From positions 62,001-126,000 of the forward strand of contig NZ_MPDK01000005.1 in NCBI RefSeq assembly GCF_003144315.1: 64,000 nt of DNA, given 5' to 3'. Positions 1 through 64,000 of the stretch are shown here, in pieces (position 1 is the stretch's first letter; each line of letters begins with the position of its first letter). This DNA comes from Sulfoacidibacillus thermotolerans (GTDB lineage: Bacteria; Bacillota; Bacilli; Alicyclobacillales; SLC66). The position numbers were made by a program, and so were the translations under genes. The notes beneath the pieces were generated by a model. The model was given only the letters and a program-made list of their open reading frames with translations. It was not told where the DNA came from and searched no databases.

Positions 1-1388
1 CGATCTCGACTTATACTGTGCTTTCTGTTGGCGATGGGTTAGTCAGTCAGATTCCAGCGCTGTTATTGTCCACTGCAACGGGTTTGATCGTCACGCGCTC
101 ATCAAGTAGTGATGATTTTGGCGGCGATATCATGGTTCAAGTGTTTTCATCTCCCAAAACCCTCTACATTGTGGCAGTAGTGCTTTTTATGTTAGGAGCA
201 TTTTCTCCCATTGGAATTTTGATCACAGGTCCGATCGCTGCCGTTCTCGCTTATTCAGCCTATCGAATGACACGCGTTCGCGCTGCACAACTCAAAGAAA
301 CGAAACAAAAAGCTGAGATTGAGCGTGCAAAGACGGTGAAGAGCCCAGAGAGCATGTATCAATTGATTCAAGTAGAACCGATTGAATTTGAGTTTGGCTA
401 TGCAATTGTTCCCTTAGCAGATTCAAAGCAAGGAGGCGACTTGCTGGAGCGGGTTGCTTTAATTCGCCGTCAAATTGCGCTTGACTTGGGTATTGTGGTG
501 CCGATGATCCGCTTTCGTGACGATATTCAATTGCGACCGAGTGAATATGTAGTACGCATTCGTGGGACAGAAGTGGCACGTTATGAACTCATGATCGGTC
601 ACTATCTTGCTATGAGTGGGGGGGTGACTGATCCTGCAGTTGTTGGGATTCCAACAAAAGAACCGGCGTTTTCGCTGCCGGCTGAATGGATCAGTGAATC
701 GATGCGGGAGAAAGCACTGATTGCTGGGTATACGGTAGTCGATGCGCCTTCTGTGATTGCTACGCATCTTACGGAAATTATCAAACGAAATGCGCGCGAA
801 TTGCTCGGGCGTCAAGAGGTAAAGACGCTGCTTGACACTGTAAAGGAGCGTCAGCCCGTCTTAGTTGAAGAATTGGTTCCACAACTATTGACAGTCGGAG
901 ATGTGCAAAAAGTACTTGGTAATCTGCTCGATGAACAAGTTTCCATTCGCGACTTGCCGACGATTTTGGAAGTGTTAGCTGATCAAGCGCGTTACACAAA
1001 AGACCCGGATGTGCTCACAGAGTTTGTTCGACAAAGATTAAGTCGCCAGATTACAGCGCAAGTGCGCGCAGGTGCTTTTTCGGCCATCACTGCGATTACG
1101 CTAAGTCAACCTACTGAACGGCGCCTTGAAGAACATCTGCACCACACGGAACACGGTACGCATTTGGCACTTGATCCGCGATTGACGCAACAGTTATTAA
1201 AGGCCGTGAGCGACCATACGGGACGCTTGGCTGCACTTGGGAAAACTGCAATATTGCTCGTGTCGCCACAAATACGCGCACATTTGCGACGGCTTTTGCA
1301 ACGATCGCTTCCTGATCTATCCGTTTTGTCATATGCCGAATTAGATCCAGATACTCCAGTTGAAAATGGAGGGGTGGTGAATCTATAG
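1..1388 (+). CDS. flhA: Flagellar export apparatus protein FlhA, 3' part (gene starts before the window)
   Basis: FlhA is the large inner-membrane component of the flagellar type III export gate; its cytoplasmic domain receives chaperone-substrate complexes. The reading frame is open from base 3, so the gene enters from the left edge and only about 460 C-terminal residues are here. The stretch GDGLVSQIPALL followed by STATGLIVTR is the conserved FlhA segment before the last membrane helices. Two hydrophobic helices follow (about residues 45-90 of the visible part), then the long soluble domain with a typical PxxIRFRDD-like segment. The stop is directly followed by the flhF start with no gap, the usual flhA-flhF-flhG order. 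Identity is firm; nothing can be said about the start. Confidence 0.96.
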   Translation, partial: ISTYTVLSVGDGLVSQIPALLLSTATGLIVTRSSSSDDFGGDIMVQVFSSPKTLYIVAVVLFMLGAFSPIGILITGPIAAVLAYSAYRMTRVRAAQLKETKQKAEIERAKTVKSPESMYQLIQVEPIEFEFGYAIVPLADSKQGGDLLERVALIRRQIALDLGIVVPMIRFRDDIQLRPSEYVVRIRGTEVARYELMIGHYLAMSGGVTDPAVVGIPTKEPAFSLPAEWISESMREKALIAGYTVVDAPSVIATHLTEIIKRNARELLGRQEVKTLLDTVKERQPVLVEELVPQLLTVGDVQKVLGNLLDEQVSIRDLPTILEVLADQARYTKDPDVLTEFVRQRLSRQITAQVRAGAFSAITAITLSQPTERRLEEHLHHTEHGTHLALDPRLTQQLLKAVSDHTGRLAALGKTAILLVSPQIRAHLRRLLQRSLPDLSVLSYAELDPDTPVENGGVVNL

Positions 1389-2594
1389 ATGTTTATCAAA
1401 CGCTATGTGGCTAAAACAGTAAATGAAGCCCTCCAACAAATCCGTTCGGAACTTGGTCGTGACGCTGTGATTTTATCGCAAAAAAAAATCAAGGCTCGTG
1501 GCCTCGCAGGTTTGTTTGGACAACGGGTAGTGGAAATCGTGGCGGGGATTGATGAGGCAGGGAGTAAGAATTCCGGGCAAATGGAAAAAGTGGTTTCTCC
1601 CCCTCTTGCATCCTCATCTCCCGTTGTGTCTGTAAGCGAAACCCCAGCACCTCATATTGAAGCAAAGCGTTTACAATCACAGGAACAGCAATTGCAAGAA
1701 CCTGCGACACTTCTTCAAGCAGCATCTGTACAAGCGGAATTACAAGATATTCGAGCACTGCTCGGCACTCTGCTGATAGGTGAGATCGATGGTGTGCGAT
1801 CGCGCGAACTAGCAATGACTATGCAACAATTAACAGGAACTAGTTTATCGCAGACCCTGCTCCAGCGCTTTTTGCGTTTGCATGCAGAATCTGTAGGAAC
1901 AAATCCTGCGACTGCAACTACGGCAGCTTTACGCAGATTGGTTTCAGAAGTAATCGAGGAAGCAGGCAGTATTCGCGCACTTGATCCTAAGGATCGCTTG
2001 GTCGCTTTCATTGGGCCGACTGGAGTTGGGAAAACCACAACCGTGGCGAAACTCGCTGCAGTCTCGAGACTGCGTGACAATCGCCAGGTAGGGCTTCTGA
2101 CGCTCGATACATTTCGTGTTGCCGCAGTGGAACAGTTGCGAACGTATGCTGAAATTCTAAATATCCCTTTTGCAGTTGCGCGGACAGGGCAAGAATTGCA
2201 AGAGCAAGTGGATACGTGGTCGGATTTAGATTTAGTCCTCATCGATACGACGGGGCGGGGGTTTCTTGATACAGCGCAGGCAGAAAACCTAGGAAAGTTA
2301 CTGAGTCAAATTCCTCTTGATTTAACCTATCTCGTATTGAGTGCGGCCGCTAGAGAAGCTGAAGCGCGGCAAGTTGCCCTGCGACTCAAGGAAGTTGGGT
2401 ATGATGCGCTGCTTTTCACCAAACTCGACGAAACGATTCTTCCTTCGCTCATTTTAACCATGGTCAATGAATTGCATCGCCCACTTTCTTATTTTTCAAT
2501 AGGACAACAGGTGCCTCACGATCTCATCGTGGCGGATGAATCTACACTTCAAGCTTATTTTTGCGGAGGTGAGTCGCTTGCCCGATCAAGCTGA
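1389..2594 (+). CDS. flhF: Flagellar SRP-family GTPase FlhF
   Basis: FlhF is an SRP-type GTPase that places new flagella at the correct site together with FlhG. The 401-residue protein begins MFIKRYVAKTVNEALQQI, the FlhF N-terminal signature. A variable linker (about residues 55-120) leads to an NG-type GTPase: P-loop GPTGVGKTT at 209-217, the SRP-specific DTFRVAAVEQLRTYAE at about 240-255, IDTTGRG at about 285-291, and TKLDE near 345. ATG follows the flhA stop directly and the 3' end overlaps flhG by 17 bases, so flhA-flhF-flhG is one coupled unit. Confidence 0.97.
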   Translation: MFIKRYVAKTVNEALQQIRSELGRDAVILSQKKIKARGLAGLFGQRVVEIVAGIDEAGSKNSGQMEKVVSPPLASSSPVVSVSETPAPHIEAKRLQSQEQQLQEPATLLQAASVQAELQDIRALLGTLLIGEIDGVRSRELAMTMQQLTGTSLSQTLLQRFLRLHAESVGTNPATATTAALRRLVSEVIEEAGSIRALDPKDRLVAFIGPTGVGKTTTVAKLAAVSRLRDNRQVGLLTLDTFRVAAVEQLRTYAEILNIPFAVARTGQELQEQVDTWSDLDLVLIDTTGRGFLDTAQAENLGKLLSQIPLDLTYLVLSAAAREAEARQVALRLKEVGYDALLFTKLDETILPSLILTMVNELHRPLSYFSIGQQVPHDLIVADESTLQAYFCGGESLARSS

Positions 2595-3468
2595 GCCTTT
2601 GCGCGAGCTTTTGCGTGAGAGCAAGGGAGCATTGAGTAAAGCGCATAGTCAGATGCGCCTTGTTGCCGTTGCAAGTGGTAAAGGCGGTGTCGGAAAGTCA
2701 AATATCACCCTCAATCTCGGCCTGACACTTGCTCAGGCAGGGATGCGGATTGCGTTGCTTGATGGTGATTTTGGCTTTGCGAATCTCGATATCTTACTTG
2801 GAATGCGCCCTTTGCACAGTTTTCTTGACGTACTTGAAGGGCGGATTCCTTTGCAACAAGCCTTGACGCGCGGCCCATATGAGTTAGCATTTATTTCGGG
2901 GGGATCAGAATACGTCATTGACAGTAACTTGCGGTCGACTTATGGCGCTCGTCTCACGCAAGAATTGCTGGCAATTGAGACGCAATTTGATCAGATATAC
3001 ATTGATTTTGGAGCAGGGTTTGGGAGCTTTACGGCTGAATTAATGGGACTATGCGATGAGCTAATGATTGTTACCACACCTGAACCGACAGCGCTGGCAG
3101 ATGCGTACGCGCTAGTAAAGATGGTTGCCAAGGTGATTCCACTCCCACCTGTCTCATTACTGATTAATCGTGCCCATAGTGTAACAGAGGGTATGGATGC
3201 TTCGCGCAAGTTGCACCGCGTTGTACAGCAATTTTTGCATGTGGATTTACAAGTATTAGGGTATGTCTTAGAAGATGCAGCAGTACGCCGAGCAGTTTCC
3301 AAACAGATTCCATTTATCTTACTCGAGCCTAGATCTATGGCTGCACGCTGTGTAGCACAAGTAGCGAAGAATGTGACAAAAGGTTCACTGTCTTCAAAGA
3401 GTGCTCCAGTGTCGCACGAGCGTGGTGTACAAGCTTTTATACGCCGGTTTCTCAAGCGTGGAGGTTAA
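2578..3468 (+). CDS. flhG: MinD-like ATPase FlhG (YlxH)
   Basis: FlhG is a ParA/MinD-family ATPase that limits flagellar number and stimulates the FlhF GTPase. I chose the TTG at 2578 because GGAGG at 2565-2569 is well spaced and the product then begins MPDQAEPLREL, like Bacillus FlhG; an upstream in-frame start would reach further into flhF. The 296-residue protein has a deviant Walker A GKGGVGKSN at about 34-42, the LDGDFGFANLDILLG switch region and IDFGAGFGS in place of the usual D-x-GAG. In B. subtilis the next genes are cheB, cheA and cheW; here cheC follows. Confidence 0.95.
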   Translation: MPDQAEPLRELLRESKGALSKAHSQMRLVAVASGKGGVGKSNITLNLGLTLAQAGMRIALLDGDFGFANLDILLGMRPLHSFLDVLEGRIPLQQALTRGPYELAFISGGSEYVIDSNLRSTYGARLTQELLAIETQFDQIYIDFGAGFGSFTAELMGLCDELMIVTTPEPTALADAYALVKMVAKVIPLPPVSLLINRAHSVTEGMDASRKLHRVVQQFLHVDLQVLGYVLEDAAVRRAVSKQIPFILLEPRSMAARCVAQVAKNVTKGSLSSKSAPVSHERGVQAFIRRFLKRGG

Positions 3469-3547
3469 ACTTTTTACATTTGAAAGGAGTTTGTATTGGC
3501 TATGCAGAAACATGTAGAAAATCGTTTCTTGTAAAGGGGGGCTTTTG

Positions 3548-4168
3548 ATGGCAGGGACTTATCAATTAGAAACGCAAGCGGCAGATATTTTGCGTGAGTT
3601 AGGGAATATTGGTGCGGGCCATGCAGCTACGGCGTTGTCCGAACTCTTACATACACCAATTGCGATGCGCGTTCCACAAGTTGAACTGATTCCGCAAGAT
3701 GAAATTAGCTCTGTTCTAGGGGGACCAGAATCGTTAGTCGCTTGTGTTTTTCTTCAAGTCATGGGTGACGTAGAAGGAACGATGTTTTTTGTGCAATCTA
3801 TGGCAAGTGCAAAACAATTAATCTCTAGCATATGGGATGGAGAAGGACAAGGTGATGGAATTAGTGAGATTGGCTGGTCTGCGCTTGGTGAGGTGGGGAA
3901 TATCTTGGCAGCTAACTATTTATCTGCTTTGATGGATTTTACACACCTTCGCATGTTACCTTCAGTTCCCCTAGTTGCTGTGGATATGGCACAGGCAATT
4001 CTCTCGATTGCTTTTCAAGATGAGCGCACAGAGGGACGCTATGCATTAGTCATTCATACGGCCGTTCATCATCGTGACGAGCAAGAAGATGCTCACTTTT
4101 TCTTATTCCCCACTCCAAGTGCACAAGATGTATTGCTGCGAGCGCTTGGGATTGGGGGCATCGTATGA
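3548..4168 (+). CDS. cheC: CheY-P phosphatase CheC
   Basis: CheC dephosphorylates CheY-P and controls CheD during chemotactic adaptation. The 206-residue protein contains both phosphatase half-sites of the family: ELGNIGAGHAATAL (Glu17, Asn20) and SALGEVGNILAANYL (Glu115, Asn118), so both active sites look intact. The start is ATG 3548 with a G-rich ribosome site (about 3535-3541); a TTG codon just before it is less well spaced. Its stop overlaps the cheD start in ATGA, a classic cheC-cheD coupling. The upstream spacer of 79 bases contains no cheB, cheA or cheW. Confidence 0.95.
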   Translation: MAGTYQLETQAADILRELGNIGAGHAATALSELLHTPIAMRVPQVELIPQDEISSVLGGPESLVACVFLQVMGDVEGTMFFVQSMASAKQLISSIWDGEGQGDGISEIGWSALGEVGNILAANYLSALMDFTHLRMLPSVPLVAVDMAQAILSIAFQDERTEGRYALVIHTAVHHRDEQEDAHFFLFPTPSAQDVLLRALGIGGIV

Positions 4169-4638
4169 TTCACCACGTAGGAATGGCGGATGCAAAAGTA
4201 GCGCGCGGCAGCGATGCGCTGCGTACACTTGGTCTTGGTTCTTGCGTCGGCGTCACGCTGTTTGATGCGGCCGCGCAAGTTGCGGGGTTAGCTCATGTGA
4301 TGTTGCCAAGTGCACCTAGTGGGACAGAAGATGTTTTTAAATACGCTGATACAGCGATTCCCCTTTTGCTTTCGATGGTTGTGCAAGAGGGGGCAGATCG
4401 AACTCGATTACGCGCAAAGTTAGCAGGTGGTGCGCAGATGTTTGCTTTTTCCAAAGGGATGGATCTCGTGCGAATTGGGCCACGCAATGTGGAGGCAATT
4501 TACGCGCAACTTGACACACTGCGCATTCCTGTGATTGCTGCCGATGTTGGCGGGAATTTTGGAAGAACAATACAAATTCAATGCGACACTGGACAACTGT
4601 GGGTTCGGACGGTGCAACATGGGGAGCATTATATTTGA
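4165..4638 (+). CDS. cheD: Chemoreceptor glutamine deamidase CheD
   Basis: CheD deamidates glutamines in chemoreceptors and partners CheC. The 157-residue sequence shows TLGLGSCVGV with catalytic Cys27 and nearby Thr21, GLAHVMLP with His44, then GGAQMF, IGPRNV and GGNFGR, all standard CheD blocks. The catalytic residues fall at the same numbers as in the well-studied Thermotoga protein. The ATG overlaps the cheC stop. In B. subtilis sigD comes next; here a DUF342 gene follows after 18 bases, so this chemotaxis set is shorter than usual. Confidence 0.96.
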   Translation: MIHHVGMADAKVARGSDALRTLGLGSCVGVTLFDAAAQVAGLAHVMLPSAPSGTEDVFKYADTAIPLLLSMVVQEGADRTRLRAKLAGGAQMFAFSKGMDLVRIGPRNVEAIYAQLDTLRIPVIAADVGGNFGRTIQIQCDTGQLWVRTVQHGEHYI

Positions 4639-4656
4639 TCCTTAGGGGGAACTGTC

Positions 4657-6063
4657 ATGGCGAATGAATCGCCAAAGCTTGCTGAATGGGTCAGTTTTGC
4701 TGTTCGGGACAAAGGGCTTACGGCTGTTGTGAGTTTTCGCGAACCGCCGCTTGCACAAGAAAAGAGCTTTACGCTGGAAGAATTCAAAGCGCTAATCGAG
4801 CACCAAGGCTTTCAATATGGCGTTTTTGCGGATCAGGAACTGAGTGCAATTTTAGATGGATGGTTACAGGCGATGTCAGATGTTCCGATCGCAAAAGGGA
4901 AGCCGCCTGAACCTTCACAAGATGAGAGGCTCGAATTCTGTTTTGATACGAACCCACTTCCAACGCCGCAACTGCTAGAAAATGACCGCGTGGATTATCG
5001 AGAACTGGGCATTTTGCAAAATGCCCATCAAGGGCAAGTATTGGTGCGTAAGATTCCGGGAAAATGGGGTGAAAAAGGCATTGATGTATATGGGAATGAA
5101 GTACCAAGCAATCCTCCCAAAACAAAAACTTTGCCTGCTGGCCAAGGAACTGTAATTGCCCCAGACGGAGCAAGCCTTGTCAGTGCGATCGATGGGCAAA
5201 TTGTCTATGGTCGAGATCAACGCGTCGCGGTTGTGCCAGTACACCACGTAAGAGAAGATGTTGACTTTTCTACTGGAAATATTGATTTCGTGGGGAGTGT
5301 CGTTGTTCATGGCAGTGTGAGAGAAGGATTTACTGTAAAGGCGACGGGAAATATCGAGGTTTTTGGCATTGTTGAGCGTGCAAATCTTTTAGCTGGAGGC
5401 GACATTATTATTCGAGGCGGTGTACAGGGATCTGCCAAGACGCGAATCAATGCGAAAGGAGCGATTAAGGCGCTGTTTGTACAAAATGCTGTGATCGAGG
5501 CCGAAGGCCCAATGGTTGTTTCAGACAGTGTGATGCACAGTTTCTTGCGTGCCGAAACTCTGCGTGTAACGGGGAAACGCGGGTTACTTGTCGGAGGTGT
5601 TACACGTGTTGATCACTCCGTCTTTGCACGCATCATTGGCTCACATTTAGGAACAGCAACTCGCATTGAGTTTGTTCTGCTTAGCGAAGAGAAAAAACAA
5701 TTGACAATTCATCGCACGCAGTTGGCAAAGCTCGAAGAGACTCTAGGTAAAGCGGAGGAAGCATTAACAAAACTTCATCTGATCGAAGAGCGCGCAGGTC
5801 AATTGCCGTTGGAACAACGTCAGATTAGAGACCGCTTACTTGCTACACGTTCCGCGGCCTACGAGGAGCGAACCACGTTACAAGAAGAAGTGCAAAGATT
5901 AGAGGCGATGCTTGCTCAAAAGACACGGGTGACGATCGAAGTGACTGCAATGATGTATCCCGGTGTCCAACTGCTGCATGATCACATGGAATGGCATAAT
6001 AACGATTTTATGAGTGGATGTAAACTTGAGTGCACAGCTGAAGGTTGGCAACGCTATGTCTAA
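4657..6063 (+). CDS. FapA-type DUF342 beta-helix/coiled-coil protein
   Basis: The 468-residue protein belongs to the FapA/DUF342 family. It has an N-terminal alpha/beta region, a glycine-rich right-handed beta-helix core (about residues 170-330, with repeating segments such as GNIEVFGIVERANLLAGGD) and a predicted coiled coil (about 345-425, Glu/Lys/Leu rich) before a short C-terminal domain. Related genes lie beside sigD and swrB-like genes in other Bacilli. Molecular function is not established; a link to motility or surface behaviour is inferred from position only. ATG 4657 has a TTAGGGGGA ribosome site. Confidence 0.85.
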   Translation: MANESPKLAEWVSFAVRDKGLTAVVSFREPPLAQEKSFTLEEFKALIEHQGFQYGVFADQELSAILDGWLQAMSDVPIAKGKPPEPSQDERLEFCFDTNPLPTPQLLENDRVDYRELGILQNAHQGQVLVRKIPGKWGEKGIDVYGNEVPSNPPKTKTLPAGQGTVIAPDGASLVSAIDGQIVYGRDQRVAVVPVHHVREDVDFSTGNIDFVGSVVVHGSVREGFTVKATGNIEVFGIVERANLLAGGDIIIRGGVQGSAKTRINAKGAIKALFVQNAVIEAEGPMVVSDSVMHSFLRAETLRVTGKRGLLVGGVTRVDHSVFARIIGSHLGTATRIEFVLLSEEKKQLTIHRTQLAKLEETLGKAEEALTKLHLIEERAGQLPLEQRQIRDRLLATRSAAYEERTTLQEEVQRLEAMLAQKTRVTIEVTAMMYPGVQLLHDHMEWHNNDFMSGCKLECTAEGWQRYV

Positions 6064-6122
6064 TCTTTTATAGGTTATATGCTAGCAAGCGAGAGCAGGA
6101 ACAAAAGGGGTAGGAAGAAGGT

Positions 6123-6602
6123 GTGGCAATGACTGTGATCGTTCTGATTTTATTGGCGCTAGGCGCATTTTTATATGCTTGGCTGGCACACAGGAAAACA
6201 GGGCCAGACACGCAAATGGCAGTTGTAGCAGCTGTGGAAGAATTCGCCTCACAAATGGAAGCGGAAAACGATCGAATGGTTGAAATGATCGCAGCACTTC
6301 GCCATAAACTTGACGGATATGAAGTACAAAAAGAACGCGAAATTTATACGTTAAAAAATGAACTCACAAAATTGCAAACCCAGGTTGCAGAAATGATTGA
6401 GCCAAAAACAGACGAAACAGCCATTGTTTCAAATCCTCCTAAGGATGAACTGCCCGAGTTTTTACAGCCAAAGTACAAAGAAGTGGCAGAGCGTTTGCTG
6501 CGAGGAGATGATGCACACGCGATCATGATGGAGTTAAATGTTGGTTATGGGGAAGTTGATCTTGTTAAAGGTTTATTGCAAAGTAGGCGGATGCATTCAT
6601 GA
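6123..6602 (+). CDS. SwrB-like membrane-anchored protein (DUF6115-type C-terminus)
   Basis: The 159-residue product has one N-terminal membrane helix (about residues 3-20), a charged, probably coiled-coil middle, and a C-terminal block PEFLQPKYKEVAERLLRGDD with a short helix-turn-helix-like tail ending GEVDLVKGLL. This resembles the C-terminus of SwrB/YlxL-type proteins encoded just before rpsB in Bacilli; B. subtilis SwrB promotes flagellar export assembly. GTG 6123 and ATG 6129 are both plausible starts. Its end overlaps the next gene in ATGA. The assignment rests on architecture and position rather than strong sequence identity. Confidence 0.7.
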   Translation: MAMTVIVLILLALGAFLYAWLAHRKTGPDTQMAVVAAVEEFASQMEAENDRMVEMIAALRHKLDGYEVQKEREIYTLKNELTKLQTQVAEMIEPKTDETAIVSNPPKDELPEFLQPKYKEVAERLLRGDDAHAIMMELNVGYGEVDLVKGLLQSRRMHS

Positions 6603-7060
6603 ACACACGTGCTCTTTTTGCCACAGGAATAGGGGTAGGATTGCTGTTGGCCGCAGGATTTATACAGATCTCTCCACGTCCAGCGCCTGAGGCTGTCGAT
6701 TCAGGACTCGTACAGCAGTTGCAGGTACGCCTTCAACAAGTTTCGGCACATGCGACCCAATTGCAAAGAGACTTACAGACCACGCAAAATAAGCTGCAAG
6801 TTTTAGAGATGCAGGCGCAGCATAAAGTTCAGACGGCAGTGAACAAAAGTGTAACGCATGGCGTTGCCGTCGATGTCAATATACTTTCCGGAATGACAAT
6901 CGATCAGATTGCTACTTTGCTACAAAACAAAGGTGTCCTTACAACGCCGAAACTGTTCATCCAATTAGCGGAACATGAACCTTATATACATGCTGGTCAC
7001 TACGTACTGTATAAAAATGAAGCGATTGCACAAATCCTTGTCGCACTGACGAGTTCGTAA
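6599..7060 (+). CDS. Membrane-anchored coiled-coil protein with YceG/MltG-like domain, no catalytic domain
   Basis: This 153-residue protein has an N-terminal membrane anchor (about residues 4-24), a Gln-rich coiled coil (about 38-80) and a C-terminal domain resembling the LysM-like subdomain of the MltG/YceG lytic transglycosylases (segment VDVNILSGMTIDQIATLLQN, then a Phe-containing helix and a short GHYVLYKNEA hairpin). The MltG catalytic domain is absent, so enzymatic activity is unlikely. It is coupled to the previous gene by an ATGA overlap and ends before the rpsB promoter. Function unknown; peptidoglycan or envelope binding is a guess. Confidence 0.7.
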   Translation: MNTRALFATGIGVGLLLAAGFIQISPRPAPEAVDSGLVQQLQVRLQQVSAHATQLQRDLQTTQNKLQVLEMQAQHKVQTAVNKSVTHGVAVDVNILSGMTIDQIATLLQNKGVLTTPKLFIQLAEHEPYIHAGHYVLYKNEAIAQILVALTSS

Positions 7061-7088
7061 GCAGAGTGTTGTGTTCTTCAATCAATAC

Positions 7089-7118
7089 TTGCTGTATGGC
7101 CTGCTTTAATGGTATACT
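7089..7118 (+). promoter_or_regulatory. SigA-type promoter of rpsB-tsf
   Basis: TTGCTG (7089-7094) and TATACT (7113-7118) are separated by 18 bases, with an extended -10 TG at 7110-7111. The transcript would have a roughly 100-base leader before rpsB, long enough for ribosomal-protein autoregulation, although I could not recognise a specific S2-binding fold. Confidence 0.7.
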
Positions 7119-7222
7119 CTTGCAGGTGAAAATTCACACGCTTATTGAGATGGATTAAGTCTGTAGAACAGGGGATCCGATCGATGAAGTAAGCGGAGGG
7201 ACAACTTGAAGGGAGAATTCAG

Positions 7223-7924
7223 ATGGCAGTCATTTCGATGAAGCAATTACTTGAAGCGGGTGTGCATTTTGGACACCAAACGCGTCGTTGGAATCCAAAG
7301 ATGGATCGCTATATCTTCACAGAGCGGAACGGGATTTACATTATTGATTTGCAAAAAACAGTGAAAAAAGTAGAAGAAGCTTATAATTTTGTCCGCAGTG
7401 TAGCTGCTGAAGGCAAAGATATTCTTTTTGTCGGCACAAAGAAACAGGCGCAAGAGTCTGTGCATGATGAGGCGTTGCGCTGTGGCGGTTATTATGTTAA
7501 TCAGCGTTGGCTCGGCGGTACGTTGACAAACTTTAGTACGATTCAAAAGCGGATCGAACGTTTGCGTGCACTTGAAGCGATGGAGATGGATGGAACGTTT
7601 GATGTGTTGCCGAAAAAAGAAGTGATTTTGCTGCGTAAAGAGAAAGATCGTTTGGAGAAATTTTTGGGCGGAATTAAAGATATGAAGAAAATGCCGGGGG
7701 CGCTTTTTATCATCGATCCTCGCAAGGAGCGCATTGCAGTTGCTGAAGCGCGTAAATTAGGCATTCCGATCGTTGGCATTGTAGATACAAACTGTGATCC
7801 AGATGAAATTGACTATGTGATTCCGGGGAACGATGATGCAATTCGGGCAGTAAAATTACTTGCGGGTAAAATGGCGGATGCTGTTCTTGAAGGTAAACAA
7901 GGCGGCGAAGAGTCTGCTTCGTAA
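7223..7924 (+). CDS. rpsB: 30S ribosomal protein S2
   Basis: S2 binds late to the 30S subunit near the S1/anti-SD region. The 233-residue protein begins [20 protein letters not shown], with [25 protein letters not shown] and the C-terminal [15 protein letters not shown] motifs, all diagnostic. AAGGGAGAA lies 6 bases before ATG 7223. It heads the usual rpsB-tsf pair, and its own promoter separates it from the flagellar block. Confidence 0.99.
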
Positions 7925-7992
7925 GTTTGTGGCTGGTAAAACAGCTAAGTGGCTTTAAACGAATTTTAGCAAGTATTCAAGGGGTGTACACA

Positions 7993-8643
7993 GTGGCAGT
8001 AACGGCAGAACAAGTGAAACAATTGCGTGAGAAAACAGGAGCGGGCATGCTGGATTGTAAAAAAGCGCTCGCACAAACAGATGGAGATATGGAAAAGGCA
8101 ATTGAGTTTTTGCGTGAGCAAGGATTGGCTTCTGCTGCGAAAAAAGCAGGTCGTATAGCAGCGGAAGGTGTCGTCGAAGCGTATATTCATGCGGGGGGCC
8201 GCATTGGGGTTTTAGTTGAAGTAAACTGCGAGACCGATTTTGTGGCTAAGACAGAAGAGTTTCGTGCGTTGTGCCGAGATATTGCAATGCACATTGCAGC
8301 TTCGCGCCCGGAATATTTGCGCCGTGAAGATATTCCAGAAGATGTGGTTGCGCGGGAGACGGAAATTTTCCGTCAGCAAACCTTAAATGAAGGCAAACCT
8401 GAACATATTGTTGATAAAATTGTCGCTGGAAAAGTAGATAAGTTTTTGCGTGAGCAATGCTTGCTTGATCAGCCATTCGTAAAAGATCCATCTATGACCG
8501 TAGGCACATTGGTTGCCTCAAAGATCGGAAAGATTGGGGAAAACATTTCGATCCGCCGTTTTGCTCGCTATGAGATGGGGGAAGGGTTGGAGCGTAAAGC
8601 GGACGACTTTGTGGCAGAAGTCATGGCACAGGTGAAAAAGTGA
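7993..8643 (+). CDS. tsf: Elongation factor Ts (short form)
   Basis: EF-Ts catalyses GDP release from EF-Tu. I chose GTG 7993, which gives [20 protein letters not shown] and has AAGGGGTG seven bases upstream; the frame is open further upstream but that extension has no EF-Ts homology. The UBA-like N-terminus and [11 protein letters not shown] core are present. At 216 residues it is shorter than the roughly 280-295 residues of E. coli or B. subtilis EF-Ts and resembles the compact forms of some thermophiles. Confidence 0.97.
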
Positions 8644-8647
8644 TTTT

Positions 8648-8672
8648 AGGGGGCACGAAAGTGTTCCCTTTT
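8648..8672 (+). terminator. Weak hairpin between tsf and pyrH (possible attenuating terminator)
   Basis: AGGGGGCAC (8648-8656) can pair with GTGTTCCCT (8661-8669), including two G-U pairs, around a GAAA loop. Only four T residues follow, so termination would be partial at best. It lies between the rpsB-tsf pair and pyrH. Confidence 0.4.
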
Positions 8673-8695
8673 CGCATCGTCTCATTGGCGGGTAA

Positions 8696-10005
<1,310 letters not shown>

Positions 10006-10036
10006 TCGACTGCTGGGGGTTCTGGGGGAAAACGGC

Positions 10037-10813
10037 ATGTTTCCAGTGTGGAAGGGCGTGTTCCGCAGGCAAAAGGCATCGAAGCTAGAGTCTGATATGC
10101 CGTGCCGTCCTGAAGAAATTCCAGTGCATGTGGCTGTGATTATGGACGGTAATGGACGTTGGGCGCGCAGGCGGGCATTGCCGCGCGCGGCTGGGCACCA
10201 CGCTGGAATGCTCGCTATGCGCGAGGTGATACGCGCTGCGGATGACTGGGGTATTAAAGTGCTCACGCTGTACTCTTTTTCTACCGAAAATTGGAAGAGA
10301 CCGCGTCAGGAGATCGATTATTTATGGCAGTTGGTTGATGAGTTTTTCAAGTTAGACATTCAGGAATTGGTGGAGCGCAATGTCCACATTCGAATTCTTG
10401 GTGATCCATCTCAATTGCCTTTAGCAACACAACAAACCATTGCTCGCGCGTTAGAACAAACTAAAGCGAATTCAGGGTTGACTGTTCAATTCGCTTTGAA
10501 TTATGGTAGTAGATGGGAAATCGTCAGAGCCGTTCAACAGATTGCCACTCGCATTGAAGAGCTTGAAATTTCGGTTTCAGATATTGATGAGCAAATGGTT
10601 TCTGATGCTTTGGCGACTGCGGGTCTGCCTGATCCGGATCTGCTGATTCGAACAGCGGGTGATCAGCGTATAAGCAACTTCCTGTTGTGGCAAATTGCGT
10701 ATGCGGAGTTTGTATTTGTCGATGTAATGTGGCCGGAATTTACGCGCCAGCACTTTTATTCGGCAATCCAAGCGTTTGTTGCTCGGGAACGGCGGTTTGG
10801 TGGATTGAAATGA
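10037..10813 (+). CDS. uppS: Isoprenyl (undecaprenyl) diphosphate synthase
   Basis: UppS condenses isopentenyl diphosphates onto farnesyl diphosphate to make the undecaprenyl carrier for peptidoglycan. The 258-residue cis-prenyltransferase has VIMDGNGRWARRR (catalytic Asp about residue 36), TLYSFSTENWKRP, NYGSRWEIV and DLLIRTAGDQRISNFL. ATG 10037 has GGGGG eight bases upstream; the first 25 residues are a basic leader typical of the family. It precedes cdsA and dxr as in B. subtilis. Confidence 0.97.
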   Translation: MFPVWKGVFRRQKASKLESDMPCRPEEIPVHVAVIMDGNGRWARRRALPRAAGHHAGMLAMREVIRAADDWGIKVLTLYSFSTENWKRPRQEIDYLWQLVDEFFKLDIQELVERNVHIRILGDPSQLPLATQQTIARALEQTKANSGLTVQFALNYGSRWEIVRAVQQIATRIEELEISVSDIDEQMVSDALATAGLPDPDLLIRTAGDQRISNFLLWQIAYAEFVFVDVMWPEFTRQHFYSAIQAFVARERRFGGLK

Positions 10814-10822
10814 GGTGACAGG

Positions 10823-11617
10823 ATGCTGCGCCAACGCGTGGTGACCGCGGCGTTAGGTGTCGCTTTAGTGGTATCTGCTACACTCCTTGGTGGAGTGTGG
10901 CTTGCCATATTGTTTGCGGCGATCGCTGCGGTGAGTACGCTTGAGATCGGCGCAATGATGAAGGTTCGCGTGACAAGCGCAGAGAATTTGATCGCTGTCG
11001 CATTTACGGTGCTCATGGTCATATGGGGACCGTTTGAACAATTTTGGTACGTGCTATTTTACGCATTGTTGATTACCACAATTTTGCGTCGGGAGCAATT
11101 TTCTTTTGCTGGTGCGAGTATGCTGTTTGCAGCGGCTCTCTATTCGAGCTATGCTTTTCGCATGATGCTTGATCTGCGTGCATTGAACCATGGGTTTGGT
11201 TGGGTTTTACTTGTATTTATTGCGATTTGGTCAACAGATACCGGAGCTTTTTTTATCGGTCGTGCATTTGGTGGACGCAAACTCTTGCCGGAAGTAAGTC
11301 CGAAAAAAACGGTATCTGGTGCATTTGGCGGGTTTTTATTTGCTACAGTCATGACCCCGATTGCTGGGGGGTTCTTATTGGGGTACGATATACATAGGAT
11401 GGCAATGCTTGGACTGCTTGCATTACTTGGTGCGGCGACTTCGATCGCGGGGCAATTGGGCGATTTAGTTGAATCCGCTTTAAAGCGCCATTATGCTGTG
11501 AAAGACTCTGGGTGGATTTTGCCTGGGCATGGGGGGATCTTGGATCGCTTTGACAGCTTGCTCTTGGCTGCGCCCATCGCGTATCATTTGATTATCTGGT
11601 TGTTTCCACATGTTTGA
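10823..11617 (+). CDS. cdsA: Phosphatidate cytidylyltransferase
   Basis: CdsA makes CDP-diacylglycerol from phosphatidic acid and CTP in the membrane. The 264-residue protein is strongly hydrophobic with several membrane helices, and it carries the complete family signature near the C-terminus: SALKRHYAVKDSG followed by LPGHGGILDRFD. The ribosome site GAGGTGA overlaps the uppS stop. CDP-diacylglycerol is the substrate of the pgsA product encoded at 49617. Confidence 0.97.
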   Translation: MLRQRVVTAALGVALVVSATLLGGVWLAILFAAIAAVSTLEIGAMMKVRVTSAENLIAVAFTVLMVIWGPFEQFWYVLFYALLITTILRREQFSFAGASMLFAAALYSSYAFRMMLDLRALNHGFGWVLLVFIAIWSTDTGAFFIGRAFGGRKLLPEVSPKKTVSGAFGGFLFATVMTPIAGGFLLGYDIHRMAMLGLLALLGAATSIAGQLGDLVESALKRHYAVKDSGWILPGHGGILDRFDSLLLAAPIAYHLIIWLFPHV

Positions 11618-11631
11618 AGAGAGGTGAGGCG

Positions 11632-12795
11632 ATGACGCGCAAGGTGACGATTCTTGGAGCTACTGGTTCTATAGGTCAGCAAGCGCTTGATGTTGCGCGC
11701 GCACATCCGGAGGAGTTGCAGGTTGTCGCCATGTCAGCACATACTCGAATCGAGCAGCTGATTCCTCTCGTTCAGGAGTTTCGACCGCGCTTTGTTGCTG
11801 TTCATACGGTAGAGCAAGCGCGTGTCGTGCGCGCGCAGTGTCCGTTTGTGGAAGTGGGTTTTGGCGAAGAGGCATTACAGGATGCGGCTTCCTTGACGGA
11901 ATCATCCATGTTGCTAAACGCGCTTGTCGGCGCAGCGGGGATTCGTTCGACACTTGCGGCACTTCAAGCTGGCATTGATGTAGCGCTTGCAAATAAAGAG
12001 ACATTAGTGGCCGCTGGAGACCTCGTTTTGGATGCCGCGCGAGTTGCAAAGGTGAAAATTCTTCCCGTTGATTCTGAGCATTCAGCGATTACTCAGTGCT
12101 TGCAAGATGCACATAGTCCTACTGATGTGGAGAAGTTGCTTTTGACTGCTTCAGGTGGACCGTTTCGAACGGCGAGTAAAGCAGATTTACTGCGTGTGAC
12201 GGTACAAGATGCACTAGCACATCCGACTTGGACGATGGGTGCAAAAATCTCTATTGATTCAGCCACGTTAATGAATAAAGGGTTAGAAGTCATTGAGGCG
12301 CATTTTCTGTTTGATGTGCCATACTCTGATATTGAAATTTTGATACATCCGCAAAGCATCATTCACTCAATGGTGCAATTTCGTGATGGAGCTGTGCTTG
12401 CTCAATTAGGTTCACCTGATATGCGCATCCCGATTCAGTATGCATTGCTTGGTGATCAAGGGCGACTTGCAGCAAATTGGAAGCGTCTGAACTGGTCGGA
12501 GGTATCGCAATTGACCTTTGAACTCCCCGATATCGAGAAATTTCCGGCTATTTCACTTGCTTATGAATGTGGCATCGCACAAAAGACTTATCCGGCGGTA
12601 ATGAATGCAGCAAATGAAACGGCTGTGTATGCATTTTTGGCAGGACACATTCATTTTCTTGAAATCGTTGAGATCGTGCGACGCGTTGTCGAGGCACATC
12701 AAGCAGAAGTGGGAATGGGGCTCGATGAGATTTTTGCGGCAGACCGCTGGGCGCGTGAAACCGCGCAAAGTTTGATCGCGAAAAGGGGGCTTTAA
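11632..12795 (+). CDS. dxr: 1-deoxy-D-xylulose-5-phosphate reductoisomerase
   Basis: Dxr converts DXP to MEP with NADPH, the committed step of the non-mevalonate isoprenoid pathway that feeds UppS. I chose ATG 11632, which follows GAGAGGTGAG at a good distance; an in-frame TTG at 11614 overlaps the cdsA stop but lacks a site. The 387-residue product has the NADPH-binding TILGATGSIGQQ, LANKETLVAAG, and the metal/substrate motif LPVDSEHSAI. Confidence 0.98.
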   Translation: MTRKVTILGATGSIGQQALDVARAHPEELQVVAMSAHTRIEQLIPLVQEFRPRFVAVHTVEQARVVRAQCPFVEVGFGEEALQDAASLTESSMLLNALVGAAGIRSTLAALQAGIDVALANKETLVAAGDLVLDAARVAKVKILPVDSEHSAITQCLQDAHSPTDVEKLLLTASGGPFRTASKADLLRVTVQDALAHPTWTMGAKISIDSATLMNKGLEVIEAHFLFDVPYSDIEILIHPQSIIHSMVQFRDGAVLAQLGSPDMRIPIQYALLGDQGRLAANWKRLNWSEVSQLTFELPDIEKFPAISLAYECGIAQKTYPAVMNAANETAVYAFLAGHIHFLEIVEIVRRVVEAHQAEVGMGLDEIFAADRWARETAQSLIAKRGL

Positions 12796-12797
12796 GA

Positions 12798-14060
12798 GTG
12801 ATCGCAGGCGTCTTGGCGGGCGGATTAAAGTCCGTTCTCGGGGTCGTCATCGTGTTTTTAGTTCTCGTGACGATTCATGAGTTTGGTCATTTTATCGTTG
12901 CAAAGAAAGCAGGCGTGCTTGTTCCGAAGTTTGCGATCGGATTTGGGCCGCCTATCTTTCGTTTTGGTAAGGGTGAAACGGAGTACTCCATTCGCTTATT
13001 GCCACTTGGTGGATATGTTCAATTGGCTGGCGATATGCCGCAAGATCAGTTTTTTAAACTTGGCGAAACGCTTGCGATCAAACTCAATGACTCAGGAGAA
13101 GCTGTCGAGATAGGTGATCCAGCGGATATTGAGGATGGAATGACTGGAACGCTGGCTTTTATCGACACGATGAAGGCATATAAGCTCGCGCTTGAAGTGG
13201 CGGATGGTTATCGTGAATTTCCAATCGCGCGACGTGCGTTTTTGATCACTGGAAAGGATCGCATTGCACTTGCTCCGCCCGATCGACAAATGGCGCAAAA
13301 ACCTTTGCTTGCCCGCATGCTCATTATCCTGGCAGGACCTCTGATGAATGTGTTGTTAGCGATGGTTCTATTTGCAGTGGTTTTGGGGTCAATTGGTATT
13401 GTGACATCACCGCCACAAGTTGCTTCTGTAATGCCTAATTCGCCAGCGGCAAAAGCGGGGATGGTTTCTGGTGACATCATTGAGAGAGTCAATGGTCAAT
13501 CAGTGACGAGTTGGCCGCAGTTGGTTTTGGAGATTGAACAGCATGCGAAAGATCGCCTTGCCTTCACGGTTTTGCGAGGAGCAAAAGAGCAGACTCTTTA
13601 TGTCGTGCCTCGTGAACGCAAGAGCGGAATTGGCTTTATTGGAATCTCACCTGCAGTCACGCACGGTGTGGGTCCAGCGATTATTGGTGGGGCACAGCAA
13701 ACGGCTGTATATACGCAATTGATTTACAACAGTTTTGGGACGCTGTTTACGCATCGTAATGCATTTGTAAAAGATTCAGCAGGACCAGTAAAGATTGTGG
13801 CGATTATTGGACAACAAGCGCAACTCGGGATTTTAAACTTAATGAATTTGACTGCGCTGTTGAGTTTGAATTTAGCGATTCTCAATTTACTTCCGATTCC
13901 ACCGCTCGATGGAAGTCGCTTGCTGTTCTTACTTGTTGAGTTTGTGCGTGGCAGGCCGATTGATCCACGCAAAGAATATATTGTACATGCGATCGGCTTT
14001 GTCTTAATTATTGCATTAACAGTGGTGCGCACGTATTTAGATGTGGCACAGTTGTTCTAG
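12798..14060 (+). CDS. rseP: Site-2 intramembrane zinc metalloprotease RseP/RasP
   Basis: RasP cleaves anti-sigma factors and signal-peptide remnants inside the membrane. The 420-residue protein has TIHEFGHFIVAKKAG (HExxH zinc site in the first helix, about residues 24-38), a PDZ domain (about 205-280), and the NLLPIPPLDG motif with the third zinc ligand in a late helix. GTG 12798 follows the dxr stop directly, with AAAAGGGGG upstream. In B. subtilis proS lies between this gene and polC; here it is missing. Confidence 0.96.
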   Translation: MIAGVLAGGLKSVLGVVIVFLVLVTIHEFGHFIVAKKAGVLVPKFAIGFGPPIFRFGKGETEYSIRLLPLGGYVQLAGDMPQDQFFKLGETLAIKLNDSGEAVEIGDPADIEDGMTGTLAFIDTMKAYKLALEVADGYREFPIARRAFLITGKDRIALAPPDRQMAQKPLLARMLIILAGPLMNVLLAMVLFAVVLGSIGIVTSPPQVASVMPNSPAAKAGMVSGDIIERVNGQSVTSWPQLVLEIEQHAKDRLAFTVLRGAKEQTLYVVPRERKSGIGFIGISPAVTHGVGPAIIGGAQQTAVYTQLIYNSFGTLFTHRNAFVKDSAGPVKIVAIIGQQAQLGILNLMNLTALLSLNLAILNLLPIPPLDGSRLLFLLVEFVRGRPIDPRKEYIVHAIGFVLIIALTVVRTYLDVAQLF

Positions 14061-14090
14061 TGGATAATATTGTAAATTGGGTAGAGGACG

Positions 14091-17000
14091 TTGGGTAGGG
14101 TGACACAGGAATCATCAGATGCAGTTGTGGAGAGAGCAGAAACTCCTAAAGAAGATCACGGATTCTTTCCTTTACTTGTGAAGGAAGTGGCAGATCGTGT
14201 GCGAGTCGATCAGCGATCACTCGATGCGATCGTTCCTTTCGTACGGAATGTAAATATTAAGGGAACTGATCGCCGGGTGCATGTGGTTCTCGAACCAAAC
14301 TGTGCGCTGTCCGTTTTTGAACTGGTTAGCGCGTGGGCGTTTTTGCAAGGGCGAGTACCAGAAGCAACCGTTTTGATGGAATATGCTGATCTTGATGCTG
14401 GCGCGGTCCAATTGGCTCCATGGGAAGAGGTGCAAAGTAAGTCTATAGCAACCGAATCCATTGATTATGGTGTCAGTCTCGCTCTAGCAGTGTGGATGCT
14501 GATGGAGCGTGAGCCTGCGCTGCGGGGTGAACTGCAACAGGTCGAATGGCGCTTATCTGGAGATAGGAAAATTCAATTGCGCGTGGCAGGTTCGATTAAG
14601 TTATTGCGTGCGCGTCAGGTTGATCAGAAATTGGCAGATTTGCTGTGCGTTCTGCTGAGAGTTCAGTCGTTTACAGTTGAACTTTGTACTGATACAGATG
14701 AAGAGCAACGTGTTGTGCAATTTCGTCAAGAGATCGAACAGCAAGATTGGGATGTTTTGCGCCAGCAAGTTACAGTAGACAAAGAATCGAGTGGGCAAAC
14801 AGCGCAATGTATCGAATATGGACAAGCGATTTTAGAACCGGCTATTTCCATTGCGCTGATTCAAGATGAGATGCGCAGAGTCGTTGTAGAGGGACGTTTG
14901 TTTGCTGTTGAATGGCGCGATTTAGCGAATGGACGACGATTGTGCCAATTTTATTTGACGGATGAAAAAGATTCAATTACTTGTAAAATGTTTTCTCGCG
15001 GTGGAAAAAAAGAGCTTCCTCTGCCATCTGTAAAAGATGGGATGTACGTGCGTGTGCGTGGTTCCGTGCAATATGACACGTATTCAAAAGAACTCGTCTT
15101 ACAGGTTAATGATTTGATCGAGTATGAGCCGGCCAGAGAGCGTGACGAAGCTGAAGAAAAGCGAGTCGAATTGCATGCGCATACGCAGATGAGTGCCTTA
15201 GATGGGGTGGTTTCAGCTGGAGATCTCGTAGCGGCGGCAAAAGCGTATGGCCATTCTGCGATTGCGATTACCGATCATGGAGTTGTACAGGCATATCCAG
15301 AGGCGTACGCGGCAGCTAAAAAACATGAGATCAAGGTTTTATATGGGGTTGAAATCAATCTGATTGATATTGGACAAACGATTGTTTATCAAATGCAGGA
15401 TACCCCTCTCTCGGAAGATACGATCTATGTGGTGTTTGATACAGAGACAACGGGTTTGTCAGCCGCGGAGCATGAACTTATTGAAATTGCCGGCGTGAAG
15501 ATGAGGCGCGGAGAAGTGATTGACACGTTTGCGGAGTTAATTGCCCCGGCGAACCCGATTCCAGAGAAAATCACGGAAATTACGAACATCACAAATGAGA
15601 TGGTAGCAGGGAAACCTACTGTGGATATCGTTTTGCCAAAGTTTCAAGCGTTTTGTGAAGGTGCCATTTTGGTTGCTCACAACGCTGAATTTGATTTGTC
15701 TTTTTTAAGTGTGCAGGCTGCTAAACTCGGGTTGCCGCCTTTTTCTCAGTCGACAATTGACACGTTGGCACTTGCGCGCACACTTTTGCCGACAGATCGC
15801 AATCACCGTTTAAAGACACTTACACAGAAGTACCATGTTACACTCACGCAACATCACCGTGCACTTGCCGATGCTGAAGCGACGGGTAAGGTATTTTATA
15901 AGTTGCTTGAAGAAGCGCAGCACATTTCATCGGTACGAAACTTAAGTGACCTTTCAGCTCTAGGTGCAAAAGGTGGAGATTTTGCGCGCAGTCGCGCCTA
16001 TCATGCAACAGTTTTAGTGCAGACGCAACAAGGGTTGCGCAATTTATATCGCCTCATCTCTGCTGCTCATGTCGACTATTTTTACCGGGAACCTCGGACG
16101 CCACGACAATTGCTCAAACAATACCGAAAGGGTTTGCTGATTGGATCGGGTTGTAAGTATGGCGAAGTGTTTCAGGCTCTCTTGCGCGGGAAAACAGATC
16201 AAGAACTGCGTGCACTTCTGGAATTCTATGATTTTATTGAATTGCAGCCACTTGATCATTATGGTGCGTTGATTGAATCTGGTGAAGTAGGAAGTTACGA
16301 GGTTGTCGCACAGTATCATAAACGCCTGTTAGCCCTTGCAGATGAGCTGCAAAAACCAGTGGTAGCTACCGGGGACGTGCATTTTTTGCGCGATCAAGAT
16401 GCAATTTATCGCGAAATTATCATGCATAGCGCTCCCGGTCGCAAAGATGTAAAACCGGGGGTAAAGCAGCCGCCGTTGACTTTTCGCACAACGCAGCAAA
16501 TGCTAGATGCTTTTTCACACTTAGGCGCTCGTGCAAAAGAAATCGTCGTGTCAAATAGCCGTAAAATCGCGGAGCAAATTGAAACCGTTTTTCCTCTGCC
16601 GAATCAAGTGTATCCGCCTAACATGGAGGGGGCAGATGAACAAGTTCGCTCACTTGCCCTAGCTAAGGCTCATCGTTTGTATGGGGATCCGTTGCCTCAA
16701 GTGGTGGATGAGCGCTTGCAAAAAGAATTGCACAGTATTATTACACATGGCTTTGCAGTAAACTACTTGATTGCCCATAAGTTAGTAACGAAGAGTTTAG
16801 AAGATGGCTACATTGTGGGATCGCGTGGGTCAGTGGGATCTTCACTTGTTGCGACGATGCTTGATATCACCGAAGTGAATCCGTTACCGCCCCATTACTT
16901 ATGTGAAACTTGCCAAACGAGTGAGTTTATTCTTGATGGTTCGATCGGATCGGGATTTGATTTGCCAGACAAGTTGTGTGCAACTTGTCAGCAACCGATG

Positions 17001-18482
17001 AAAAAGGATGGTCAAGATATTCCGTTTGAGACTTTTCTAGGGTTTAAAGGAGATAAAGTTCCAGATATTGATCTCAATTTCTCCGGCGAGTATCAAGCGC
17101 GTGCGCATAAATATACGGAAGAACTATTTGGTGCAGAGTATGTCTATCGTGCAGGTACAATCTCTACAATTGCTGAAAAAACGGCTTTCGGATATGTTAA
17201 GAAATGGGCAGAAGATCGTGGCAAAGTGTTGCGCACAGCGGAAATGCAGCGGCTCGTGGCGGGGTGTACGGGGATTAAGCGAACGACAGGTCAGCATCCA
17301 GGCGGCTTGATTATTGTGCCAAACGATCACGAAATTTACGATTTTTGTCCGATTCAGTATCCTGCTGATGATCGCACCGCAGAGATGCGCACGACACATT
17401 TTGATTTTCATGCGATTCACGACAATTTGCTGAAACTGGACATTTTGGGTCATGACGATCCGACAGTACTTCGCATGTTGCAAGATATGACAGGAATTGA
17501 TGTGCGCCAAGTGCCCGTGGATGATCCGAAAGTCTATGCATTGTTTTGTGGGACGGAGTCTTTAGGTGTCTCCCCGCAAGCAATTCGATCACAAACGGGA
17601 ACGTATGGAATCCCTGAATTCGGGACTAAGTTTGTGCGACAAATGCTTGAAGATACAAAACCCAGTACATTTGCTGATTTAGTCAGAATTTCAGGGTTGT
17701 CGCACGGTACAGATGTGTGGCTAAATAACGCGCAAGAACTGATTCGTCAGCGAACGGCACCTTTAAATCAGGTAATTTGTTGTCGTGATGATATCATGGT
17801 GTACTTGATTTACCGTGGCTTGGATCCTTCGCGCGCATTTAAAATTATGGAATCCGTACGCAAGGGCAAAGGGTTAACAGAAGAAGATGCAGAATACATG
17901 AGATCATTTGAAGTACCAGACTGGTATATGGATTCATGCCGTAAAATTAAATACATGTTTCCTAAAGCACATGCGGCAGCCTATGTACTTAATGCAGTGC
18001 GCATTGCGTATTTTAAAGTGTATGAGCCACTTAGTTTTTATGCGGCCTATTTTACGGTGCGGGCTGAAGACTTTGAACTCGAAATTATGGCGCGGGGGGC
18101 AGATGCCATCTGGCAGAGGCTTGAAGAAGTTGAGGAAAAAGGGGTACATGCGACGCCTAAGGAAAAATCCTTACAGACTGTACTTGAAGTGGCTTTAGAG
18201 ATGACGAGGCGCGGGTTTAAATTTCATCCTATAGATTTATATCAATCGGATGCGACGCGCTTTTTGGTGCGAGACAATGGGCTTTTGCCTCCATTTACAG
18301 CTGCTTCAGGAATTGGCGAAGCTGCAGCAAGAAACATTGTCGCCGCGCGTGAAATGGGTCCTTTTTTATCGGTTGAAGACTTGATTGACCGCGCGCGTAT
18401 ATCAAAGAATGTCATCGAGTTGCTCCAGCACTTTGGCTGTTTAGAGGGACTCCCTGAATCAAACCAACTGACACTTTTTTAA
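14091..18482 (+). CDS. polC: DNA polymerase III alpha subunit, Gram-positive PolC type
   Basis: PolC is the replicative polymerase with built-in proofreading. The 1463-residue protein is close to the family length. In order: N-terminal domains (1-230), OB fold (about 260-345), PHP domain split by the exonuclease (HAHTQMSALDG near 363, ITDHG, GVEINL, and TGDVHFL after the insertion), a DEDDh exonuclease (VFDTETTGLS near 449, HNAEFDLSFL near 528), a zinc module with two CxxC pairs (about 937-975), and the palm (PDIDLNFSGEYQ near 990). TTG 14091 or GTG 14100 may be the start; both have weak ribosome sites. Confidence 0.97.
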   Translation: MGRVTQESSDAVVERAETPKEDHGFFPLLVKEVADRVRVDQRSLDAIVPFVRNVNIKGTDRRVHVVLEPNCALSVFELVSAWAFLQGRVPEATVLMEYADLDAGAVQLAPWEEVQSKSIATESIDYGVSLALAVWMLMEREPALRGELQQVEWRLSGDRKIQLRVAGSIKLLRARQVDQKLADLLCVLLRVQSFTVELCTDTDEEQRVVQFRQEIEQQDWDVLRQQVTVDKESSGQTAQCIEYGQAILEPAISIALIQDEMRRVVVEGRLFAVEWRDLANGRRLCQFYLTDEKDSITCKMFSRGGKKELPLPSVKDGMYVRVRGSVQYDTYSKELVLQVNDLIEYEPARERDEAEEKRVELHAHTQMSALDGVVSAGDLVAAAKAYGHSAIAITDHGVVQAYPEAYAAAKKHEIKVLYGVEINLIDIGQTIVYQMQDTPLSEDTIYVVFDTETTGLSAAEHELIEIAGVKMRRGEVIDTFAELIAPANPIPEKITEITNITNEMVAGKPTVDIVLPKFQAFCEGAILVAHNAEFDLSFLSVQAAKLGLPPFSQSTIDTLALARTLLPTDRNHRLKTLTQKYHVTLTQHHRALADAEATGKVFYKLLEEAQHISSVRNLSDLSALGAKGGDFARSRAYHATVLVQTQQGLRNLYRLISAAHVDYFYREPRTPRQLLKQYRKGLLIGSGCKYGEVFQALLRGKTDQELRALLEFYDFIELQPLDHYGALIESGEVGSYEVVAQYHKRLLALADELQKPVVATGDVHFLRDQDAIYREIIMHSAPGRKDVKPGVKQPPLTFRTTQQMLDAFSHLGARAKEIVVSNSRKIAEQIETVFPLPNQVYPPNMEGADEQVRSLALAKAHRLYGDPLPQVVDERLQKELHSIITHGFAVNYLIAHKLVTKSLEDGYIVGSRGSVGSSLVATMLDITEVNPLPPHYLCETCQTSEFILDGSIGSGFDLPDKLCATCQQPMKKDGQDIPFETFLGFKGDKVPDIDLNFSGEYQARAHKYTEELFGAEYVYRAGTISTIAEKTAFGYVKKWAEDRGKVLRTAEMQRLVAGCTGIKRTTGQHPGGLIIVPNDHEIYDFCPIQYPADDRTAEMRTTHFDFHAIHDNLLKLDILGHDDPTVLRMLQDMTGIDVRQVPVDDPKVYALFCGTESLGVSPQAIRSQTGTYGIPEFGTKFVRQMLEDTKPSTFADLVRISGLSHGTDVWLNNAQELIRQRTAPLNQVICCRDDIMVYLIYRGLDPSRAFKIMESVRKGKGLTEEDAEYMRSFEVPDWYMDSCRKIKYMFPKAHAAAYVLNAVRIAYFKVYEPLSFYAAYFTVRAEDFELEIMARGADAIWQRLEEVEEKGVHATPKEKSLQTVLEVALEMTRRGFKFHPIDLYQSDATRFLVRDNGLLPPFTAASGIGEAAARNIVAAREMGPFLSVEDLIDRARISKNVIELLQHFGCLEGLPESNQLTLF

Positions 18483-18507
18483 CGAAGAGAGCAAAAGGCA
18501 AGAGGGG

Positions 18508-18536
18508 TTGAACCGTCTGGCTGCTCATGGTATAAT
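18508..18536 (+). promoter_or_regulatory. SigA-type promoter of the rimP-nusA-infB operon
   Basis: TTGAAC (18508-18513) and a perfect TATAAT (18531-18536) are 17 bases apart. The predicted start near 18543 leaves a leader of about 105 bases before rimP, containing a strong hairpin (18573-18595). Confidence 0.82.
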
Positions 18537-18572
18537 CGGGATGACAGAAAGTGTTATACTTTCCTGCGGAGC

Positions 18573-18595
18573 AAGAGTGGGGGTTCCCCACTCTT
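18573..18595 (+). other. Perfect 10-bp leader hairpin upstream of rimP
   Basis: AAGAGTGGGG (18573-18582) pairs perfectly with CCCCACTCTT (18586-18595) around a three-base loop. The next bases are TTCGTTTG, too poor in T for a firm terminator. A structured rimP-nusA leader is plausible because NusA controls its own operon through pausing or termination in other bacteria. Whether this one attenuates is unknown. Confidence 0.6.
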
Positions 18596-18649
18596 TCGTT
18601 TGTATGATTTGTGCGACCCCTTAAGAGTAAGGGGGTCAGGAGGGTGTTT

Positions 18650-19117
18650 ATGGCAGCCAAGCAAAAGGTGACAGATCTCGTCGCTGAGATGGTCGCGCCG
18701 GTTTTGCGGGAAGCTGGACTTGAACTTGTTGAAGTGGAGTATAAAAAGGAAGGCGCTAACTGGATTTTGCGAGTGTTTCTCGATCGCCCAGGTGGGGCGG
18801 TTGATTTAGACGATTGTGCGCACGTCAGTGAAACACTGTCAACTGCCTTGGATGAAGTCGATCCAATCCCGAATGCGTATTTTCTTGAAGTTTCTTCTGC
18901 TGGTGCGGAGCGACCACTTAAAACAGAGCGTGATTTTGAACGAGCTGTAGGGAAACGCGTATTTCTCTCTTTTTATGAACCGCTTGACGGAAAGAAGAAT
19001 ATCGAAGGGACACTTCTGTCTTTTTCTGATGAAGTTCTGCGCGTCGAGGAAGATGGCGCAGTGTTTGCGGTGCCAAAAGAGAAAATAGCGGCAGCTCGGC
19101 TAGCTCTTGTCTGGTAA
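18650..19117 (+). CDS. rimP: Ribosome maturation factor RimP
   Basis: RimP helps early 30S assembly around S12. The 155-residue protein from ATG 18650 has the family core LELVEVEYKKEG, ILRVFLDRPGGAVDLDDC and YFLEVSSAGAERPLKT, then the SH3-like C-terminal domain. AGGAGGGTG just upstream decides the start over an in-frame upstream codon. It opens the rimP-nusA-rnpM-rplGA-infB operon. Confidence 0.97.
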   Translation: MAAKQKVTDLVAEMVAPVLREAGLELVEVEYKKEGANWILRVFLDRPGGAVDLDDCAHVSETLSTALDEVDPIPNAYFLEVSSAGAERPLKTERDFERAVGKRVFLSFYEPLDGKKNIEGTLLSFSDEVLRVEEDGAVFAVPKEKIAAARLALVW

Positions 19118-19155
19118 GTAGAGTTTTTGATGGGTGTTAAGGGGGTTAGCCTAAC

Positions 19156-20241
19156 GTGAACGCAGATTTTATTGAGGCGCTCGACGAATTAGAGAAAGAG
19201 CGTGGAATCAGCAGCGGGATCTTGATCGAAGCGATTGAGGCCGCGCTGATTTCTGCTTATAAGCGCAATTTTAATTCTGCGCAAAATGTGCGTGTAGAGA
19301 TCGATCGATTGTCTGGAAGCATCCATGTCTACGCTCGTAAAACAGTGGTTGAGACGCCGCGCGATCCGCGTCTTGAAATGTCGCTTGACGCGGCAATGGA
19401 CATTAGTGCTTCATACCGTTTGGGGGATATTGTCGAGGTTGAAGTGACGCCGCGCGAGTTTGGCCGAATCGCGGCGCAAACTGCAAAGCAGGTGGTCACT
19501 CAGCGCATTCGCGAAGCGGAACGCGGCATTATTTACAACGCATATGCAGACATGGAAGAAGATATCGTGTCTGGCGTGATTACGCGGCAAGATGGCCGCT
19601 ATTCTTATGTCGATTTAGAACGTACGGAAGCTTTACTTGCTGTTTCGGAACAAATTCCAAGTGAAAAGTTAGAGCTTGGCGATCGCGTGCGCGCGTATAT
19701 CTTGCGTGTGGAAAAGACGACAAAAGGTCCGCAAATTTTACTTTCGCGCATTCATCCGGGACTTTTGCGCAGGTTGCTTGAACTCGAAGTGCCGGAAATT
19801 TACGAGGGAGTTGTCGAAGTAAAGTCGGTGGCTCGAGAAGCTGGATCGCGCTCAAAAGTTGCTGTGTACTCGCATAATGCAGATGTCGATCCGATCGGAG
19901 CGTGTGTTGGCCCGAAAGGGATGCGCATTCAGTCGATTGTTACAGAATTGCGCGGAGAGAAAATTGATGTGATCGAGTGGAGTAATGACCCCGCTATTTA
20001 TGTTGCAAGTGCTCTTTCTCCAGCCAAAGTTGTCGATGTAGAGGTTCATGAGAGTGAAAAAGTGGCACGAGTCATCGTTCCTGACCATCAATTGTCACTC
20101 GCTATTGGAAAAGAAGGGCAAAATGCGCGTTTGGCAGCTAAACTGACGGGATGGAAAATTGATATTAAGAGCGAAAGTCAAGTTGGACGCTCTTCATCTG
20201 TGTTCTCCGATCTTGAACGGGATGCATTTTTGCGCGAGTAG
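19156..20241 (+). CDS. nusA: Transcription termination/antitermination factor NusA
   Basis: NusA binds RNA polymerase and modulates pausing, termination and antitermination. The 361-residue protein starts with the NusA N-domain (MNADFIEALDELEKERGIS), followed by an S1 domain (about 135-205), and KH1 and KH2 (GACVGPKGMRIQSIV and LAIGKEGQNARLAAKL). It lacks the acidic C-terminal repeats of E. coli NusA, as usual for Firmicutes. GTG 19156 is preceded by AAGGGGG. Confidence 0.98.
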   Translation: MNADFIEALDELEKERGISSGILIEAIEAALISAYKRNFNSAQNVRVEIDRLSGSIHVYARKTVVETPRDPRLEMSLDAAMDISASYRLGDIVEVEVTPREFGRIAAQTAKQVVTQRIREAERGIIYNAYADMEEDIVSGVITRQDGRYSYVDLERTEALLAVSEQIPSEKLELGDRVRAYILRVEKTTKGPQILLSRIHPGLLRRLLELEVPEIYEGVVEVKSVAREAGSRSKVAVYSHNADVDPIGACVGPKGMRIQSIVTELRGEKIDVIEWSNDPAIYVASALSPAKVVDVEVHESEKVARVIVPDHQLSLAIGKEGQNARLAAKLTGWKIDIKSESQVGRSSSVFSDLERDAFLRE

Positions 20242-20255
20242 GAGGGTGCATCGCG

Positions 20256-20528
20256 GTGCGAAAAGTTCCACTTCGGCAGTGTGTGGGATGTCAAGAACAG
20301 AAGCCTAAGCGTAGTATGGTACGAATCGTTTTAACACCTGAGGGGATGGTTCAGGTGGATCTCACTGGAAAATTGGCGGGCCGCGGCGCTTATATCTGTC
20401 CTTCGCGCGCATGTTTTGACATTGCGCGCAAGCGAAAAGCTTTAGAACGAGCATTAAAGGCACAGTTGAATGATGAAGTATATGAACATCTGTTCGGTGT
20501 GGTGGAAACGCGTGAGCAAGACAACTGA
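20256..20528 (+). CDS. rnpM: RNase P modulator RnpM (YlxR, DUF448)
   Basis: YlxR-family proteins bind RNA and have been shown to bind the RNase P RNA and modulate its activity. The 90-residue basic protein has the signature VPLRQCVGCQEQKPKRSMVR, then GRGAYICPSRACFDIARKRK. GTG 20256 follows GGAGGGTG. The 3' end overlaps the next gene by 17 bases. Confidence 0.95.
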   Translation: MRKVPLRQCVGCQEQKPKRSMVRIVLTPEGMVQVDLTGKLAGRGAYICPSRACFDIARKRKALERALKAQLNDEVYEHLFGVVETREQDN

Positions 20529-20841
20529 TCTGCTTGGGTTACTTGGTCTCGCAGCGCGGGCGCGGGCACTTGTCTCAGGAGACGATGTTTGCCTTTCACA
20601 TATTCGAGCTGCCACTGCGCGATATGTTCTGATTGCGCAAGATGCCGGAGCAAATGGCGCAAAGAAAATCAGAGATAAGTGCACGTTTTATGGAATCCCT
20701 TTTGCCACAGTTCTCACGCGAGATGTATTGGGGCGAGCGATTGGCAAAGAGGAGAGAACGGTGGTGGCGATCACGGATGAAAAATTCTCCAAACGAATTA
20801 AAGAAGTAGTAGAGCAGATTGTTGGAGGTGTAGATATTTGA
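20512..20841 (+). CDS. rplGA: L7Ae-type K-turn-binding ribosomal protein (YlxQ)
   Basis: YlxQ belongs to the L7Ae/L30e family that binds kink-turn RNA. I take GTG 20512 as start, giving a 109-residue protein opening [20 protein letters not shown]; longer in-frame versions run into rnpM and have no homology. The segments [25 protein letters not shown] and [15 protein letters not shown] are typical. Its stop overlaps the infB start. Confidence 0.9.
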
Positions 20842-23807
20842 CAAAATTGCGGGTGTATGAATATGCAAAGCAACTCAATATGTCGAGCAAAGAAATCATT
20901 ACAATTTTAAGTCGGTTGAATATTCCGGTGAATAATCACATGAGTGTGATGGAGCCTGAGATGGTGGCCGCTGTAGAAGGCTTTTTTTCTGATGTGAAAG
21001 CGCGCGCGGCAGCTCGGACAATTGCGATGCAAGAGCGACGAGAAGCATCTCGTCCAGAGCGCATTGTGGGCTCTGTCAGCACGGCGGTTGCAAGTCCAAA
21101 TGAAGAGTCTGTTGAAACGAAAGGCAGTTCGCGCCTGCAAACGGAGCGCGCGGCGACAGATGAACGAGGCGATGTGACAAATGGTCGCGCGAACGTAAAG
21201 GTGGAGAGTGGAGCGTTTAGCCAAGAAACGGCTCTTCCATCTTTCGACAGGCCTGATGGGCAACCTGTAGCGAGCGTGGAAGTCGAAGAAGAGGCAGGTT
21301 CGCAAATTACTGGTGCGCGCATTGGTCAGGTTCAACCGCTTCGTTCTTCTGGAGATCGCAATCGACCGTATAATAATCAAGGAAATTACCGTAGTGACCG
21401 GGATCGGGCGCGTTCGCAAGGAACAGGTGAGCGATCGGGCAGTAATACTTCGAACTATCGCAATGGCGGTGGGACGCGTTCAAACACTCCAGATGCGCAG
21501 CGTGTAGATAGCGGCGAGCGTCGTTTGCGTGTTTCGAACGATGCTTCAAGTAGTACCGCAGATCGGCGTCAGCCGGGGTCAAGCAATCGACCGCCTCATC
21601 AAAATGGGAATCGTCCGTCACAACAAGGTGCAGGTCGTTCACAAGGACAAACAGGTCAAAACGCGCGCAATCAACGCACACCGTATAGTGGATCGCAAGG
21701 CGATGCGCGCAATCAAGGAGCTTCTTCGCGGCCGGCATACGCTGGTGCGTCTGCGCGACCCAATGATCACAAGTCGGGATTTTCCGGTGGAGCGAGCTCT
21801 CGTCCTGATCATCGGCGGCAAGGGGCATCTGGGTCGTTTGGTGGCACGCCAGCGTCTGGTACGTCGGCCCGATTTGAAAGCAGTCCGAACGATCTGAATC
21901 GCAGTAATCAAGCAGGTGGGCAGCGGCGTCGGGCGGGTGATCGCAATGGTGGGCGTCCAAGCATGGCTGAAAAGCGTGAGAATAACCACAAGATTCAACC
22001 GCCAAGGGGTCGTCGCGATACGCGAGCCAATCAAGCGGTAAAAGCTCCTGAAGTTCCGCGTCAAGTGACGGTAGATGCACCGATGACGGTGGCTGAATTT
22101 GCTCACTTGATTCGACGCGAAGCTTCCGAAGTCATCAAAAAGCTGTTGTTCCTAGGGATGCCTGTGACGATTAATCAGGAGATTGATCCGGATACGATGG
22201 TTTTAGTGGGTGCCGAGTTAAATACAGAAGTCACTGTGCAAGCGCCGCGCGATTTGGAAGCAGAGGAAATGTTGGTTGAGGAAATGGACGAAGCTTCATT
22301 AGAACAGCGTCCGCCCGTTGTTACCATCATGGGGCATGTTGATCACGGGAAAACCACATTACTTGATGCGATTCGACAAACGAATGTCACGGCTTCTGAA
22401 GCCGGCGGGATTACCCAGCATATAGGCGCATACCAGGTGGAAATCAATCAAAAGAAAATCACTTTTCTGGACACGCCAGGCCATGCAGCGTTTACGACGA
22501 TGCGGGCTCGCGGCGCCCAAGTAACAGATATCACCGTTCTTGTCGTTGCGGCAGATGACGGAGTAATGCCCCAAACAATTGAGGCGATCAACCATGCAAA
22601 GGCGGCGAACGTCCCCATCATCGTCGCGATTAATAAAATCGATAAACCTGATGCAAATCCGGATCGGATCAAGCAGGAATTGACAGAGTATGGACTTGTC
22701 GCAGAAGAATGGGGCGGGGATACGATCTTTGTTCCTTTGTCAGCGCTAAAGAAGCAAGGAATTGAAGAATTACTGGAGATGATTCTGCTCGTAGCAGAAG
22801 TTGCAGATCTGAAGGCGAGTTTGACCATGCGTGCGCGAGGAACCGTTATTGAAGCGGAACTCGATCGCGGCAGAGGACCGGTCGCGACCGTCTTAGTTCA
22901 AAATGGTGTGTTGCGCGTAGGGGATGTCGTCGTTGCGGGCAATACCTATGGAAAAGTACGAGCGATGGTAAATGATCGCGGCCGCCGAGTAAAAGAGGCG
23001 CTTCCAGCCACTCCAGTTGAGATCATCGGCCTTTCGGCTGTGCCAAGCGCTGGCGATCCGTTTGTCGTTTATGATGATGAGCGTCAAGGACGGCTTGTTG
23101 CAGAGCGGCGATCAATGCGCCAACGCGCCGAAGAGCTTGGCGCTACGTCGCGGGTTACGCTGGATGATTTGTATAAGCAAATCCAAGAAGGCGAAGTAAA
23201 AGATCTAAACGTCATTCTTAAGGCAGATGTTCATGGATCAGCAGAAGCTGTTCTCGGGGCTCTGCAAAAGATTGATGTGAGTGGAGTGCGGATCCGCGTG
23301 ATTCATACGGGGGTTGGTGCCATTACTGAATCAGATATTCTCTTAGCCTCTGCTTCCAATGCCATTGTTATCGGATTTAACGTTCGCCCGGAGCCAAATG
23401 CTGCTAAAATGGCAGAATCAGAGAAAGTTGATGTGCGTTTGCATCGCGTGATTTATCATCTGATCGAAGAAATTGAAGCAGCATCAAAAGGAATGTTAGA
23501 TCCAGAGTATAAAGAAGTCATACTCGGGCGCGCTGAAATTCGCCAGCTGTTTAAGATCTCCAAGGTTGGCACGATTGCTGGCGCATTTGTCCTAGATGGC
23601 AAACTTGTGCGCGATGCGGAAGTGCGCTTGATCCGCAGTGGAGTTGTCGTATTTGAAGGGAAGTTGGATTCGCTGAAGCGGTTTAAAGATGATGCCAAAG
23701 AAGTGGCCAGTGGTTATGAATGCGGTCTTACTCTTGAACACTTTAATGATCTAAAAGAGGGCGACATCGTTGAAGCGTACAAGATGGAAGCCATCAAAGC
23801 GGAGTAG
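20838..23807 (+). CDS. infB: Translation initiation factor IF-2 with long low-complexity linker
   Basis: IF-2 brings initiator tRNA to the 30S subunit and promotes subunit joining. TTG 20838 has GGAGGTG (20824-20830) at good spacing and gives [20 protein letters not shown], the first IF2_N module. Residues of about 60-400 are an unusually long linker rich in Arg, Gly, Asn, Ser and Gln. A second IF2_N module (about 415-470) precedes the GTPase: [14 protein letters not shown] near 498, [24 protein letters not shown]. Domains II-IV complete the 989-residue protein, well over the 716 residues of B. subtilis IF-2. ylxP, usually next, is absent. Confidence 0.97.
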
Positions 23808-23814
23808 GTGACTT

Positions 23815-24201
23815 ATGAAACTTCGCGTACAGCGAATTGCTCTGCAGTTGCAAAGAGAAATGAGTGATATTCTCCAGCATCACCTAAAAGATCCGCGCAT
23901 CGGCTTTGTCACAGTTACCGATGTGGATGTAACAAACGATCTTGCGTATGCCAAAATTTACGTTTCGGTCATGGGAACGGAGGAGCAAAAACAAGAGTCG
24001 ATGCGCGGATTGGAACGAGCCAAGGGCTTTATTCGCTCAGAGCTTGGTGCACGCATGCGGTTGCGCGTGGTCCCGGAATTACAGTTTCGATTAGATCAAT
24101 CGATTGACTACAGTGCTAGGATTGAACATGTCCTGCATGAGATCCTCCCTCCAGACGACACGTTAAAAGTGGAACGGAAAGGGGACGATGAGGATCAATA
24201 A
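23815..24201 (+). CDS. rbfA: 30S ribosome-binding factor A
   Basis: RbfA is a cold-shock and 16S maturation factor with a KH-like fold. The 128-residue sequence has LRVQRIALQLQREMSDILQ, the DPRIGFVTVTDVDVTNDL motif, AKIYVSVMG and LRVVPELQFRLDQSIDY. It starts 8 bases after infB and overlaps nrnA by 14 bases. Confidence 0.97.
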   Translation: MKLRVQRIALQLQREMSDILQHHLKDPRIGFVTVTDVDVTNDLAYAKIYVSVMGTEEQKQESMRGLERAKGFIRSELGARMRLRVVPELQFRLDQSIDYSARIEHVLHEILPPDDTLKVERKGDDEDQ

Positions 24202-25198
24202 CGTGAGCTTTCAAGCGATATATGAAGCTTTGCGAGTTCCTAGTGATCCTTTGTTGATCATTTGCCATGTCAGTCCAGATGGTGATGCGATCGGTGCGGC
24301 CTTGGCTGTTGCTCACCTGTGTGACACTTTTGGCAGGCCCTGCGTTCTTGTGAATGATGATGAGATCCCTGAGCGGTATCAGTTTTTGCCAGGTGTTGAA
24401 CGATTTTTGCGTACGAGTGCAGTGACAGAATTCTTTCAGTATGCAGTTGCGGTCGATTGTGCTGATTTGCGGCGGCTTGGTGAAGCAGTACGTTTAATTG
24501 CGCCAAATGGACAGTTGATCAATATCGATCATCATGGGACGAATAATCATTTTGGTACATTAAATCTGGTGCAAGCTGAAGCATCAGCTACATGTCTTGT
24601 GCTTTACCGTTTTATTCGAGCGAATCAACTGCCGATGAATCGCTCGCTCGCGCTTGTTCTTTATACGGGTATTGTATTTGATACAGGAGGGTTCCACTAT
24701 AACAACACTACTCCTGAAATTCATCTCGCAGCTGCAGATTTGCTGTCGTACGATATCGAACCGTTTTTAGTTGCTGACCGCGTGCTTGAAGCAATGACTC
24801 GCGAGCAGATTGAGCTGGTACGCCTTGGTTTATCGACATTGACTGTTCATGAGAGCGGCCTAATTGCCTATGTGGCAGTGGATCAGTCTATGCTAAAGGC
24901 TTCTGGAGCGCGCGATGGGGATGTCGAAGTACTTTTGCCATATCCACGTACACTCGTTGGTGTAGAAGTTGGATTGCTCTTTCGTGAGCGCCCAGACGGT
25001 ATGGTGAAGGTCAGTTTGCGATCGCGGGAGTTTGTTGATGTAGCCCAGATTGCTCTGGTATTTGGTGGGGGTGGACATGTGCGCGCAGCAGGATGTGAAG
25101 TTCCTGGCCCTCTACAATCTGCCGTGCAAATCGTGATGAAAGAAGTGGAAGCGGCGGTACACGAAACCTTGCACAAGGTGCGCGAAGCCAATGCATAG
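24188..25198 (+). CDS. nrnA: DHH/DHHA1 nanoRNase/pAp phosphatase NrnA
   Basis: NrnA degrades 2-5 nt RNA oligomers and dephosphorylates pAp. The 336-residue protein has the DHH motifs: ICHVSPDGDAIGAALA, AVDCADLRRLG, NIDHHGTNNHFG and GIVFDTGGFHYNNT, then DHHA1 with FGGGGHVRAAGC. ATG 24188 has AAAGGGG upstream. Location between rbfA and truB is common in Firmicutes other than B. subtilis. Confidence 0.95.
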   Translation: MRINNVSFQAIYEALRVPSDPLLIICHVSPDGDAIGAALAVAHLCDTFGRPCVLVNDDEIPERYQFLPGVERFLRTSAVTEFFQYAVAVDCADLRRLGEAVRLIAPNGQLINIDHHGTNNHFGTLNLVQAEASATCLVLYRFIRANQLPMNRSLALVLYTGIVFDTGGFHYNNTTPEIHLAAADLLSYDIEPFLVADRVLEAMTREQIELVRLGLSTLTVHESGLIAYVAVDQSMLKASGARDGDVEVLLPYPRTLVGVEVGLLFRERPDGMVKVSLRSREFVDVAQIALVFGGGGHVRAAGCEVPGPLQSAVQIVMKEVEAAVHETLHKVREANA

Positions 25199-26129
25199 TG
25201 GCATTGTGGTAGTAAATAAACCCCCACAAATGACTTCGCAGCAAACAGTTACTCAAGTCAAACGCGCGCTAGGTGTTAAAAAGGCAGGACATGCTGGCAC
25301 ACTCGATCCAGATGCTGTGGGAGTTTTGCCGATTTTTCTAGGCCGGGCGACGCGTTTGACGGAGTATGTGTTGGCGGATGAAAAAAGTTATCAAGCTGTT
25401 TTGGTGCTTGGTATTAGTACAGACACGCAAGATGCGAGTGGAAAGATAGTGGCTGCAGTTGACGCAACAGCAGTAACAAGGCAACAAATCGATACTGTAT
25501 TCCAACAGTTTATTGGAATGCAGTGGCAAACTCCACCTGCATATTCCGCTTTGAAGATTAGTGGAAAGCGGGCGTATGAGCTTGCCCGTAAAGGGCTTGA
25601 AGTAAAATTGGCACCTAGGCCAATCACAATTTATGAGTTAGTCGTAGAACACGTCACACAAGTTGCGCAGACGGTACAGGTTACTTTTACTGTGCGTTGC
25701 AGTAAAGGGACTTATATTCGCACGCTATGTCAGGATCTTGGCGCCGCGCTTGATTTGCCAGCTCACATGGGGCATTTAATGCGCACGCAAACGGGTCCTT
25801 TTCATATAGGACAAGCGCAAACCTTGGAGGCGATTCGCGAGCGCATGTGGGAACTCGTTTTGCCTCCTGAGCAAGCGATTTTGCACATGCCAGTCATCTC
25901 CCTGTCATCAGATGCACTGCATGTTGTTGTAAACGGTCAAAGTTTCGTTTCTTCTGTTTCGAAAATCACCCAAAGTGCTTTTCGCAAACTTGATCTTTCA
26001 CCTGCGACTTTGGTGCGTGTACATCTTGAAACGGGAGAGCTTGTTGCGGTGTATGAGATTGCGACTATACAGGCCGATGTGTGCACGTTAATTCCGAAAA
26101 AAGTTCTTTGGCAGGCGGTGAATGAATGA
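25191..26129 (+). CDS. truB: tRNA pseudouridine(55) synthase
   Basis: TruB makes pseudouridine 55 in the T-loop of tRNAs. The 312-residue protein starts MHSGIVVVNKPPQMTSQQ and has the catalytic Asp39 in GHAGTLDPDAVGVLP, QTPPAYSALKISGKRAYELAR, and CSKGTYIRTLCQDLG. It overlaps nrnA by 8 bases and ribF by 4. Confidence 0.97.
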   Translation: MHSGIVVVNKPPQMTSQQTVTQVKRALGVKKAGHAGTLDPDAVGVLPIFLGRATRLTEYVLADEKSYQAVLVLGISTDTQDASGKIVAAVDATAVTRQQIDTVFQQFIGMQWQTPPAYSALKISGKRAYELARKGLEVKLAPRPITIYELVVEHVTQVAQTVQVTFTVRCSKGTYIRTLCQDLGAALDLPAHMGHLMRTQTGPFHIGQAQTLEAIRERMWELVLPPEQAILHMPVISLSSDALHVVVNGQSFVSSVSKITQSAFRKLDLSPATLVRVHLETGELVAVYEIATIQADVCTLIPKKVLWQAVNE

Positions 26130-27073
26130 CTAAGCCAACTCTCATTCAACTCGATGGCTCACCGATCCCGGAGAAAGCGACGCAACGAACTTTTGCCATT
26201 GGCAAATTCGATGGGATCCACATCGCTCATCAGGCGGTCATTTCGCGCGCAGTCGAAGTGGCGAAGAAACTGCATGCAACGGCATCACTTTTTACGTTTG
26301 ATCCTCATCCGCGCTTTGCGCTTACGGGGGATACTGCTTATGAGCGACTGCTTACTCCCCTTAAAGAACGGGCGCGCATTGCTGCGACGCTTGGAATAGC
26401 GACTACGTTTGTCGCACAGTTTGACACGCGTTTTCAGCAACAGAGCGCTAAAGAATTTATGGAGCACTACTTATTGCCACTTGGTGCTTGTCATCTTGTG
26501 GTCGGTTATGATTTTCGTTTTGGCAAAAATGGGCGTTATACACCGGAGGACTTGATAGAAATCGGTAGAACATACAATATATTGGTAGATGTTGTTCAAC
26601 CGATTGATTGTGACGGGATTCCTGTGAGCAGTTCTGTAATTCGCAAAAAATTGGAAGAAGGGGACATTGCGCGCGCTACGCGTTTGTTGGGTCGCCCGTA
26701 CCGTGTGCGCGGACAAGTGAGTAAAGGGGATCAGCGTGGACGTGAGATCGGGTTTCCAACAGCGAATTTATCGTTAAGCGAAAACTATGTTCTTCCAAAA
26801 TCAGGAGTATATATTGTGGATGTCTGGATTTTAGGGGAAAAAAGGCGTGCAGTTATGAATATTGGTACTCGGCCTACTATTTATGAAGACGGAGTGTTGA
26901 GTGTCGAGGTACACATTCCTGATTTTGCAGGAGACCTTTATGGGATTCAGTTAGATGTGGACTTTTTGCATTACGTGCGAGAGGAACGCCGCTTTTCGAG
27001 TCTTATGGAGTTGCAAGAGCAACTGGCACGCGATGTACACACGGCGATCGTGTGGGTAACTCCCATACAATAA
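26126..27073 (+). CDS. ribF: Bifunctional riboflavin kinase/FAD synthetase
   Basis: RibF phosphorylates riboflavin to FMN and adenylates it to FAD. The 315-residue protein has an N-terminal nucleotidyltransferase domain (GKFDGIHIAHQAVI, TFDPHPRFAL, VVGYDFRFGKNGR, VSSSVIRKKLEEGD) and a C-terminal kinase domain with GREIGFPTANLSL, VMNIGTRPT and VEVHIPDF. Its start overlaps the truB stop in ATGA. It is the last gene before rpsO, as usual. Confidence 0.97.
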   Translation: MTKPTLIQLDGSPIPEKATQRTFAIGKFDGIHIAHQAVISRAVEVAKKLHATASLFTFDPHPRFALTGDTAYERLLTPLKERARIAATLGIATTFVAQFDTRFQQQSAKEFMEHYLLPLGACHLVVGYDFRFGKNGRYTPEDLIEIGRTYNILVDVVQPIDCDGIPVSSSVIRKKLEEGDIARATRLLGRPYRVRGQVSKGDQRGREIGFPTANLSLSENYVLPKSGVYIVDVWILGEKRRAVMNIGTRPTIYEDGVLSVEVHIPDFAGDLYGIQLDVDFLHYVREERRFSSLMELQEQLARDVHTAIVWVTPIQ

Positions 27074-27088
27074 TGCATCAGTTAATTC

Positions 27089-27117
27089 TTTACTCTTCAT
27101 CTTACGCTGTGTATACT
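27089..27117 (+). promoter_or_regulatory. SigA-type promoter of rpsO with long leader
   Basis: TTTACT (27089-27094) and TATACT (27112-27117) are 17 bases apart. The leader to ATG 27279 is about 155 bases, typical of rpsO genes whose mRNA leader binds S15 for feedback control. I see inverted-repeat-rich sequence there but cannot draw the S15 site with confidence. Confidence 0.6.
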
Positions 27118-27278
27118 TATAACGATTGTGCCATACTGATCGTAGGATCTTTAGGTACGAAATCCAAAAAGTGCGGGTTAGCGTGCTCTTTGCGCTATTA
27201 ACTGCAGCTCGGTATCGCGGTGCTCCGTCGCATACTGTGCTGCGAGTGATCGCATGGACAAATTGTGGAGGGAAATCG

Positions 27279-27548
27279 ATGGCTTTAACGCAAGAACGCA
27301 AAACAGAAATTATTCAAGCTTTTGCAGTTCACGAGGGGGATACTGGGTCTCCAGAAGTGCAAGTAGCACTTCTCACTGAGCGCATCAATTACTTGAATGA
27401 ACACTTCCGTACGCACAAGAAAGATCATCATTCTCGTCGCGGACTCTTTAAGATGGTTTACAAGCGTGCTCATTTGTTGAGATATTTGCGTGAAAACGAC
27501 ATTAATCGTTATCGCGCGCTCATTACGCGGCTTGGACTTCGTCACTAG
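27279..27548 (+). CDS. rpsO: 30S ribosomal protein S15
   Basis: S15 is a primary 16S-binding protein at the three-way junction. The 89-residue product starts [15 protein letters not shown] and contains [37 protein letters not shown] and [13 protein letters not shown], all diagnostic. GGAGGG (27267-27272) fixes ATG 27279; the frame stays open upstream for about 50 codons but without homology. Confidence 0.99.
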
Positions 27549-27555
27549 AAGCTCT

Positions 27556-27585
27556 GGAGGAGCGGGACCATCCCGCTTCTCCTTT
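27556..27585 (+). terminator. Intrinsic terminator after rpsO
   Basis: GGAGGAGCGGGA (27556-27567) pairs with TCCCGCTTCTCC (27571-27582), a 12-bp stem with one G-U and a three-base loop. TTT and then TTCTT follow. Partial readthrough into pnp is likely, as in other bacteria. Confidence 0.75.
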
Positions 27586-27662
27586 GCTTCTTGCGGTCGA
27601 CTGTCGCAGGGGCGCGCTGAAGATACATAGGCAGGATGAGTGATTTGAGAGGGGGTTATCTG

Positions 27663-29900
27663 ATGATCTATCGACATACGATCTCGCTCGGTGGGAGACC
27701 ATTGACCTTTGAAACGGGACGACTAGCTAAACAAGCCAATGGCGCTGTCCTTGTACAATATGGTGAAACGGTTGTTCTTGCCACGGTGACAGCATCGAAG
27801 GAACCATCGTCACTGGATTTTTTTCCACTCACTGTGAATTATGAAGAGCGACTTTACGCAGTGGGGAAAATCCCTGGTGGCTTTATAAAAAGAGAGGGCC
27901 GTCCGAGCGAAAAAGCGATTCTAGCGAGTCGTTTAATCGATCGTCCGATTCGTCCGCTTTTTGCGGATGGCTTTCGCAATGATGTACAAGTTGTTGTCAT
28001 GGTACTTTCTGTCGATCAAGATTGTGCTCCTGAGATTGCAGGGATGATCGGGGTATCGGCGGCTTTAACAGTGTCTGACGTTCCGTTTAACGGTCCGATT
28101 GCAGGGGTTGTGGTAGGGCGCGTGGATGGTCAGTTTATCATTAATCCAACGGCGGCGCAGGCGGAAAAAAGTGACTTGCATTTAGTTGTGGCCGGAACGC
28201 GCGATGCGATTATGATGGTTGAGGCGGGCGCAAAGGAAATTCCTGAAGAACAAATGCTCGAAGCGATCATGTTTGGCCATGAAGAGATTCAACGTGTCAT
28301 AGAAGGAATTGACGCGTTTGCAAGAGAAGCAGCAAAGCCCAAGATGGCAGTGACTTTGCACAAAGTGGATGAAGCGATTGCAACCACGGTGCGCGCATAT
28401 GCGACTGAAAAATTGCGCGAAGCAACTTATACGGCTGAGAAGCACAGTCGACAAGAAGCGATTGACGCTGTTGTAAAGGAAACGCAAGAAGCGCTTGCGG
28501 AACAGTTTCCTGACCAAACAGCTGCAATTGCGGAAGTTTTACACGATATTGTCAAAGAGATTGTACGACAAGCGATCGTGGTTGACGGACTGCGTCCAGA
28601 TGGACGAGCTCTAGATGAAATTCGTCCGATATCGGTAGAAGCGGGTGTTTTGCCGCGAACGCATGGATCTGGCCTGTTTACGCGTGGACAAACACAGGCG
28701 TTGTCTGTTTGTACGCTTGGTGCGTTAGGTGACGTGCAGATTCTTGATGGGCTTGGGATGGAAGAAAGTAAACGATTTATGCATCACTATAACTTCCCAC
28801 CGTTTTCAACAGGTGAAGCGCGTCCACTGCGTCCGCCAAGTCGGCGTGACATTGGACATGGGGCACTTGGTGAACGAGCAATTGAACCGATTATCCCATC
28901 TGAAGATGTGTTTCCCTATACAATCCGACTCGTGTCTGAAGTTCTTGAATCCAATGGTTCTTCTTCTCAAGCTTCGATTTGCGCTTCCGTTTTGGCATTG
29001 ATGGATGCGGGAGTTCCAATTAAGGCACCCGTTGCCGGTGTTGCAATGGGACTTGTCAAAGAAGGCAATAACGTTGCTGTTTTGACAGATATACAAGGAA
29101 TGGAAGACCATCTTGGCGATATGGATTTTAAGGTAGCCGGGACTGCCGATGGGGTTACCGCGCTACAGATGGATATAAAAATCGGTGGCATCGATCGCAG
29201 TATATTGCAGACGGCGCTTGAAAAAGCGCATGCGGGCCGGATGTTTATTCTCGATAAAATGCTATCGGTGATTCATCAACCACGCAGTGAATTGTCTAAA
29301 TTTGCTCCACGCATTCTCACAATGCGTATCAATCCTGATAAAATCCGCGAAGTGATTGGACCAGGTGGACGAGTAATCAATAAGATTATTGAAGATACGG
29401 GTGTCAAAATCGACATTGAACAAGATGGTCGAATTTTTATTTCGGCGACAGATGTTGATGCAGGAGAACGTGCAAAAAGTATCATCGAGGGCATTGTGCG
29501 CGATGTTGAAGTAGGGCAGACGTATATAGGAAAAGTGACACGTGTAGAAAGTTATGGTGCGTTTGTTGAAATTTTGCCAGGTAAAGAAGGGCTTGTTCAC
29601 GTCTCTCAATTGGCTGCTGATCGCGTCAAAAAGTCAGAGGACGTCGTAAAAGTTGGCGATTCACTCAAGGTGAAAGTGACAGAAATTGATGGACAAGGTC
29701 GAATCAATCTCTCTCATCGAGAAGTATTACGCGATGAGGGCGTTGTACTTGTCGATTTGCCACCGCGCCCAGAGGGAGAAAAACGTTCGAATATCCGCGC
29801 AGGCGATCACAATCGTCCAGGTGAACGCAGGGGGAATTCGTCAGGTTCCACGCGTGGGCGTGGGTCAGACGAGCGTAAAGCTCCTGGAAATCCCGTTTAA
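27663..29900 (+). CDS. pnp: Polyribonucleotide nucleotidyltransferase (PNPase)
   Basis: PNPase is a phosphorolytic 3'-5' exoribonuclease and degradosome component. I chose ATG 27663, with GAGGGGG about 7 bases upstream; an ATG at 27636 is in frame but has no suitable site. The 745-residue protein has two RNase PH domains ([15 protein letters not shown] and the catalytic second repeat with [13 protein letters not shown]), the KH domain ([16 protein letters not shown]) and S1 domain ([21 protein letters not shown]). It ends in a basic Arg/Gly/Ser tail. Confidence 0.98.
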
Positions 29901-29925
29901 TGTTTGTTGTAATGTGATCCTTCAG

Positions 29926-29947
29926 GCAGCCTCATTGGCTGCTTTTT
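29926..29947 (+). terminator. Intrinsic terminator after pnp
   Basis: GCAGCC (29926-29931) and GGCTGC (29937-29942) form a stem with a TCATT loop, followed by TTTTT. Confidence 0.85.
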
Positions 29948-30045
29948 GTATTATTTAGGTGGACAAAGGCATATCCTGTCCATGAAGGAATGGGCATTGC
30001 ACATTGGATGCCAGACCTTTTTTGAACTGGACAGGAGGAAAGACG

Positions 30046-31095
30046 ATGGCGAGGAATCAGAAGAAACATGTGATGATCTTTTCGCGTGATACGGCGATCA
30101 TTGCGGTGTGCATTGTCTGTGCACTGGTGGCGGCGCAATTTCAACCGAGTAAAAGTTCAGTGGAGGGGGTTTTGCCTGCATTGTCAAAAGCGGTCGCACA
30201 AAGCGTCGAGGGTGGGACCGGGCAGCAATATGAACTGCGAGAAGTATTAGCAAAAATCGCACAATATTACAATGCAGAACCGATCAATCCGCGTGTGGAT
30301 TCTGTATGGAAGTTAATACCAGGACTAAACGGCGTGCGATTAGATATTCCCGCGACGCTCGCCGCAGCAAAACAAAATTCCGCGCAAATACCACTCATTT
30401 TTCAGCAAATCCCCCCTTCTATCTCCCTAAATGACTATGTTGCAGAACCTATTTATCGTGGAAATCCACAAAAACGACAAATGGCTCTCATGATTAATGT
30501 GGCTTGGGGAACTGAATATATCCCACAGATTCTTTCTATTCTTCGACAAAATGGAGTTCGGGCAACTTTTTTCTTGGATGGATCGTGGGCGAAAAAAAAT
30601 CCTGAAGTGGCAAAATCGATCGTTCTTGCAGGAATGGAAATTGGAAGTCATGCTTACAATCACCCCATGATGAGTCGTTTGTCGCGCGAGCAGATGATCA
30701 ATCAATTGACGAAAACGAATGAGGCAATTTTTCATGCAACTGGGCAACACATCACGTTATTTGCCCCCCCTGCAGGGGACTTTAATAATTTAGTTGTGCA
30801 GGTGGCTGCAGGAATGAAAATGAAGACAATTTTATGGACCCTAGATACGATTGATTGGAGAAAGCCAAGTCCCACTGTGATTGTCTCACGTATTGTGAAA
30901 AGACGTACACCTGGTGCTCTCGTTCTCATGCATCCAACAGAGCCTACTGTGCAAGCTTTGCCAGAGATGATTCGCTCCTTAAAACAGGATGGTTATCAGT
31001 TAGTTACAGTATCCGAATTGTTAAGTTCTGTCCGTCCTGTTCCAAAAACATTGGCAGAGGCGCAGGTTGCCTTGAGTAAATCAGGGAAACTCTAA
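30046..31095 (+). CDS. ylxY: YlxY-like polysaccharide deacetylase-fold protein
   Basis: The 349-residue protein has an N-terminal signal/membrane helix (about residues 14-32) and a C-terminal NodB-type domain (about 140-335). The first NodB motif, normally TFDDG, reads ALMINVAWG, so the catalytic aspartates are missing, while the metal-type motif GSHAYNHPMMS is kept. B. subtilis YlxY, encoded at the same place between pnp and mlpA, shows the same change. It is probably a non-canonical or non-catalytic exported member. ATG 30046 follows AGGAGGAAAG. Sporulation involvement is an inference from relatives. Confidence 0.88.
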   Translation: MARNQKKHVMIFSRDTAIIAVCIVCALVAAQFQPSKSSVEGVLPALSKAVAQSVEGGTGQQYELREVLAKIAQYYNAEPINPRVDSVWKLIPGLNGVRLDIPATLAAAKQNSAQIPLIFQQIPPSISLNDYVAEPIYRGNPQKRQMALMINVAWGTEYIPQILSILRQNGVRATFFLDGSWAKKNPEVAKSIVLAGMEIGSHAYNHPMMSRLSREQMINQLTKTNEAIFHATGQHITLFAPPAGDFNNLVVQVAAGMKMKTILWTLDTIDWRKPSPTVIVSRIVKRRTPGALVLMHPTEPTVQALPEMIRSLKQDGYQLVTVSELLSSVRPVPKTLAEAQVALSKSGKL

Positions 31096-31117
31096 AATGA
31101 GAACGCCAAAAGAGAAT

Positions 31118-31147
31118 TTGAGTTTAGAAAATGTAATCTGCTATAGT
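31118..31147 (+). promoter_or_regulatory. Possible SigA promoter of mlpA-dut
   Basis: TTGAGT (31118-31123) and TATAGT (31142-31147) are 18 bases apart in the ylxY-mlpA gap. The predicted start lies about 40 bases before the mlpA start codon. Confidence 0.5.
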
Positions 31148-31195
31148 TATGGTTGCGAATAAATGGTTGGCGCTTACTTAGTGAGGAGGCTTCCC

Positions 31196-32437
31196 TTGAT
31201 TTTTCGACACACATTGAGAAATGGCCTGCGTGTGGTGATAGAGGAAATTCCCTTTGTACGCTCAGTGAGTATGGGAATTTGGGTGGGGACAGGATCACGT
31301 GATGAACCTGTCCAGTGGTCTGGTATCTCGCATTTTTTGGAACACATGTTTTTTAAAGGGACCCATAAGCATTCTGCTCGCCAATTGGCGGAAGTCTTCG
31401 ACCAGATCGGAGGGGAAGTCAATGCGTATACCACGAAAGAATATACTTGTTATCATGCAAAAGTATTAGATGAGCATGCGACATTAGCGATTGAAACACT
31501 TGCCGAGATGTTGTTTGATTCTGTATTTGACAGCAATGAGATAGAGCGTGAAAAAGAGGTTGTTGTAGAAGAAATTAAAATGTATGAGGATGATCCTGAG
31601 GAAATCGTTCATGATTTGATTGTTGAGCAGTCGTTTCAGGCACATCCATTAAGCATGAACATTCTTGGCAACGAAAGTACCTTGCGTTCTTTTGGACAAC
31701 AAGATTTATTGGAATATATCAAGATGCGCTATGCTCCAGAAAATATGGTCATCGCGATCTCTGGTCACATCGATGCACAAGCCATGTTAGAAACTGTCGA
31801 GAGACTATTTCATCCATTATCCACTTCTCTACAGACACTAGTCGACGGCGATGCGCAATTTTGTCCAGGAAATCTGTTTCGTCCAAAAGATGTTGAGCAG
31901 ACGCATGTCTGTCTCGCGATGCCGGGAGTTGCTTATGATGCAAAGGAAAGTGACGCTCTGCTCTTGTTAAATAATATTCTTGGCGCGAGTTCTAGTTCGC
32001 GTCTTTTTCAAGAAATTAGAGAAGAACGCGGGATGGCATATAATGTGTTTTCTTACCATAGCGCATTTCGCGATACGGGTTTACTTACGATCTATTTTGG
32101 TGCTTCACCGACAAAAGCGCAAAGTGTGCTCGACTTAGTATTAAAACAATTGAATCACTTTATCAGAAATGGGGTACAGAAAAACGAGCTAGAAAAAGCC
32201 AAAAATCAATTAAAAGGTTCTTTATTATTGAGTTTGGAAAGCACATTGAATCGGATGAATCGATTAGGAAAAAACGAACTGTTGTTAAGGCGGCAGGTCG
32301 AGGTTGAGCAAGTGATTGCGGATCTTGACACGATATCCGTAGATATGTTGAATCAAATCAGCAAAAATGTACTTTCGGGTCCCTATTCTATTGTAGCGCT
32401 AGGACCTAAAGAGTATCCTGTTGCTCTTTCGCAGTAA
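31196..32437 (+). CDS. mlpA: M16-family zinc peptidase MlpA (YmxG)
   Basis: MlpA is an insulinase-type processing-peptidase homologue. I use TTG 31196: AGGAGG (31184-31189) is six bases upstream and the protein then begins MIFRHTLRNGLRVVIEEIP, as in relatives. The 413-residue protein has the inverted zinc motif HFLEHMFFKGT (about residues 48-58) and the downstream glutamate in EREKEVVVEEI, so the catalytic site is complete. The second, inactive M16 half follows with FQEIREERGMAYNVFSYHS. Confidence 0.93.
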   Translation: MIFRHTLRNGLRVVIEEIPFVRSVSMGIWVGTGSRDEPVQWSGISHFLEHMFFKGTHKHSARQLAEVFDQIGGEVNAYTTKEYTCYHAKVLDEHATLAIETLAEMLFDSVFDSNEIEREKEVVVEEIKMYEDDPEEIVHDLIVEQSFQAHPLSMNILGNESTLRSFGQQDLLEYIKMRYAPENMVIAISGHIDAQAMLETVERLFHPLSTSLQTLVDGDAQFCPGNLFRPKDVEQTHVCLAMPGVAYDAKESDALLLLNNILGASSSSRLFQEIREERGMAYNVFSYHSAFRDTGLLTIYFGASPTKAQSVLDLVLKQLNHFIRNGVQKNELEKAKNQLKGSLLLSLESTLNRMNRLGKNELLLRRQVEVEQVIADLDTISVDMLNQISKNVLSGPYSIVALGPKEYPVALSQ

Positions 32438-32450
32438 AGGAGATCGCGCA

Positions 32451-32924
32451 ATGAGAAGATTTGAATGGGTTCCGTCTATTGACTCTACGGGATTGCAATT
32501 GCCAAAAAGGCAGACAGCACACGCAGCAGGATACGATCTATTTACGATTTCTGATGTGATCCTCTCACCTCGACAAGTAGTGCTTGTACCTACGGGTGTG
32601 CGAGTTCGCCTGCAGCCAGATGAGTGTTTACTCGTCTATGCACGGAGTAGTCTAGCGTTAAAGTACCAACTGATGCTAGCAAATGGCGTTGGTGTAATTG
32701 ATGCCGATTACTATGCCAATGCAGCAAATGCAGGTCACATCTTTGTACCTCTGGTAAACATCGGAGAACAGGAAGTTGAACTCCATCGGGGAGAGCGAAT
32801 TGCACAAGGCGTTTTTACTAAATTTTTACTGGTCGATGAGGATTCATCGTCGGATAGAGAATCTGAAGCGCGCATTGGCGGATTTGGATCCACGGATGCA
32901 CGTAGTTCCTTTTCACCTCGCTGA
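32451..32924 (+). CDS. dut: dUTP diphosphatase
   Basis: Dut hydrolyses dUTP to dUMP, keeping uracil out of DNA. The 157-residue trimeric-type dUTPase shows AAGYDLFT (motif I), YARSSLALKY (II), GVGVIDADYYANA (III), RGERIAQGVF (IV) and IGGFGST (V). AAAGGAGA before ATG 32451 sets the start. It lies directly after mlpA, as in B. subtilis where ymxG and dut-like genes neighbour spoVFA. Confidence 0.93.
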   Translation: MRRFEWVPSIDSTGLQLPKRQTAHAAGYDLFTISDVILSPRQVVLVPTGVRVRLQPDECLLVYARSSLALKYQLMLANGVGVIDADYYANAANAGHIFVPLVNIGEQEVELHRGERIAQGVFTKFLLVDEDSSSDRESEARIGGFGSTDARSSFSPR

Positions 32925-33030
32925 GCCCCTGCGCATACGATGTTTTATGCGCGGTAGGCTTCTGTCTATTTATCCCGTGCCTTGTATTTTTCTTGGCTAG
33001 GCGTAAAATGAGGTGAAAGGGGTACCCGGA

Positions 33031-33930
33031 ATGATGTTGACGGGGATCAAGATGGCGTTTATCGGAGGTGACGCGCGCATCATTGAAGTCGTTCGCTATA
33101 TGAGCGATTTGGATGCGTCGACGTATCTGTTCGGTTTTGATCGTTTGTCGCTTTCGTTTCCTGATATGCATAAAGTGGAGCTATCCCCCGCAGCACTTGC
33201 AGACTTTGACGTGATTGTACTGCCGATTGCGGGGATGGACGACGAAGGACGAGTGGACGCTGCGTTTTCAGACGCACCGCTGCGGTTGTCGGACGAACAT
33301 TTTGCGGCTATTTCAAAGAAAGCGCCGGTGTTTTCTGGGATTGCACGGCCTGCGTTACAGACGTTGGCGCATAAACATGGCCTCAATTTGATTCGCCTCA
33401 TGGAACTCGATGAGGTTGCAATTTTAAACTCGATTCCAACGGCAGAGGGAGCCATCGCGATGGCGATGGAGCGAACAGAGATTACACTTCACGGGTCTAC
33501 TTGTGCTGTTTTGGGCCTTGGTCGTTGTGGTTTGACACTTGCGCGTATGCTGTCTGGAATTGGGGCAAACGTGAGAGTATTTGCTCGTAAACCAGCAGAG
33601 CTAGCGCGGATTTATGAGATGGGACTGCGACCTTATGGTCTTTCTCAACTTGTTGATGCGATCGCGGATGCCGATGTCATCTTTAACACGATTCCCGCAC
33701 CAATTCTGACTGCGGACGTCTTAGCCCACGTTCCTCGTTCTTGTGTGATTATTGATATCGCCTCGATACCAGGAGGAACAGATTTTCGCTATGCAGAGAA
33801 GCGCGGGATAAATGCAGTATTGGCACCTAGCCTACCAGGAATTGTCGCGCCAAAAACGGCAGGGCGGATTATCGCACAAACGATTGTGCAGATGATACAA
33901 ACTCCCTTGAACGCTCCTGGAGGTATGTAA
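33031..33930 (+). CDS. dpaA: Dipicolinate synthase subunit A
   Basis: DpaA (SpoVFA) with DpaB makes dipicolinic acid in the mother cell for loading into the spore core. The 299-residue NAD(P)-binding protein contains the Rossmann motif CAVLGLGRCGLTLARML (about residues 157-173) and FNTIPAPIL, with the expected length. I chose ATG 33031 because AAAGGGG lies 8 bases upstream; an in-frame GTG at 33013 is also possible. A recognisable SigA promoter is not evident, which suits a late sporulation gene; a SigK promoter could not be defined with confidence. Confidence 0.94.
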   Translation: MMLTGIKMAFIGGDARIIEVVRYMSDLDASTYLFGFDRLSLSFPDMHKVELSPAALADFDVIVLPIAGMDDEGRVDAAFSDAPLRLSDEHFAAISKKAPVFSGIARPALQTLAHKHGLNLIRLMELDEVAILNSIPTAEGAIAMAMERTEITLHGSTCAVLGLGRCGLTLARMLSGIGANVRVFARKPAELARIYEMGLRPYGLSQLVDAIADADVIFNTIPAPILTADVLAHVPRSCVIIDIASIPGGTDFRYAEKRGINAVLAPSLPGIVAPKTAGRIIAQTIVQMIQTPLNAPGGM

Positions 33931-33933
33931 GCG

Positions 33934-34533
33934 ATGGACATTAGCGGAAAGACAATAGGGTTTGCTGTGACAGGTTCGCATTGTACGTATGCAGAAGTTT
34001 TTCCGGAGATTGAGCGGTTTGTACAAGCGGGAGCACGTGTGATCCCCATTTTTTCAAATACAGTACTTGCAGTGGCTACACGTTTTGGTGAGGCTGGCGA
34101 GTGGGCAGCGCGCATTGAACAAGTTACGGGTGAAAAACCTATCGCTACTTTGCCTGATGCAGAGCCGCTAGGACCTACAAAATTACTTGATGCACTCGTG
34201 ATTGCGCCCTGTACAGGGAGTACACTCAGCCGTTTAGCCAATGCGCAGACAGATTCTCCTGTGCTAATGGCTGCTAAAGCTACGATGCGCAACGATCGTC
34301 CGATTGTGATCGCGATCTCAACAAACGATGGACTTGGGTTAAATGCAGTAAATTTGGCTCGATTGTTGGCATCAAAAAATATGTACTTTGTTCCATTTGG
34401 TCAAGATGATCCATTTAAAAAAATGAATTCGTTGGTTGCAAAGATGGATTTGATCATGCCTACGGTTGCTGCGGCCCTTGAAAAGAAGCAGTATCAACCT
34501 ATGCTGATTGAACGCTATCAGTATGCTCAGTAA
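33934..34533 (+). CDS. dpaB: Dipicolinate synthase subunit B (flavoprotein)
   Basis: DpaB (SpoVFB) is the flavoprotein-fold subunit of dipicolinate synthase. The 199-residue protein starts GKTIGFAVTGSHCTY (residues about 5-19), continues VIPIFSNTV and has APCTGSTLSRLANAQTDSPV, matching the family. It begins 3 bases after dpaA; the pair is coupled, and the next three genes supply its substrate. Confidence 0.95.
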   Translation: MDISGKTIGFAVTGSHCTYAEVFPEIERFVQAGARVIPIFSNTVLAVATRFGEAGEWAARIEQVTGEKPIATLPDAEPLGPTKLLDALVIAPCTGSTLSRLANAQTDSPVLMAAKATMRNDRPIVIAISTNDGLGLNAVNLARLLASKNMYFVPFGQDDPFKKMNSLVAKMDLIMPTVAAALEKKQYQPMLIERYQYAQ

Positions 34534-34593
34534 ATAGCATCTTTATACAGACGGATGCTTGCGACGCAACGGGTGTGAAAGGGATGAGATGTA

Positions 34594-35634
34594 GTGAAGC
34601 GAGATGTGCACGTTGCGGTGGTTGGCGCCACTGGAGCAGTTGGTCAGGCGATGATCGATACGCTTTTGCGGCGCGAGTTTCCGTTTGCCTCTTTAAAATT
34701 GCTTGCGTCTGCGCGCTCTGCAGGAACTGTGATTGATGTGCGCGGAGAATCAATTCCTGTTTTAGAAGCGACGCCAGAAGCGTTTGAAGGAGTTGATATT
34801 GCCTTATTTAGCGCAGGTGGGGATGTTTCTTTGCGTTTAGCACCTGAGGCTGTAAAACGTGGGGCGTTGGTGATTGACAATACGAGTGCGTATCGAATGG
34901 CACCAGAAGTTCCCTTAGTGGTTCCGGAAGTCAATGCGCATGAAATTTTCAATCATCATGGAATTATCGCCAATCCAAATTGCTCCACGATTCAAATGAT
35001 GGTCGCCCTCTACCCTATTTATCAAGTATATGGCATCCGTCGCATTGTCGTTTCGACTTATCAAGCTGCGTCTGGGGCTGGGCAACGGGCGATCGAAGAG
35101 TTAAAGCAGACGGCAGCGGCCATTTTGACTGGGGAAAGTCCTACAGCAAGTGTGCTGCCAGTGTCAAAGTTGGAAAAGCACTATCCACTTGCTTTTAATG
35201 TATTGCCGCAGATAGACGTGTTTGAAGCCAATGGCTACACCAAAGAAGAAATGAAAATGGTCAATGAGACGCATAAGATTCTGGCAGATTCAAGGATTCA
35301 AGTGACGCCAACGGCGGTTCGAGTACCTGTGGTATATGGTCATTCAGAAGCTGTTTACGTAGAGACAGAAAAACCTTTTGTATTGGAAGATGTGAAGAAT
35401 TTGTTGGCAAATTCACCTGGACTGATTTTACAAGATGATCCGGCGAATCAGATCTATCCACAACCGCTGCAGGCGGCAGGAGAATTTCCTGTGTTTGTTG
35501 GACGTGTGCGCAAAGATCTGTTTGTCGAAAATGGCCTTTCTCTCTGGGTTGTTGCTGACAATATTCTGAAAGGCGCTGCGCTCAATGCAGTTCAAATCGC
35601 TGAGATTTGGGTTCGGCAGGAAGGTGTTTTGTAA
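34594..35634 (+). CDS. asd: Aspartate-semialdehyde dehydrogenase
   Basis: Asd reduces aspartyl phosphate to the semialdehyde, the branch to lysine, DAP and dipicolinate. The 346-residue protein has the NADP loop VVGATGAVGQAM, the active Cys in NPNCSTIQMM (about residue 130), and the GAGQRAIEEL segment. GTG 34594 follows a purine-rich site. The stop shares one base with the dapG start (TAATG). Confidence 0.97.
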   Translation: MKRDVHVAVVGATGAVGQAMIDTLLRREFPFASLKLLASARSAGTVIDVRGESIPVLEATPEAFEGVDIALFSAGGDVSLRLAPEAVKRGALVIDNTSAYRMAPEVPLVVPEVNAHEIFNHHGIIANPNCSTIQMMVALYPIYQVYGIRRIVVSTYQAASGAGQRAIEELKQTAAAILTGESPTASVLPVSKLEKHYPLAFNVLPQIDVFEANGYTKEEMKMVNETHKILADSRIQVTPTAVRVPVVYGHSEAVYVETEKPFVLEDVKNLLANSPGLILQDDPANQIYPQPLQAAGEFPVFVGRVRKDLFVENGLSLWVVADNILKGAALNAVQIAEIWVRQEGVL

Positions 35635-36839
35635 TGAAAGTGATTGTTCAAAAATTTGGAGGAACATCTGTCTCCAGCCGGCCTATGCGTGAAAAAGCAA
35701 TCATGCATATTGAAGCTGCCATGCAAGAAGGGTATTCTGTCGTCGTTGTCGTATCTGCGATGGGGCGTATTGGCGAACCTTACGCGACAGATACTCTGCT
35801 GAATTTAATTGCGAGTGAGGACATTGTTTCGGCGCGTGATCAAGATCTTCTGATGTCATGTGGCGAGACGATTTCAGCAGTCATTTTTGGTGCGATGTTG
35901 CGGGGACGCGGCCACGAAGTCACTGTGTTAACAGGTGGGCAGGCAGGCATCGCGACGACCTCGGACTTTGGTAATGCGCGTATTGCAAAGATCGATCCGG
36001 AACGCATTATGAAAGAATTAGAACAAAATCGCATTGTCGTTGTCACGGGATTTCAAGGAATGACACGCGAGGGAGAGACGACGACACTTGGACGCGGAGG
36101 TAGTGATACATCGGCAACAGCGCTAGGGGTAGCATTAGATGCAGAATTTGTCGATATTTTCACGGATGTGGATGGCATTATGACCGCAGATCCCAACATT
36201 GTTCAAGATGCTCGCCGTTTAACGCATTTAACTTACACAGAAATTGCAAATTTTGCTTCTCAAGGTGCTAAAGTCATTCATCCGCGGGCTGTGGAACTTG
36301 CTATGCAAAAGAATATCCCAATTCGCGTGCGCAGCACGGAATCCAATGATCCAGGAACACTTGTGACAAGTGGCGTGCATTTTCTTGAAGCACGCCCTGC
36401 CAATGATAAAATTTTGACAGGTGTGACGCATAGTAAAAATTTAACACAAATTAAAGTGCGGTCTCACGCTGCACAAACAGGATTCCAAAATCTTGTTTTC
36501 CGCTCTATGGCTGAGAATGGAATTTCTGTAGACTTTTTTAATGTTACACCTGAAGAAGTAGTCTATACAGTTCCAAATACTCATGTAAAACAGGCGGTTG
36601 CTGCACTCCATGCACTTGATCTAGAGGTGCAGACAATCCCGAATGTCGCCAAAGTAGCTGCAGTTGGAGCGGGTATTCATGGAGTGCCAGGCGTCATGGC
36701 ACGGATTGTGGAAGCTCTGACGGAAGAAAAAATCGAAATTTTACAATCCGCGGATTCGAACACGACGATTTGGTGTCTTGTTCATGAAAACGACATGGTC
36801 AAGGCGCTGCGAGCTATTCACGATAAGTTCAATCTATAA
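35634..36839 (+). CDS. dapG: Aspartate kinase (DapG class)
   Basis: Aspartokinase phosphorylates aspartate at the head of the DAP/lysine/dipicolinate pathway. The 401-residue protein begins MKVIVQKFGGTSVSS, has GFQGMTREGETTTLGRGGSD and FTDVDGIMTADP, and ends with two ACT domains for feedback. By position next to asd and dapA it corresponds to B. subtilis DapG, the DAP-sensitive isozyme; the effector here is inferred. AGGAAGGTG precedes ATG 35634. Confidence 0.95.
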   Translation: MKVIVQKFGGTSVSSRPMREKAIMHIEAAMQEGYSVVVVVSAMGRIGEPYATDTLLNLIASEDIVSARDQDLLMSCGETISAVIFGAMLRGRGHEVTVLTGGQAGIATTSDFGNARIAKIDPERIMKELEQNRIVVVTGFQGMTREGETTTLGRGGSDTSATALGVALDAEFVDIFTDVDGIMTADPNIVQDARRLTHLTYTEIANFASQGAKVIHPRAVELAMQKNIPIRVRSTESNDPGTLVTSGVHFLEARPANDKILTGVTHSKNLTQIKVRSHAAQTGFQNLVFRSMAENGISVDFFNVTPEEVVYTVPNTHVKQAVAALHALDLEVQTIPNVAKVAAVGAGIHGVPGVMARIVEALTEEKIEILQSADSNTTIWCLVHENDMVKALRAIHDKFNL

Positions 36840-36864
36840 ATCAAACCACAGAGGAGGGGTTCTG

Positions 36865-37752
36865 ATGTTTGGTCAGTTGGTGACAGCGATGGTAACACCA
36901 TTTGATGATTCGCTGGAACTCGCTTTAGATCGTCTCCCCAAATTGATCGATCATCTGATTGCCACAGGTACGACAGGGCTCGTTGTAAGTGGGACGACCG
37001 GTGAGTCGGCAACCCTAACGCATCGTGAGAAACTGACTCTTTTTGAGGAAACGGTTCGTCATGTCAATGGCCGTATTCCTGTCATTGCAGGGACAGGGGG
37101 AAACAATACTGCTGAAGCAATCGCATTTACAAAAGAAGTTGATCAATTACATGTCGATGCTTTCTTGCTGGTTGCCCCATATTACAATAAGCCCTCTCAA
37201 GAAGGGCTTTATCAACACTTTAAAAGTGTGGCGCAGGTGACGGATAAACCGATCATCGTATACAACATTCCTGGCCGCACATCTGTAAATATTACACCTG
37301 AGACCATTATTCGTCTTGCAGAGATTGATAATATTGTCGCAGTAAAAGAATCGTCTGGGGACTTTACGCAAATTTCTCGAATTATTGGAGAGACCCCAGA
37401 GGATTTTTATGTGTATAGTGGCGATGACAAATTTACGCTCCCCATTTTAGCACTCGGCGGACACGGGGTTGTCAGTGTGGCATCACATGTAGTTGGAGAT
37501 CCGATGAGTGCGATGTTGCACGCTTTTTTTGACGGTGATCTAAATGAGGCGCGACGGTTGCATCATCGTCTTATGCCACTTTTTGAAGGTCTGTTTAAAA
37601 CGTCTAATCCAGTACTCGTAAAGGCAGCACTTGAGATGCTAAATGTTCGTGTAGGGTCTGTTCGCCTTCCACTTGTGGCAGCGACTCCTGAAGAATTGCG
37701 GGAATTGCGGCGAACCTTAGGGACATTGCTGGATTTGACGATTGTTCATTAG
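36865..37752 (+). CDS. dapA: 4-hydroxy-tetrahydrodipicolinate synthase
   Basis: DapA condenses pyruvate with aspartate semialdehyde; its product is used for peptidoglycan DAP and by DpaAB for dipicolinate. The 295-residue protein has GTTGESATLTHREK, YYNKPSQEGLYQHF, IVYNIPGRTS (catalytic Tyr) and VAVKESSGDF (Schiff-base Lys near residue 161). GAGGAGGGG fixes ATG 36865. It closes the dpaA-dpaB-asd-dapG-dapA operon. Confidence 0.97.
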   Translation: MFGQLVTAMVTPFDDSLELALDRLPKLIDHLIATGTTGLVVSGTTGESATLTHREKLTLFEETVRHVNGRIPVIAGTGGNNTAEAIAFTKEVDQLHVDAFLLVAPYYNKPSQEGLYQHFKSVAQVTDKPIIVYNIPGRTSVNITPETIIRLAEIDNIVAVKESSGDFTQISRIIGETPEDFYVYSGDDKFTLPILALGGHGVVSVASHVVGDPMSAMLHAFFDGDLNEARRLHHRLMPLFEGLFKTSNPVLVKAALEMLNVRVGSVRLPLVAATPEELRELRRTLGTLLDLTIVH

Positions 37753-37769
37753 TGGGCTGTAAAAATGAT

Positions 37770-37850
37770 GCAGGGCATTCTTGAGATCATACTGGCAGGT
37801 CATGTATAATCGGACTACCAGACGAGTGCGGTTAGAAATGCCCTGCTTTT
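37770..37850 (+). repeat. Perfect 10-bp inverted repeat flanking the RNase J promoter
   Basis: GCAGGGCATT (37770-37779) and AATGCCCTGC (37837-37846) are exact reverse complements, 57 bases apart, and the second copy is followed by TTTT. The promoter lies between them. On dapA readthrough RNA the arms could form a long-loop terminator; in DNA they could be a paired operator. Confidence 0.7.
37781..37810 (+). promoter_or_regulatory. SigA-type promoter of the RNase J gene
   Basis: TTGAGA (37781-37786) and perfect TATAAT (37805-37810) are 18 bases apart, with a TG directly before the -10 element. It lies between the arms of a perfect inverted repeat. Confidence 0.8.
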
Positions 37851-37884
37851 GTTGATGGTGAAAGAATTTGGTGGAGGTGTACCG

Positions 37885-39555
37885 TTGAGTAAGAACTTTA
37901 CAAACAAATTGTCGATTATTCCGCTTGGCGGATTAGGGGAAATCGGCAAGAATATGACAGCCTACGTTTACGGCAACGATATGATTGTCGTGGATGCAGG
38001 GTTAAAATTTCCAGAAGAAGAGATGCTAGGAGTCGATATCGTCATTCCTGACATCACCTTTTTAGTTGAAAATAAGCATAAATTCCGGGGACTTTTTCTC
38101 ACTCATGCGCATGAAGATCATATTGGAGGGTTGCCTTACGTCTTAAAAACGCTTCAAGTACCCGTCTATGGAACACGGCTTACCCTTGGTCTCGTGGAAG
38201 CGAAACTGCGTGAACATGGCATTCTAGAACAGACAAAACTCATTCCCATTACCAACCAAAGTGAAATTAAATTAGGCCATTTTAAGGTTTCTTGTTTTTA
38301 TGTCAATCACAGTATCCCGGACTCAGTTGGTTTTGCGATTGACACACCAGAGGGTCTCGTCGTACAAACGGGTGACTTTAAATTTGATCAAACGCCTGTG
38401 GATGGTCGACATGCTGATTATGCGAAAATGACTGCACTTGGCGAGCGCGGTGTGCTTGCACTTTTATCAGATAGTACAAACGCTGAGCGACCTGGCTTTA
38501 CGATGTCCGAGCGGACTGTAGGCGCGACGATTGATGAAGTGTTTAGAAATGCACAAGGTCGTGTTATTCTCTCGACATTTGCTTCGAACATTCATCGTTT
38601 ACAACAAGTGATCTATGCGGCAGAGCGATCTTCGCGTAAAGTGGCCGTAATCGGACGCAGTATGGTGAATAATATTGCGATTGCCCGCGATCTAGGTTAT
38701 TTGCAAGTCCAGCCAACAACATTGATTGAGCCAGATGACATTTCTCGCTATGAGGCGCGCGAAGTAGCATTATTGACGACCGGCTCACAAGGGGAACCGA
38801 TGTCTGCCCTAACTCGGATGGCGCGTGCAGCTCATCGCAAAGTAGAGATTTATCCAGGTGACACGGTGATTATTGCGTCTTCACCGATCCCGGGTAATGA
38901 AAAGTCCATTTCGCGGACCATTGATCAGTTGTTCCGTATTGGCGCACATGTGATTTATCAATCCGTATCAGGTGTTCATGTGTCGGGTCACGGAAGTCAG
39001 GAAGAGTTAAAATTAATGTTAAATTTTATTCGTCCAAAGTACTTCGTTCCTGTGCATGGTGAGTTTCGTATGCAAAATCGCCATGCAGAACTCGCACGTG
39101 CGACAGGGGTTGAACCGAACAATATCTTTATCATGGACAACGGCGATACGCTTGAATTTCAAGGGGGCGTTGCGCGCTTAGGTGGCAAAGTGCAAGCAGG
39201 AGCGGTAATGATTGACGGTCTTGGTGTGGGTGACGTTGGAAACATCGTGTTGCGTGATCGCAAACTTTTGTCGCAAGATGGAATTTTAGTCGTCGTGGTC
39301 ACGTTGTCAAAACAGACAGGTACAATTTTGTCAGGTCCAGACATCATTTCGCGTGGATTTGTCTATGTGCGCGAGTCCGAAGAACTACTTGATGAAGCGA
39401 ATCGGATTGTATCTTCAACACTGCAAAAACTTGCTACAGACAATATCAATGACTGGAATGGGTTGAAGACGGGGGTAAGAGATGCCTTGTCGCGTTATTT
39501 ATATGAACAAACGAGGCGTCGACCCATGGTGTTGCCGATTATTATGGAAGCGTAA
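37885..39555 (+). CDS. rnjB: Ribonuclease J
   Basis: RNase J is a metallo-beta-lactamase/beta-CASP endo- and 5'-3' exoribonuclease. The start is TTG 37885, preceded by GGAGGTG (37873-37879), giving a 556-residue protein beginning MSKNFTNKLSIIPLGGLGEIG. The zinc motif THAHEDHIGG (about residues 70-79) is complete, and the beta-CASP motifs (STFASNIHR, TTGSQGEPM, VHVSGHGSQEEL, FVPVHGEF) follow. Position after dapA matches B. subtilis rnjB, although B. subtilis RNase J2 has a degraded active site while this one looks fully active, as in J1. The symbol is by synteny only. Confidence 0.93.
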   Translation: MSKNFTNKLSIIPLGGLGEIGKNMTAYVYGNDMIVVDAGLKFPEEEMLGVDIVIPDITFLVENKHKFRGLFLTHAHEDHIGGLPYVLKTLQVPVYGTRLTLGLVEAKLREHGILEQTKLIPITNQSEIKLGHFKVSCFYVNHSIPDSVGFAIDTPEGLVVQTGDFKFDQTPVDGRHADYAKMTALGERGVLALLSDSTNAERPGFTMSERTVGATIDEVFRNAQGRVILSTFASNIHRLQQVIYAAERSSRKVAVIGRSMVNNIAIARDLGYLQVQPTTLIEPDDISRYEAREVALLTTGSQGEPMSALTRMARAAHRKVEIYPGDTVIIASSPIPGNEKSISRTIDQLFRIGAHVIYQSVSGVHVSGHGSQEELKLMLNFIRPKYFVPVHGEFRMQNRHAELARATGVEPNNIFIMDNGDTLEFQGGVARLGGKVQAGAVMIDGLGVGDVGNIVLRDRKLLSQDGILVVVVTLSKQTGTILSGPDIISRGFVYVRESEELLDEANRIVSSTLQKLATDNINDWNGLKTGVRDALSRYLYEQTRRRPMVLPIIMEA

Positions 39556-39624
39556 ATGCCTTTAACCGCATAGATGCCATGCAGTGCGACATACTAGCAG
39601 CGAGACTGATGAGGAGTGACGCAC

Positions 39625-40401
39625 ATGAGTCATGGCAAAGAACCTTTTATTAGCGGACAAGCAGTTGCGCAGACAAACCCGAATCCAGGGATGCCGGAGT
39701 CTGTGCCGATGGGACAAGAACAACCGAGCGTCGCTGAAAATATTGAAAAACTGGGGCAGACGAGTCCGATAACTGATGAATCCAATGTCTATTGTTTAAC
39801 AATCGTCGGTCAAATCGAAGGACATCTCGTTTTGCCCCCGCAAAACAAGACGACAAAGTATGAACACATTATTCCACAACTGGTTGCCGCTGAACAAAGT
39901 GAACGAATTGAAGGCGTTTTGATCATTTTGAACACAGTGGGTGGAGATGTTGAGGCGGGACTTGCGATTGCAGAAATGATCGCCTCCTTGTCAAAACCAA
40001 CGGTTACACTAGTCCTTGGGGGCGGGCATTCGATTGGAGTGCCAATTGCCGTAGCGAGTAATTACTCATTTATTGCGGAGAGTGCCACGATGACGATTCA
40101 TCCTATCCGCTTAAATGGATTAGTAATTGGAGTGCCGCAGAGTTTTGAATATCTAGAAAAGATGCAGGAGCGCGTTACACGATTTATCACTGCACACTCT
40201 CGTATTAGCGAAGAAACGTTAAAACAATTGATGTTGACAACTGGAGAATTGGCTCGCGATATTGGAACAACTGTAGTAGGTCGCGATGCGGTTGATTATG
40301 GGCTCATTGATGAAATTGGTGGATTAGGCCAAGCCATGCGAAAAATGTATGAACTGATTGCGCGTGATCGAGAGACGAGACCGCGGGGTGTACTGCAATG
40401 A
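39625..40401 (+). CDS. tepA: ClpP-fold protease TepA-like protein
   Basis: TepA (YmfB) is a ClpP-like, non-ATPase-linked protease reported to aid protein export. The 258-residue product has a Pro/Gln/Asn-rich N-terminal tail (about 1-55), then the ClpP fold with [18 protein letters not shown] and the catalytic Ser in [14 protein letters not shown] 39625 is 8 bases after GAGGAG. It overlaps the YlzJ-like gene in ATGA; the order RNase J-tepA-ylzJ-ftsK is that of B. subtilis. Confidence 0.92.
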
Positions 40402-40634
40402 TCCTATGGTCCGTAATTCCAATTGAAACGGTGCTTGACGGATATGATGATCCTACACGTCAGCCGAAGTTACAAACGATTGAGTTTGGTGGTGCTACGC
40501 TCGTCGTCGAATGGTTGGGGTACGGACAAATGCGTATTCACCGCCTCATCTCACCGCGCCCAGCTGATTATTTGCGGGCAGATTGGGCTCCAGGACAAAT
40601 TGTAGACTTAACGGAATTATTTGGACAAAAATAA
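40398..40634 (+). CDS. YlzJ-like small protein
   Basis: The 78-residue protein [18 protein letters not shown] with later [17 protein letters not shown] belongs to the YlzJ family found between tepA and spoIIIE in Bacilli. Function is unknown. Its ATG overlaps the tepA stop, so the two are probably translated together, and a strong terminator follows. Confidence 0.85.
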
Positions 40635-40676
40635 ACGAATTAAGAATTGTTGGATTGAAAATTTCTAATTTCGTAT

Positions 40677-40714
40677 GGACCTCATAGACGGAGCCCGTGT
40701 GAGGTCCGTTTTTA
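40677..40714 (+). terminator. Intrinsic terminator before the ftsK/spoIIIE gene
   Basis: GGACCTCA (40677-40684) pairs with TGAGGTCC (40700-40707), and the loop holds a second small stem, ACGG-AGC-CCGT. TTTTT follows at once (40709-40713). Confidence 0.9.
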
Positions 40715-40807
40715 TGTGAAAGAAGCAGGATATCCTAGAAGTAAAACAGAATTAATGACTGATAGGTAGCAGGTTTGATTGTGGAATTATTTTGGAGGCT
40801 TTTGTTG

Positions 40808-43396
40808 ATGGCGAAGTTAGATCACGCAAAACGTGTCTTGAAATATGAAGTGCTAGGGTTACTAGCGTTTGTAGTCGGCATTGTGACGCTTGGAGATCTG
40901 GGTGCGGTCGGTCAGGGACTCGACGATCTCTGTGTCATGTTAGCCGGGAATTGGCATTTTCTTATTCCTTTATATATCATGTGGGTCGCAAGTATCGTGA
41001 TGGTTCGCCGCAATCGCTTTCGATTTACGCCATTTCAAGTTGGCATAGCGATTTGGCTTCTTGTCATTTTAGTGTGGAGTGAACTCGATCTCTACTCGCA
41101 AGGTGTGATTGAATATGGGACTGACCATCCGGATTTGCTGCATCTCACACAGGTTGGAATAACCTCGCTTTCGCAGTCCTTGCGCGTGCTTGTCGTCGAC
41201 CGTTCAACGGTATTACCGCCTGCTAATGCTGGGGGCGGTATGGTTGGATATGCGTTATTCGCTGGACTGCAATATTTATTTGCTGTGACAGGTACATTGC
41301 TCGTACTCGTGGTGGCTTCGATCATTGCAGTTGTGTTAATGACGCGCAAGTCGATCATCGGTACGATTGAAAAAGGTTCGCGATTTTTTGAGACGCGGTT
41401 TGAGCGTGGATTCGGCGTGTTTATGAAACTTATGGCAAATGTTTTACAAGGTGGTTCAAAGCGGACGCAAAAGCGTGTTCAGACGGAGCGCGAAGTGCAG
41501 AAAGAAAGTTTCTCAACGGGTCAAGCTTCTTCTACACGGAAAAATGCAAGGCAGCGCATGACAAGCAAAGACGCATTGCAATCGCATGAAGAGATAAATC
41601 AGGAGCCAGAGTTTATTCAAGACAAGAGTGGGCATCTAGCAGAAACTAAGACGTCATTTCCATTTCCCGATTTTGGGGTGCCTTATCAACAGGAACCGGG
41701 ATATGAAGATTTTATGGCGGAAGTTGGAGAACTTGAAATTCATGAAATGCCAACGATCTCTGACGAGCATGAGGTGACAGAACCGCATGTAACACTTGAT
41801 GAAGCGCATAGTCGGATGACGGTACAATTGCCAAGGAGTAAAGTAAATTCGCTAAAACCCGATCCTTTTGTGCAGCAGGTGGCTGGGGTTGAGCAAGAAA
41901 GTCATTTTACATCTGATGTGTCTCAGGAAAATGGAGGAACGCAGGATCACTTATCCTCTGAGAGTCGTCCCTATCTGTTGCCAGATGTACGACTTCTTGA
42001 TCGCACGCTTACTAAGCGCGGGGAAAGCCAATCTTCGCAGCGTGATCTACAAAACAATGCAAAAAAATTAGCAGAGACATTTGAAAGTTTTGGTGTTCAT
42101 GTCACGGTTCTTGGATATAGTCGTGGACCTACAGTGACCAGATATGAGATTCAACCTGCTGCAGGAATTAAAGTTTCGCGCATCTTGAATTTGACCAATG
42201 ATTTAGCATTGGCCCTTGCTGCGCGTGACATTCGAATTGAAGCTCCTATTCCGGGAAAATCGGCAGTAGGGATCGAGGTGCCAAACAAAGAAATCGCTGT
42301 CGTCAGTTTTCGTGAAGTGATAGAATCCGAAGAGTTTATGAAGGCGCAAAGTTTGCTTTCATTTGCCTTAGGAAAGGATATCAGCGGTCGCACGGTAGTT
42401 GGGGATCTAGCAAAAATGCCTCATGTTCTCGTGGCAGGCGCCACAGGATCAGGGAAAAGTGTCTGTATTAATGGGATCATTGCAAGTATTTTATTTCGCG
42501 CAAAACCCGATGAAGTAAAATTTATCATGATTGATCCAAAAATGGTTGAATTGGGTATATACAACGGGATTCCGCATTTATTTGCTCCCGTGGTGACAGA
42601 AGCGCGTAGAGCGGCCGCCGCTTTGCGTAAGGTGATCGCAGAGATGGAACACCGCTATGAGTTGTTTAGTCAAGCAAAGGTGCGGGATCTTGAACGGTAT
42701 AATCAATTTGCCGAGAAACAGGGAAAACCGCGTTTGCCGTTGATTGTGGTGATCATCGATGAGTTGGCTGATTTGATGATGGTTGCGCCAGGGGACGTGG
42801 AAGATGCCATTTGTCGCTTAGCACAAATGGCAAGGGCTTCGGGCATCCATTTGGTCGTGGCGACACAGAGGCCTTCTGTGGATGTGATCACGGGATTAAT
42901 TAAAGCAAATATCCCATCGCGTATTGCATTTTCCGTATCTTCAGGTGTCGATTCACGTACGATCTTAGATAGTACAGGGGCTGAGAAGCTGTTAGGGCGG
43001 GGAGACATGCTGTATATGCCTGTGGGTGCGTCTAAACCTGTGCGTCTGCAAGGTGCCTTTTTATCCGAACCTGAAGTGGAGCGGTTGGTAGAATTTGTTC
43101 GACGACAGCAAGAGGCGCAGTACCTGGATGACTTTAGTGCGTTAACTGAAGATAAAACAGAAGCTGCTGATGACTTGGACCCACTATTTGAAGAGGCGGT
43201 TCGCATTGTTGTTGAATCAGAACAGGCTTCCGTATCTTTTCTACAGCGAAAATTAAAAGTGGGGTACGCGCGGGCTGCGCGTTTGGTCGATTCACTCGAA
43301 GCAATGGGCATTGTTGGGCCGTTTGAGAACAGCAAGCCACGCGAGGTCTTGATGAGTCGGGAACAATGGCTAACAAGGCATTCGTCGAGCGGGTAA
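40808..43396 (+). CDS. FtsK/SpoIIIE-family DNA translocase
   Basis: The protein pumps chromosomal DNA through division or sporulation septa. The 862-residue protein from ATG 40808 (TTGGAGGC upstream) has an N-terminal membrane domain with about four helices (to residue 190), a charged Gln/Glu-rich linker (about 200-400), and the RecA-like motor: [14 protein letters not shown] near 545 and [10 protein letters not shown] near 650. It ends with the winged-helix gamma domain ([20 protein letters not shown]) that reads polar DNA motifs. Position after tepA-ylzJ corresponds to B. subtilis spoIIIE, but SpoIIIE and SftA cannot be separated by eye, so no symbol is given. Confidence 0.95.
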
Positions 43397-43462
43397 GTGG
43401 ACATGTTCTCCTGTTTGCCGCGTATGATGAACTGATAGGGTATGATGTGCGGCAAAGGAGCG

Positions 43463-44092
43463 ATGGAAGTGAAAGTGGGGTCACAAAAAAACATAGGATT
43501 AAAAAGTTTACGAGAAATGCGCCGTCAGTCTTATACCAAACGCTTGGCGCTTTTCGTTATCCTCTGTGCAGTGGCGTGGATGATCGTTTACTTTGAACAG
43601 ACGGGGGGATTTATCAAGCAGACTGACAGGGTGCAGACGCAGCACTTGCAGGATTCGGGGTTTACAGAGGATCTTTCACTGCAAACGGTCTCAAATGCAA
43701 AAACAGAACAGATTGCAACCAGCTTAAAAACTGCCGTTCCTGGATTACAAGAATTGTTTGTTCAGAAGATGGCAGATGGGGGAGTTTCGATCGTCGCAAC
43801 TTCCTCACTGCGTGGTTTGCCGCATACTTACCTCACTGCGTCTGATGATGCTACGAGATATCTGCTGGCTGCGTATCGTCTACCGGGAATTCGAGTGGAT
43901 TTCGCAGCCCTTTATATTGAAGAAGATGGGCATTATATCATGGCGGTTGGGCTTGGCGATCAAGCGGCAAAAACCTTGGCGCTAAAGACCTTTGCCCCTG
44001 ATCAAGGAGTGCAACTTACTCGTGAACTGGCATCCGTTGATCGTTATACGCACGCGCTAACGAATCAAGCTTTTGCAGAGTATCGTAGTTAA
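43463..44092 (+). CDS. Hypothetical single-pass membrane protein
   Basis: I do not recognise this family. From ATG 43463 (or GTG 43469, better spaced from AAGGAG at 43455-43460) the protein has about 209 residues: a basic N-terminus, one membrane helix (about 22-42, ALFVILCAVAWMIVYF) and an extracytoplasmic domain with repeated threonine/alanine segments. The domain has a mixed alpha/beta look (PGLQELFVQKMADGG, GIRVDFAALYIEEDG). It lies alone after the translocase and converges with the minus-strand gene at 44151. Sporulation or envelope function is possible but unsupported. Confidence 0.7.
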   Translation: MEVKVGSQKNIGLKSLREMRRQSYTKRLALFVILCAVAWMIVYFEQTGGFIKQTDRVQTQHLQDSGFTEDLSLQTVSNAKTEQIATSLKTAVPGLQELFVQKMADGGVSIVATSSLRGLPHTYLTASDDATRYLLAAYRLPGIRVDFAALYIEEDGHYIMAVGLGDQAAKTLALKTFAPDQGVQLTRELASVDRYTHALTNQAFAEYRS

Positions 44093-44150
44093 GGTCGCAA
44101 TCCTTCGAATTTGCACAAGGGTGAACCCTCAGATCAAAGCAAAGGAATGG

Positions 44151-44492
44151 CTAAGATTTCTTTTTTCCAGCGCCAGAAATATACACTTCGGCAAAATGGA
44201 TGCGCTCTTTGCGCAGGTGTTTGATCAGTTGTCTAAGAACAGCTTCGTGGCCTGTTTTCAACAGTGTTTCTACAATGGTGTGTGCTGTGAATGAGTCCTC
44301 TAAACTTTCGCGGATATGCTCGTCGTCTGCCAAATGATCAAGCCACTGATCGTCGAAATGATCTTTGCGTTTTTCCGCATAAGCTCGACGGTACAAATCT
44401 TTAATAGAAAAGGGGGCATTGATCGCCTCTAAATAAAAGTCAAGCTGATAAAAGGCGCGTGCTACAGAATAATGTTCATGATTAGAGTTCAT
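44151..44492 (-). CDS. Hypothetical 113-residue helical protein, only minus-strand gene
   Basis: This is the only minus-strand gene in the window. The ATG at 44492 has a GAGGTG ribosome site five bases away on the minus strand, and a SigA-like promoter (44512-44540) sits upstream, so the gene looks real. The 113-residue product is soluble, predicted mostly helical, rich in acidic, His and Lys residues (NSNHEHYSVARAFYQLDFYL, HFDDQWLDHLADDEHI) and ends GKKKS. I recognise no family. It is divergent from the lipoprotein gene at 44661. Confidence 0.72.
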   Translation of the reverse strand: MNSNHEHYSVARAFYQLDFYLEAINAPFSIKDLYRRAYAEKRKDHFDDQWLDHLADDEHIRESLEDSFTAHTIVETLLKTGHEAVLRQLIKHLRKERIHFAEVYISGAGKKKS

Positions 44493-44511
44493 CGTTTACA
44501 CCTCGTAATCT

Positions 44512-44540
44512 ATTATGAGGTTTTCGTGCGAGTCTCGCAA
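44512..44540 (-). promoter_or_regulatory. Promoter of the minus-strand gene with overlapping palindrome
   Basis: Read on the minus strand, TTGCGA (44540-44535) and CATAAT (44517-44512) are separated by 17 bases, about 20 bases before the start codon. The -35 lies inside the palindrome TGCGAG-T-CTCGCA (44527-44539), so a repressor could bind there. Confidence 0.6.
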
Positions 44541-44660
44541 GTGAATGCGTGATTGAGGTTTTGCAGGTCTACTTCTCCATGGTACAATAATGAAAACAGC
44601 ATGAGCTAATGCAAATGTACATGATGTGAAACTTGTTATATCTTGGGGGATTACTGTATT

Positions 44661-45887
44661 TTGCGAAACGTTCGACGTGCAGTTTGGGCTGTGATGATAA
44701 GTATGATCGCAATGAGTGTAACGGGGTGTGGATTTGTGAACGTGCAAACGCTCACTCCAAATGCAAAACGTACGAGCGTTGTCGTGGTGGGGACATCGGC
44801 TGTTTTGTCCTCTTTTGCAGTAGCCAGTGCACTTGAAGGAGCAATAGGCGGGATCACGGCAGTAAGCATAACTGCACCAGAGCATGTGGCACAGTTAGAG
44901 CAGGATCTTCAGGTCGCTCATGCGCGCGCAGTGATTTTCCTAAATCCTACATCGGCTGAACAGGCGTTGGCACAGACACAAAAAAATGTTCATTTTGTGT
45001 GGATCGGCTATTCCGGTTCACAAATACCGCCAGCCAATGTCACTTGGATCATTCCCAATGTCCAACGCTTAGCTTCGATTGCGGGTTATCTTGCTGGCGG
45101 CATACATGGGTATGGAAAGCCAGTGGGCATTTTACTGGGGAGTTTGCCTTCTGACATACGTAGTAGTGACGTTGTTGCAGCGATCTCGTCAGGGATGCAT
45201 TGTGCTTATTCCAGTGCAATTCCGGAGTTATTTGCTGGCTCAACACAACAACAGTTAGCCATGTTAGCGAGCAATCCTGTGCGCGATCTCATTGTAATCG
45301 GTGGACTAACTTCCGCAGTAAAATCTGCAGTGCAGGCGCTCTCCCTTCCTGTGATTGACGTTAACCTTGGCGCGCGTGGTCTGAGCTACCAAACGCAGAT
45401 TGGCCAATTGGATGTGAATGCCTTTGATGCGGCTGCGCTTTCGCTAGCTTTGCATACGCTTGAAGCAAATTCTGCTCTGCCGTCCGTTTTGCAGACGTCT
45501 ACAGGTGAGTTTGTGGCGTTATCTGGGTACCCGGGTTGGCAGGGGAGCTCTGGTGTACAGGTATATCAGACGCTTTGTACAACAGGAAAGATTACTCCTA
45601 GTCAGTATGCAAATACATCCCTTCCTGTCCAAACTGCGCTAGCATGGCATTTGCCTGTTCCGCCCGTCCTTATGCCATCATCTGCGCTTCAAGGACCAAC
45701 GACTGTAAAGACGGGGGCACAAGGAACGAGTGTTACTCTGCCGCAGTCAAATTCAAGTGGGAGCACAACTGCAACTTCCTCTTTCGCGAGTGCTGGCACG
45801 CAGGTCAGCCATTTGACAAACTCTGTGGGAAGTGTTCCCAAAGATCCCTCTAGTAGTGCAAAATCAACGGGCAAGCCCAAAGGATAG
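44661..45887 (+). CDS. BMP/PnrA-like lipoprotein (predicted)
   Basis: TTG 44661 gives a 408-residue lipoprotein: signal helix, then the lipobox-like VTGC with Cys23. Residues of about 38-330 have the periplasmic-binding fold, with features of BMP/PnrA-type nucleoside-binding lipoproteins (FVWIGYSG, SIAGYLAGGIHGYGKPVGIL), but with weak conservation. The last 65 residues are a Ser/Thr-rich low-complexity tail, unusual for a binding protein. There are no permease or ATPase genes nearby, so a transport role is doubtful; sensing or a structural role in the envelope are alternatives. GGGGG upstream is at longish spacing. Confidence 0.75.
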   Translation: MRNVRRAVWAVMISMIAMSVTGCGFVNVQTLTPNAKRTSVVVVGTSAVLSSFAVASALEGAIGGITAVSITAPEHVAQLEQDLQVAHARAVIFLNPTSAEQALAQTQKNVHFVWIGYSGSQIPPANVTWIIPNVQRLASIAGYLAGGIHGYGKPVGILLGSLPSDIRSSDVVAAISSGMHCAYSSAIPELFAGSTQQQLAMLASNPVRDLIVIGGLTSAVKSAVQALSLPVIDVNLGARGLSYQTQIGQLDVNAFDAAALSLALHTLEANSALPSVLQTSTGEFVALSGYPGWQGSSGVQVYQTLCTTGKITPSQYANTSLPVQTALAWHLPVPPVLMPSSALQGPTTVKTGAQGTSVTLPQSNSSGSTTATSSFASAGTQVSHLTNSVGSVPKDPSSSAKSTGKPKG

Positions 45888-45896
45888 GTGGCTTCA

Positions 45897-46670
45897 TTGG
45901 CAGAAGTAGGGGAGTGGTACTTTGAGTATCACATTCAAAAAGATCGATTTGGGTTGCTTGGCGATATTGCGTCTGTCCTTGGCATGCTTTCGATCAATAT
46001 CGTGACACTGAGCGGCGTACAAGATCGAAGGCGAGGATTTTTATTGCAATCAGACGACCCAGCGCGAATAGAAACTCTAAAGACGATGCTTACTCAAGTA
46101 GACAACATTACTGTGACAGCGCTGCGCAAGCCGCGCCTGATTGATCGCTTGGCGCTCAAACACGGCCGATTGATTGAGCGGGAAGCCGATGATGCGCCCT
46201 ATAAAACATATCGTTTTACACGTGATGATTTAGGATTGCTTGTCGATTTTGTAGGAGAACATTTGAAACGATCCGGGAATCAAGTGATGGGAATTCGCGG
46301 GATGCCGCGCGTTGGGAAAACTGAGTCAATGGTGGCGGCAAGTGTGTATGCAGGGAAGCGATGGACATTTATTTCTTCGACATTGTTGAAACAAACCTTA
46401 CGCACGGATTTGACTGAAGATGAGTTGAGCACAGATGATCACGTGTATATCATCGATGGGATTGTGTCGACAATGAGAGGCAATGAGGATCATATGCGTT
46501 TGGTGCGAAGGATTTTGCGCTTACCTGCGCCAAAAATCATAGAGCACCCTGATTTGTTTGTGCAGCGAACGGAATTTACTTGGGGATTGTTTGATCGCGT
46601 GATCGAACTGCGCAATGCCATGGATGAAGAGATTACGTACCACGCATTAGAAAATCCGTTTATGGAATGA
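45897..46670 (+). CDS. ymfK: DUF3388 protein (YmfK-like): ACT-type domain plus P-loop
   Basis: The protein matches the YmfK/DUF3388 family of Bacilli. I use TTG 45897, giving MAEVGEWYFEYHIQKDRFGL; a GTG at 45888 gives three extra residues. The first 80 residues resemble an ACT fold (GLLGDIASVLGMLSINIVTL), and GMPRVGKTES (about 134-143) is a Walker-A-like P-loop. The family function is not known. It precedes rodZ and yajQ, in line with ymfK-ymfM in B. subtilis. Confidence 0.85.
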   Translation: MAEVGEWYFEYHIQKDRFGLLGDIASVLGMLSINIVTLSGVQDRRRGFLLQSDDPARIETLKTMLTQVDNITVTALRKPRLIDRLALKHGRLIEREADDAPYKTYRFTRDDLGLLVDFVGEHLKRSGNQVMGIRGMPRVGKTESMVAASVYAGKRWTFISSTLLKQTLRTDLTEDELSTDDHVYIIDGIVSTMRGNEDHMRLVRRILRLPAPKIIEHPDLFVQRTEFTWGLFDRVIELRNAMDEEITYHALENPFME

Positions 46671-46705
46671 GCGTCCAATCGGATTGATTCTAAGGGGGTT
46701 TTCCG

Positions 46706-47653
46706 TTGCAAGAGAACGGATCTGGAATGAAGCGCGACGACTTTTCGGGTTCGCAGGAAGCCTTGCGTGAACTCGGCAATTATTTGCGTCAAACGCGTGA
46801 AGCGCGTGGACTTACACTGAGTGATGTGGTTGAAGCGACGAAAATTCGCAGTCGCTATCTCTTGGCGATCGAAGAGGGCGATCTTAGCATCATGCCTGGA
46901 ATCGTATATGCTCGCGGATTTATTCGTAGTTACGCTGATTATTTAGGGCTAGATGGCGCTAAATTGACGGCACAGTATCTCGCGCATCGAGTTGAGAACG
47001 GCGAGGCGCAGGCAAATGAGCGTACGCCAGCTATAGATCGCTATACTGACGCAGAGCCGATTGGGTCAAGAACTATCGGGAAACAAACGGCGGATGTAAA
47101 AAAATGGTCTACCAAGCAACGTCCGTTATTTCTATCCAGAAGGTGGACGTGGCAGGCATCCCTAGGTGCACTCGCGCTCTTGTTTGTTGCACTGACGCTC
47201 ATCATCGTTGTCACTGCGGCAGTGCATCAACCACCCGCCCGAAAGTCAATGACGTTGTTCAGTAGTTCAAAGTCACACTCTGGAGTTGGTACAAAGGCGA
47301 ATGCAGGGACCCATCATGGATCAACTCGTGTTCCGGCAGCGAATGCGGTTGTATTGACAGAGACGCAAAGTACGCCTATTCGTGCGACATTTCAAGTAGT
47401 GACAGGAGAACCATTAAAATTATCAGTGACCGCTGTTTCTGGCCGCTGTTGGATCCAAGTGGTGGGAGATGGGCAAATGCTTGTGACAAGCGAGATTCTG
47501 ACGCCTGGACAAACGGTGTCTTGGACAGCTCAGCATTCGATTCAAATTGATGCTGGGGCGAGCCGCAAAATTTCGATGACGATCAATGGTCTCCCTGTTC
47601 CACTTGCAAAGTCGGCTCAAGGAGGCTATACATATTCTTTTGTAAAGAAGTAG
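46706..47653 (+). CDS. rodZ: RodZ-like cell-shape protein (YmfM)
   Basis: RodZ links MreB to the membrane and affects cell shape. TTG 46706 has TAAGGGGG seven bases upstream. The 315-residue protein has an N-terminal Cro-type HTH (about 15-75, LRQTREARGLTLSDVVEATK, then PGIVYARGFIRSYADYLGL), a linker, one membrane helix (about 149-172), a Ser/His-rich external stretch and a C-terminal DUF4115 domain. It is next to pgsA-cinA-recA, as ymfM is in B. subtilis, although yajQ and rimO are inserted here. Confidence 0.92.
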   Translation: MQENGSGMKRDDFSGSQEALRELGNYLRQTREARGLTLSDVVEATKIRSRYLLAIEEGDLSIMPGIVYARGFIRSYADYLGLDGAKLTAQYLAHRVENGEAQANERTPAIDRYTDAEPIGSRTIGKQTADVKKWSTKQRPLFLSRRWTWQASLGALALLFVALTLIIVVTAAVHQPPARKSMTLFSSSKSHSGVGTKANAGTHHGSTRVPAANAVVLTETQSTPIRATFQVVTGEPLKLSVTAVSGRCWIQVVGDGQMLVTSEILTPGQTVSWTAQHSIQIDAGASRKISMTINGLPVPLAKSAQGGYTYSFVKK

Positions 47654-47665
47654 GAGGGGTTTGAG

Positions 47666-48157
47666 GTGGCAAAGGAAGCTTCGTTTGATATTGTCTCTAA
47701 AACAGATTTGCAAGAGGTGGCAAATGCGATACATCAAGTGCAAAAAGAGCTGGAGACGCGGTTTGATTTCAAAGGGAGCAAAAGTGACATTTCTTTGCAC
47801 GACGAGGAGATTGTCGTTGTGAGTGATGATGAATATAAGTTGGCGAGTGTCATCGACATTTTGCAGACCAAGTTAATCAAACGCGGTGTTTCGTTAAAAA
47901 GTCTTGATTATGGTGTGATTGAACCTGCTGCGAAAGGGACGGTGCGCCAAAACATTCGCATTAAGCAGGGGCTTGAACAGGAACTAGCAAAAAAGATTAT
48001 AAAGGTGATTAAGGATTCTAAATTAAAGGTACAAGCTACGTTGCAAGGGGATCAGGTACGCGTCACGGGCAAGAGTCGTGATGACTTGCAACTTGTAATT
48101 CAAAGTTTAAAAGAACAAGATTTTCCGGTTGATTTGCAATTTGTCAACTATCGTTAA
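47666..48157 (+). CDS. YajQ-family nucleotide-binding protein
   Basis: YajQ proteins bind RNA or nucleotides, and some bind cyclic di-GMP. The 163-residue protein has the diagnostic [45 protein letters not shown] and [21 protein letters not shown] segments. GTG 47666 follows AGGAGGGG at a good distance. Function in this organism cannot be told. Confidence 0.95.
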
Positions 48158-48179
48158 CGTGTACTGTGCACAATAAGTT

Positions 48180-48208
48180 TTGACACTTCATCCGGAACAC
48201 TCTATAAT
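48180..48208 (+). promoter_or_regulatory. Consensus SigA promoter ahead of rimO
   Basis: TTGACA (48180-48185) and TATAAT (48203-48208) match the consensus exactly with 17-base spacing. An intrinsic terminator starts only about 25 bases after the predicted transcription start. Confidence 0.88.
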
Positions 48209-48236
48209 TTACAAGAGTGAAATGAGTACATGGAAA

Positions 48237-48264
48237 GTAGCGGCGAATTCCGCTGCATTTTTTT
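48237..48264 (+). terminator. Intrinsic terminator in the rimO leader
   Basis: GTAGCGG (48237-48243) pairs with CCGCTGC (48250-48256), seven pairs with one G-U, around a six-base loop. A and then TTTTTTT follow (48258-48264). It lies between a consensus promoter and rimO, so it either attenuates rimO or ends a roughly 50-base RNA. Confidence 0.7.
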
Positions 48265-48293
48265 GCCTTGCTGTACTGTGGAGGAAGATGACG

Positions 48294-49616
48294 ATGGCAA
48301 ATCAGCGCGTTTCGATTGTAACTCTAGGCTGCGAAAAAAACGCGGTAGACTCAGAAGTTATGGTCGGATTGATGGAGCAAAAGGGATATACCATGACGGA
48401 TGATCCGGATTTGGCGGATGTTGTCATCGTGAATACATGTGCGTTTATCGATGCTGCGAAGCAAGAATCGATTGACACCATTTTGCGAATCGCAGCAGAC
48501 AAGCATCCCGGCAAAAAATTGCTGGTTGCTGGATGCATGGCGCAACGCTACGCTGCGGAATTGTTAGAGGAGATTCCTGAGATTGATGGACTTGTAGGCA
48601 CGGGGGAGTTTCCTCGCATTGTCGACCTGATTGAGCGGGTTAAAAGTGGCGAACGTCCAAAGTGGACGGGGAATCCCGTATACATTTATGATGAGTTCAC
48701 GCCGCGCAAGACTGCAAAAGGACCTTCTGCATATATTAAGATTGCGGAAGGGTGCGACCATAAGTGCACGTTTTGTGTGATCCCGCAGATGCGTGGTGCA
48801 TTTCGCTCGCGTCCAATTGAAAGCATCGTCGCTGAGGCTAAGCAGTTGGTTGCTCAAGGTGTGCGTGAAGTGAATTTGATCGCTCAGGATTCGACACAGT
48901 ATGGATTGGATTTGTATGGGAAGCGACAATTGCCGGAGTTGTTGCACGCATTACATGGGATTGAAGATTTGCAATGGATTCGTCTGCATTACGCGTATCC
49001 AGGGTATTTTACGGATGAACTGATTGAGGCTTTTCGGATTTTGCCAAAAGTTGTGAAGTATGTAGACATGCCTTTGCAGCATTCGGAAGACCATATTTTG
49101 CGGTCAATGCAGCGTCCTGGACGGCAGCGGCATATTCGCGAATTGGTGAAGAAAATCAGAGAACGCATACCTGGCGTCGTTTTGCGTTCGTCCTTTATTG
49201 TTGGCTTTCCAGGTGAAACAGAGGAAGATTTCCAAAACTTGAAGGCGTTTGTCGAAGAGGTTGGTTTTGACCATGTAGGTGTTTTTACTTACTCGGCAGA
49301 AGAGTCTTCTTTGGCAGCAACGTTTACAAATCAAGTGGACGACGCAGAGAAGGAGCGGCGTGCAAGTGAACTCATGGAAACTGCCCGGCGTGTGGCTGCA
49401 GAGCGCATGGGTCGCTACGTTGGGGAAGTCGTTCCCGTACTGATTGAAGGCTACGATCAAGCGGATCGCTCTGTATACGTGGGAAGAACCCCGTTTGACG
49501 CGAAAGAAATTGACGGTCTGGTCTATGTGACAGGTGTTGATTTACAGATCGGTTCGATTGTTCCAGTGCGCATTTCACATGCATTTGAATTTGATCTTGT
49601 GGGGGAGGCCGTCTAA
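48294..49616 (+). CDS. rimO: Ribosomal protein S12 methylthiotransferase RimO
   Basis: RimO adds a methylthio group to an aspartate of S12 using two iron-sulfur clusters. The 440-residue protein has the three N-terminal cluster cysteines (VTLGCEKN, VNTCAFI, VAGCMAQ), the radical-SAM motif CDHKCTFC near residue 155, and a C-terminal TRAM domain. ATG 48294 is 8 bases after GGAGGAAG; ATG 48288 is too close to it. A consensus promoter and terminator precede the gene. Confidence 0.95.
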   Translation: MANQRVSIVTLGCEKNAVDSEVMVGLMEQKGYTMTDDPDLADVVIVNTCAFIDAAKQESIDTILRIAADKHPGKKLLVAGCMAQRYAAELLEEIPEIDGLVGTGEFPRIVDLIERVKSGERPKWTGNPVYIYDEFTPRKTAKGPSAYIKIAEGCDHKCTFCVIPQMRGAFRSRPIESIVAEAKQLVAQGVREVNLIAQDSTQYGLDLYGKRQLPELLHALHGIEDLQWIRLHYAYPGYFTDELIEAFRILPKVVKYVDMPLQHSEDHILRSMQRPGRQRHIRELVKKIRERIPGVVLRSSFIVGFPGETEEDFQNLKAFVEEVGFDHVGVFTYSAEESSLAATFTNQVDDAEKERRASELMETARRVAAERMGRYVGEVVPVLIEGYDQADRSVYVGRTPFDAKEIDGLVYVTGVDLQIGSIVPVRISHAFEFDLVGEAV

Positions 49617-50195
49617 GTGAATCTGGCTAACCGCATCACTGTAGCCAGAATGATCATGGTGCCGGTTGTCATGCTGTTTTTGCTGGTGCGCATTCCGCTG
49701 TTTGAGGTGCACGCAGGTGGTCGTGTGATCTCTGGCGGCGAACTGATAGCTGCGTTCGTGTTTATAATTGCTGCCAGTACGGACAGTTTGGACGGATATA
49801 TCGCTCGCAAACGAAAGTTAATCACTAATTTTGGGAAGTTTATGGATCCGCTCGCGGACAAACTTCTTGTATCTACGGCGCTTATTTGTCTGGTTGCTTT
49901 GCAAAAAATTCCAGCATGGATTGCGATTCTCATCATTGCACGCGAATTTGCGGTCACAGGATTACGTGCGGTGGCTTCAACAGAAGGAGAAGTCATAGCG
50001 GCAAGTGGACTTGGAAAGTGGAAGACCATTTTGCAGATGATCGCTCTTGTGGAGGTTATGATCGGGGACTTTCCTTTCTCTTATTTGGGAATTCCCTTTG
50101 ATTTGATCACCTTGTATGCAGCAGCAATTATGACAATTGTGAGTGGAGTGGATTATTTTCTTAAAAATCGGCATGTCCTTGGCGCTCAGTCATAA
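49617..50195 (+). CDS. pgsA: CDP-diacylglycerol-glycerol-3-phosphate 3-phosphatidyltransferase
   Basis: PgsA makes phosphatidylglycerol phosphate from CDP-diacylglycerol. The 192-residue membrane protein begins MNLANRITVARMIMVPVVML and carries the CDP-alcohol phosphotransferase motif DGYIARKRKLITNFGKFMDP followed by LADK, with the metal-binding aspartates present. GTG 49617 directly follows the rimO stop; GGGGGAGG serves as ribosome site. Confidence 0.96.
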   Translation: MNLANRITVARMIMVPVVMLFLLVRIPLFEVHAGGRVISGGELIAAFVFIIAASTDSLDGYIARKRKLITNFGKFMDPLADKLLVSTALICLVALQKIPAWIAILIIAREFAVTGLRAVASTEGEVIAASGLGKWKTILQMIALVEVMIGDFPFSYLGIPFDLITLYAAAIMTIVSGVDYFLKNRHVLGAQS

Positions 50196-50234
50196 TGCCA
50201 GGCCGCTTATTTGGCGGATAGGGGTGTCGCATAA

Positions 50235-51476
50235 GTGCTTACAGCAGAATTGATTGCAGTCGGAACAGAAATTTTATTGGGGCAAATTGAAAATACGCAT
50301 GCGCGCTATTTGTCTGAAGAATTGGCTAAACTTGGGGTATCGGTTTATTTCCACTCAGTTGTAGGGGATAATATGGATCGCCTAACGGAGCTCGTGAAAT
50401 TGGCGCTCACGCGTTCGCAAGTCATCCTGATAACGGGTGGGTTAGGACCTACAGGAGACGATGTTACGCGCGATGCGGTTGCTGATGCCTGTGGAGTTGC
50501 TCTGCAATTTTCAGCCCAGGCGTATGAACAACATGTGCTCCCTTATTTTCACCGCATCGGCAAAGAGCCTGCAGATGTCAATCGCCGTCAGGCTTTACGT
50601 ATTGGAGATGCGGAGTTTTTACCTAATCCGCGCGGAACAGCTCCTGGACAATACGTCCGTCATGAGGGGCGGCATCTCTTTTTATTGCCTGGTCCTCCAC
50701 TTGAGATGCGGCCGATGTTTGAGGAAACTGTGTTGCCAAGGTTGCTGAATTTGGTTGGCTCCGCTGTGATTTTTAGTCGTGTTTTGCACCTGTATGGGAT
50801 TGGGGAATCAGATGTCGAATCTATGTTGTTGGATCTGTTAAAAACGCAAACGAATCCTACCATTGCACCACTTGCTTCAGAAGGTGAGATGGTTTTGCGG
50901 TTAACAGCTCGAGCAACGACAGAGGATGAAGCAAAAGCGCTGATAGCGCCTGTTGAAAAAGAGCTTATGCAGCGTTTGGGTGACTATGTATACGGGTTTG
51001 ACGGAGTGAGCCTGGCGAGCGTAGTATTTGAAGCTTTGCGAAATCGTCAAAAACGGGTTGCGTTTGCGGAAAGTTGTACAGGTGGGCTGCTTAGCTCTAT
51101 GCTTGTGGACTTGCCTGGAAGTTCTGAAGTCTTTGAGGGGTCTTTGATTTCGTATTCGGATCGGGTGAAGGCTCGCGAATTAGGGGTATCCGAAGAACTG
51201 TTGCGAACCTATGGCGCTGTAAGCGAAGAAGTTGCTCGCGCGATGGCTGAAGGAGTTCGCACAGTGCTCCATACAGATTATGGTGTGAGCGTCACGGGAA
51301 TTGCAGGGCCTGGGGGTGGAACTGTAGATAAGCCAGTTGGTTTAGTCTACGTTGCAGTCGCTGGTCAAGAAGGAATTCGCGTGGCAAGGAAGGTTTTTCC
51401 TGGCGATCGAATGCAAGTGAGAATTCGATCAGCTAAATTGGCGCTATATCAACTTTTACAAGAGTTAACAAGATGA
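50235..51476 (+). CDS. cinA: CinA competence/damage-inducible protein
   Basis: CinA combines a MoCF-like domain with a C-terminal NMN-deamidase-like domain and is coexpressed with recA in many Firmicutes. The 413-residue protein has AVGTEILLGQIENTH, ITGGLGPTGDDVTRDA and NPRGTAPGQ in the N-terminal half. AESCTGGLLSSMLVDLPGSS and TGIAGPGGGT mark the PncC-like C-terminal domain. GTG 50235 follows AGGGGTG at a longish distance. Here a helicase gene separates it from recA. Confidence 0.96.
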   Translation: MLTAELIAVGTEILLGQIENTHARYLSEELAKLGVSVYFHSVVGDNMDRLTELVKLALTRSQVILITGGLGPTGDDVTRDAVADACGVALQFSAQAYEQHVLPYFHRIGKEPADVNRRQALRIGDAEFLPNPRGTAPGQYVRHEGRHLFLLPGPPLEMRPMFEETVLPRLLNLVGSAVIFSRVLHLYGIGESDVESMLLDLLKTQTNPTIAPLASEGEMVLRLTARATTEDEAKALIAPVEKELMQRLGDYVYGFDGVSLASVVFEALRNRQKRVAFAESCTGGLLSSMLVDLPGSSEVFEGSLISYSDRVKARELGVSEELLRTYGAVSEEVARAMAEGVRTVLHTDYGVSVTGIAGPGGGTVDKPVGLVYVAVAGQEGIRVARKVFPGDRMQVRIRSAKLALYQLLQELTR

Positions 51477-51489
51477 TGAGGGTGATTGA

Positions 51490-53094
51490 ATGACGTCGTT
51501 TTTAGAATTTAATTTGAGTAAAAAATTGCAAGAAGCGATTGATGAGATGGGATATGAAGAACCATCACCTATTCAAAGTACATGCATTCCTTTGATTTTA
51601 GAGGGGAAAGACGTAATCGGACAAGCTCAAACGGGAACGGGGAAAACAGCTGCTTTTGGGATTCCGCTTGTCGAGGCGGCGACGAATAGTCGCTATGTGC
51701 AGGCGATTGTATTGCTTCCGACCCGCGAACTTGCGATTCAAGTGGCTGGAGAAATGCGTAAGATCGCAAAGTTTAAACGCGTACGCACGTTACCGATTTA
51801 TGGTGGACAGTCTATTGGACATCAGATCCGCGCGCTAGAGCAAGGGGTCAATATCGTGATTGGAACACCAGGGCGCGTCTTAGACCATCTGCGGCGTGGG
51901 ACTTTGAAGCTCGATCGGGTAAAGACCGTCGTTTTGGATGAAGCTGATGAAATGTTAGATATGGGATTTATTGAAGATATTGAGGCAATTCTTCAGGCGA
52001 TTCCAGAGGATCGGCAAACACTTTTGTTTTCTGCGACAATTCCTCCTGAAGTAAAACGTCTTTCTAATCGCTATATGAAAAATCCAGAACACGTGCAAAT
52101 GACACGCGGCGAAATGACCGTTCCGCTGATTGATCAAGTTTATTACAAAGTGCTAGAGCGCACCAAACTTGACAGTATGTGTCGAATTATTGACAGTGAA
52201 GATGTGACGCTTGGCATTATTTTTTGCCGTACAAAACGCGGCGTTGATGAGTTAACAGAAGCGTTGATTGCTCGTGGGTACTTGGCAGATGGTTTGCATG
52301 GCGATTTGAGTCAAGCACAGCGCGATCGCGTCATGAAACGCTTTCGCACAGGTGATATTGAACTGCTCGTCGCGACAGATGTCGCAGCGCGCGGAATTGA
52401 CGTCGGGAATGTCACGCATGTATTTAACTATGACATTCCGCAGGACACTGAAGCGTACGTACATCGCATTGGCCGTACGGGGCGTGCAGGTCGTCGCGGA
52501 TTAGCCATTACCCTCGTTACACCACGCGAGTATAAGTTATTAAAGACGATTCAAAGAGATACAAAAGCGACAATCCAAGTGCGTGAAGTTCCTTCACTTG
52601 CAGATGTTGCAGAGCGTCAAGCAGAGATTTGGCGTGATCGTTTGTATCAAGCTGTACAAGAAGGTGGACTCGCTCATTACCGTGCGGTTCTTGGTAAGTT
52701 GGTTGATGAACTAGACCCGATCGACCTCGCAGCAGCTGCACTTAAACTCGCATCTGCAGGTGAATTGGAAGCGGATGAGAGTGAACAATATGATTTTGGT
52801 GATACAGGGGCAGCTCCTGGTATGGTGCGCTTTTTCGTGAACATTGGACGCAGTGCCCGAATGTCCCCTGGCGATTTAGTGCGCATGATTTCCGAGGAGG
52901 CAGGGATTCCAAGCAATACCGTGGGTAAAATCGATATTTTTGACAAGTTTACATTTGTTGAAGTGGAAGAAGAGTCTGCCCCCTTTGTGTTTGAAGCGCT
53001 TCGTCAAGCGCGAGTAAATGGGATGAGGATTAATTTAGAACCAGCTCGTCCGCGCTCCATGGGAAGTTCCATGCGGCATTATAGTAAGGCGTAA
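51490..53094 (+). CDS. DEAD-box RNA helicase with DbpA-type RNA-binding domain
   Basis: The 534-residue ATP-dependent RNA helicase has the full motif set: Q motif with EEPSPIQ, GQAQTGTGKTAAFG (about 37-50), PTRELAIQV, DEADEMLDMGF, SATIPPE, IIFCRTKRGVDEL, ATDVAARGIDV and HRIGRTGRAGRRG. The C-terminal 75 residues (MVRFFVNIGRSARMSPGDL and on) form a DbpA-type RRM, as in CshA/DeaD/DbpA enzymes that act on rRNA or mRNA decay. Its place between cinA and recA is unlike B. subtilis, where the two are adjacent. Confidence 0.95.
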   Translation: MTSFLEFNLSKKLQEAIDEMGYEEPSPIQSTCIPLILEGKDVIGQAQTGTGKTAAFGIPLVEAATNSRYVQAIVLLPTRELAIQVAGEMRKIAKFKRVRTLPIYGGQSIGHQIRALEQGVNIVIGTPGRVLDHLRRGTLKLDRVKTVVLDEADEMLDMGFIEDIEAILQAIPEDRQTLLFSATIPPEVKRLSNRYMKNPEHVQMTRGEMTVPLIDQVYYKVLERTKLDSMCRIIDSEDVTLGIIFCRTKRGVDELTEALIARGYLADGLHGDLSQAQRDRVMKRFRTGDIELLVATDVAARGIDVGNVTHVFNYDIPQDTEAYVHRIGRTGRAGRRGLAITLVTPREYKLLKTIQRDTKATIQVREVPSLADVAERQAEIWRDRLYQAVQEGGLAHYRAVLGKLVDELDPIDLAAAALKLASAGELEADESEQYDFGDTGAAPGMVRFFVNIGRSARMSPGDLVRMISEEAGIPSNTVGKIDIFDKFTFVEVEEESAPFVFEALRQARVNGMRINLEPARPRSMGSSMRHYSKA

Positions 53095-53172
53095 AGTTTA
53101 GGTCTGATCAGAGTCGAAGATGGTGATTGTGTTCGGCTAGGAGTGTAGACCAGGAAGTTACTACGAGGTTCA

Positions 53173-53208
53173 GAGGGTCGTTGCGCTGTGAGTTGCGTAA
53201 CGACCTTT
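53173..53208 (+). terminator. Hairpin after the helicase gene, probable terminator
   Basis: GGTCGTT (53176-53182) pairs with AACGACC (53199-53205), extendable outward with G-U pairs. Only TTTCT follows, so termination may be partial. Confidence 0.5.
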
Positions 53209-53241
53209 CTGGTGTAGAGTGAGTTTTCTTTTGGATATATA

Positions 53242-53255
53242 CGAACAAACGTTTG
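53242..53255 (+). promoter_or_regulatory. LexA (DinR) box of recA
   Basis: CGAACAAACGTTTG fits the Gram-positive LexA consensus CGAAC-N4-GTTCG with one mismatch in the right half. Its 3' end overlaps the recA -35 element, so LexA bound there would block polymerase. Confidence 0.8.
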
Positions 53256-53281
53256 TGTTTTTTGTGTCTTGCGAGTACAAT
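53253..53281 (+). promoter_or_regulatory. SigA promoter of recA-recX
   Basis: TTGTGT (53253-53258) and TACAAT (53276-53281) are 17 bases apart. The -35 element overlaps the LexA box. The recA leader would be about 70 bases. Confidence 0.7.
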
Positions 53282-53360
53282 ACGATTGACGGGAAATATG
53301 ATTTTGATCAGTGATAAGATGATGGTATGTAGGATGCATGAAGAAAGGGATGTGGAGCGG

Positions 53361-54416
53361 GTGGCAGATCGCAAGACAGCGTTAGATCTGGCGCTAAAAC
53401 AGATTGAGAAACAATTCGGCAAGGGATCTATTATGCGCCTTGGAGAAGCTTCGTCAACGATGAACATCGAAACTGTATCTTCTGGATCTTTGGCGCTTGA
53501 TATTGCCTTAGGAGTCGGAGGTTTTCCGCGAGGGCGGATTATTGAAATTTACGGTCCTGAATCATCTGGAAAAACGACAGTTGCTTTACATGCGATTGCG
53601 GAAGTTCAGCGCCTTGGAGGACAAGCTGCGTTTATTGATGCAGAACATGCACTTGATCCCTTATACGCGCAAAAACTTGGGGTTAATATCGATGAGATGC
53701 TCATTTCACAGCCAGATACAGGAGAGCAAGCGCTGGAGATCGCTGAAGCTTTAGTTCGCAGTGGCGCTGTAGATATTATCGTGATTGACTCTGTGGCTGC
53801 GCTTGTCCCAAAGGCAGAGATTGAAGGGGAGATGGGCGATTCGCATGTAGGATTGCAAGCTCGCTTGATGTCACAAGCACTTCGGAAGTTGAGTGGAGCG
53901 ATTAACAAGTCAAAGACGATCGCGATTTTCATCAATCAAATCCGCGAAAAAGTCGGTGTGATGTTTGGAAATCCAGAGACGACGACAGGTGGGAGAGCAC
54001 TAAAGTTTTACTCGACAATACGCCTTGAAGTGAGACGTGGTGAATCGCTTAAGCAGGGAAATGATCTGGTAGGAAGTCGCACGAAGATTAAAGTTGTGAA
54101 AAATAAAGTGGCACCGCCATTTAAACAAGTTGAAGTAGATATTATGTTTGGTGAAGGAATTTCTCGCGTAGGAAGTATCGTCGATCTTGGCACAGAATTA
54201 GACATTATTCAAAAGAGCGGCGCTTGGTATTCCTATGGAGAAGAGCGATTGGGTCAAGGCAAAGAGAATGCAAAACAATATCTAAAGGATCACGCAGATG
54301 TTGCGGCGCGAATCGAAGCAAAAATCCGCGATTTGACAATTACGTCTGGATTAACAGCTCCAGTTGCTTTTGGCAATGATCAGGTTGATGATGAAGAGTT
54401 TGAGTTTGAAGAATAG
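53361..54416 (+). CDS. recA: Recombinase A
   Basis: RecA drives homologous recombination and SOS induction. I chose GTG 53361, giving [20 protein letters not shown] as in Bacillus; the frame is open further upstream but across the promoter. The 351-residue protein has the Walker [16 protein letters not shown] (about 64-78), [22 protein letters not shown], the L2-loop region with [20 protein letters not shown], and an acidic C-terminus. recX follows after 14 bases. Confidence 0.99.
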
Positions 54417-54430
54417 ACTGTAGGGTCGGG

Positions 54431-55105
54431 ATGATCAAAATGGTGGAACTGCATGTTCGGAAGATGATAAAAGATCCCGACAGCCCATGGCGCACATTTT
54501 TGAAATTAGAAGATGGGACTGTTGTCGGTCCATATTTAGTGACGAGTGCAGAGCGTGTAGGTGTACAGATTGGAAGTGTATACGATGAAGTTGTAAGAGT
54601 AGCGCTTTCTCATGCAGACGCGTTGCAACTTGCAATTGAAGATGCAGTGAGTTACCTAAAGCGAAAGGCGCGAACCGAATCTGAGGTTTTTCGCTATCTA
54701 ACGAAGAAGTGTCAATATGATGAGTCGATTGCTTTAGAAACGCTCGATTGGTTGAAACAGTATCGTGCAATCGACGATGGTGAATTCATCCGCATAGCGG
54801 TCTCTACTGCACAAAATGTGTCTAGTTCCCCGAGTAAACGCGCGCTAACTGCAAAAATGCGAAGGCGGGGGATTGCTAAGGAGCAGATTGCAAAAGTTTT
54901 GCAAACACATGACTATGATGAGTTTAAAGGTGCTTTGCAAGTAGCGAGGAGAAAACTTGATCACATTGAACGCAAGTTAGAGAAAGAGGCAGTACCTCTG
55001 GGGGATCGAGAACGCAAAAAAAAGGCGTTATTAGGAGCATTTTTAGGTAGAAAGGGATACTCTTCCGCGACGATACATAAAGTGTTTGACCATCTCCTAG
55101 ACTAG
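54431..55105 (+). CDS. recX: RecA regulator RecX
   Basis: RecX modulates RecA filaments. The 224-residue basic, helical protein has three tandem three-helix repeats typical of RecX, for example AVSYLKRKARTESEVFRYLT, ALETLDWLKQYRAIDDGEF and ALLGAFLGRKGYSSATIHKV. ATG 54431 lies 14 bases after recA with a weak GGG-rich site; ATG 54440 is an alternative. It is probably expressed with recA under SOS control. Confidence 0.9.
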   Translation: MIKMVELHVRKMIKDPDSPWRTFLKLEDGTVVGPYLVTSAERVGVQIGSVYDEVVRVALSHADALQLAIEDAVSYLKRKARTESEVFRYLTKKCQYDESIALETLDWLKQYRAIDDGEFIRIAVSTAQNVSSSPSKRALTAKMRRRGIAKEQIAKVLQTHDYDEFKGALQVARRKLDHIERKLEKEAVPLGDRERKKKALLGAFLGRKGYSSATIHKVFDHLLD

Positions 55106-55121
55106 CGGGACGCGTTTTTGG

Positions 55122-55150
55122 TTGACAGGGATTGGCATGTGCCGTATACT
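55122..55150 (+). promoter_or_regulatory. Strong SigA promoter of rny
   Basis: TTGACA (55122-55127) and TATACT (55145-55150) have 17-base spacing, one mismatch from consensus. The leader to rny is about 125 bases and contains a hairpin (55208-55234). Confidence 0.85.
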
Positions 55151-55207
55151 TTAATATGCGTATACCTGCTGTTTTTGAAAAGTGATGAATAACGGTTGAA
55201 AATGTTG

Positions 55208-55234
55208 CATTCAGTATTTGACTAAAACTGAATG
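55208..55234 (+). other. Hairpin in the rny leader
   Basis: CATTCAGT (55208-55215) pairs with ACTGAATG (55227-55234) around an 11-base loop, 45 bases before the rny start. No T run follows, so it is more likely a stability or translation element than a terminator. Confidence 0.5.
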
Positions 55235-55279
55235 TTACTCAGCGTCCCTCTCGGATACGGGTGGGAGGCAGATGAAAAA

Positions 55280-56833
55280 ATGATATCCTCCAGTATGTTC
55301 ATCGTTGCGATTCTTGTTACAGCTGCAGTGGTGGGCGGAGGGATGCTGTTCTGGATACGAGCTCGTAGCAAATCTGTGGAGATGTCCTTAGCAGGCGCGC
55401 GAGCGCAAGCGGAACAAATTGTAGAGTCTGCGAAGAAGACCGCAGAAAGTAAGATTAAGGAAGCTGTTTTAGAGGCCAAAGAAGAGGGCCATCGCATTCG
55501 AAACGACGCGGAGCGAGAGCTTCGCGAACGGCGGATGGAAGTTCAACGTTTAGAACGTCGTTTATTGCAAAAAGAAGAAGCGTTAGATCGCAAGGCAGAG
55601 TCACTCGAAAAACGATTAGAGACGTTAGCTACTGAGGAAAAAGCGGTTGAGGAATTAAAGTTCCAGCTTGAAGAATCGGTAAGACGGCAATCTGAAGAAT
55701 TACAGATGATTTCGGGACTAACGGTTAGTGAAGCAAGACAGTTGATTTTAGCTCAGGTGCGTTCTGAATGTAAGCATGATGCAGCACAGCTTATGAAAGA
55801 GATTGAGCAACAAGCTAAAGAAGAAGCGGATCGCAAAGCGAAAGAGATTATTGCAACGGCAATTCAGCGTTGTGCTGCAGACCATGTGGCAGAAACAACT
55901 GTATCTGTTGTTGCTTTGCCAAGCGATGAAATGAAGGGTCGCATCATCGGTCGCGAAGGTAGAAATATTCGTACCTTAGAGACGTTGACTGGCGTTGATT
56001 TGATCATTGACGATACACCGGAAGCTGTTATATTGTCTGGGTTTGATCCAATTCGCCGAGAAATTGCTCGAATTGCGCTTGAGAAGTTGGTTGCTGATGG
56101 TCGCATCCATCCCGCTCGCATTGAAGAAATGGTGGAAAAAGCTCGTCGTGAAGTGGATGAAAGAATCCGCGAAGAAGGCGAGCAAGCTACTTTTGAGACT
56201 GGGATTCATGGTATGCACCCAGACTTAGTAAAGGTACTTGGCCGATTGAAATATCGCACAAGTTATGGGCAGAATGTGCTGAAACATTCAATTGAGGTTG
56301 CCCACTTAGCTGGGTTGATGGCGGCTGAATTAGGCCTAGATGTGAACTTGGCCAAGCGCGGTGGATTATTGCATGATGTCGGAAAAGCGATTACGCATGA
56401 AGTAGAAGGCTCACATGTGGAGATTGGTGTCGAATTGGCTAAAAAGTATAGAGAACATCCTGTTGTGATCAATTCCATTGCGGCACATCATGGAGATGTT
56501 GAATATACCTCTCCGATCTCAGTATTGGTGGGCGCAGCAGATGCATTGTCTGCTGCGCGACCGGGAGCGAGAAGAGAGTCATTAGACGTATATTTAAAGC
56601 GATTAGAAAGGCTTGAAGAAATTGCATGCTCGTTTAGTGGCGTGGACAAGTCTTATGCGATTCAGGCAGGTAGAGAGATTCGGATTATTGTTAAACCCGA
56701 GCAGGTTGATGACGCTGAGTCGATCCGGGTGGCGAAAGAAATCTCGAAACGCATTGAGAGTGAACTCGACTATCCTGGTCAGATTAAGGTTACCGTCATT
56801 CGCGAGACAAGGGCAGTAGAATACGCAAAATAG
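55280..56833 (+). CDS. rny: Ribonuclease Y
   Basis: RNase Y is the membrane-bound endoribonuclease that starts mRNA decay in Firmicutes. I chose ATG 55280. The 517-residue protein has an N-terminal membrane helix (about 6-27), a long coiled coil (about 35-190), a KH domain ([20 protein letters not shown] near 215), and an HD domain (GLLHDVGKA near 358). Upstream is the mini-ORF ATG-AAA-AAA-TGA (55272-55283), whose stop overlaps this ATG. GGGAGG (55263-55268) suits the mini-ORF better than rny. Confidence 0.96.
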
Positions 56834-56861
56834 GGCGGCCTCTAAGGCTGCTTTATTTTTC
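56834..56861 (+). terminator. Intrinsic terminator after rny
   Basis: GCGGCC (56835-56840) pairs with GGCTGC (56846-56851), one G-U, loop TCTAA. TTTATTTTTC follows. Confidence 0.65.
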
Positions 56862-56933
56862 TTGTCCGCTAACTTGTGTAGGAACGTGGATAAAACACTA
56901 AATCGTACGGGGCGCAAGCGGGAGCGTGGTGTC

Positions 56934-57710
56934 GTGAAAATTCTCTTTATTGGCGATGTGACTGGAAAACCAGGTTTGCTTTTTGTAAAAGATAGACTAC
57001 CTCAGCTGATTTCAGAATTCCATCCAGATCTTGTGATTGCGAATGCTGAAAATTCAGCGGTGAATGGACGGGGAATTACGGCTTCTAGTGTTGAATATTT
57101 ATATGACTGCGGTGTCGAAATTTTAACACTTGGCAATCATGTCTGGGACCAGCGTGAAGCACTCGGAGTGATTCAAGCGGATGAGCGCATCGTGCGTCCG
57201 GCGAACTTGCCGCCCGGTGTACCTGGGCGAGGGTATACGGTATGTCGCGTGGCTGGACGGTCAGTGGCGATTATTAGTCTAATCGGCCGTACCTTCATGG
57301 GACTCGCAGATTGTCCATTTCGTGCGATAGATCAAATTTTTTCGCAGTTAGATCCTGCAATTAAGCACATTTTTATCGATTTTCACGGAGAAGCGACATC
57401 AGAAAAGTTGGCGCTCGGATTTTATGTGGATGGTCGGGCTTCTGTGGTTGTAGGTACACATACGCATGTTCAGACTGCAGATGAACGAATTTTGCCTAAA
57501 GGAACAGGGTATCTGACAGATGTAGGGATGACTGGACCACGTGATGGTATTCTTGGTATGAAACGTGAGGTAGTCATTCGTCGATTTCTTGACCAAATGC
57601 CAGCACGTTTTGAAGTGGCTGACGGCCCGCGCCAGTTTTCTGCAGTATTGGCTGTGCTAGACGATCAGGGGAGTGCGCGTTCGATGGAGAGAATCTACAT
57701 TGCCGAATAG
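56934..57710 (+). CDS. ymdB: YmdB-like metallophosphoesterase
   Basis: B. subtilis YmdB is a phosphodiesterase acting in cell-fate choice between motility, biofilm and spores. The 258-residue protein from GTG 56934 (GGGAG upstream) has the calcineurin-like metal motifs: FIGDVTGKPG, ANAENSAVNGRGI, LGNHVWDQREAL, FIDFHGEATSEK and VVGTHTHVQTADE. It follows rny as in B. subtilis; spoVS, which follows there, is not present here. Confidence 0.96.
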   Translation: MKILFIGDVTGKPGLLFVKDRLPQLISEFHPDLVIANAENSAVNGRGITASSVEYLYDCGVEILTLGNHVWDQREALGVIQADERIVRPANLPPGVPGRGYTVCRVAGRSVAIISLIGRTFMGLADCPFRAIDQIFSQLDPAIKHIFIDFHGEATSEKLALGFYVDGRASVVVGTHTHVQTADERILPKGTGYLTDVGMTGPRDGILGMKREVVIRRFLDQMPARFEVADGPRQFSAVLAVLDDQGSARSMERIYIAE

Positions 57711-57788
57711 AAATTGACTCCTTAGCATCTGGTTAAAGATACGGAAGTTCTAAAGATCGCAAAGGTTGTAAATCAGTGGGGGGATTTT

Positions 57789-58739
57789 ATGTATCGGGGA
57801 AAATTTATTGTAGATGGTCACGCCGATATTCTCTACCGGATGGGGAAAGAGAAGTTGTCTTTTTATGATGATAACGCGTTACATCAAAATTATAAGCACT
57901 TGCGGCAAAGTGGTGTGGATGTCCAGGTGTTTGTCACTTTTATTGAACCTGAGATCACAGCTTCAGAGCAATTATTCGCTGTTTTCGATTCACTGGATCG
58001 TTTTCATCGAGAAGTTGAACGTGCCGATGCGGTTCAAGCAGTCTATACAGTAGCTGAACTGCATCGTGTATTGCAGAGCGGGCGCAAGGCAGCAATTCTC
58101 TCACTCGAAGGTGCTGATGCGTTGAATGGACGGATAAGCGTGTTACACGCGTTGTTTCAATCGGGGATTCGACTGATGGGGCTCACTTGGAATGGGGCAA
58201 ACTGTGTGGCAGATGGTGTTGGGGAAGGACGAGGTGCCGGCCTAACACAGTTTGGGAGAGAAGTCGTCAAGACGATGCGTTCGCTTGGAATGATTGTCGA
58301 TGTTTCTCATCTAGCAGCGCGTGGCGTATGGGATGTGCTTGATTTGTACGATGGTCCTGTAGTAGCTTCTCACAGTAATGCGATGTCGGTGTTCGCACAT
58401 CGTCGCAATCTGACAGATGATCAGATTCGTGCGATCGCAGCTTCTGGCGGAGTGATCGGGGCTACATTTGTCCCTGCTTTTATTGGGGCAAGTGACGTCT
58501 TGACAATCGAGGATTTAATAAAGCATATCGATCACCTGTTAACTGTGGCAGGGGAGGATGCAGTGGCTCTAGGATCGGATTTTGATGGAATTGAATCAAC
58601 ACTTGTAGATCTTCGCAACGGTAGTGACTATACAGGGCTTTTGGAAAAGATAGAACTCCGCTATGGAGAAAATGTGTTTTCCAAAATTGCAGGGGGCAAC
58701 TGGTTGCGAGTGTTTGAACAGGTCTTGCCAAAGTTTTGA
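57789..58739 (+). CDS. Membrane-dipeptidase-type M19 metallopeptidase
   Basis: M19 (renal dipeptidase) enzymes are zinc-dependent and cut dipeptides, including D-amino-acid ones. The 316-residue protein has VDGHADILYRMGKE (first metal ligands His/Asp), LSLEGADALNG with the bridging Glu, RLMGLTWNGANCVADG, MIVDVSHLAARGVWDVL and VVASHSNAMSVFAHRRNLTD. ALGSDFDGIE closes the active site. No signal peptide is evident, so it acts in the cytoplasm, perhaps in cell-wall peptide recycling. ATG 57789 has a GGGGGGA site. A strong terminator follows. Confidence 0.94.
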   Translation: MYRGKFIVDGHADILYRMGKEKLSFYDDNALHQNYKHLRQSGVDVQVFVTFIEPEITASEQLFAVFDSLDRFHREVERADAVQAVYTVAELHRVLQSGRKAAILSLEGADALNGRISVLHALFQSGIRLMGLTWNGANCVADGVGEGRGAGLTQFGREVVKTMRSLGMIVDVSHLAARGVWDVLDLYDGPVVASHSNAMSVFAHRRNLTDDQIRAIAASGGVIGATFVPAFIGASDVLTIEDLIKHIDHLLTVAGEDAVALGSDFDGIESTLVDLRNGSDYTGLLEKIELRYGENVFSKIAGGNWLRVFEQVLPKF

Positions 58740-58783
58740 TCACCAATCAGAGGTCTTGTTTTATTGGATTTGTTTTTACAGGT

Positions 58784-58809
58784 GGGCGCTCAAAATGGGC
58801 GCCCTTTTT
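58784..58809 (+). terminator. Intrinsic terminator after the M19 dipeptidase gene
   Basis: GGGCGC (58784-58789) pairs with GCGCCC (58799-58804), followed by TTTTT (58805-58809). The possible start codon of the next small ORF (58795) lies in the loop. Confidence 0.85.
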
Positions 58810-59004
58810 CGTGTCCGAAGCATCCCTTTTCGCATACGATGTGATGACTGTGGGCGTGGGCGAGAAGGAGAAGCGGTTGTACTCTCACCAAAAGAGCGCG
58901 ATTGGCATACTGATGAAAGTACAGAAATCGGGCTGGACTTTTCTCACGGTTTTGTTCTCGCCCAACTGAAACGATGCACTAATCCAGAGGAGGTCACAGC
59001 GTGA
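58795..59004 (+). CDS. Possible small CxxC protein upstream of cotE
   Basis: This frame encodes up to 69 residues, MGALFRVRSIPFRIRCDDCG and further, with a CxxC pair (residues 16-19), one later Cys, and an acidic C-terminal half. Codon choice looks like that of neighbouring genes and the stop overlaps the cotE GTG/ATG region (GTGATG), suggesting coupling. The start is uncertain: ATG 58795 has AGGTGG upstream but sits inside a terminator hairpin, so a shorter form using another codon or a pseudogene remnant are possible. A CATACGAT at 58833-58840 resembles a SigE -10 element but I see no matching -35. No family recognised. Confidence 0.4.
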   Translation: MGALFRVRSIPFRIRCDDCGRGREGEAVVLSPKERDWHTDESTEIGLDFSHGFVLAQLKRCTNPEEVTA

Positions 59005-59525
59005 TGCTCGCAAAAGATACCGGATGTCGCGAGATCATCACTAGCGCCGTATGTGGCAAAGGGAGCAAATATGCTCAGTCCACGTATACCATTCGTCCTG
59101 CGAATCGACCCACGACGATTGGCGGTTGCTGGGTGATGAATCATTCCTGCGAAGCCACATTGGCAGGAGATACGATTGAAGTCCATGGACGATTTGATAT
59201 TAACGTATGGTATTCATACAACGGCAACAGTGAAACGGCGGTTGCCAAGGATACAGTGCCTTACGTTGAACACATCGCCCTGCAAGATCTAGATCCCCAC
59301 TGCTTTCATGACGATCTGGCCGTAACTGTAAAAATGGTTCAGCAACCGAATTGCCTAGATGCAACCATCGTGGATGGCGGTGCAGAAATTGCTGTACGCG
59401 TGGAACTCGAATTAGCTGTTGAGGTGGTTGGCCGTACGAAAATCTGGGTGTTGACGTGTGAGCCTACCGATAAAAAGGAAAGTTTCGAAGATGAAAGTTC
59501 ACTAGAGGATGACTCTCGTTTGTAG
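59004..59525 (+). CDS. cotE: Outer spore coat morphogenetic protein CotE
   Basis: CotE directs assembly of the outer coat on the forespore surface. The 173-residue protein matches Bacillus CotE along its length: REIITSAVCGKGSKYAQSTY, GCWVMNHSCEATLAGDTIEV, GRFDINVWYSYNGNSET and KMVQQPNCLDATIVDGG, with an acidic C-terminal tail (about 155-173). ATG 59004 or GTG 59001 is the start; AGAGGAGGT (58986-58994) suits both. In B. subtilis cotE follows ymcA and precedes mutS; here amidoligase-type genes follow after a strong terminator. Confidence 0.95.
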   Translation: MLAKDTGCREIITSAVCGKGSKYAQSTYTIRPANRPTTIGGCWVMNHSCEATLAGDTIEVHGRFDINVWYSYNGNSETAVAKDTVPYVEHIALQDLDPHCFHDDLAVTVKMVQQPNCLDATIVDGGAEIAVRVELELAVEVVGRTKIWVLTCEPTDKKESFEDESSLEDDSRL

Positions 59526-59557
59526 ATCACCCGCACATCCATGGTTTATCAACTTGC

Positions 59558-59579
59558 GGGGCGCAGTGCGCCCCTTTTT
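59558..59579 (+). terminator. Strong intrinsic terminator after cotE
   Basis: GGGGCGC (59558-59564) and GCGCCCC (59568-59574) form a seven-pair all-GC stem with an AGT loop, followed by TTTTT (59575-59579). The next gene starts 18 bases later, leaving no room for a promoter after the terminator. Confidence 0.95.
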
Positions 59580-59596
59580 GTGTGAGGTGCGGTCTG

Positions 59597-60970
59597 ATGG
59601 AACGATTCTCGAGAAAAAACAGGAGTAACGCAAAAGCACGGTCAAGGCGTTTGAATATAAGGCCAGGGGAATTAGCGAAACGATCGAATTTACAAGCGAT
59701 CGCATTTGGTTTGCGTTCCGTCACTGTGGATGCGGACGCCTTGTTGCGCCCTGCTTTTGCGAAAAAGGCAGAGCGTTTCTTGCGTTTACCTCCGTATCGC
59801 ATTCACGCGAAATGGGAAGAGGGTACACTGCGATTCGGGCCTAGTATTGCGGTCTATGCACTTCCAGGCAAAAGTAGTGCCTTTGGAGCGCAAACTCAAT
59901 TGTTCAAAGAGATGGCGCTACTTGCAAAGAAGCAGGGGATTGATCTATTTGTCTTAACTCCAGGACATCTGCAGTATGAACAGAGACAGTCTTTTGGCTA
60001 TCGCTATCATTCTAAGCAGCGCAAATGGCGCATGGAAGTTTGTCCATGGCCAGATTTTGTTTGGCGTCGCACTGTCTATCGTCCTTTGCGTTTACAGAAT
60101 CTTATGGATGTAGATGAAAAATTACTTGGTCAGACTTCTGTAGTTGGAACATTGCCGCGCGATCAGAGTGAAAAGTGGATCTTACATGTGCTTTTGTCGC
60201 AATTTCCAAGTATGTTTCCGTTTCTGTTACCGACTTTGCTTGTGCAAACACCGCATGATCTTGTCAATGCCGTCCGCCAGTTAGGAGATGTCTATTTAAA
60301 ACCTGTTCGCGGTACACAGGGTCAGCAGATTGTGCGTATTGCTTCACTAGCTTCTGGATATGTGGTACAGCGTGCGCAAGGACGCTTAGTCCACAATGCA
60401 CAAGGAGAAATTTTAGCGACAGATTATGATCTTCAGAGTCGTTTTGGCCGCTTGGCAGTTACTTCTCCTTTTATCGCACAGCGCACCGTGGATATGATGC
60501 GCACGATCTACGACGAACCGTTTGATATGCGCTATTTAATACAAGCTTCAATAGAAAATGGCGGGAATCCAATCTGTACAGGCATTGTGGCACGCGTCGC
60601 GCAAAGCGAAGCGATTACGACAAATCTTCATACTGGTGCGGTGCCCTTTCGCTTGAGTGAGTTGCAAGATCGCATTCCCCCGCGTTTACTCCCTTTCTTT
60701 CAGCAGGCTGTAGAACGAGGTAAACAGGCTGCTTTGTCAGCTTTTTCTGCGGTGTCCACACAACATAAAGAATTGGCGGAACTTGGGGTAGATATCGCAT
60801 TTGACCGCAATGGGAGAGTTTTTGTTTTGGAAGTGAATCCATGTCCTGGTCGTCAAATGTTTCGGCGTATTGATCCACAAATCAGGCGTTTATCACTTCA
60901 GCGGATTCTTGAATATGCTGTGTTTAGCACCGGATTTTTGCGCAGCGTGAAAGGGGCTGACCCGAGGTGA
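59597..60970 (+). CDS. YheC/YheD-type ATP-grasp protein with basic N-terminal extension
   Basis: ATP-grasp enzymes join a carboxylate to an amine or thiol through an acyl phosphate. ATG 59597 has GAGGTG seven bases upstream; the 457-residue protein begins with a strongly basic stretch (about 1-30, Arg/Lys-rich). The C-terminal half has the ATP-grasp blocks: YLKPVRGTQGQQIVRI (233-248), RTVDM and FDMRYLIQ (296-316), TNLHTGA (342-348), and the metal-binding GVDIAFDRNGRVFVLEVNP (397-415). B. subtilis YheC and YheD are sporulation proteins located at the forespore. It overlaps the next gene in GTGA. Confidence 0.88.
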   Translation: MERFSRKNRSNAKARSRRLNIRPGELAKRSNLQAIAFGLRSVTVDADALLRPAFAKKAERFLRLPPYRIHAKWEEGTLRFGPSIAVYALPGKSSAFGAQTQLFKEMALLAKKQGIDLFVLTPGHLQYEQRQSFGYRYHSKQRKWRMEVCPWPDFVWRRTVYRPLRLQNLMDVDEKLLGQTSVVGTLPRDQSEKWILHVLLSQFPSMFPFLLPTLLVQTPHDLVNAVRQLGDVYLKPVRGTQGQQIVRIASLASGYVVQRAQGRLVHNAQGEILATDYDLQSRFGRLAVTSPFIAQRTVDMMRTIYDEPFDMRYLIQASIENGGNPICTGIVARVAQSEAITTNLHTGAVPFRLSELQDRIPPRLLPFFQQAVERGKQAALSAFSAVSTQHKELAELGVDIAFDRNGRVFVLEVNPCPGRQMFRRIDPQIRRLSLQRILEYAVFSTGFLRSVKGADPR

Positions 60971-62121
60971 TATCACAATCGCCCGCATCGCTGTGTGGAG
61001 TAGCGCGCGAGGAACGCGTTCCGCTCATTGGCATTATGGCGAGGCCGCACGCTGTCAATGGGATTTTTCAAGGAAAACAAGGGCCGCTGTTATTGCGTTA
61101 TTTAGAGGCAGCGGCTCGGGAAAATGCTTTTGCGTGCGTGTTTGATCCAGTTGATCTCGATGTGGAACGTCAGCGATTGCGCGGTTATGTGCTTAGCAAA
61201 CGGACAATTGCAGGTGAGCGTCGCGTTGAGTTTTTGGATTTAGGGATTCCACTTGTCATCTATGATCAGATCGCATCGCGACGCTATGATCGCTCAAAAT
61301 CCTGCACTGCAGCGCGTGAATATTTAAAGCAGACTTCTGTCATTTTTAATGATGGATATTTTGACAAATGGGAAGTGCACACCTGGTTAGGAGCTTATGC
61401 GCGGTTGCGTCCGCATTTGCCACACACTGCACTCATGACAAGCCAAGATACGTTGCGTATGTTTTTACACGCGCATGAGACTGTGTTTGTAAAGCCGATT
61501 CACGGCAGTTTGGGAATTGGAATTGTGCATATTGAACAGAGCGGTGAGTGCTATGAAGCTGTGTTGCGCACGAAGCAAGGCTTACTTCATGCGGGTGTGA
61601 AGTGTGACGCAAAATCATTGTATCAACACTTTAAACCGCGCTTTCGGCGGGCATTACACATTGTGCAAGAAGGGATTCCACTTGCTCGATGGGATGGGCG
61701 ACCGTTTGATATTCGCTTATTGATGCAAAAGAATCACAAAGGACAATGGAAGCGAACAAAGGTGTACCTTCGAGTAGCAGCAAAAGGGGATTTCACTTCC
61801 AATTTGACAACAGGGGGGCAAGCACTCCCACTTTCAGCGCTTGAGGAAGAATCGGGATTGAATGTAACAAAACTGAAACGAGAAATTTTGCAATTAGAGA
61901 AGTTAATTCCTGCATGTATTGAGGCACAATCTGGTCGAATGCTGGGTGAGATGGGCATCGATCTTGGCGTGAGTCAAACGGGGCAGATTTATGTAATTGA
62001 AGTGAATTCAAAACCTTGGAAAACAGCGATGACTCTCTCAGGTTCTGAACAGCTTGTCGATTTGTCATTCCTGCGACCGATTCGCTTCGCGCTTTGGCTT
62101 GCGAGTGCCAGACAGAGGTGA
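60967..62121 (+). CDS. YheC/YheD-type ATP-grasp protein, second paralogue
   Basis: The 384-residue protein has an N-terminal recognition domain with IYDQIASRRYD (98-108), the family equivalent of YNRIPTRKAE, and an ATP-grasp domain: VFVKPIHGSLGIGI (173-186), VQEGIPLARWDGRPFDIRLL (233-252), DFTSNLTTGG (275-284), GEMGIDLGVSQTGQIYVIEV (327-346) with the metal ligands Glu/Asn in EVNSKP. All catalytic blocks seem present, so it should be active. The GTG start overlaps the stop of the preceding paralogue, so both are translated together. The substrates are unknown; a spore-coat role is inferred from cotE nearby. Confidence 0.9.
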   Translation: MISQSPASLCGVAREERVPLIGIMARPHAVNGIFQGKQGPLLLRYLEAAARENAFACVFDPVDLDVERQRLRGYVLSKRTIAGERRVEFLDLGIPLVIYDQIASRRYDRSKSCTAAREYLKQTSVIFNDGYFDKWEVHTWLGAYARLRPHLPHTALMTSQDTLRMFLHAHETVFVKPIHGSLGIGIVHIEQSGECYEAVLRTKQGLLHAGVKCDAKSLYQHFKPRFRRALHIVQEGIPLARWDGRPFDIRLLMQKNHKGQWKRTKVYLRVAAKGDFTSNLTTGGQALPLSALEEESGLNVTKLKREILQLEKLIPACIEAQSGRMLGEMGIDLGVSQTGQIYVIEVNSKPWKTAMTLSGSEQLVDLSFLRPIRFALWLASARQR

Positions 62122-62139
62122 AGGGAGGCGCCGTGCATT

Positions 62140-63624
62140 GTGACATACTATTTGCTCCACAGCGGTCAAATGTCAGCAGAGCGTTTGGCCGCAGAAGTGC
62201 CAAGATTAGTAGCGACAGAGGAACTGCGATACGTAGGGCCAGAAGATGTAGTCATCCGTTTTGGGAACACAGAAGATCCTGATCGGGGCAGATGGACGAT
62301 TAACCGTCGAGAGTCCTTACTTGTCGCTGACTCGCGGCGCGCATTGTTAAAGACGTTGCGTAGAGCTGGGGTACATTGTCCGCGATTTACCAATCGTGAT
62401 GAGGAAGCGGAAACGCGGAATCAACTGATTCGGCATTATCGTGTGCCTGTTTTTAATTTGCGCGCATTGACTTGCTTTCGGACAGAAGGAAGAATGGTTT
62501 GGCTGAGCAAGCGCATCAATCAGATTCAAGACCACTTTTCAGAAGTAGGACTAGAGGCGGATGAAGAGACGCGCAAAGTTAGCTTGCTTGCTGTACGTGC
62601 GATGCATGCGGTGGGCTTAGAATTTGGCCTTGTAAGTATTGGCATTGGGCAAAAAGGACGTCCAATTGTCCTTGATATTTCAGCAACCCCAGTATGTAAA
62701 GGACGGTTATTGCGTCTGTTTGCTACAGCGATTGAAGATTTTATTGCTGTCGATGAGCAAATTTCACAGGGCGTGGAAGAAAAGATTTTGCTAGGGACAG
62801 ATTTAGAATTTATGTTGCGCTCGCGTCAAGGCAAGTTAATTCCCGCTTCTCGCTATTTTCCAATGCGGGGTAAAGTGGGATGCGATGATCGAACGCTAGC
62901 TGGTAATCGGGCACTTCGCCCACTCGCAGAAATTCGTCCGCAACCTGCAGAAACTCCCGAAGTGTTGTGTAAAAATATTGAATTGGCTTTGCGTGAAGCA
63001 CAAAAATTCGCTCCTGCAGCGCACCCCGAATGGGTGGCGGGGAGTGCACCCTTTGAACATTTTCCAATAGGCGGCCATCTCCATTTTAGTGGAGTTCCAT
63101 ATACGGCGCGCATTGTCAATTTGCTTGATGCTTACGTAGGGATGCCTCTGATGTTGATTGAAGATCCAATGACTGCAACAAGAAGAAGACCTAAATACGG
63201 ATTTTTAGGGGATATTCGCCATAAATCATATGGTGGGTTTGAGTATCGTACGCCTGCCAGTTTTTTGGTGGATCCCAATATTGCGCTTGGGGCACTCGCA
63301 TTAGCTTATGTGATCGCGCATCATCACGCAGAGTTGCCCTATATTGAACTGCATGATGCCAGTCGTTTACGCGCATTTTATCGCAATGATCGCGATTTTT
63401 TATTGCCGATTGCTAAAGAAGTGTATGCAAATATAAAGCAGACTTCTAGCTATTTGCCGTATCGTGAAGCGATCGACTTAATTTTTGCAATGATTCAAAG
63501 TGACGAGGTTTGGGATGAGTCCGTTGATATTCGCAAAGCTTGGCAGTTGCCGATTCCAATCAAAGCGTCTGGGAAAAAGAAGATCCAGTCCTCTGTACAG
63601 GCGAGAGGGGGAGTAAGGGCATGA
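62140..63624 (+). CDS. ATP-grasp-like region fused to GCS-like COOH-NH2 ligase (phiEco32 type 2)
   Basis: The 494-residue protein combines two regions. Residues 1-210 look like a divergent ATP-grasp module: VVIRFGNTEDPD (37-48), RVPVFNLRAL (101-110) and VLDISATP (177-184), with no evident full set of ATP-grasp catalytic residues. Residues of about 215-450 match glutamate-cysteine-ligase-fold amidoligases: GTDLEFML (219-226), LAEIRPQP (262-269), IGGHLHFSG (310-318) and GGFEYRTP (365-372), which hold the Glu/His/Arg metal and nucleotide ligands. The prediction is ATP-dependent COOH-NH2 ligation. GTG 62140 has GGGAGG upstream at long spacing; the stop overlaps the next start in ATGA. Confidence 0.85.
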   Translation: MTYYLLHSGQMSAERLAAEVPRLVATEELRYVGPEDVVIRFGNTEDPDRGRWTINRRESLLVADSRRALLKTLRRAGVHCPRFTNRDEEAETRNQLIRHYRVPVFNLRALTCFRTEGRMVWLSKRINQIQDHFSEVGLEADEETRKVSLLAVRAMHAVGLEFGLVSIGIGQKGRPIVLDISATPVCKGRLLRLFATAIEDFIAVDEQISQGVEEKILLGTDLEFMLRSRQGKLIPASRYFPMRGKVGCDDRTLAGNRALRPLAEIRPQPAETPEVLCKNIELALREAQKFAPAAHPEWVAGSAPFEHFPIGGHLHFSGVPYTARIVNLLDAYVGMPLMLIEDPMTATRRRPKYGFLGDIRHKSYGGFEYRTPASFLVDPNIALGALALAYVIAHHHAELPYIELHDASRLRAFYRNDRDFLLPIAKEVYANIKQTSSYLPYREAIDLIFAMIQSDEVWDESVDIRKAWQLPIPIKASGKKKIQSSVQARGGVRA

Positions 63625-64000
63625 CCAGAAGCCCATTATTTACACTGGCAGTTTTAACAGGGCAGCAAAACGTTCGTTCTCCATACATTCGGGCTCTACT
63701 ACGCACCGCACAAGTGCAAGGAATCAAAGCGTATCCACTCACGCCTAGTCAATTGTTTTTGTCATCTAATGAAGAATCTTCGTTGCATGTGGTCTACAAC
63801 CGTATTCCCACCCGCAAAGCAGAGGCATCGCTTGAGGTAAGACGGGCCAAGCAGTGGTTGCAACAACGTGGAATTCCACTTTTTAATCAGCGATTTTTCA
63901 ATAAGCGCGAGGTGGATCGCGTTTTGCGCAAAGATGAAGAAATAAGAAAAATATTACCTGCTACCATGAGTGATTGGGATACAGCACGCGCACTTTCTTG
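63621..64000 (+). CDS. YheC/YheD-type ATP-grasp protein, third paralogue, cut by window end
   Basis: About 126 residues are visible before the right edge. They form the N-terminal domain of YheC/YheD proteins: TLAVLTGQQNVRSPYIRALL (8-27), then VVYNRIPTRKAEAS (57-70), a segment reading GIPLFNQRFFNKREVDRVL, and ILPATMSDWD near the end, where the ATP-grasp lid begins. This spacing is the family pattern. ATG 63621 overlaps the previous stop. The ATP-grasp catalytic core lies beyond the window, so activity cannot be judged. Confidence 0.85.
   Translation, partial: MTRSPLFTLAVLTGQQNVRSPYIRALLRTAQVQGIKAYPLTPSQLFLSSNEESSLHVVYNRIPTRKAEASLEVRRAKQWLQQRGIPLFNQRFFNKREVDRVLRKDEEIRKILPATMSDWDTARALS

Follow-up and report, generated by a model that had tools for sequence, protein, structure and literature searches.

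A candidate late mother-cell amide-ligation cluster beside cotE in Sulfoacidibacillus thermotolerans

Introduction

What might a run of ligase genes be doing directly behind the gene for a spore-coat morphogen? In Sulfoacidibacillus thermotolerans, cotE is followed by genes for YheC/D-type ATP-grasp proteins (YheCD) and for a COOH-NH2 ligase of the PF14395 family, here labelled LIG, and it may be asked when these enzymes would be made, how many ligation steps they would carry out and what they would act on. To our knowledge, no product is known for YheC/YheD and the COOH-NH2 ligase, although both are widespread and linked to the coat. In 2009 Iyer et al. reportedly predicted coat modification from neighbourhoods of CotE, YheCD and COOH-NH2 ligase, and they and the Pfam entries citing them are said to give YheCD and the ligase a role in modifying the coat or the cell wall. 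The neighbourhoods reported by Iyer et al. hold the same families in the same setting as here; the cluster type is already known, and the present cluster is a further case of the predicted coat-linked amide-ligase kind. What is added to that prediction are promoters, YheCD lineages, the fold of the LIG N-domain, an intervening element and counts.

In Bacillus subtilis, yheC and yheD belong to the sigmaE regulon and are raised by SpoIIID (PMC517825), and YheD surrounds the forespore as a shell, for which SpoIVA is needed (PMC7911427). A sequence-only reading of the present locus had given forespore localisation and dependence on coat morphogens for both proteins; this holds for YheD, whereas no report of forespore localisation of YheC was found in the literature. 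The B. subtilis proteins belong to the same PF14398 family as the four YheCD proteins described below, all of which lie well above its cut-off. The B. subtilis genome, included as a control, has no LIG, whereas here the genes stand beside cotE in a coupled run with LIG. A literature search found no experimental paper on the chemistry of YheCD or LIG.

Layout of the locus

The window is the whole stretch analysed, 64,000 nucleotides at positions 62001-126000 of contig C81 in a 2.87 Mb draft genome, which groups with Alicyclobacillus-type loci at the family or order level; all features placed within it below are on the + strand. The outer spore coat morphogen gene cotE (59004..59525; 173 aa with an acidic C-terminal tail; PF10628, E 6e-58, 195.7 bits against a cut-off of 25) lies in its canonical rny-ymdB / miaB-mutS neighbourhood. 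Five ligase genes follow: YheCD-1 (59597..60970, 457 aa, with a possible GTG start at 59582; PF14398 E 7e-46), YheCD-2 (60967..62121, 384 aa; E 5e-70), LIG (62140..63624, 494 aa; PF14395 E 2e-92 on residues 218-470), YheCD-3 (63621..64000, running past the window end to 349 aa in the contig; E 2e-66 for the full protein) and YheCD-4, which lies beyond the window end at what would be 64670-65731 (E 4e-51 for the full protein). The sequence-only reading of cotE, three YheC/D genes and a COOH-NH2 ligase was borne out in its coordinates, overlaps, 18-base gap and Pfam matches; its count of four ligase genes is right for the window, and the set proves larger by the fifth gene, YheCD-4.

YheCD-1 and YheCD-2 overlap by 4 bases, an 18-base gap separates YheCD-2 from LIG, and overlaps of 4 bases and 1 base follow between LIG and YheCD-3 and between YheCD-3 and YheCD-4; by these junctions the five ligase genes look translationally coupled. 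Between cotE and YheCD-1 there are 56-71 bases, which hold a terminator-like hairpin, GGGGCGCAGTGCGCCCC-TTTTT (59558..59574), GC-rich with a T tail and conserved in four close relatives. Because of this hairpin, a single transcript with even expression of cotE and the ligases is improbable. The proposal of one operon therefore stands for the coupled ligase genes and is doubtful as a single simple operon that includes cotE. Another terminator-like hairpin, conserved in close relatives, lies 3' of the upstream dipeptidase gene (58784..58804).

In the contig, YheCD-4 is followed by 6S RNA, miaB, mutS and mutL; the 6S RNA (RF00013, 85 bits; L007:15780-15964) sits between the ligase operon and miaB. 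Two more YheCD genes occur elsewhere in the host genome. On contig C45 of the same genome (L009:6829-10794), a YheCD-like gene adjoins a HipA-like kinase-like gene and two glycosyltransferase-like genes; this group may be a second coat cluster.

Families and predicted folds of the ligases

YheCD-1 to YheCD-4 score 157, 236, 225 and 174 bits to PF14398 against a curated cut-off of 26.8, and all four keep the ATP-grasp catalytic residues (K, Q, D-R, E, D, E, N), which are near-invariant within each clade. In an AlphaFold2 model (mean pLDDT 93.1), YheCD-2 is nearest to ArgX, RimK and LysX, at Z about 22 (22.5) over 263-276 residues, with the ATP-grasp residues kept and an identity of just 16-24%; glutathione synthase and D-cycloserine synthetase come close behind RimK. 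YheCD-2 falls far below the cut-off of the RimK family itself (NCBIfam TIGR00768, 23.7 bits against 143.4), and it is the predicted fold that would suggest a RimK-like working. RimK, ArgX and LysX add amino acids to protein tails, and acidic tails are the substrates of RimK, ArgX/LysX and TTLL enzymes. However, RimK, glutathione synthase and Ddl have one fold in common, so the acceptor is not fixed by the fold.

LIG scores 309.7 bits to PF14395 (cut-off 25). Its predicted model (mean pLDDT 93.4) agrees with the earlier description of the protein as a fusion: by this model it consists of a YbdK-like ligase domain preceded by a cut-down ATP-grasp domain of RimK-like fold. The C-terminal catalytic domain (62791..63549), which carries the PF14395 match, has the fold of YbdK and glutamate-cysteine ligases: residues 214-469 match YbdK at Z 18.1 (237 residues to 1tt4) and PafA/Dop at Z about 15.6, with 9-16% identity and no Pfam match to the families of these enzymes. 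D221, E223, E264, R266, H313, H315, E368 and R370 are among the residues invariant in 61 LIG sequences. LIG differs from YbdK, the glutamate-cysteine ligases and PafA/Dop in being fused to the cut-down ATP-grasp domain. This N-terminal domain (62140..62787; phrog_2599 match at residues 13-92) matches RimK/ArgX with residues 1-207, at Z 16 over about 190 residues. It lacks the ATP-binding subdomain with the catalytic lysine expected of an active ATP-grasp enzyme: nothing equivalent to the strands of YheCD-2 at 172-235, which carry the invariant K176, lies between residues 92 and 98 of LIG, in the sequence as in the predicted models. A PDB sequence search with LIG and YheCD-3 gave no useful match. 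A phage origin of LIG was considered on one weak phage match and was dropped.

Separate lineages of YheCD

Are the YheCD genes interchangeable copies? In a tree of 266 YheCD proteins, the YheCD-1 clade (47 loci, support 0.945) and the YheCD-2 clade (47 loci, support 1.0) consist solely of genes from the respective operon position, and YheCD-3 and YheCD-4 form separate lineages. The position-3 genes fall into groups of 14 loci (support 1.0) and 20 loci (0.934), all from position 3, and one of 23 that includes three from another position; the one downstream YheCD copy of Alicyclobacillus groups with YheCD-4. Operon position is thus matched by separate clades in the tree, cleanly for YheCD-1 and YheCD-2. 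Since these position-specific clades keep their catalytic residues intact, they support several distinct ligation steps, which the sequence-only reading had derived from three paralogues; the steps are to be counted on four YheCD proteins and LIG rather than on three and one, and four or five of them would be expected here.

Conservation and genomic contexts

The genus, family and order together provided 41 genomes, of which 39 have LIG; the other two are 73% and 65% complete. The order DPEP-CotE-Y-Y-LIG-Y(-Y), where Y is YheCD, is kept in nearly all loci of the taxonomic order, with CotE more distant from the ligases in L098, L108 and L110, and the recurrent full context is CotE-Y-Y-LIG-Y(-Y)-miaB-mutS. 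To judge from these loci, the recurrence is far beyond chance. Other arrangements were also found: CotE-LIG-MutS-MutL with no YheCD in between (Aneurinibacillus, Shimazuella, Hazenella, a Brevibacillus MAG and four G022-type genomes of family f2), CotE-CotE-Y-Y-Y-Y-LIG in Thermincola-type loci, and Y-LIG without CotE in Syntrophomonas-type loci. LIG and YheCD are fused into a single protein in two genomes (L181:8364-11138, L190:8885-11836).

Among 398 Bacillota genomes, LIG occurs in 53 and CotE in 52, with both in 31 (Fisher p 1.7e-18), and YheCD occurs in 118 and in all 53 with LIG (Fisher p 3e-33), both p values being inflated by kinship. By gene coordinates, LIG and CotE lie within 8 kb of each other in 28 of the 31 genomes with both, in several contexts; the conserved adjacency proposed as a check of the coat link in spore formers is thus found. 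SpoIVA is present in 336 of the 398 genomes and in 52 of the 53 with LIG, the exception being 61% complete; by sequence, the cluster is restricted to spore formers. No CotE match is detectable in 22 of the 53 LIG genomes.

CotE was not seen in clostridia by Galperin et al. 2012 (PMC3533761). Beyond Bacilli, in Thermincola-type genomes among others, CotE-family proteins (E about 1e-34 to 1e-24) are encoded beside LIG, often as tandem pairs (L142:3116-4327, L138:2720-4022, L118:7674-8384). In the JA6.bin5 MAG, LIG is broken at two contig ends (L082 and L116) that overlap at residues 264-337, either an assembly break or a mixed population.

Promoters and time of expression

When would the cluster be expressed? 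An alignment of close relatives shows two conserved blocks 5' of cotE. One is a sigmaK-like promoter, CACC-N16-CATACTGAT (58886..58914), whose own -10 is an imperfect CATAnnnTA. CACC-N14-18-CATA occurs 5' of cotE in 48 of 61 loci against 1.6 expected, a count that is partly after the fact, as the pattern was first seen in the alignment and then counted. A gap of 14-16 bases, such as the N16 of the cotE promoter, agrees with that given for sigmaK promoters by Eichenberger et al. (PMC517825). A stricter pattern, ACn-N14-17-CATAnnnTR, precedes the first ligase gene in 19 of 29 CotE-less clusters (1.1 expected), mostly near -58; this set had no part in finding the pattern, and its loci are related to each other. 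Where CotE is present and the first ligase gene has its own leader, the stricter pattern was found in 18 of 73 loci (0.9 expected), and the control genes MutS, MiaB, Rny, DPEP, YmdB and MutL gave 0-3 matches to the sigmaK-like pattern. These comparisons are good evidence that the ligase cluster would be used late, in the mother cell. In the window, no sigmaK-like site of their own was found before YheCD-1 or the other ligases, and because of this we infer that transcription passes through the cotE-YheCD-1 hairpin into them.

The conserved CATACGATG box (58833..58841), seen in the alignment of close relatives, is a possible second -10 element, for which no clear -35 was found in the host genome. 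Matches to the sigmaE consensus 5' of cotE showed nothing consistent, and the idea of the cotE leader as a structured RNA was given up with no Rfam match above cut-off and a folding z of -1.4. Between the dipeptidase gene and cotE (window 58831-58960), conserved blocks extend beyond the promoter and an inverted repeat, GAGAA...TTCTC, is present, with no RNA family match.

A LIG gene split by a recombinase element

Two species of the same genus, represented by genomes G311 and G354 (loci L198:4307-13637 and L199:2201-12747), each have a single LIG gene, which is interrupted at the same site, the GFPIGGHIHF motif, by elements of 5347 and 5210 bases, respectively. Both elements carry a large serine recombinase and an epimerase, antisense to LIG, and that of G354 an additional NlpC-like gene; the core repeats are CCTATTGGTG and AAAAGGATTCCCTA, and the direct repeats measure 10 and 14 bases. 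When the element is removed exactly in silico, each species regains an uninterrupted LIG reading frame of about 465 aa, so that both loci hold a recombinase element at a direct repeat that interrupts the gene and leaves its frame recoverable. The joined genes are 66.8% identical without stops, with a pN/pS of 0.26 at near-saturated synonymous sites. A third genome of that family (n=3), 72% complete, has no LIG.

Likewise, skin (sigK), SPbeta (spsM; PMC4191935), gin (gerE; PMC5595907) and yin (yabG; PMC10747680) are serine-recombinase elements that split a sporulation gene at a short direct repeat, and their exact removal restores the frame, as computed here for LIG. The LIG element differs in its host gene and in its size of just about 5.2-5.3 kb. 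By analogy, it would be excised during sporulation.

Acceptor and alternative explanations

On balance, the cluster probably, though by no means securely, encodes a pathway of the late mother cell in which amino acids are attached through amide bonds to a component of the spore coat. The coat and mother-cell part is supported by the cotE adjacency, the sigmaK-like promoters and the recombinase element in LIG. LIG and the four YheCD ligases would act in turn, each adding a particular residue, and the acceptor would be an acidic protein or peptide, as with RimK, ArgX/LysX and the tubulin ligases; the RimK-like N-domain of LIG, unable to bind ATP, may hold that acceptor. Families, catalytic residues, YheCD lineages, sigmaK-like promoters and the spore-former restriction can be read from the genomes themselves, and from them we infer the acceptor, the donors, the order of action and the holding role of the N-domain. 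This evidence places YheCD and LIG in the late mother-cell programme and defines the gene set; if the pathway is real, the spore coat bears a non-ribosomal amide modification that is absent from coat models. Several observations count against this reading: acidic CotE tails also occur without LIG, 22 of the 53 LIG genomes are CotE-less, the search for a substrate gene recurring beside the clusters turned up none (the neighbours were mostly housekeeping genes or antisense frames), a hairpin separates cotE from the ligases, the window's ligases have no sigmaK-like site of their own, and the fold is not acceptor-specific.

Does the pathway serve CotE alone, lengthening its acidic C-terminal tail and thereby governing how the meshwork assembles? 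The adjacency in 28 of 31 genomes, the long acidic tails, about 40% acidic beside LIG, and the taste of RimK, ArgX/LysX and TTLL enzymes for such tails speak for this. Residues added to the tail could matter for assembly, because it is this tail that governs the Ca2+-dependent assembly of the meshwork in B. cereus (PMC11980541). Yet the tail failed as a discriminator of genomes with and without LIG, Bacillus-type CotE without LIG being equally acidic; the final CotE residues are variable; and Syntrophomonas and other LIG genomes have no CotE. With 22 of 53 LIG genomes lacking a match, CotE cannot, by gene content, be the sole substrate, and we regard its dedicated role as unlikely. The earlier proposal of peptide tags on coat proteins such as CotE thus survives as a coat-linked amide-ligation pathway and fails for CotE as a general substrate, its acidic tail being one candidate acceptor in the host and not the only one generally. 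The same independence of LIG and YheCD from CotE would suit another product, a non-ribosomal peptide or polymer that the five enzymes assemble in free form in the mother cell and that is then deposited in the coat with no protein as acceptor, as would the likeness of the LIG C-domain to YbdK and the glutamate-cysteine ligases, enzymes that couple amino acids in free form, and the closeness of glutathione synthase and D-cycloserine synthetase to YheCD-2. We consider such a product conceivable but doubtful: the best fold matches of YheCD-2 are the protein-tail ligases ArgX, RimK and LysX, genes for transporters, racemases or carriers do not recur around the cluster, and the forespore shell of YheD (PMC7911427) suits action on coat proteins. 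A last alternative, that the ligases are enzymes of vegetative metabolism which owe their place in the old rny-ymdB-cotE-miaB-mutS region to common descent, without a functional link, seems very improbable; the flanking rny, ymdB, miaB, mutS and mutL are indeed conserved housekeeping genes, but in Thermincola-type and other loci cotE and LIG adjoin at a distance from mutS, CotE-less clusters have sigmaK-like promoters before the ligases, and two species tolerate a recombinase element in LIG.

Returning to the amide-linking pathway, a more specific form of it can be put forward tentatively as a coat counterpart of tubulin-type tail polymodification: sigmaK-driven, position-specialised ligases and LIG might furnish coat proteins with a short, defined chain held by amide bonds and so tune the assembly of the coat, and in one genus LIG would stay split until a DNA rearrangement, confined to the mother cell, rebuilds it. 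If so, the split gene would mark the ligation step as important.

An AstE/AspA-like hydrolase gene (PF24827), its product apparently secreted, adjoins LIG/YheCD clusters in 22 loci of at least four lineages, mostly convergent with LIG (for example L119:7742-8812, L123:11261-12046 and L188:12846-13718), and this hydrolase might trim the amide product.
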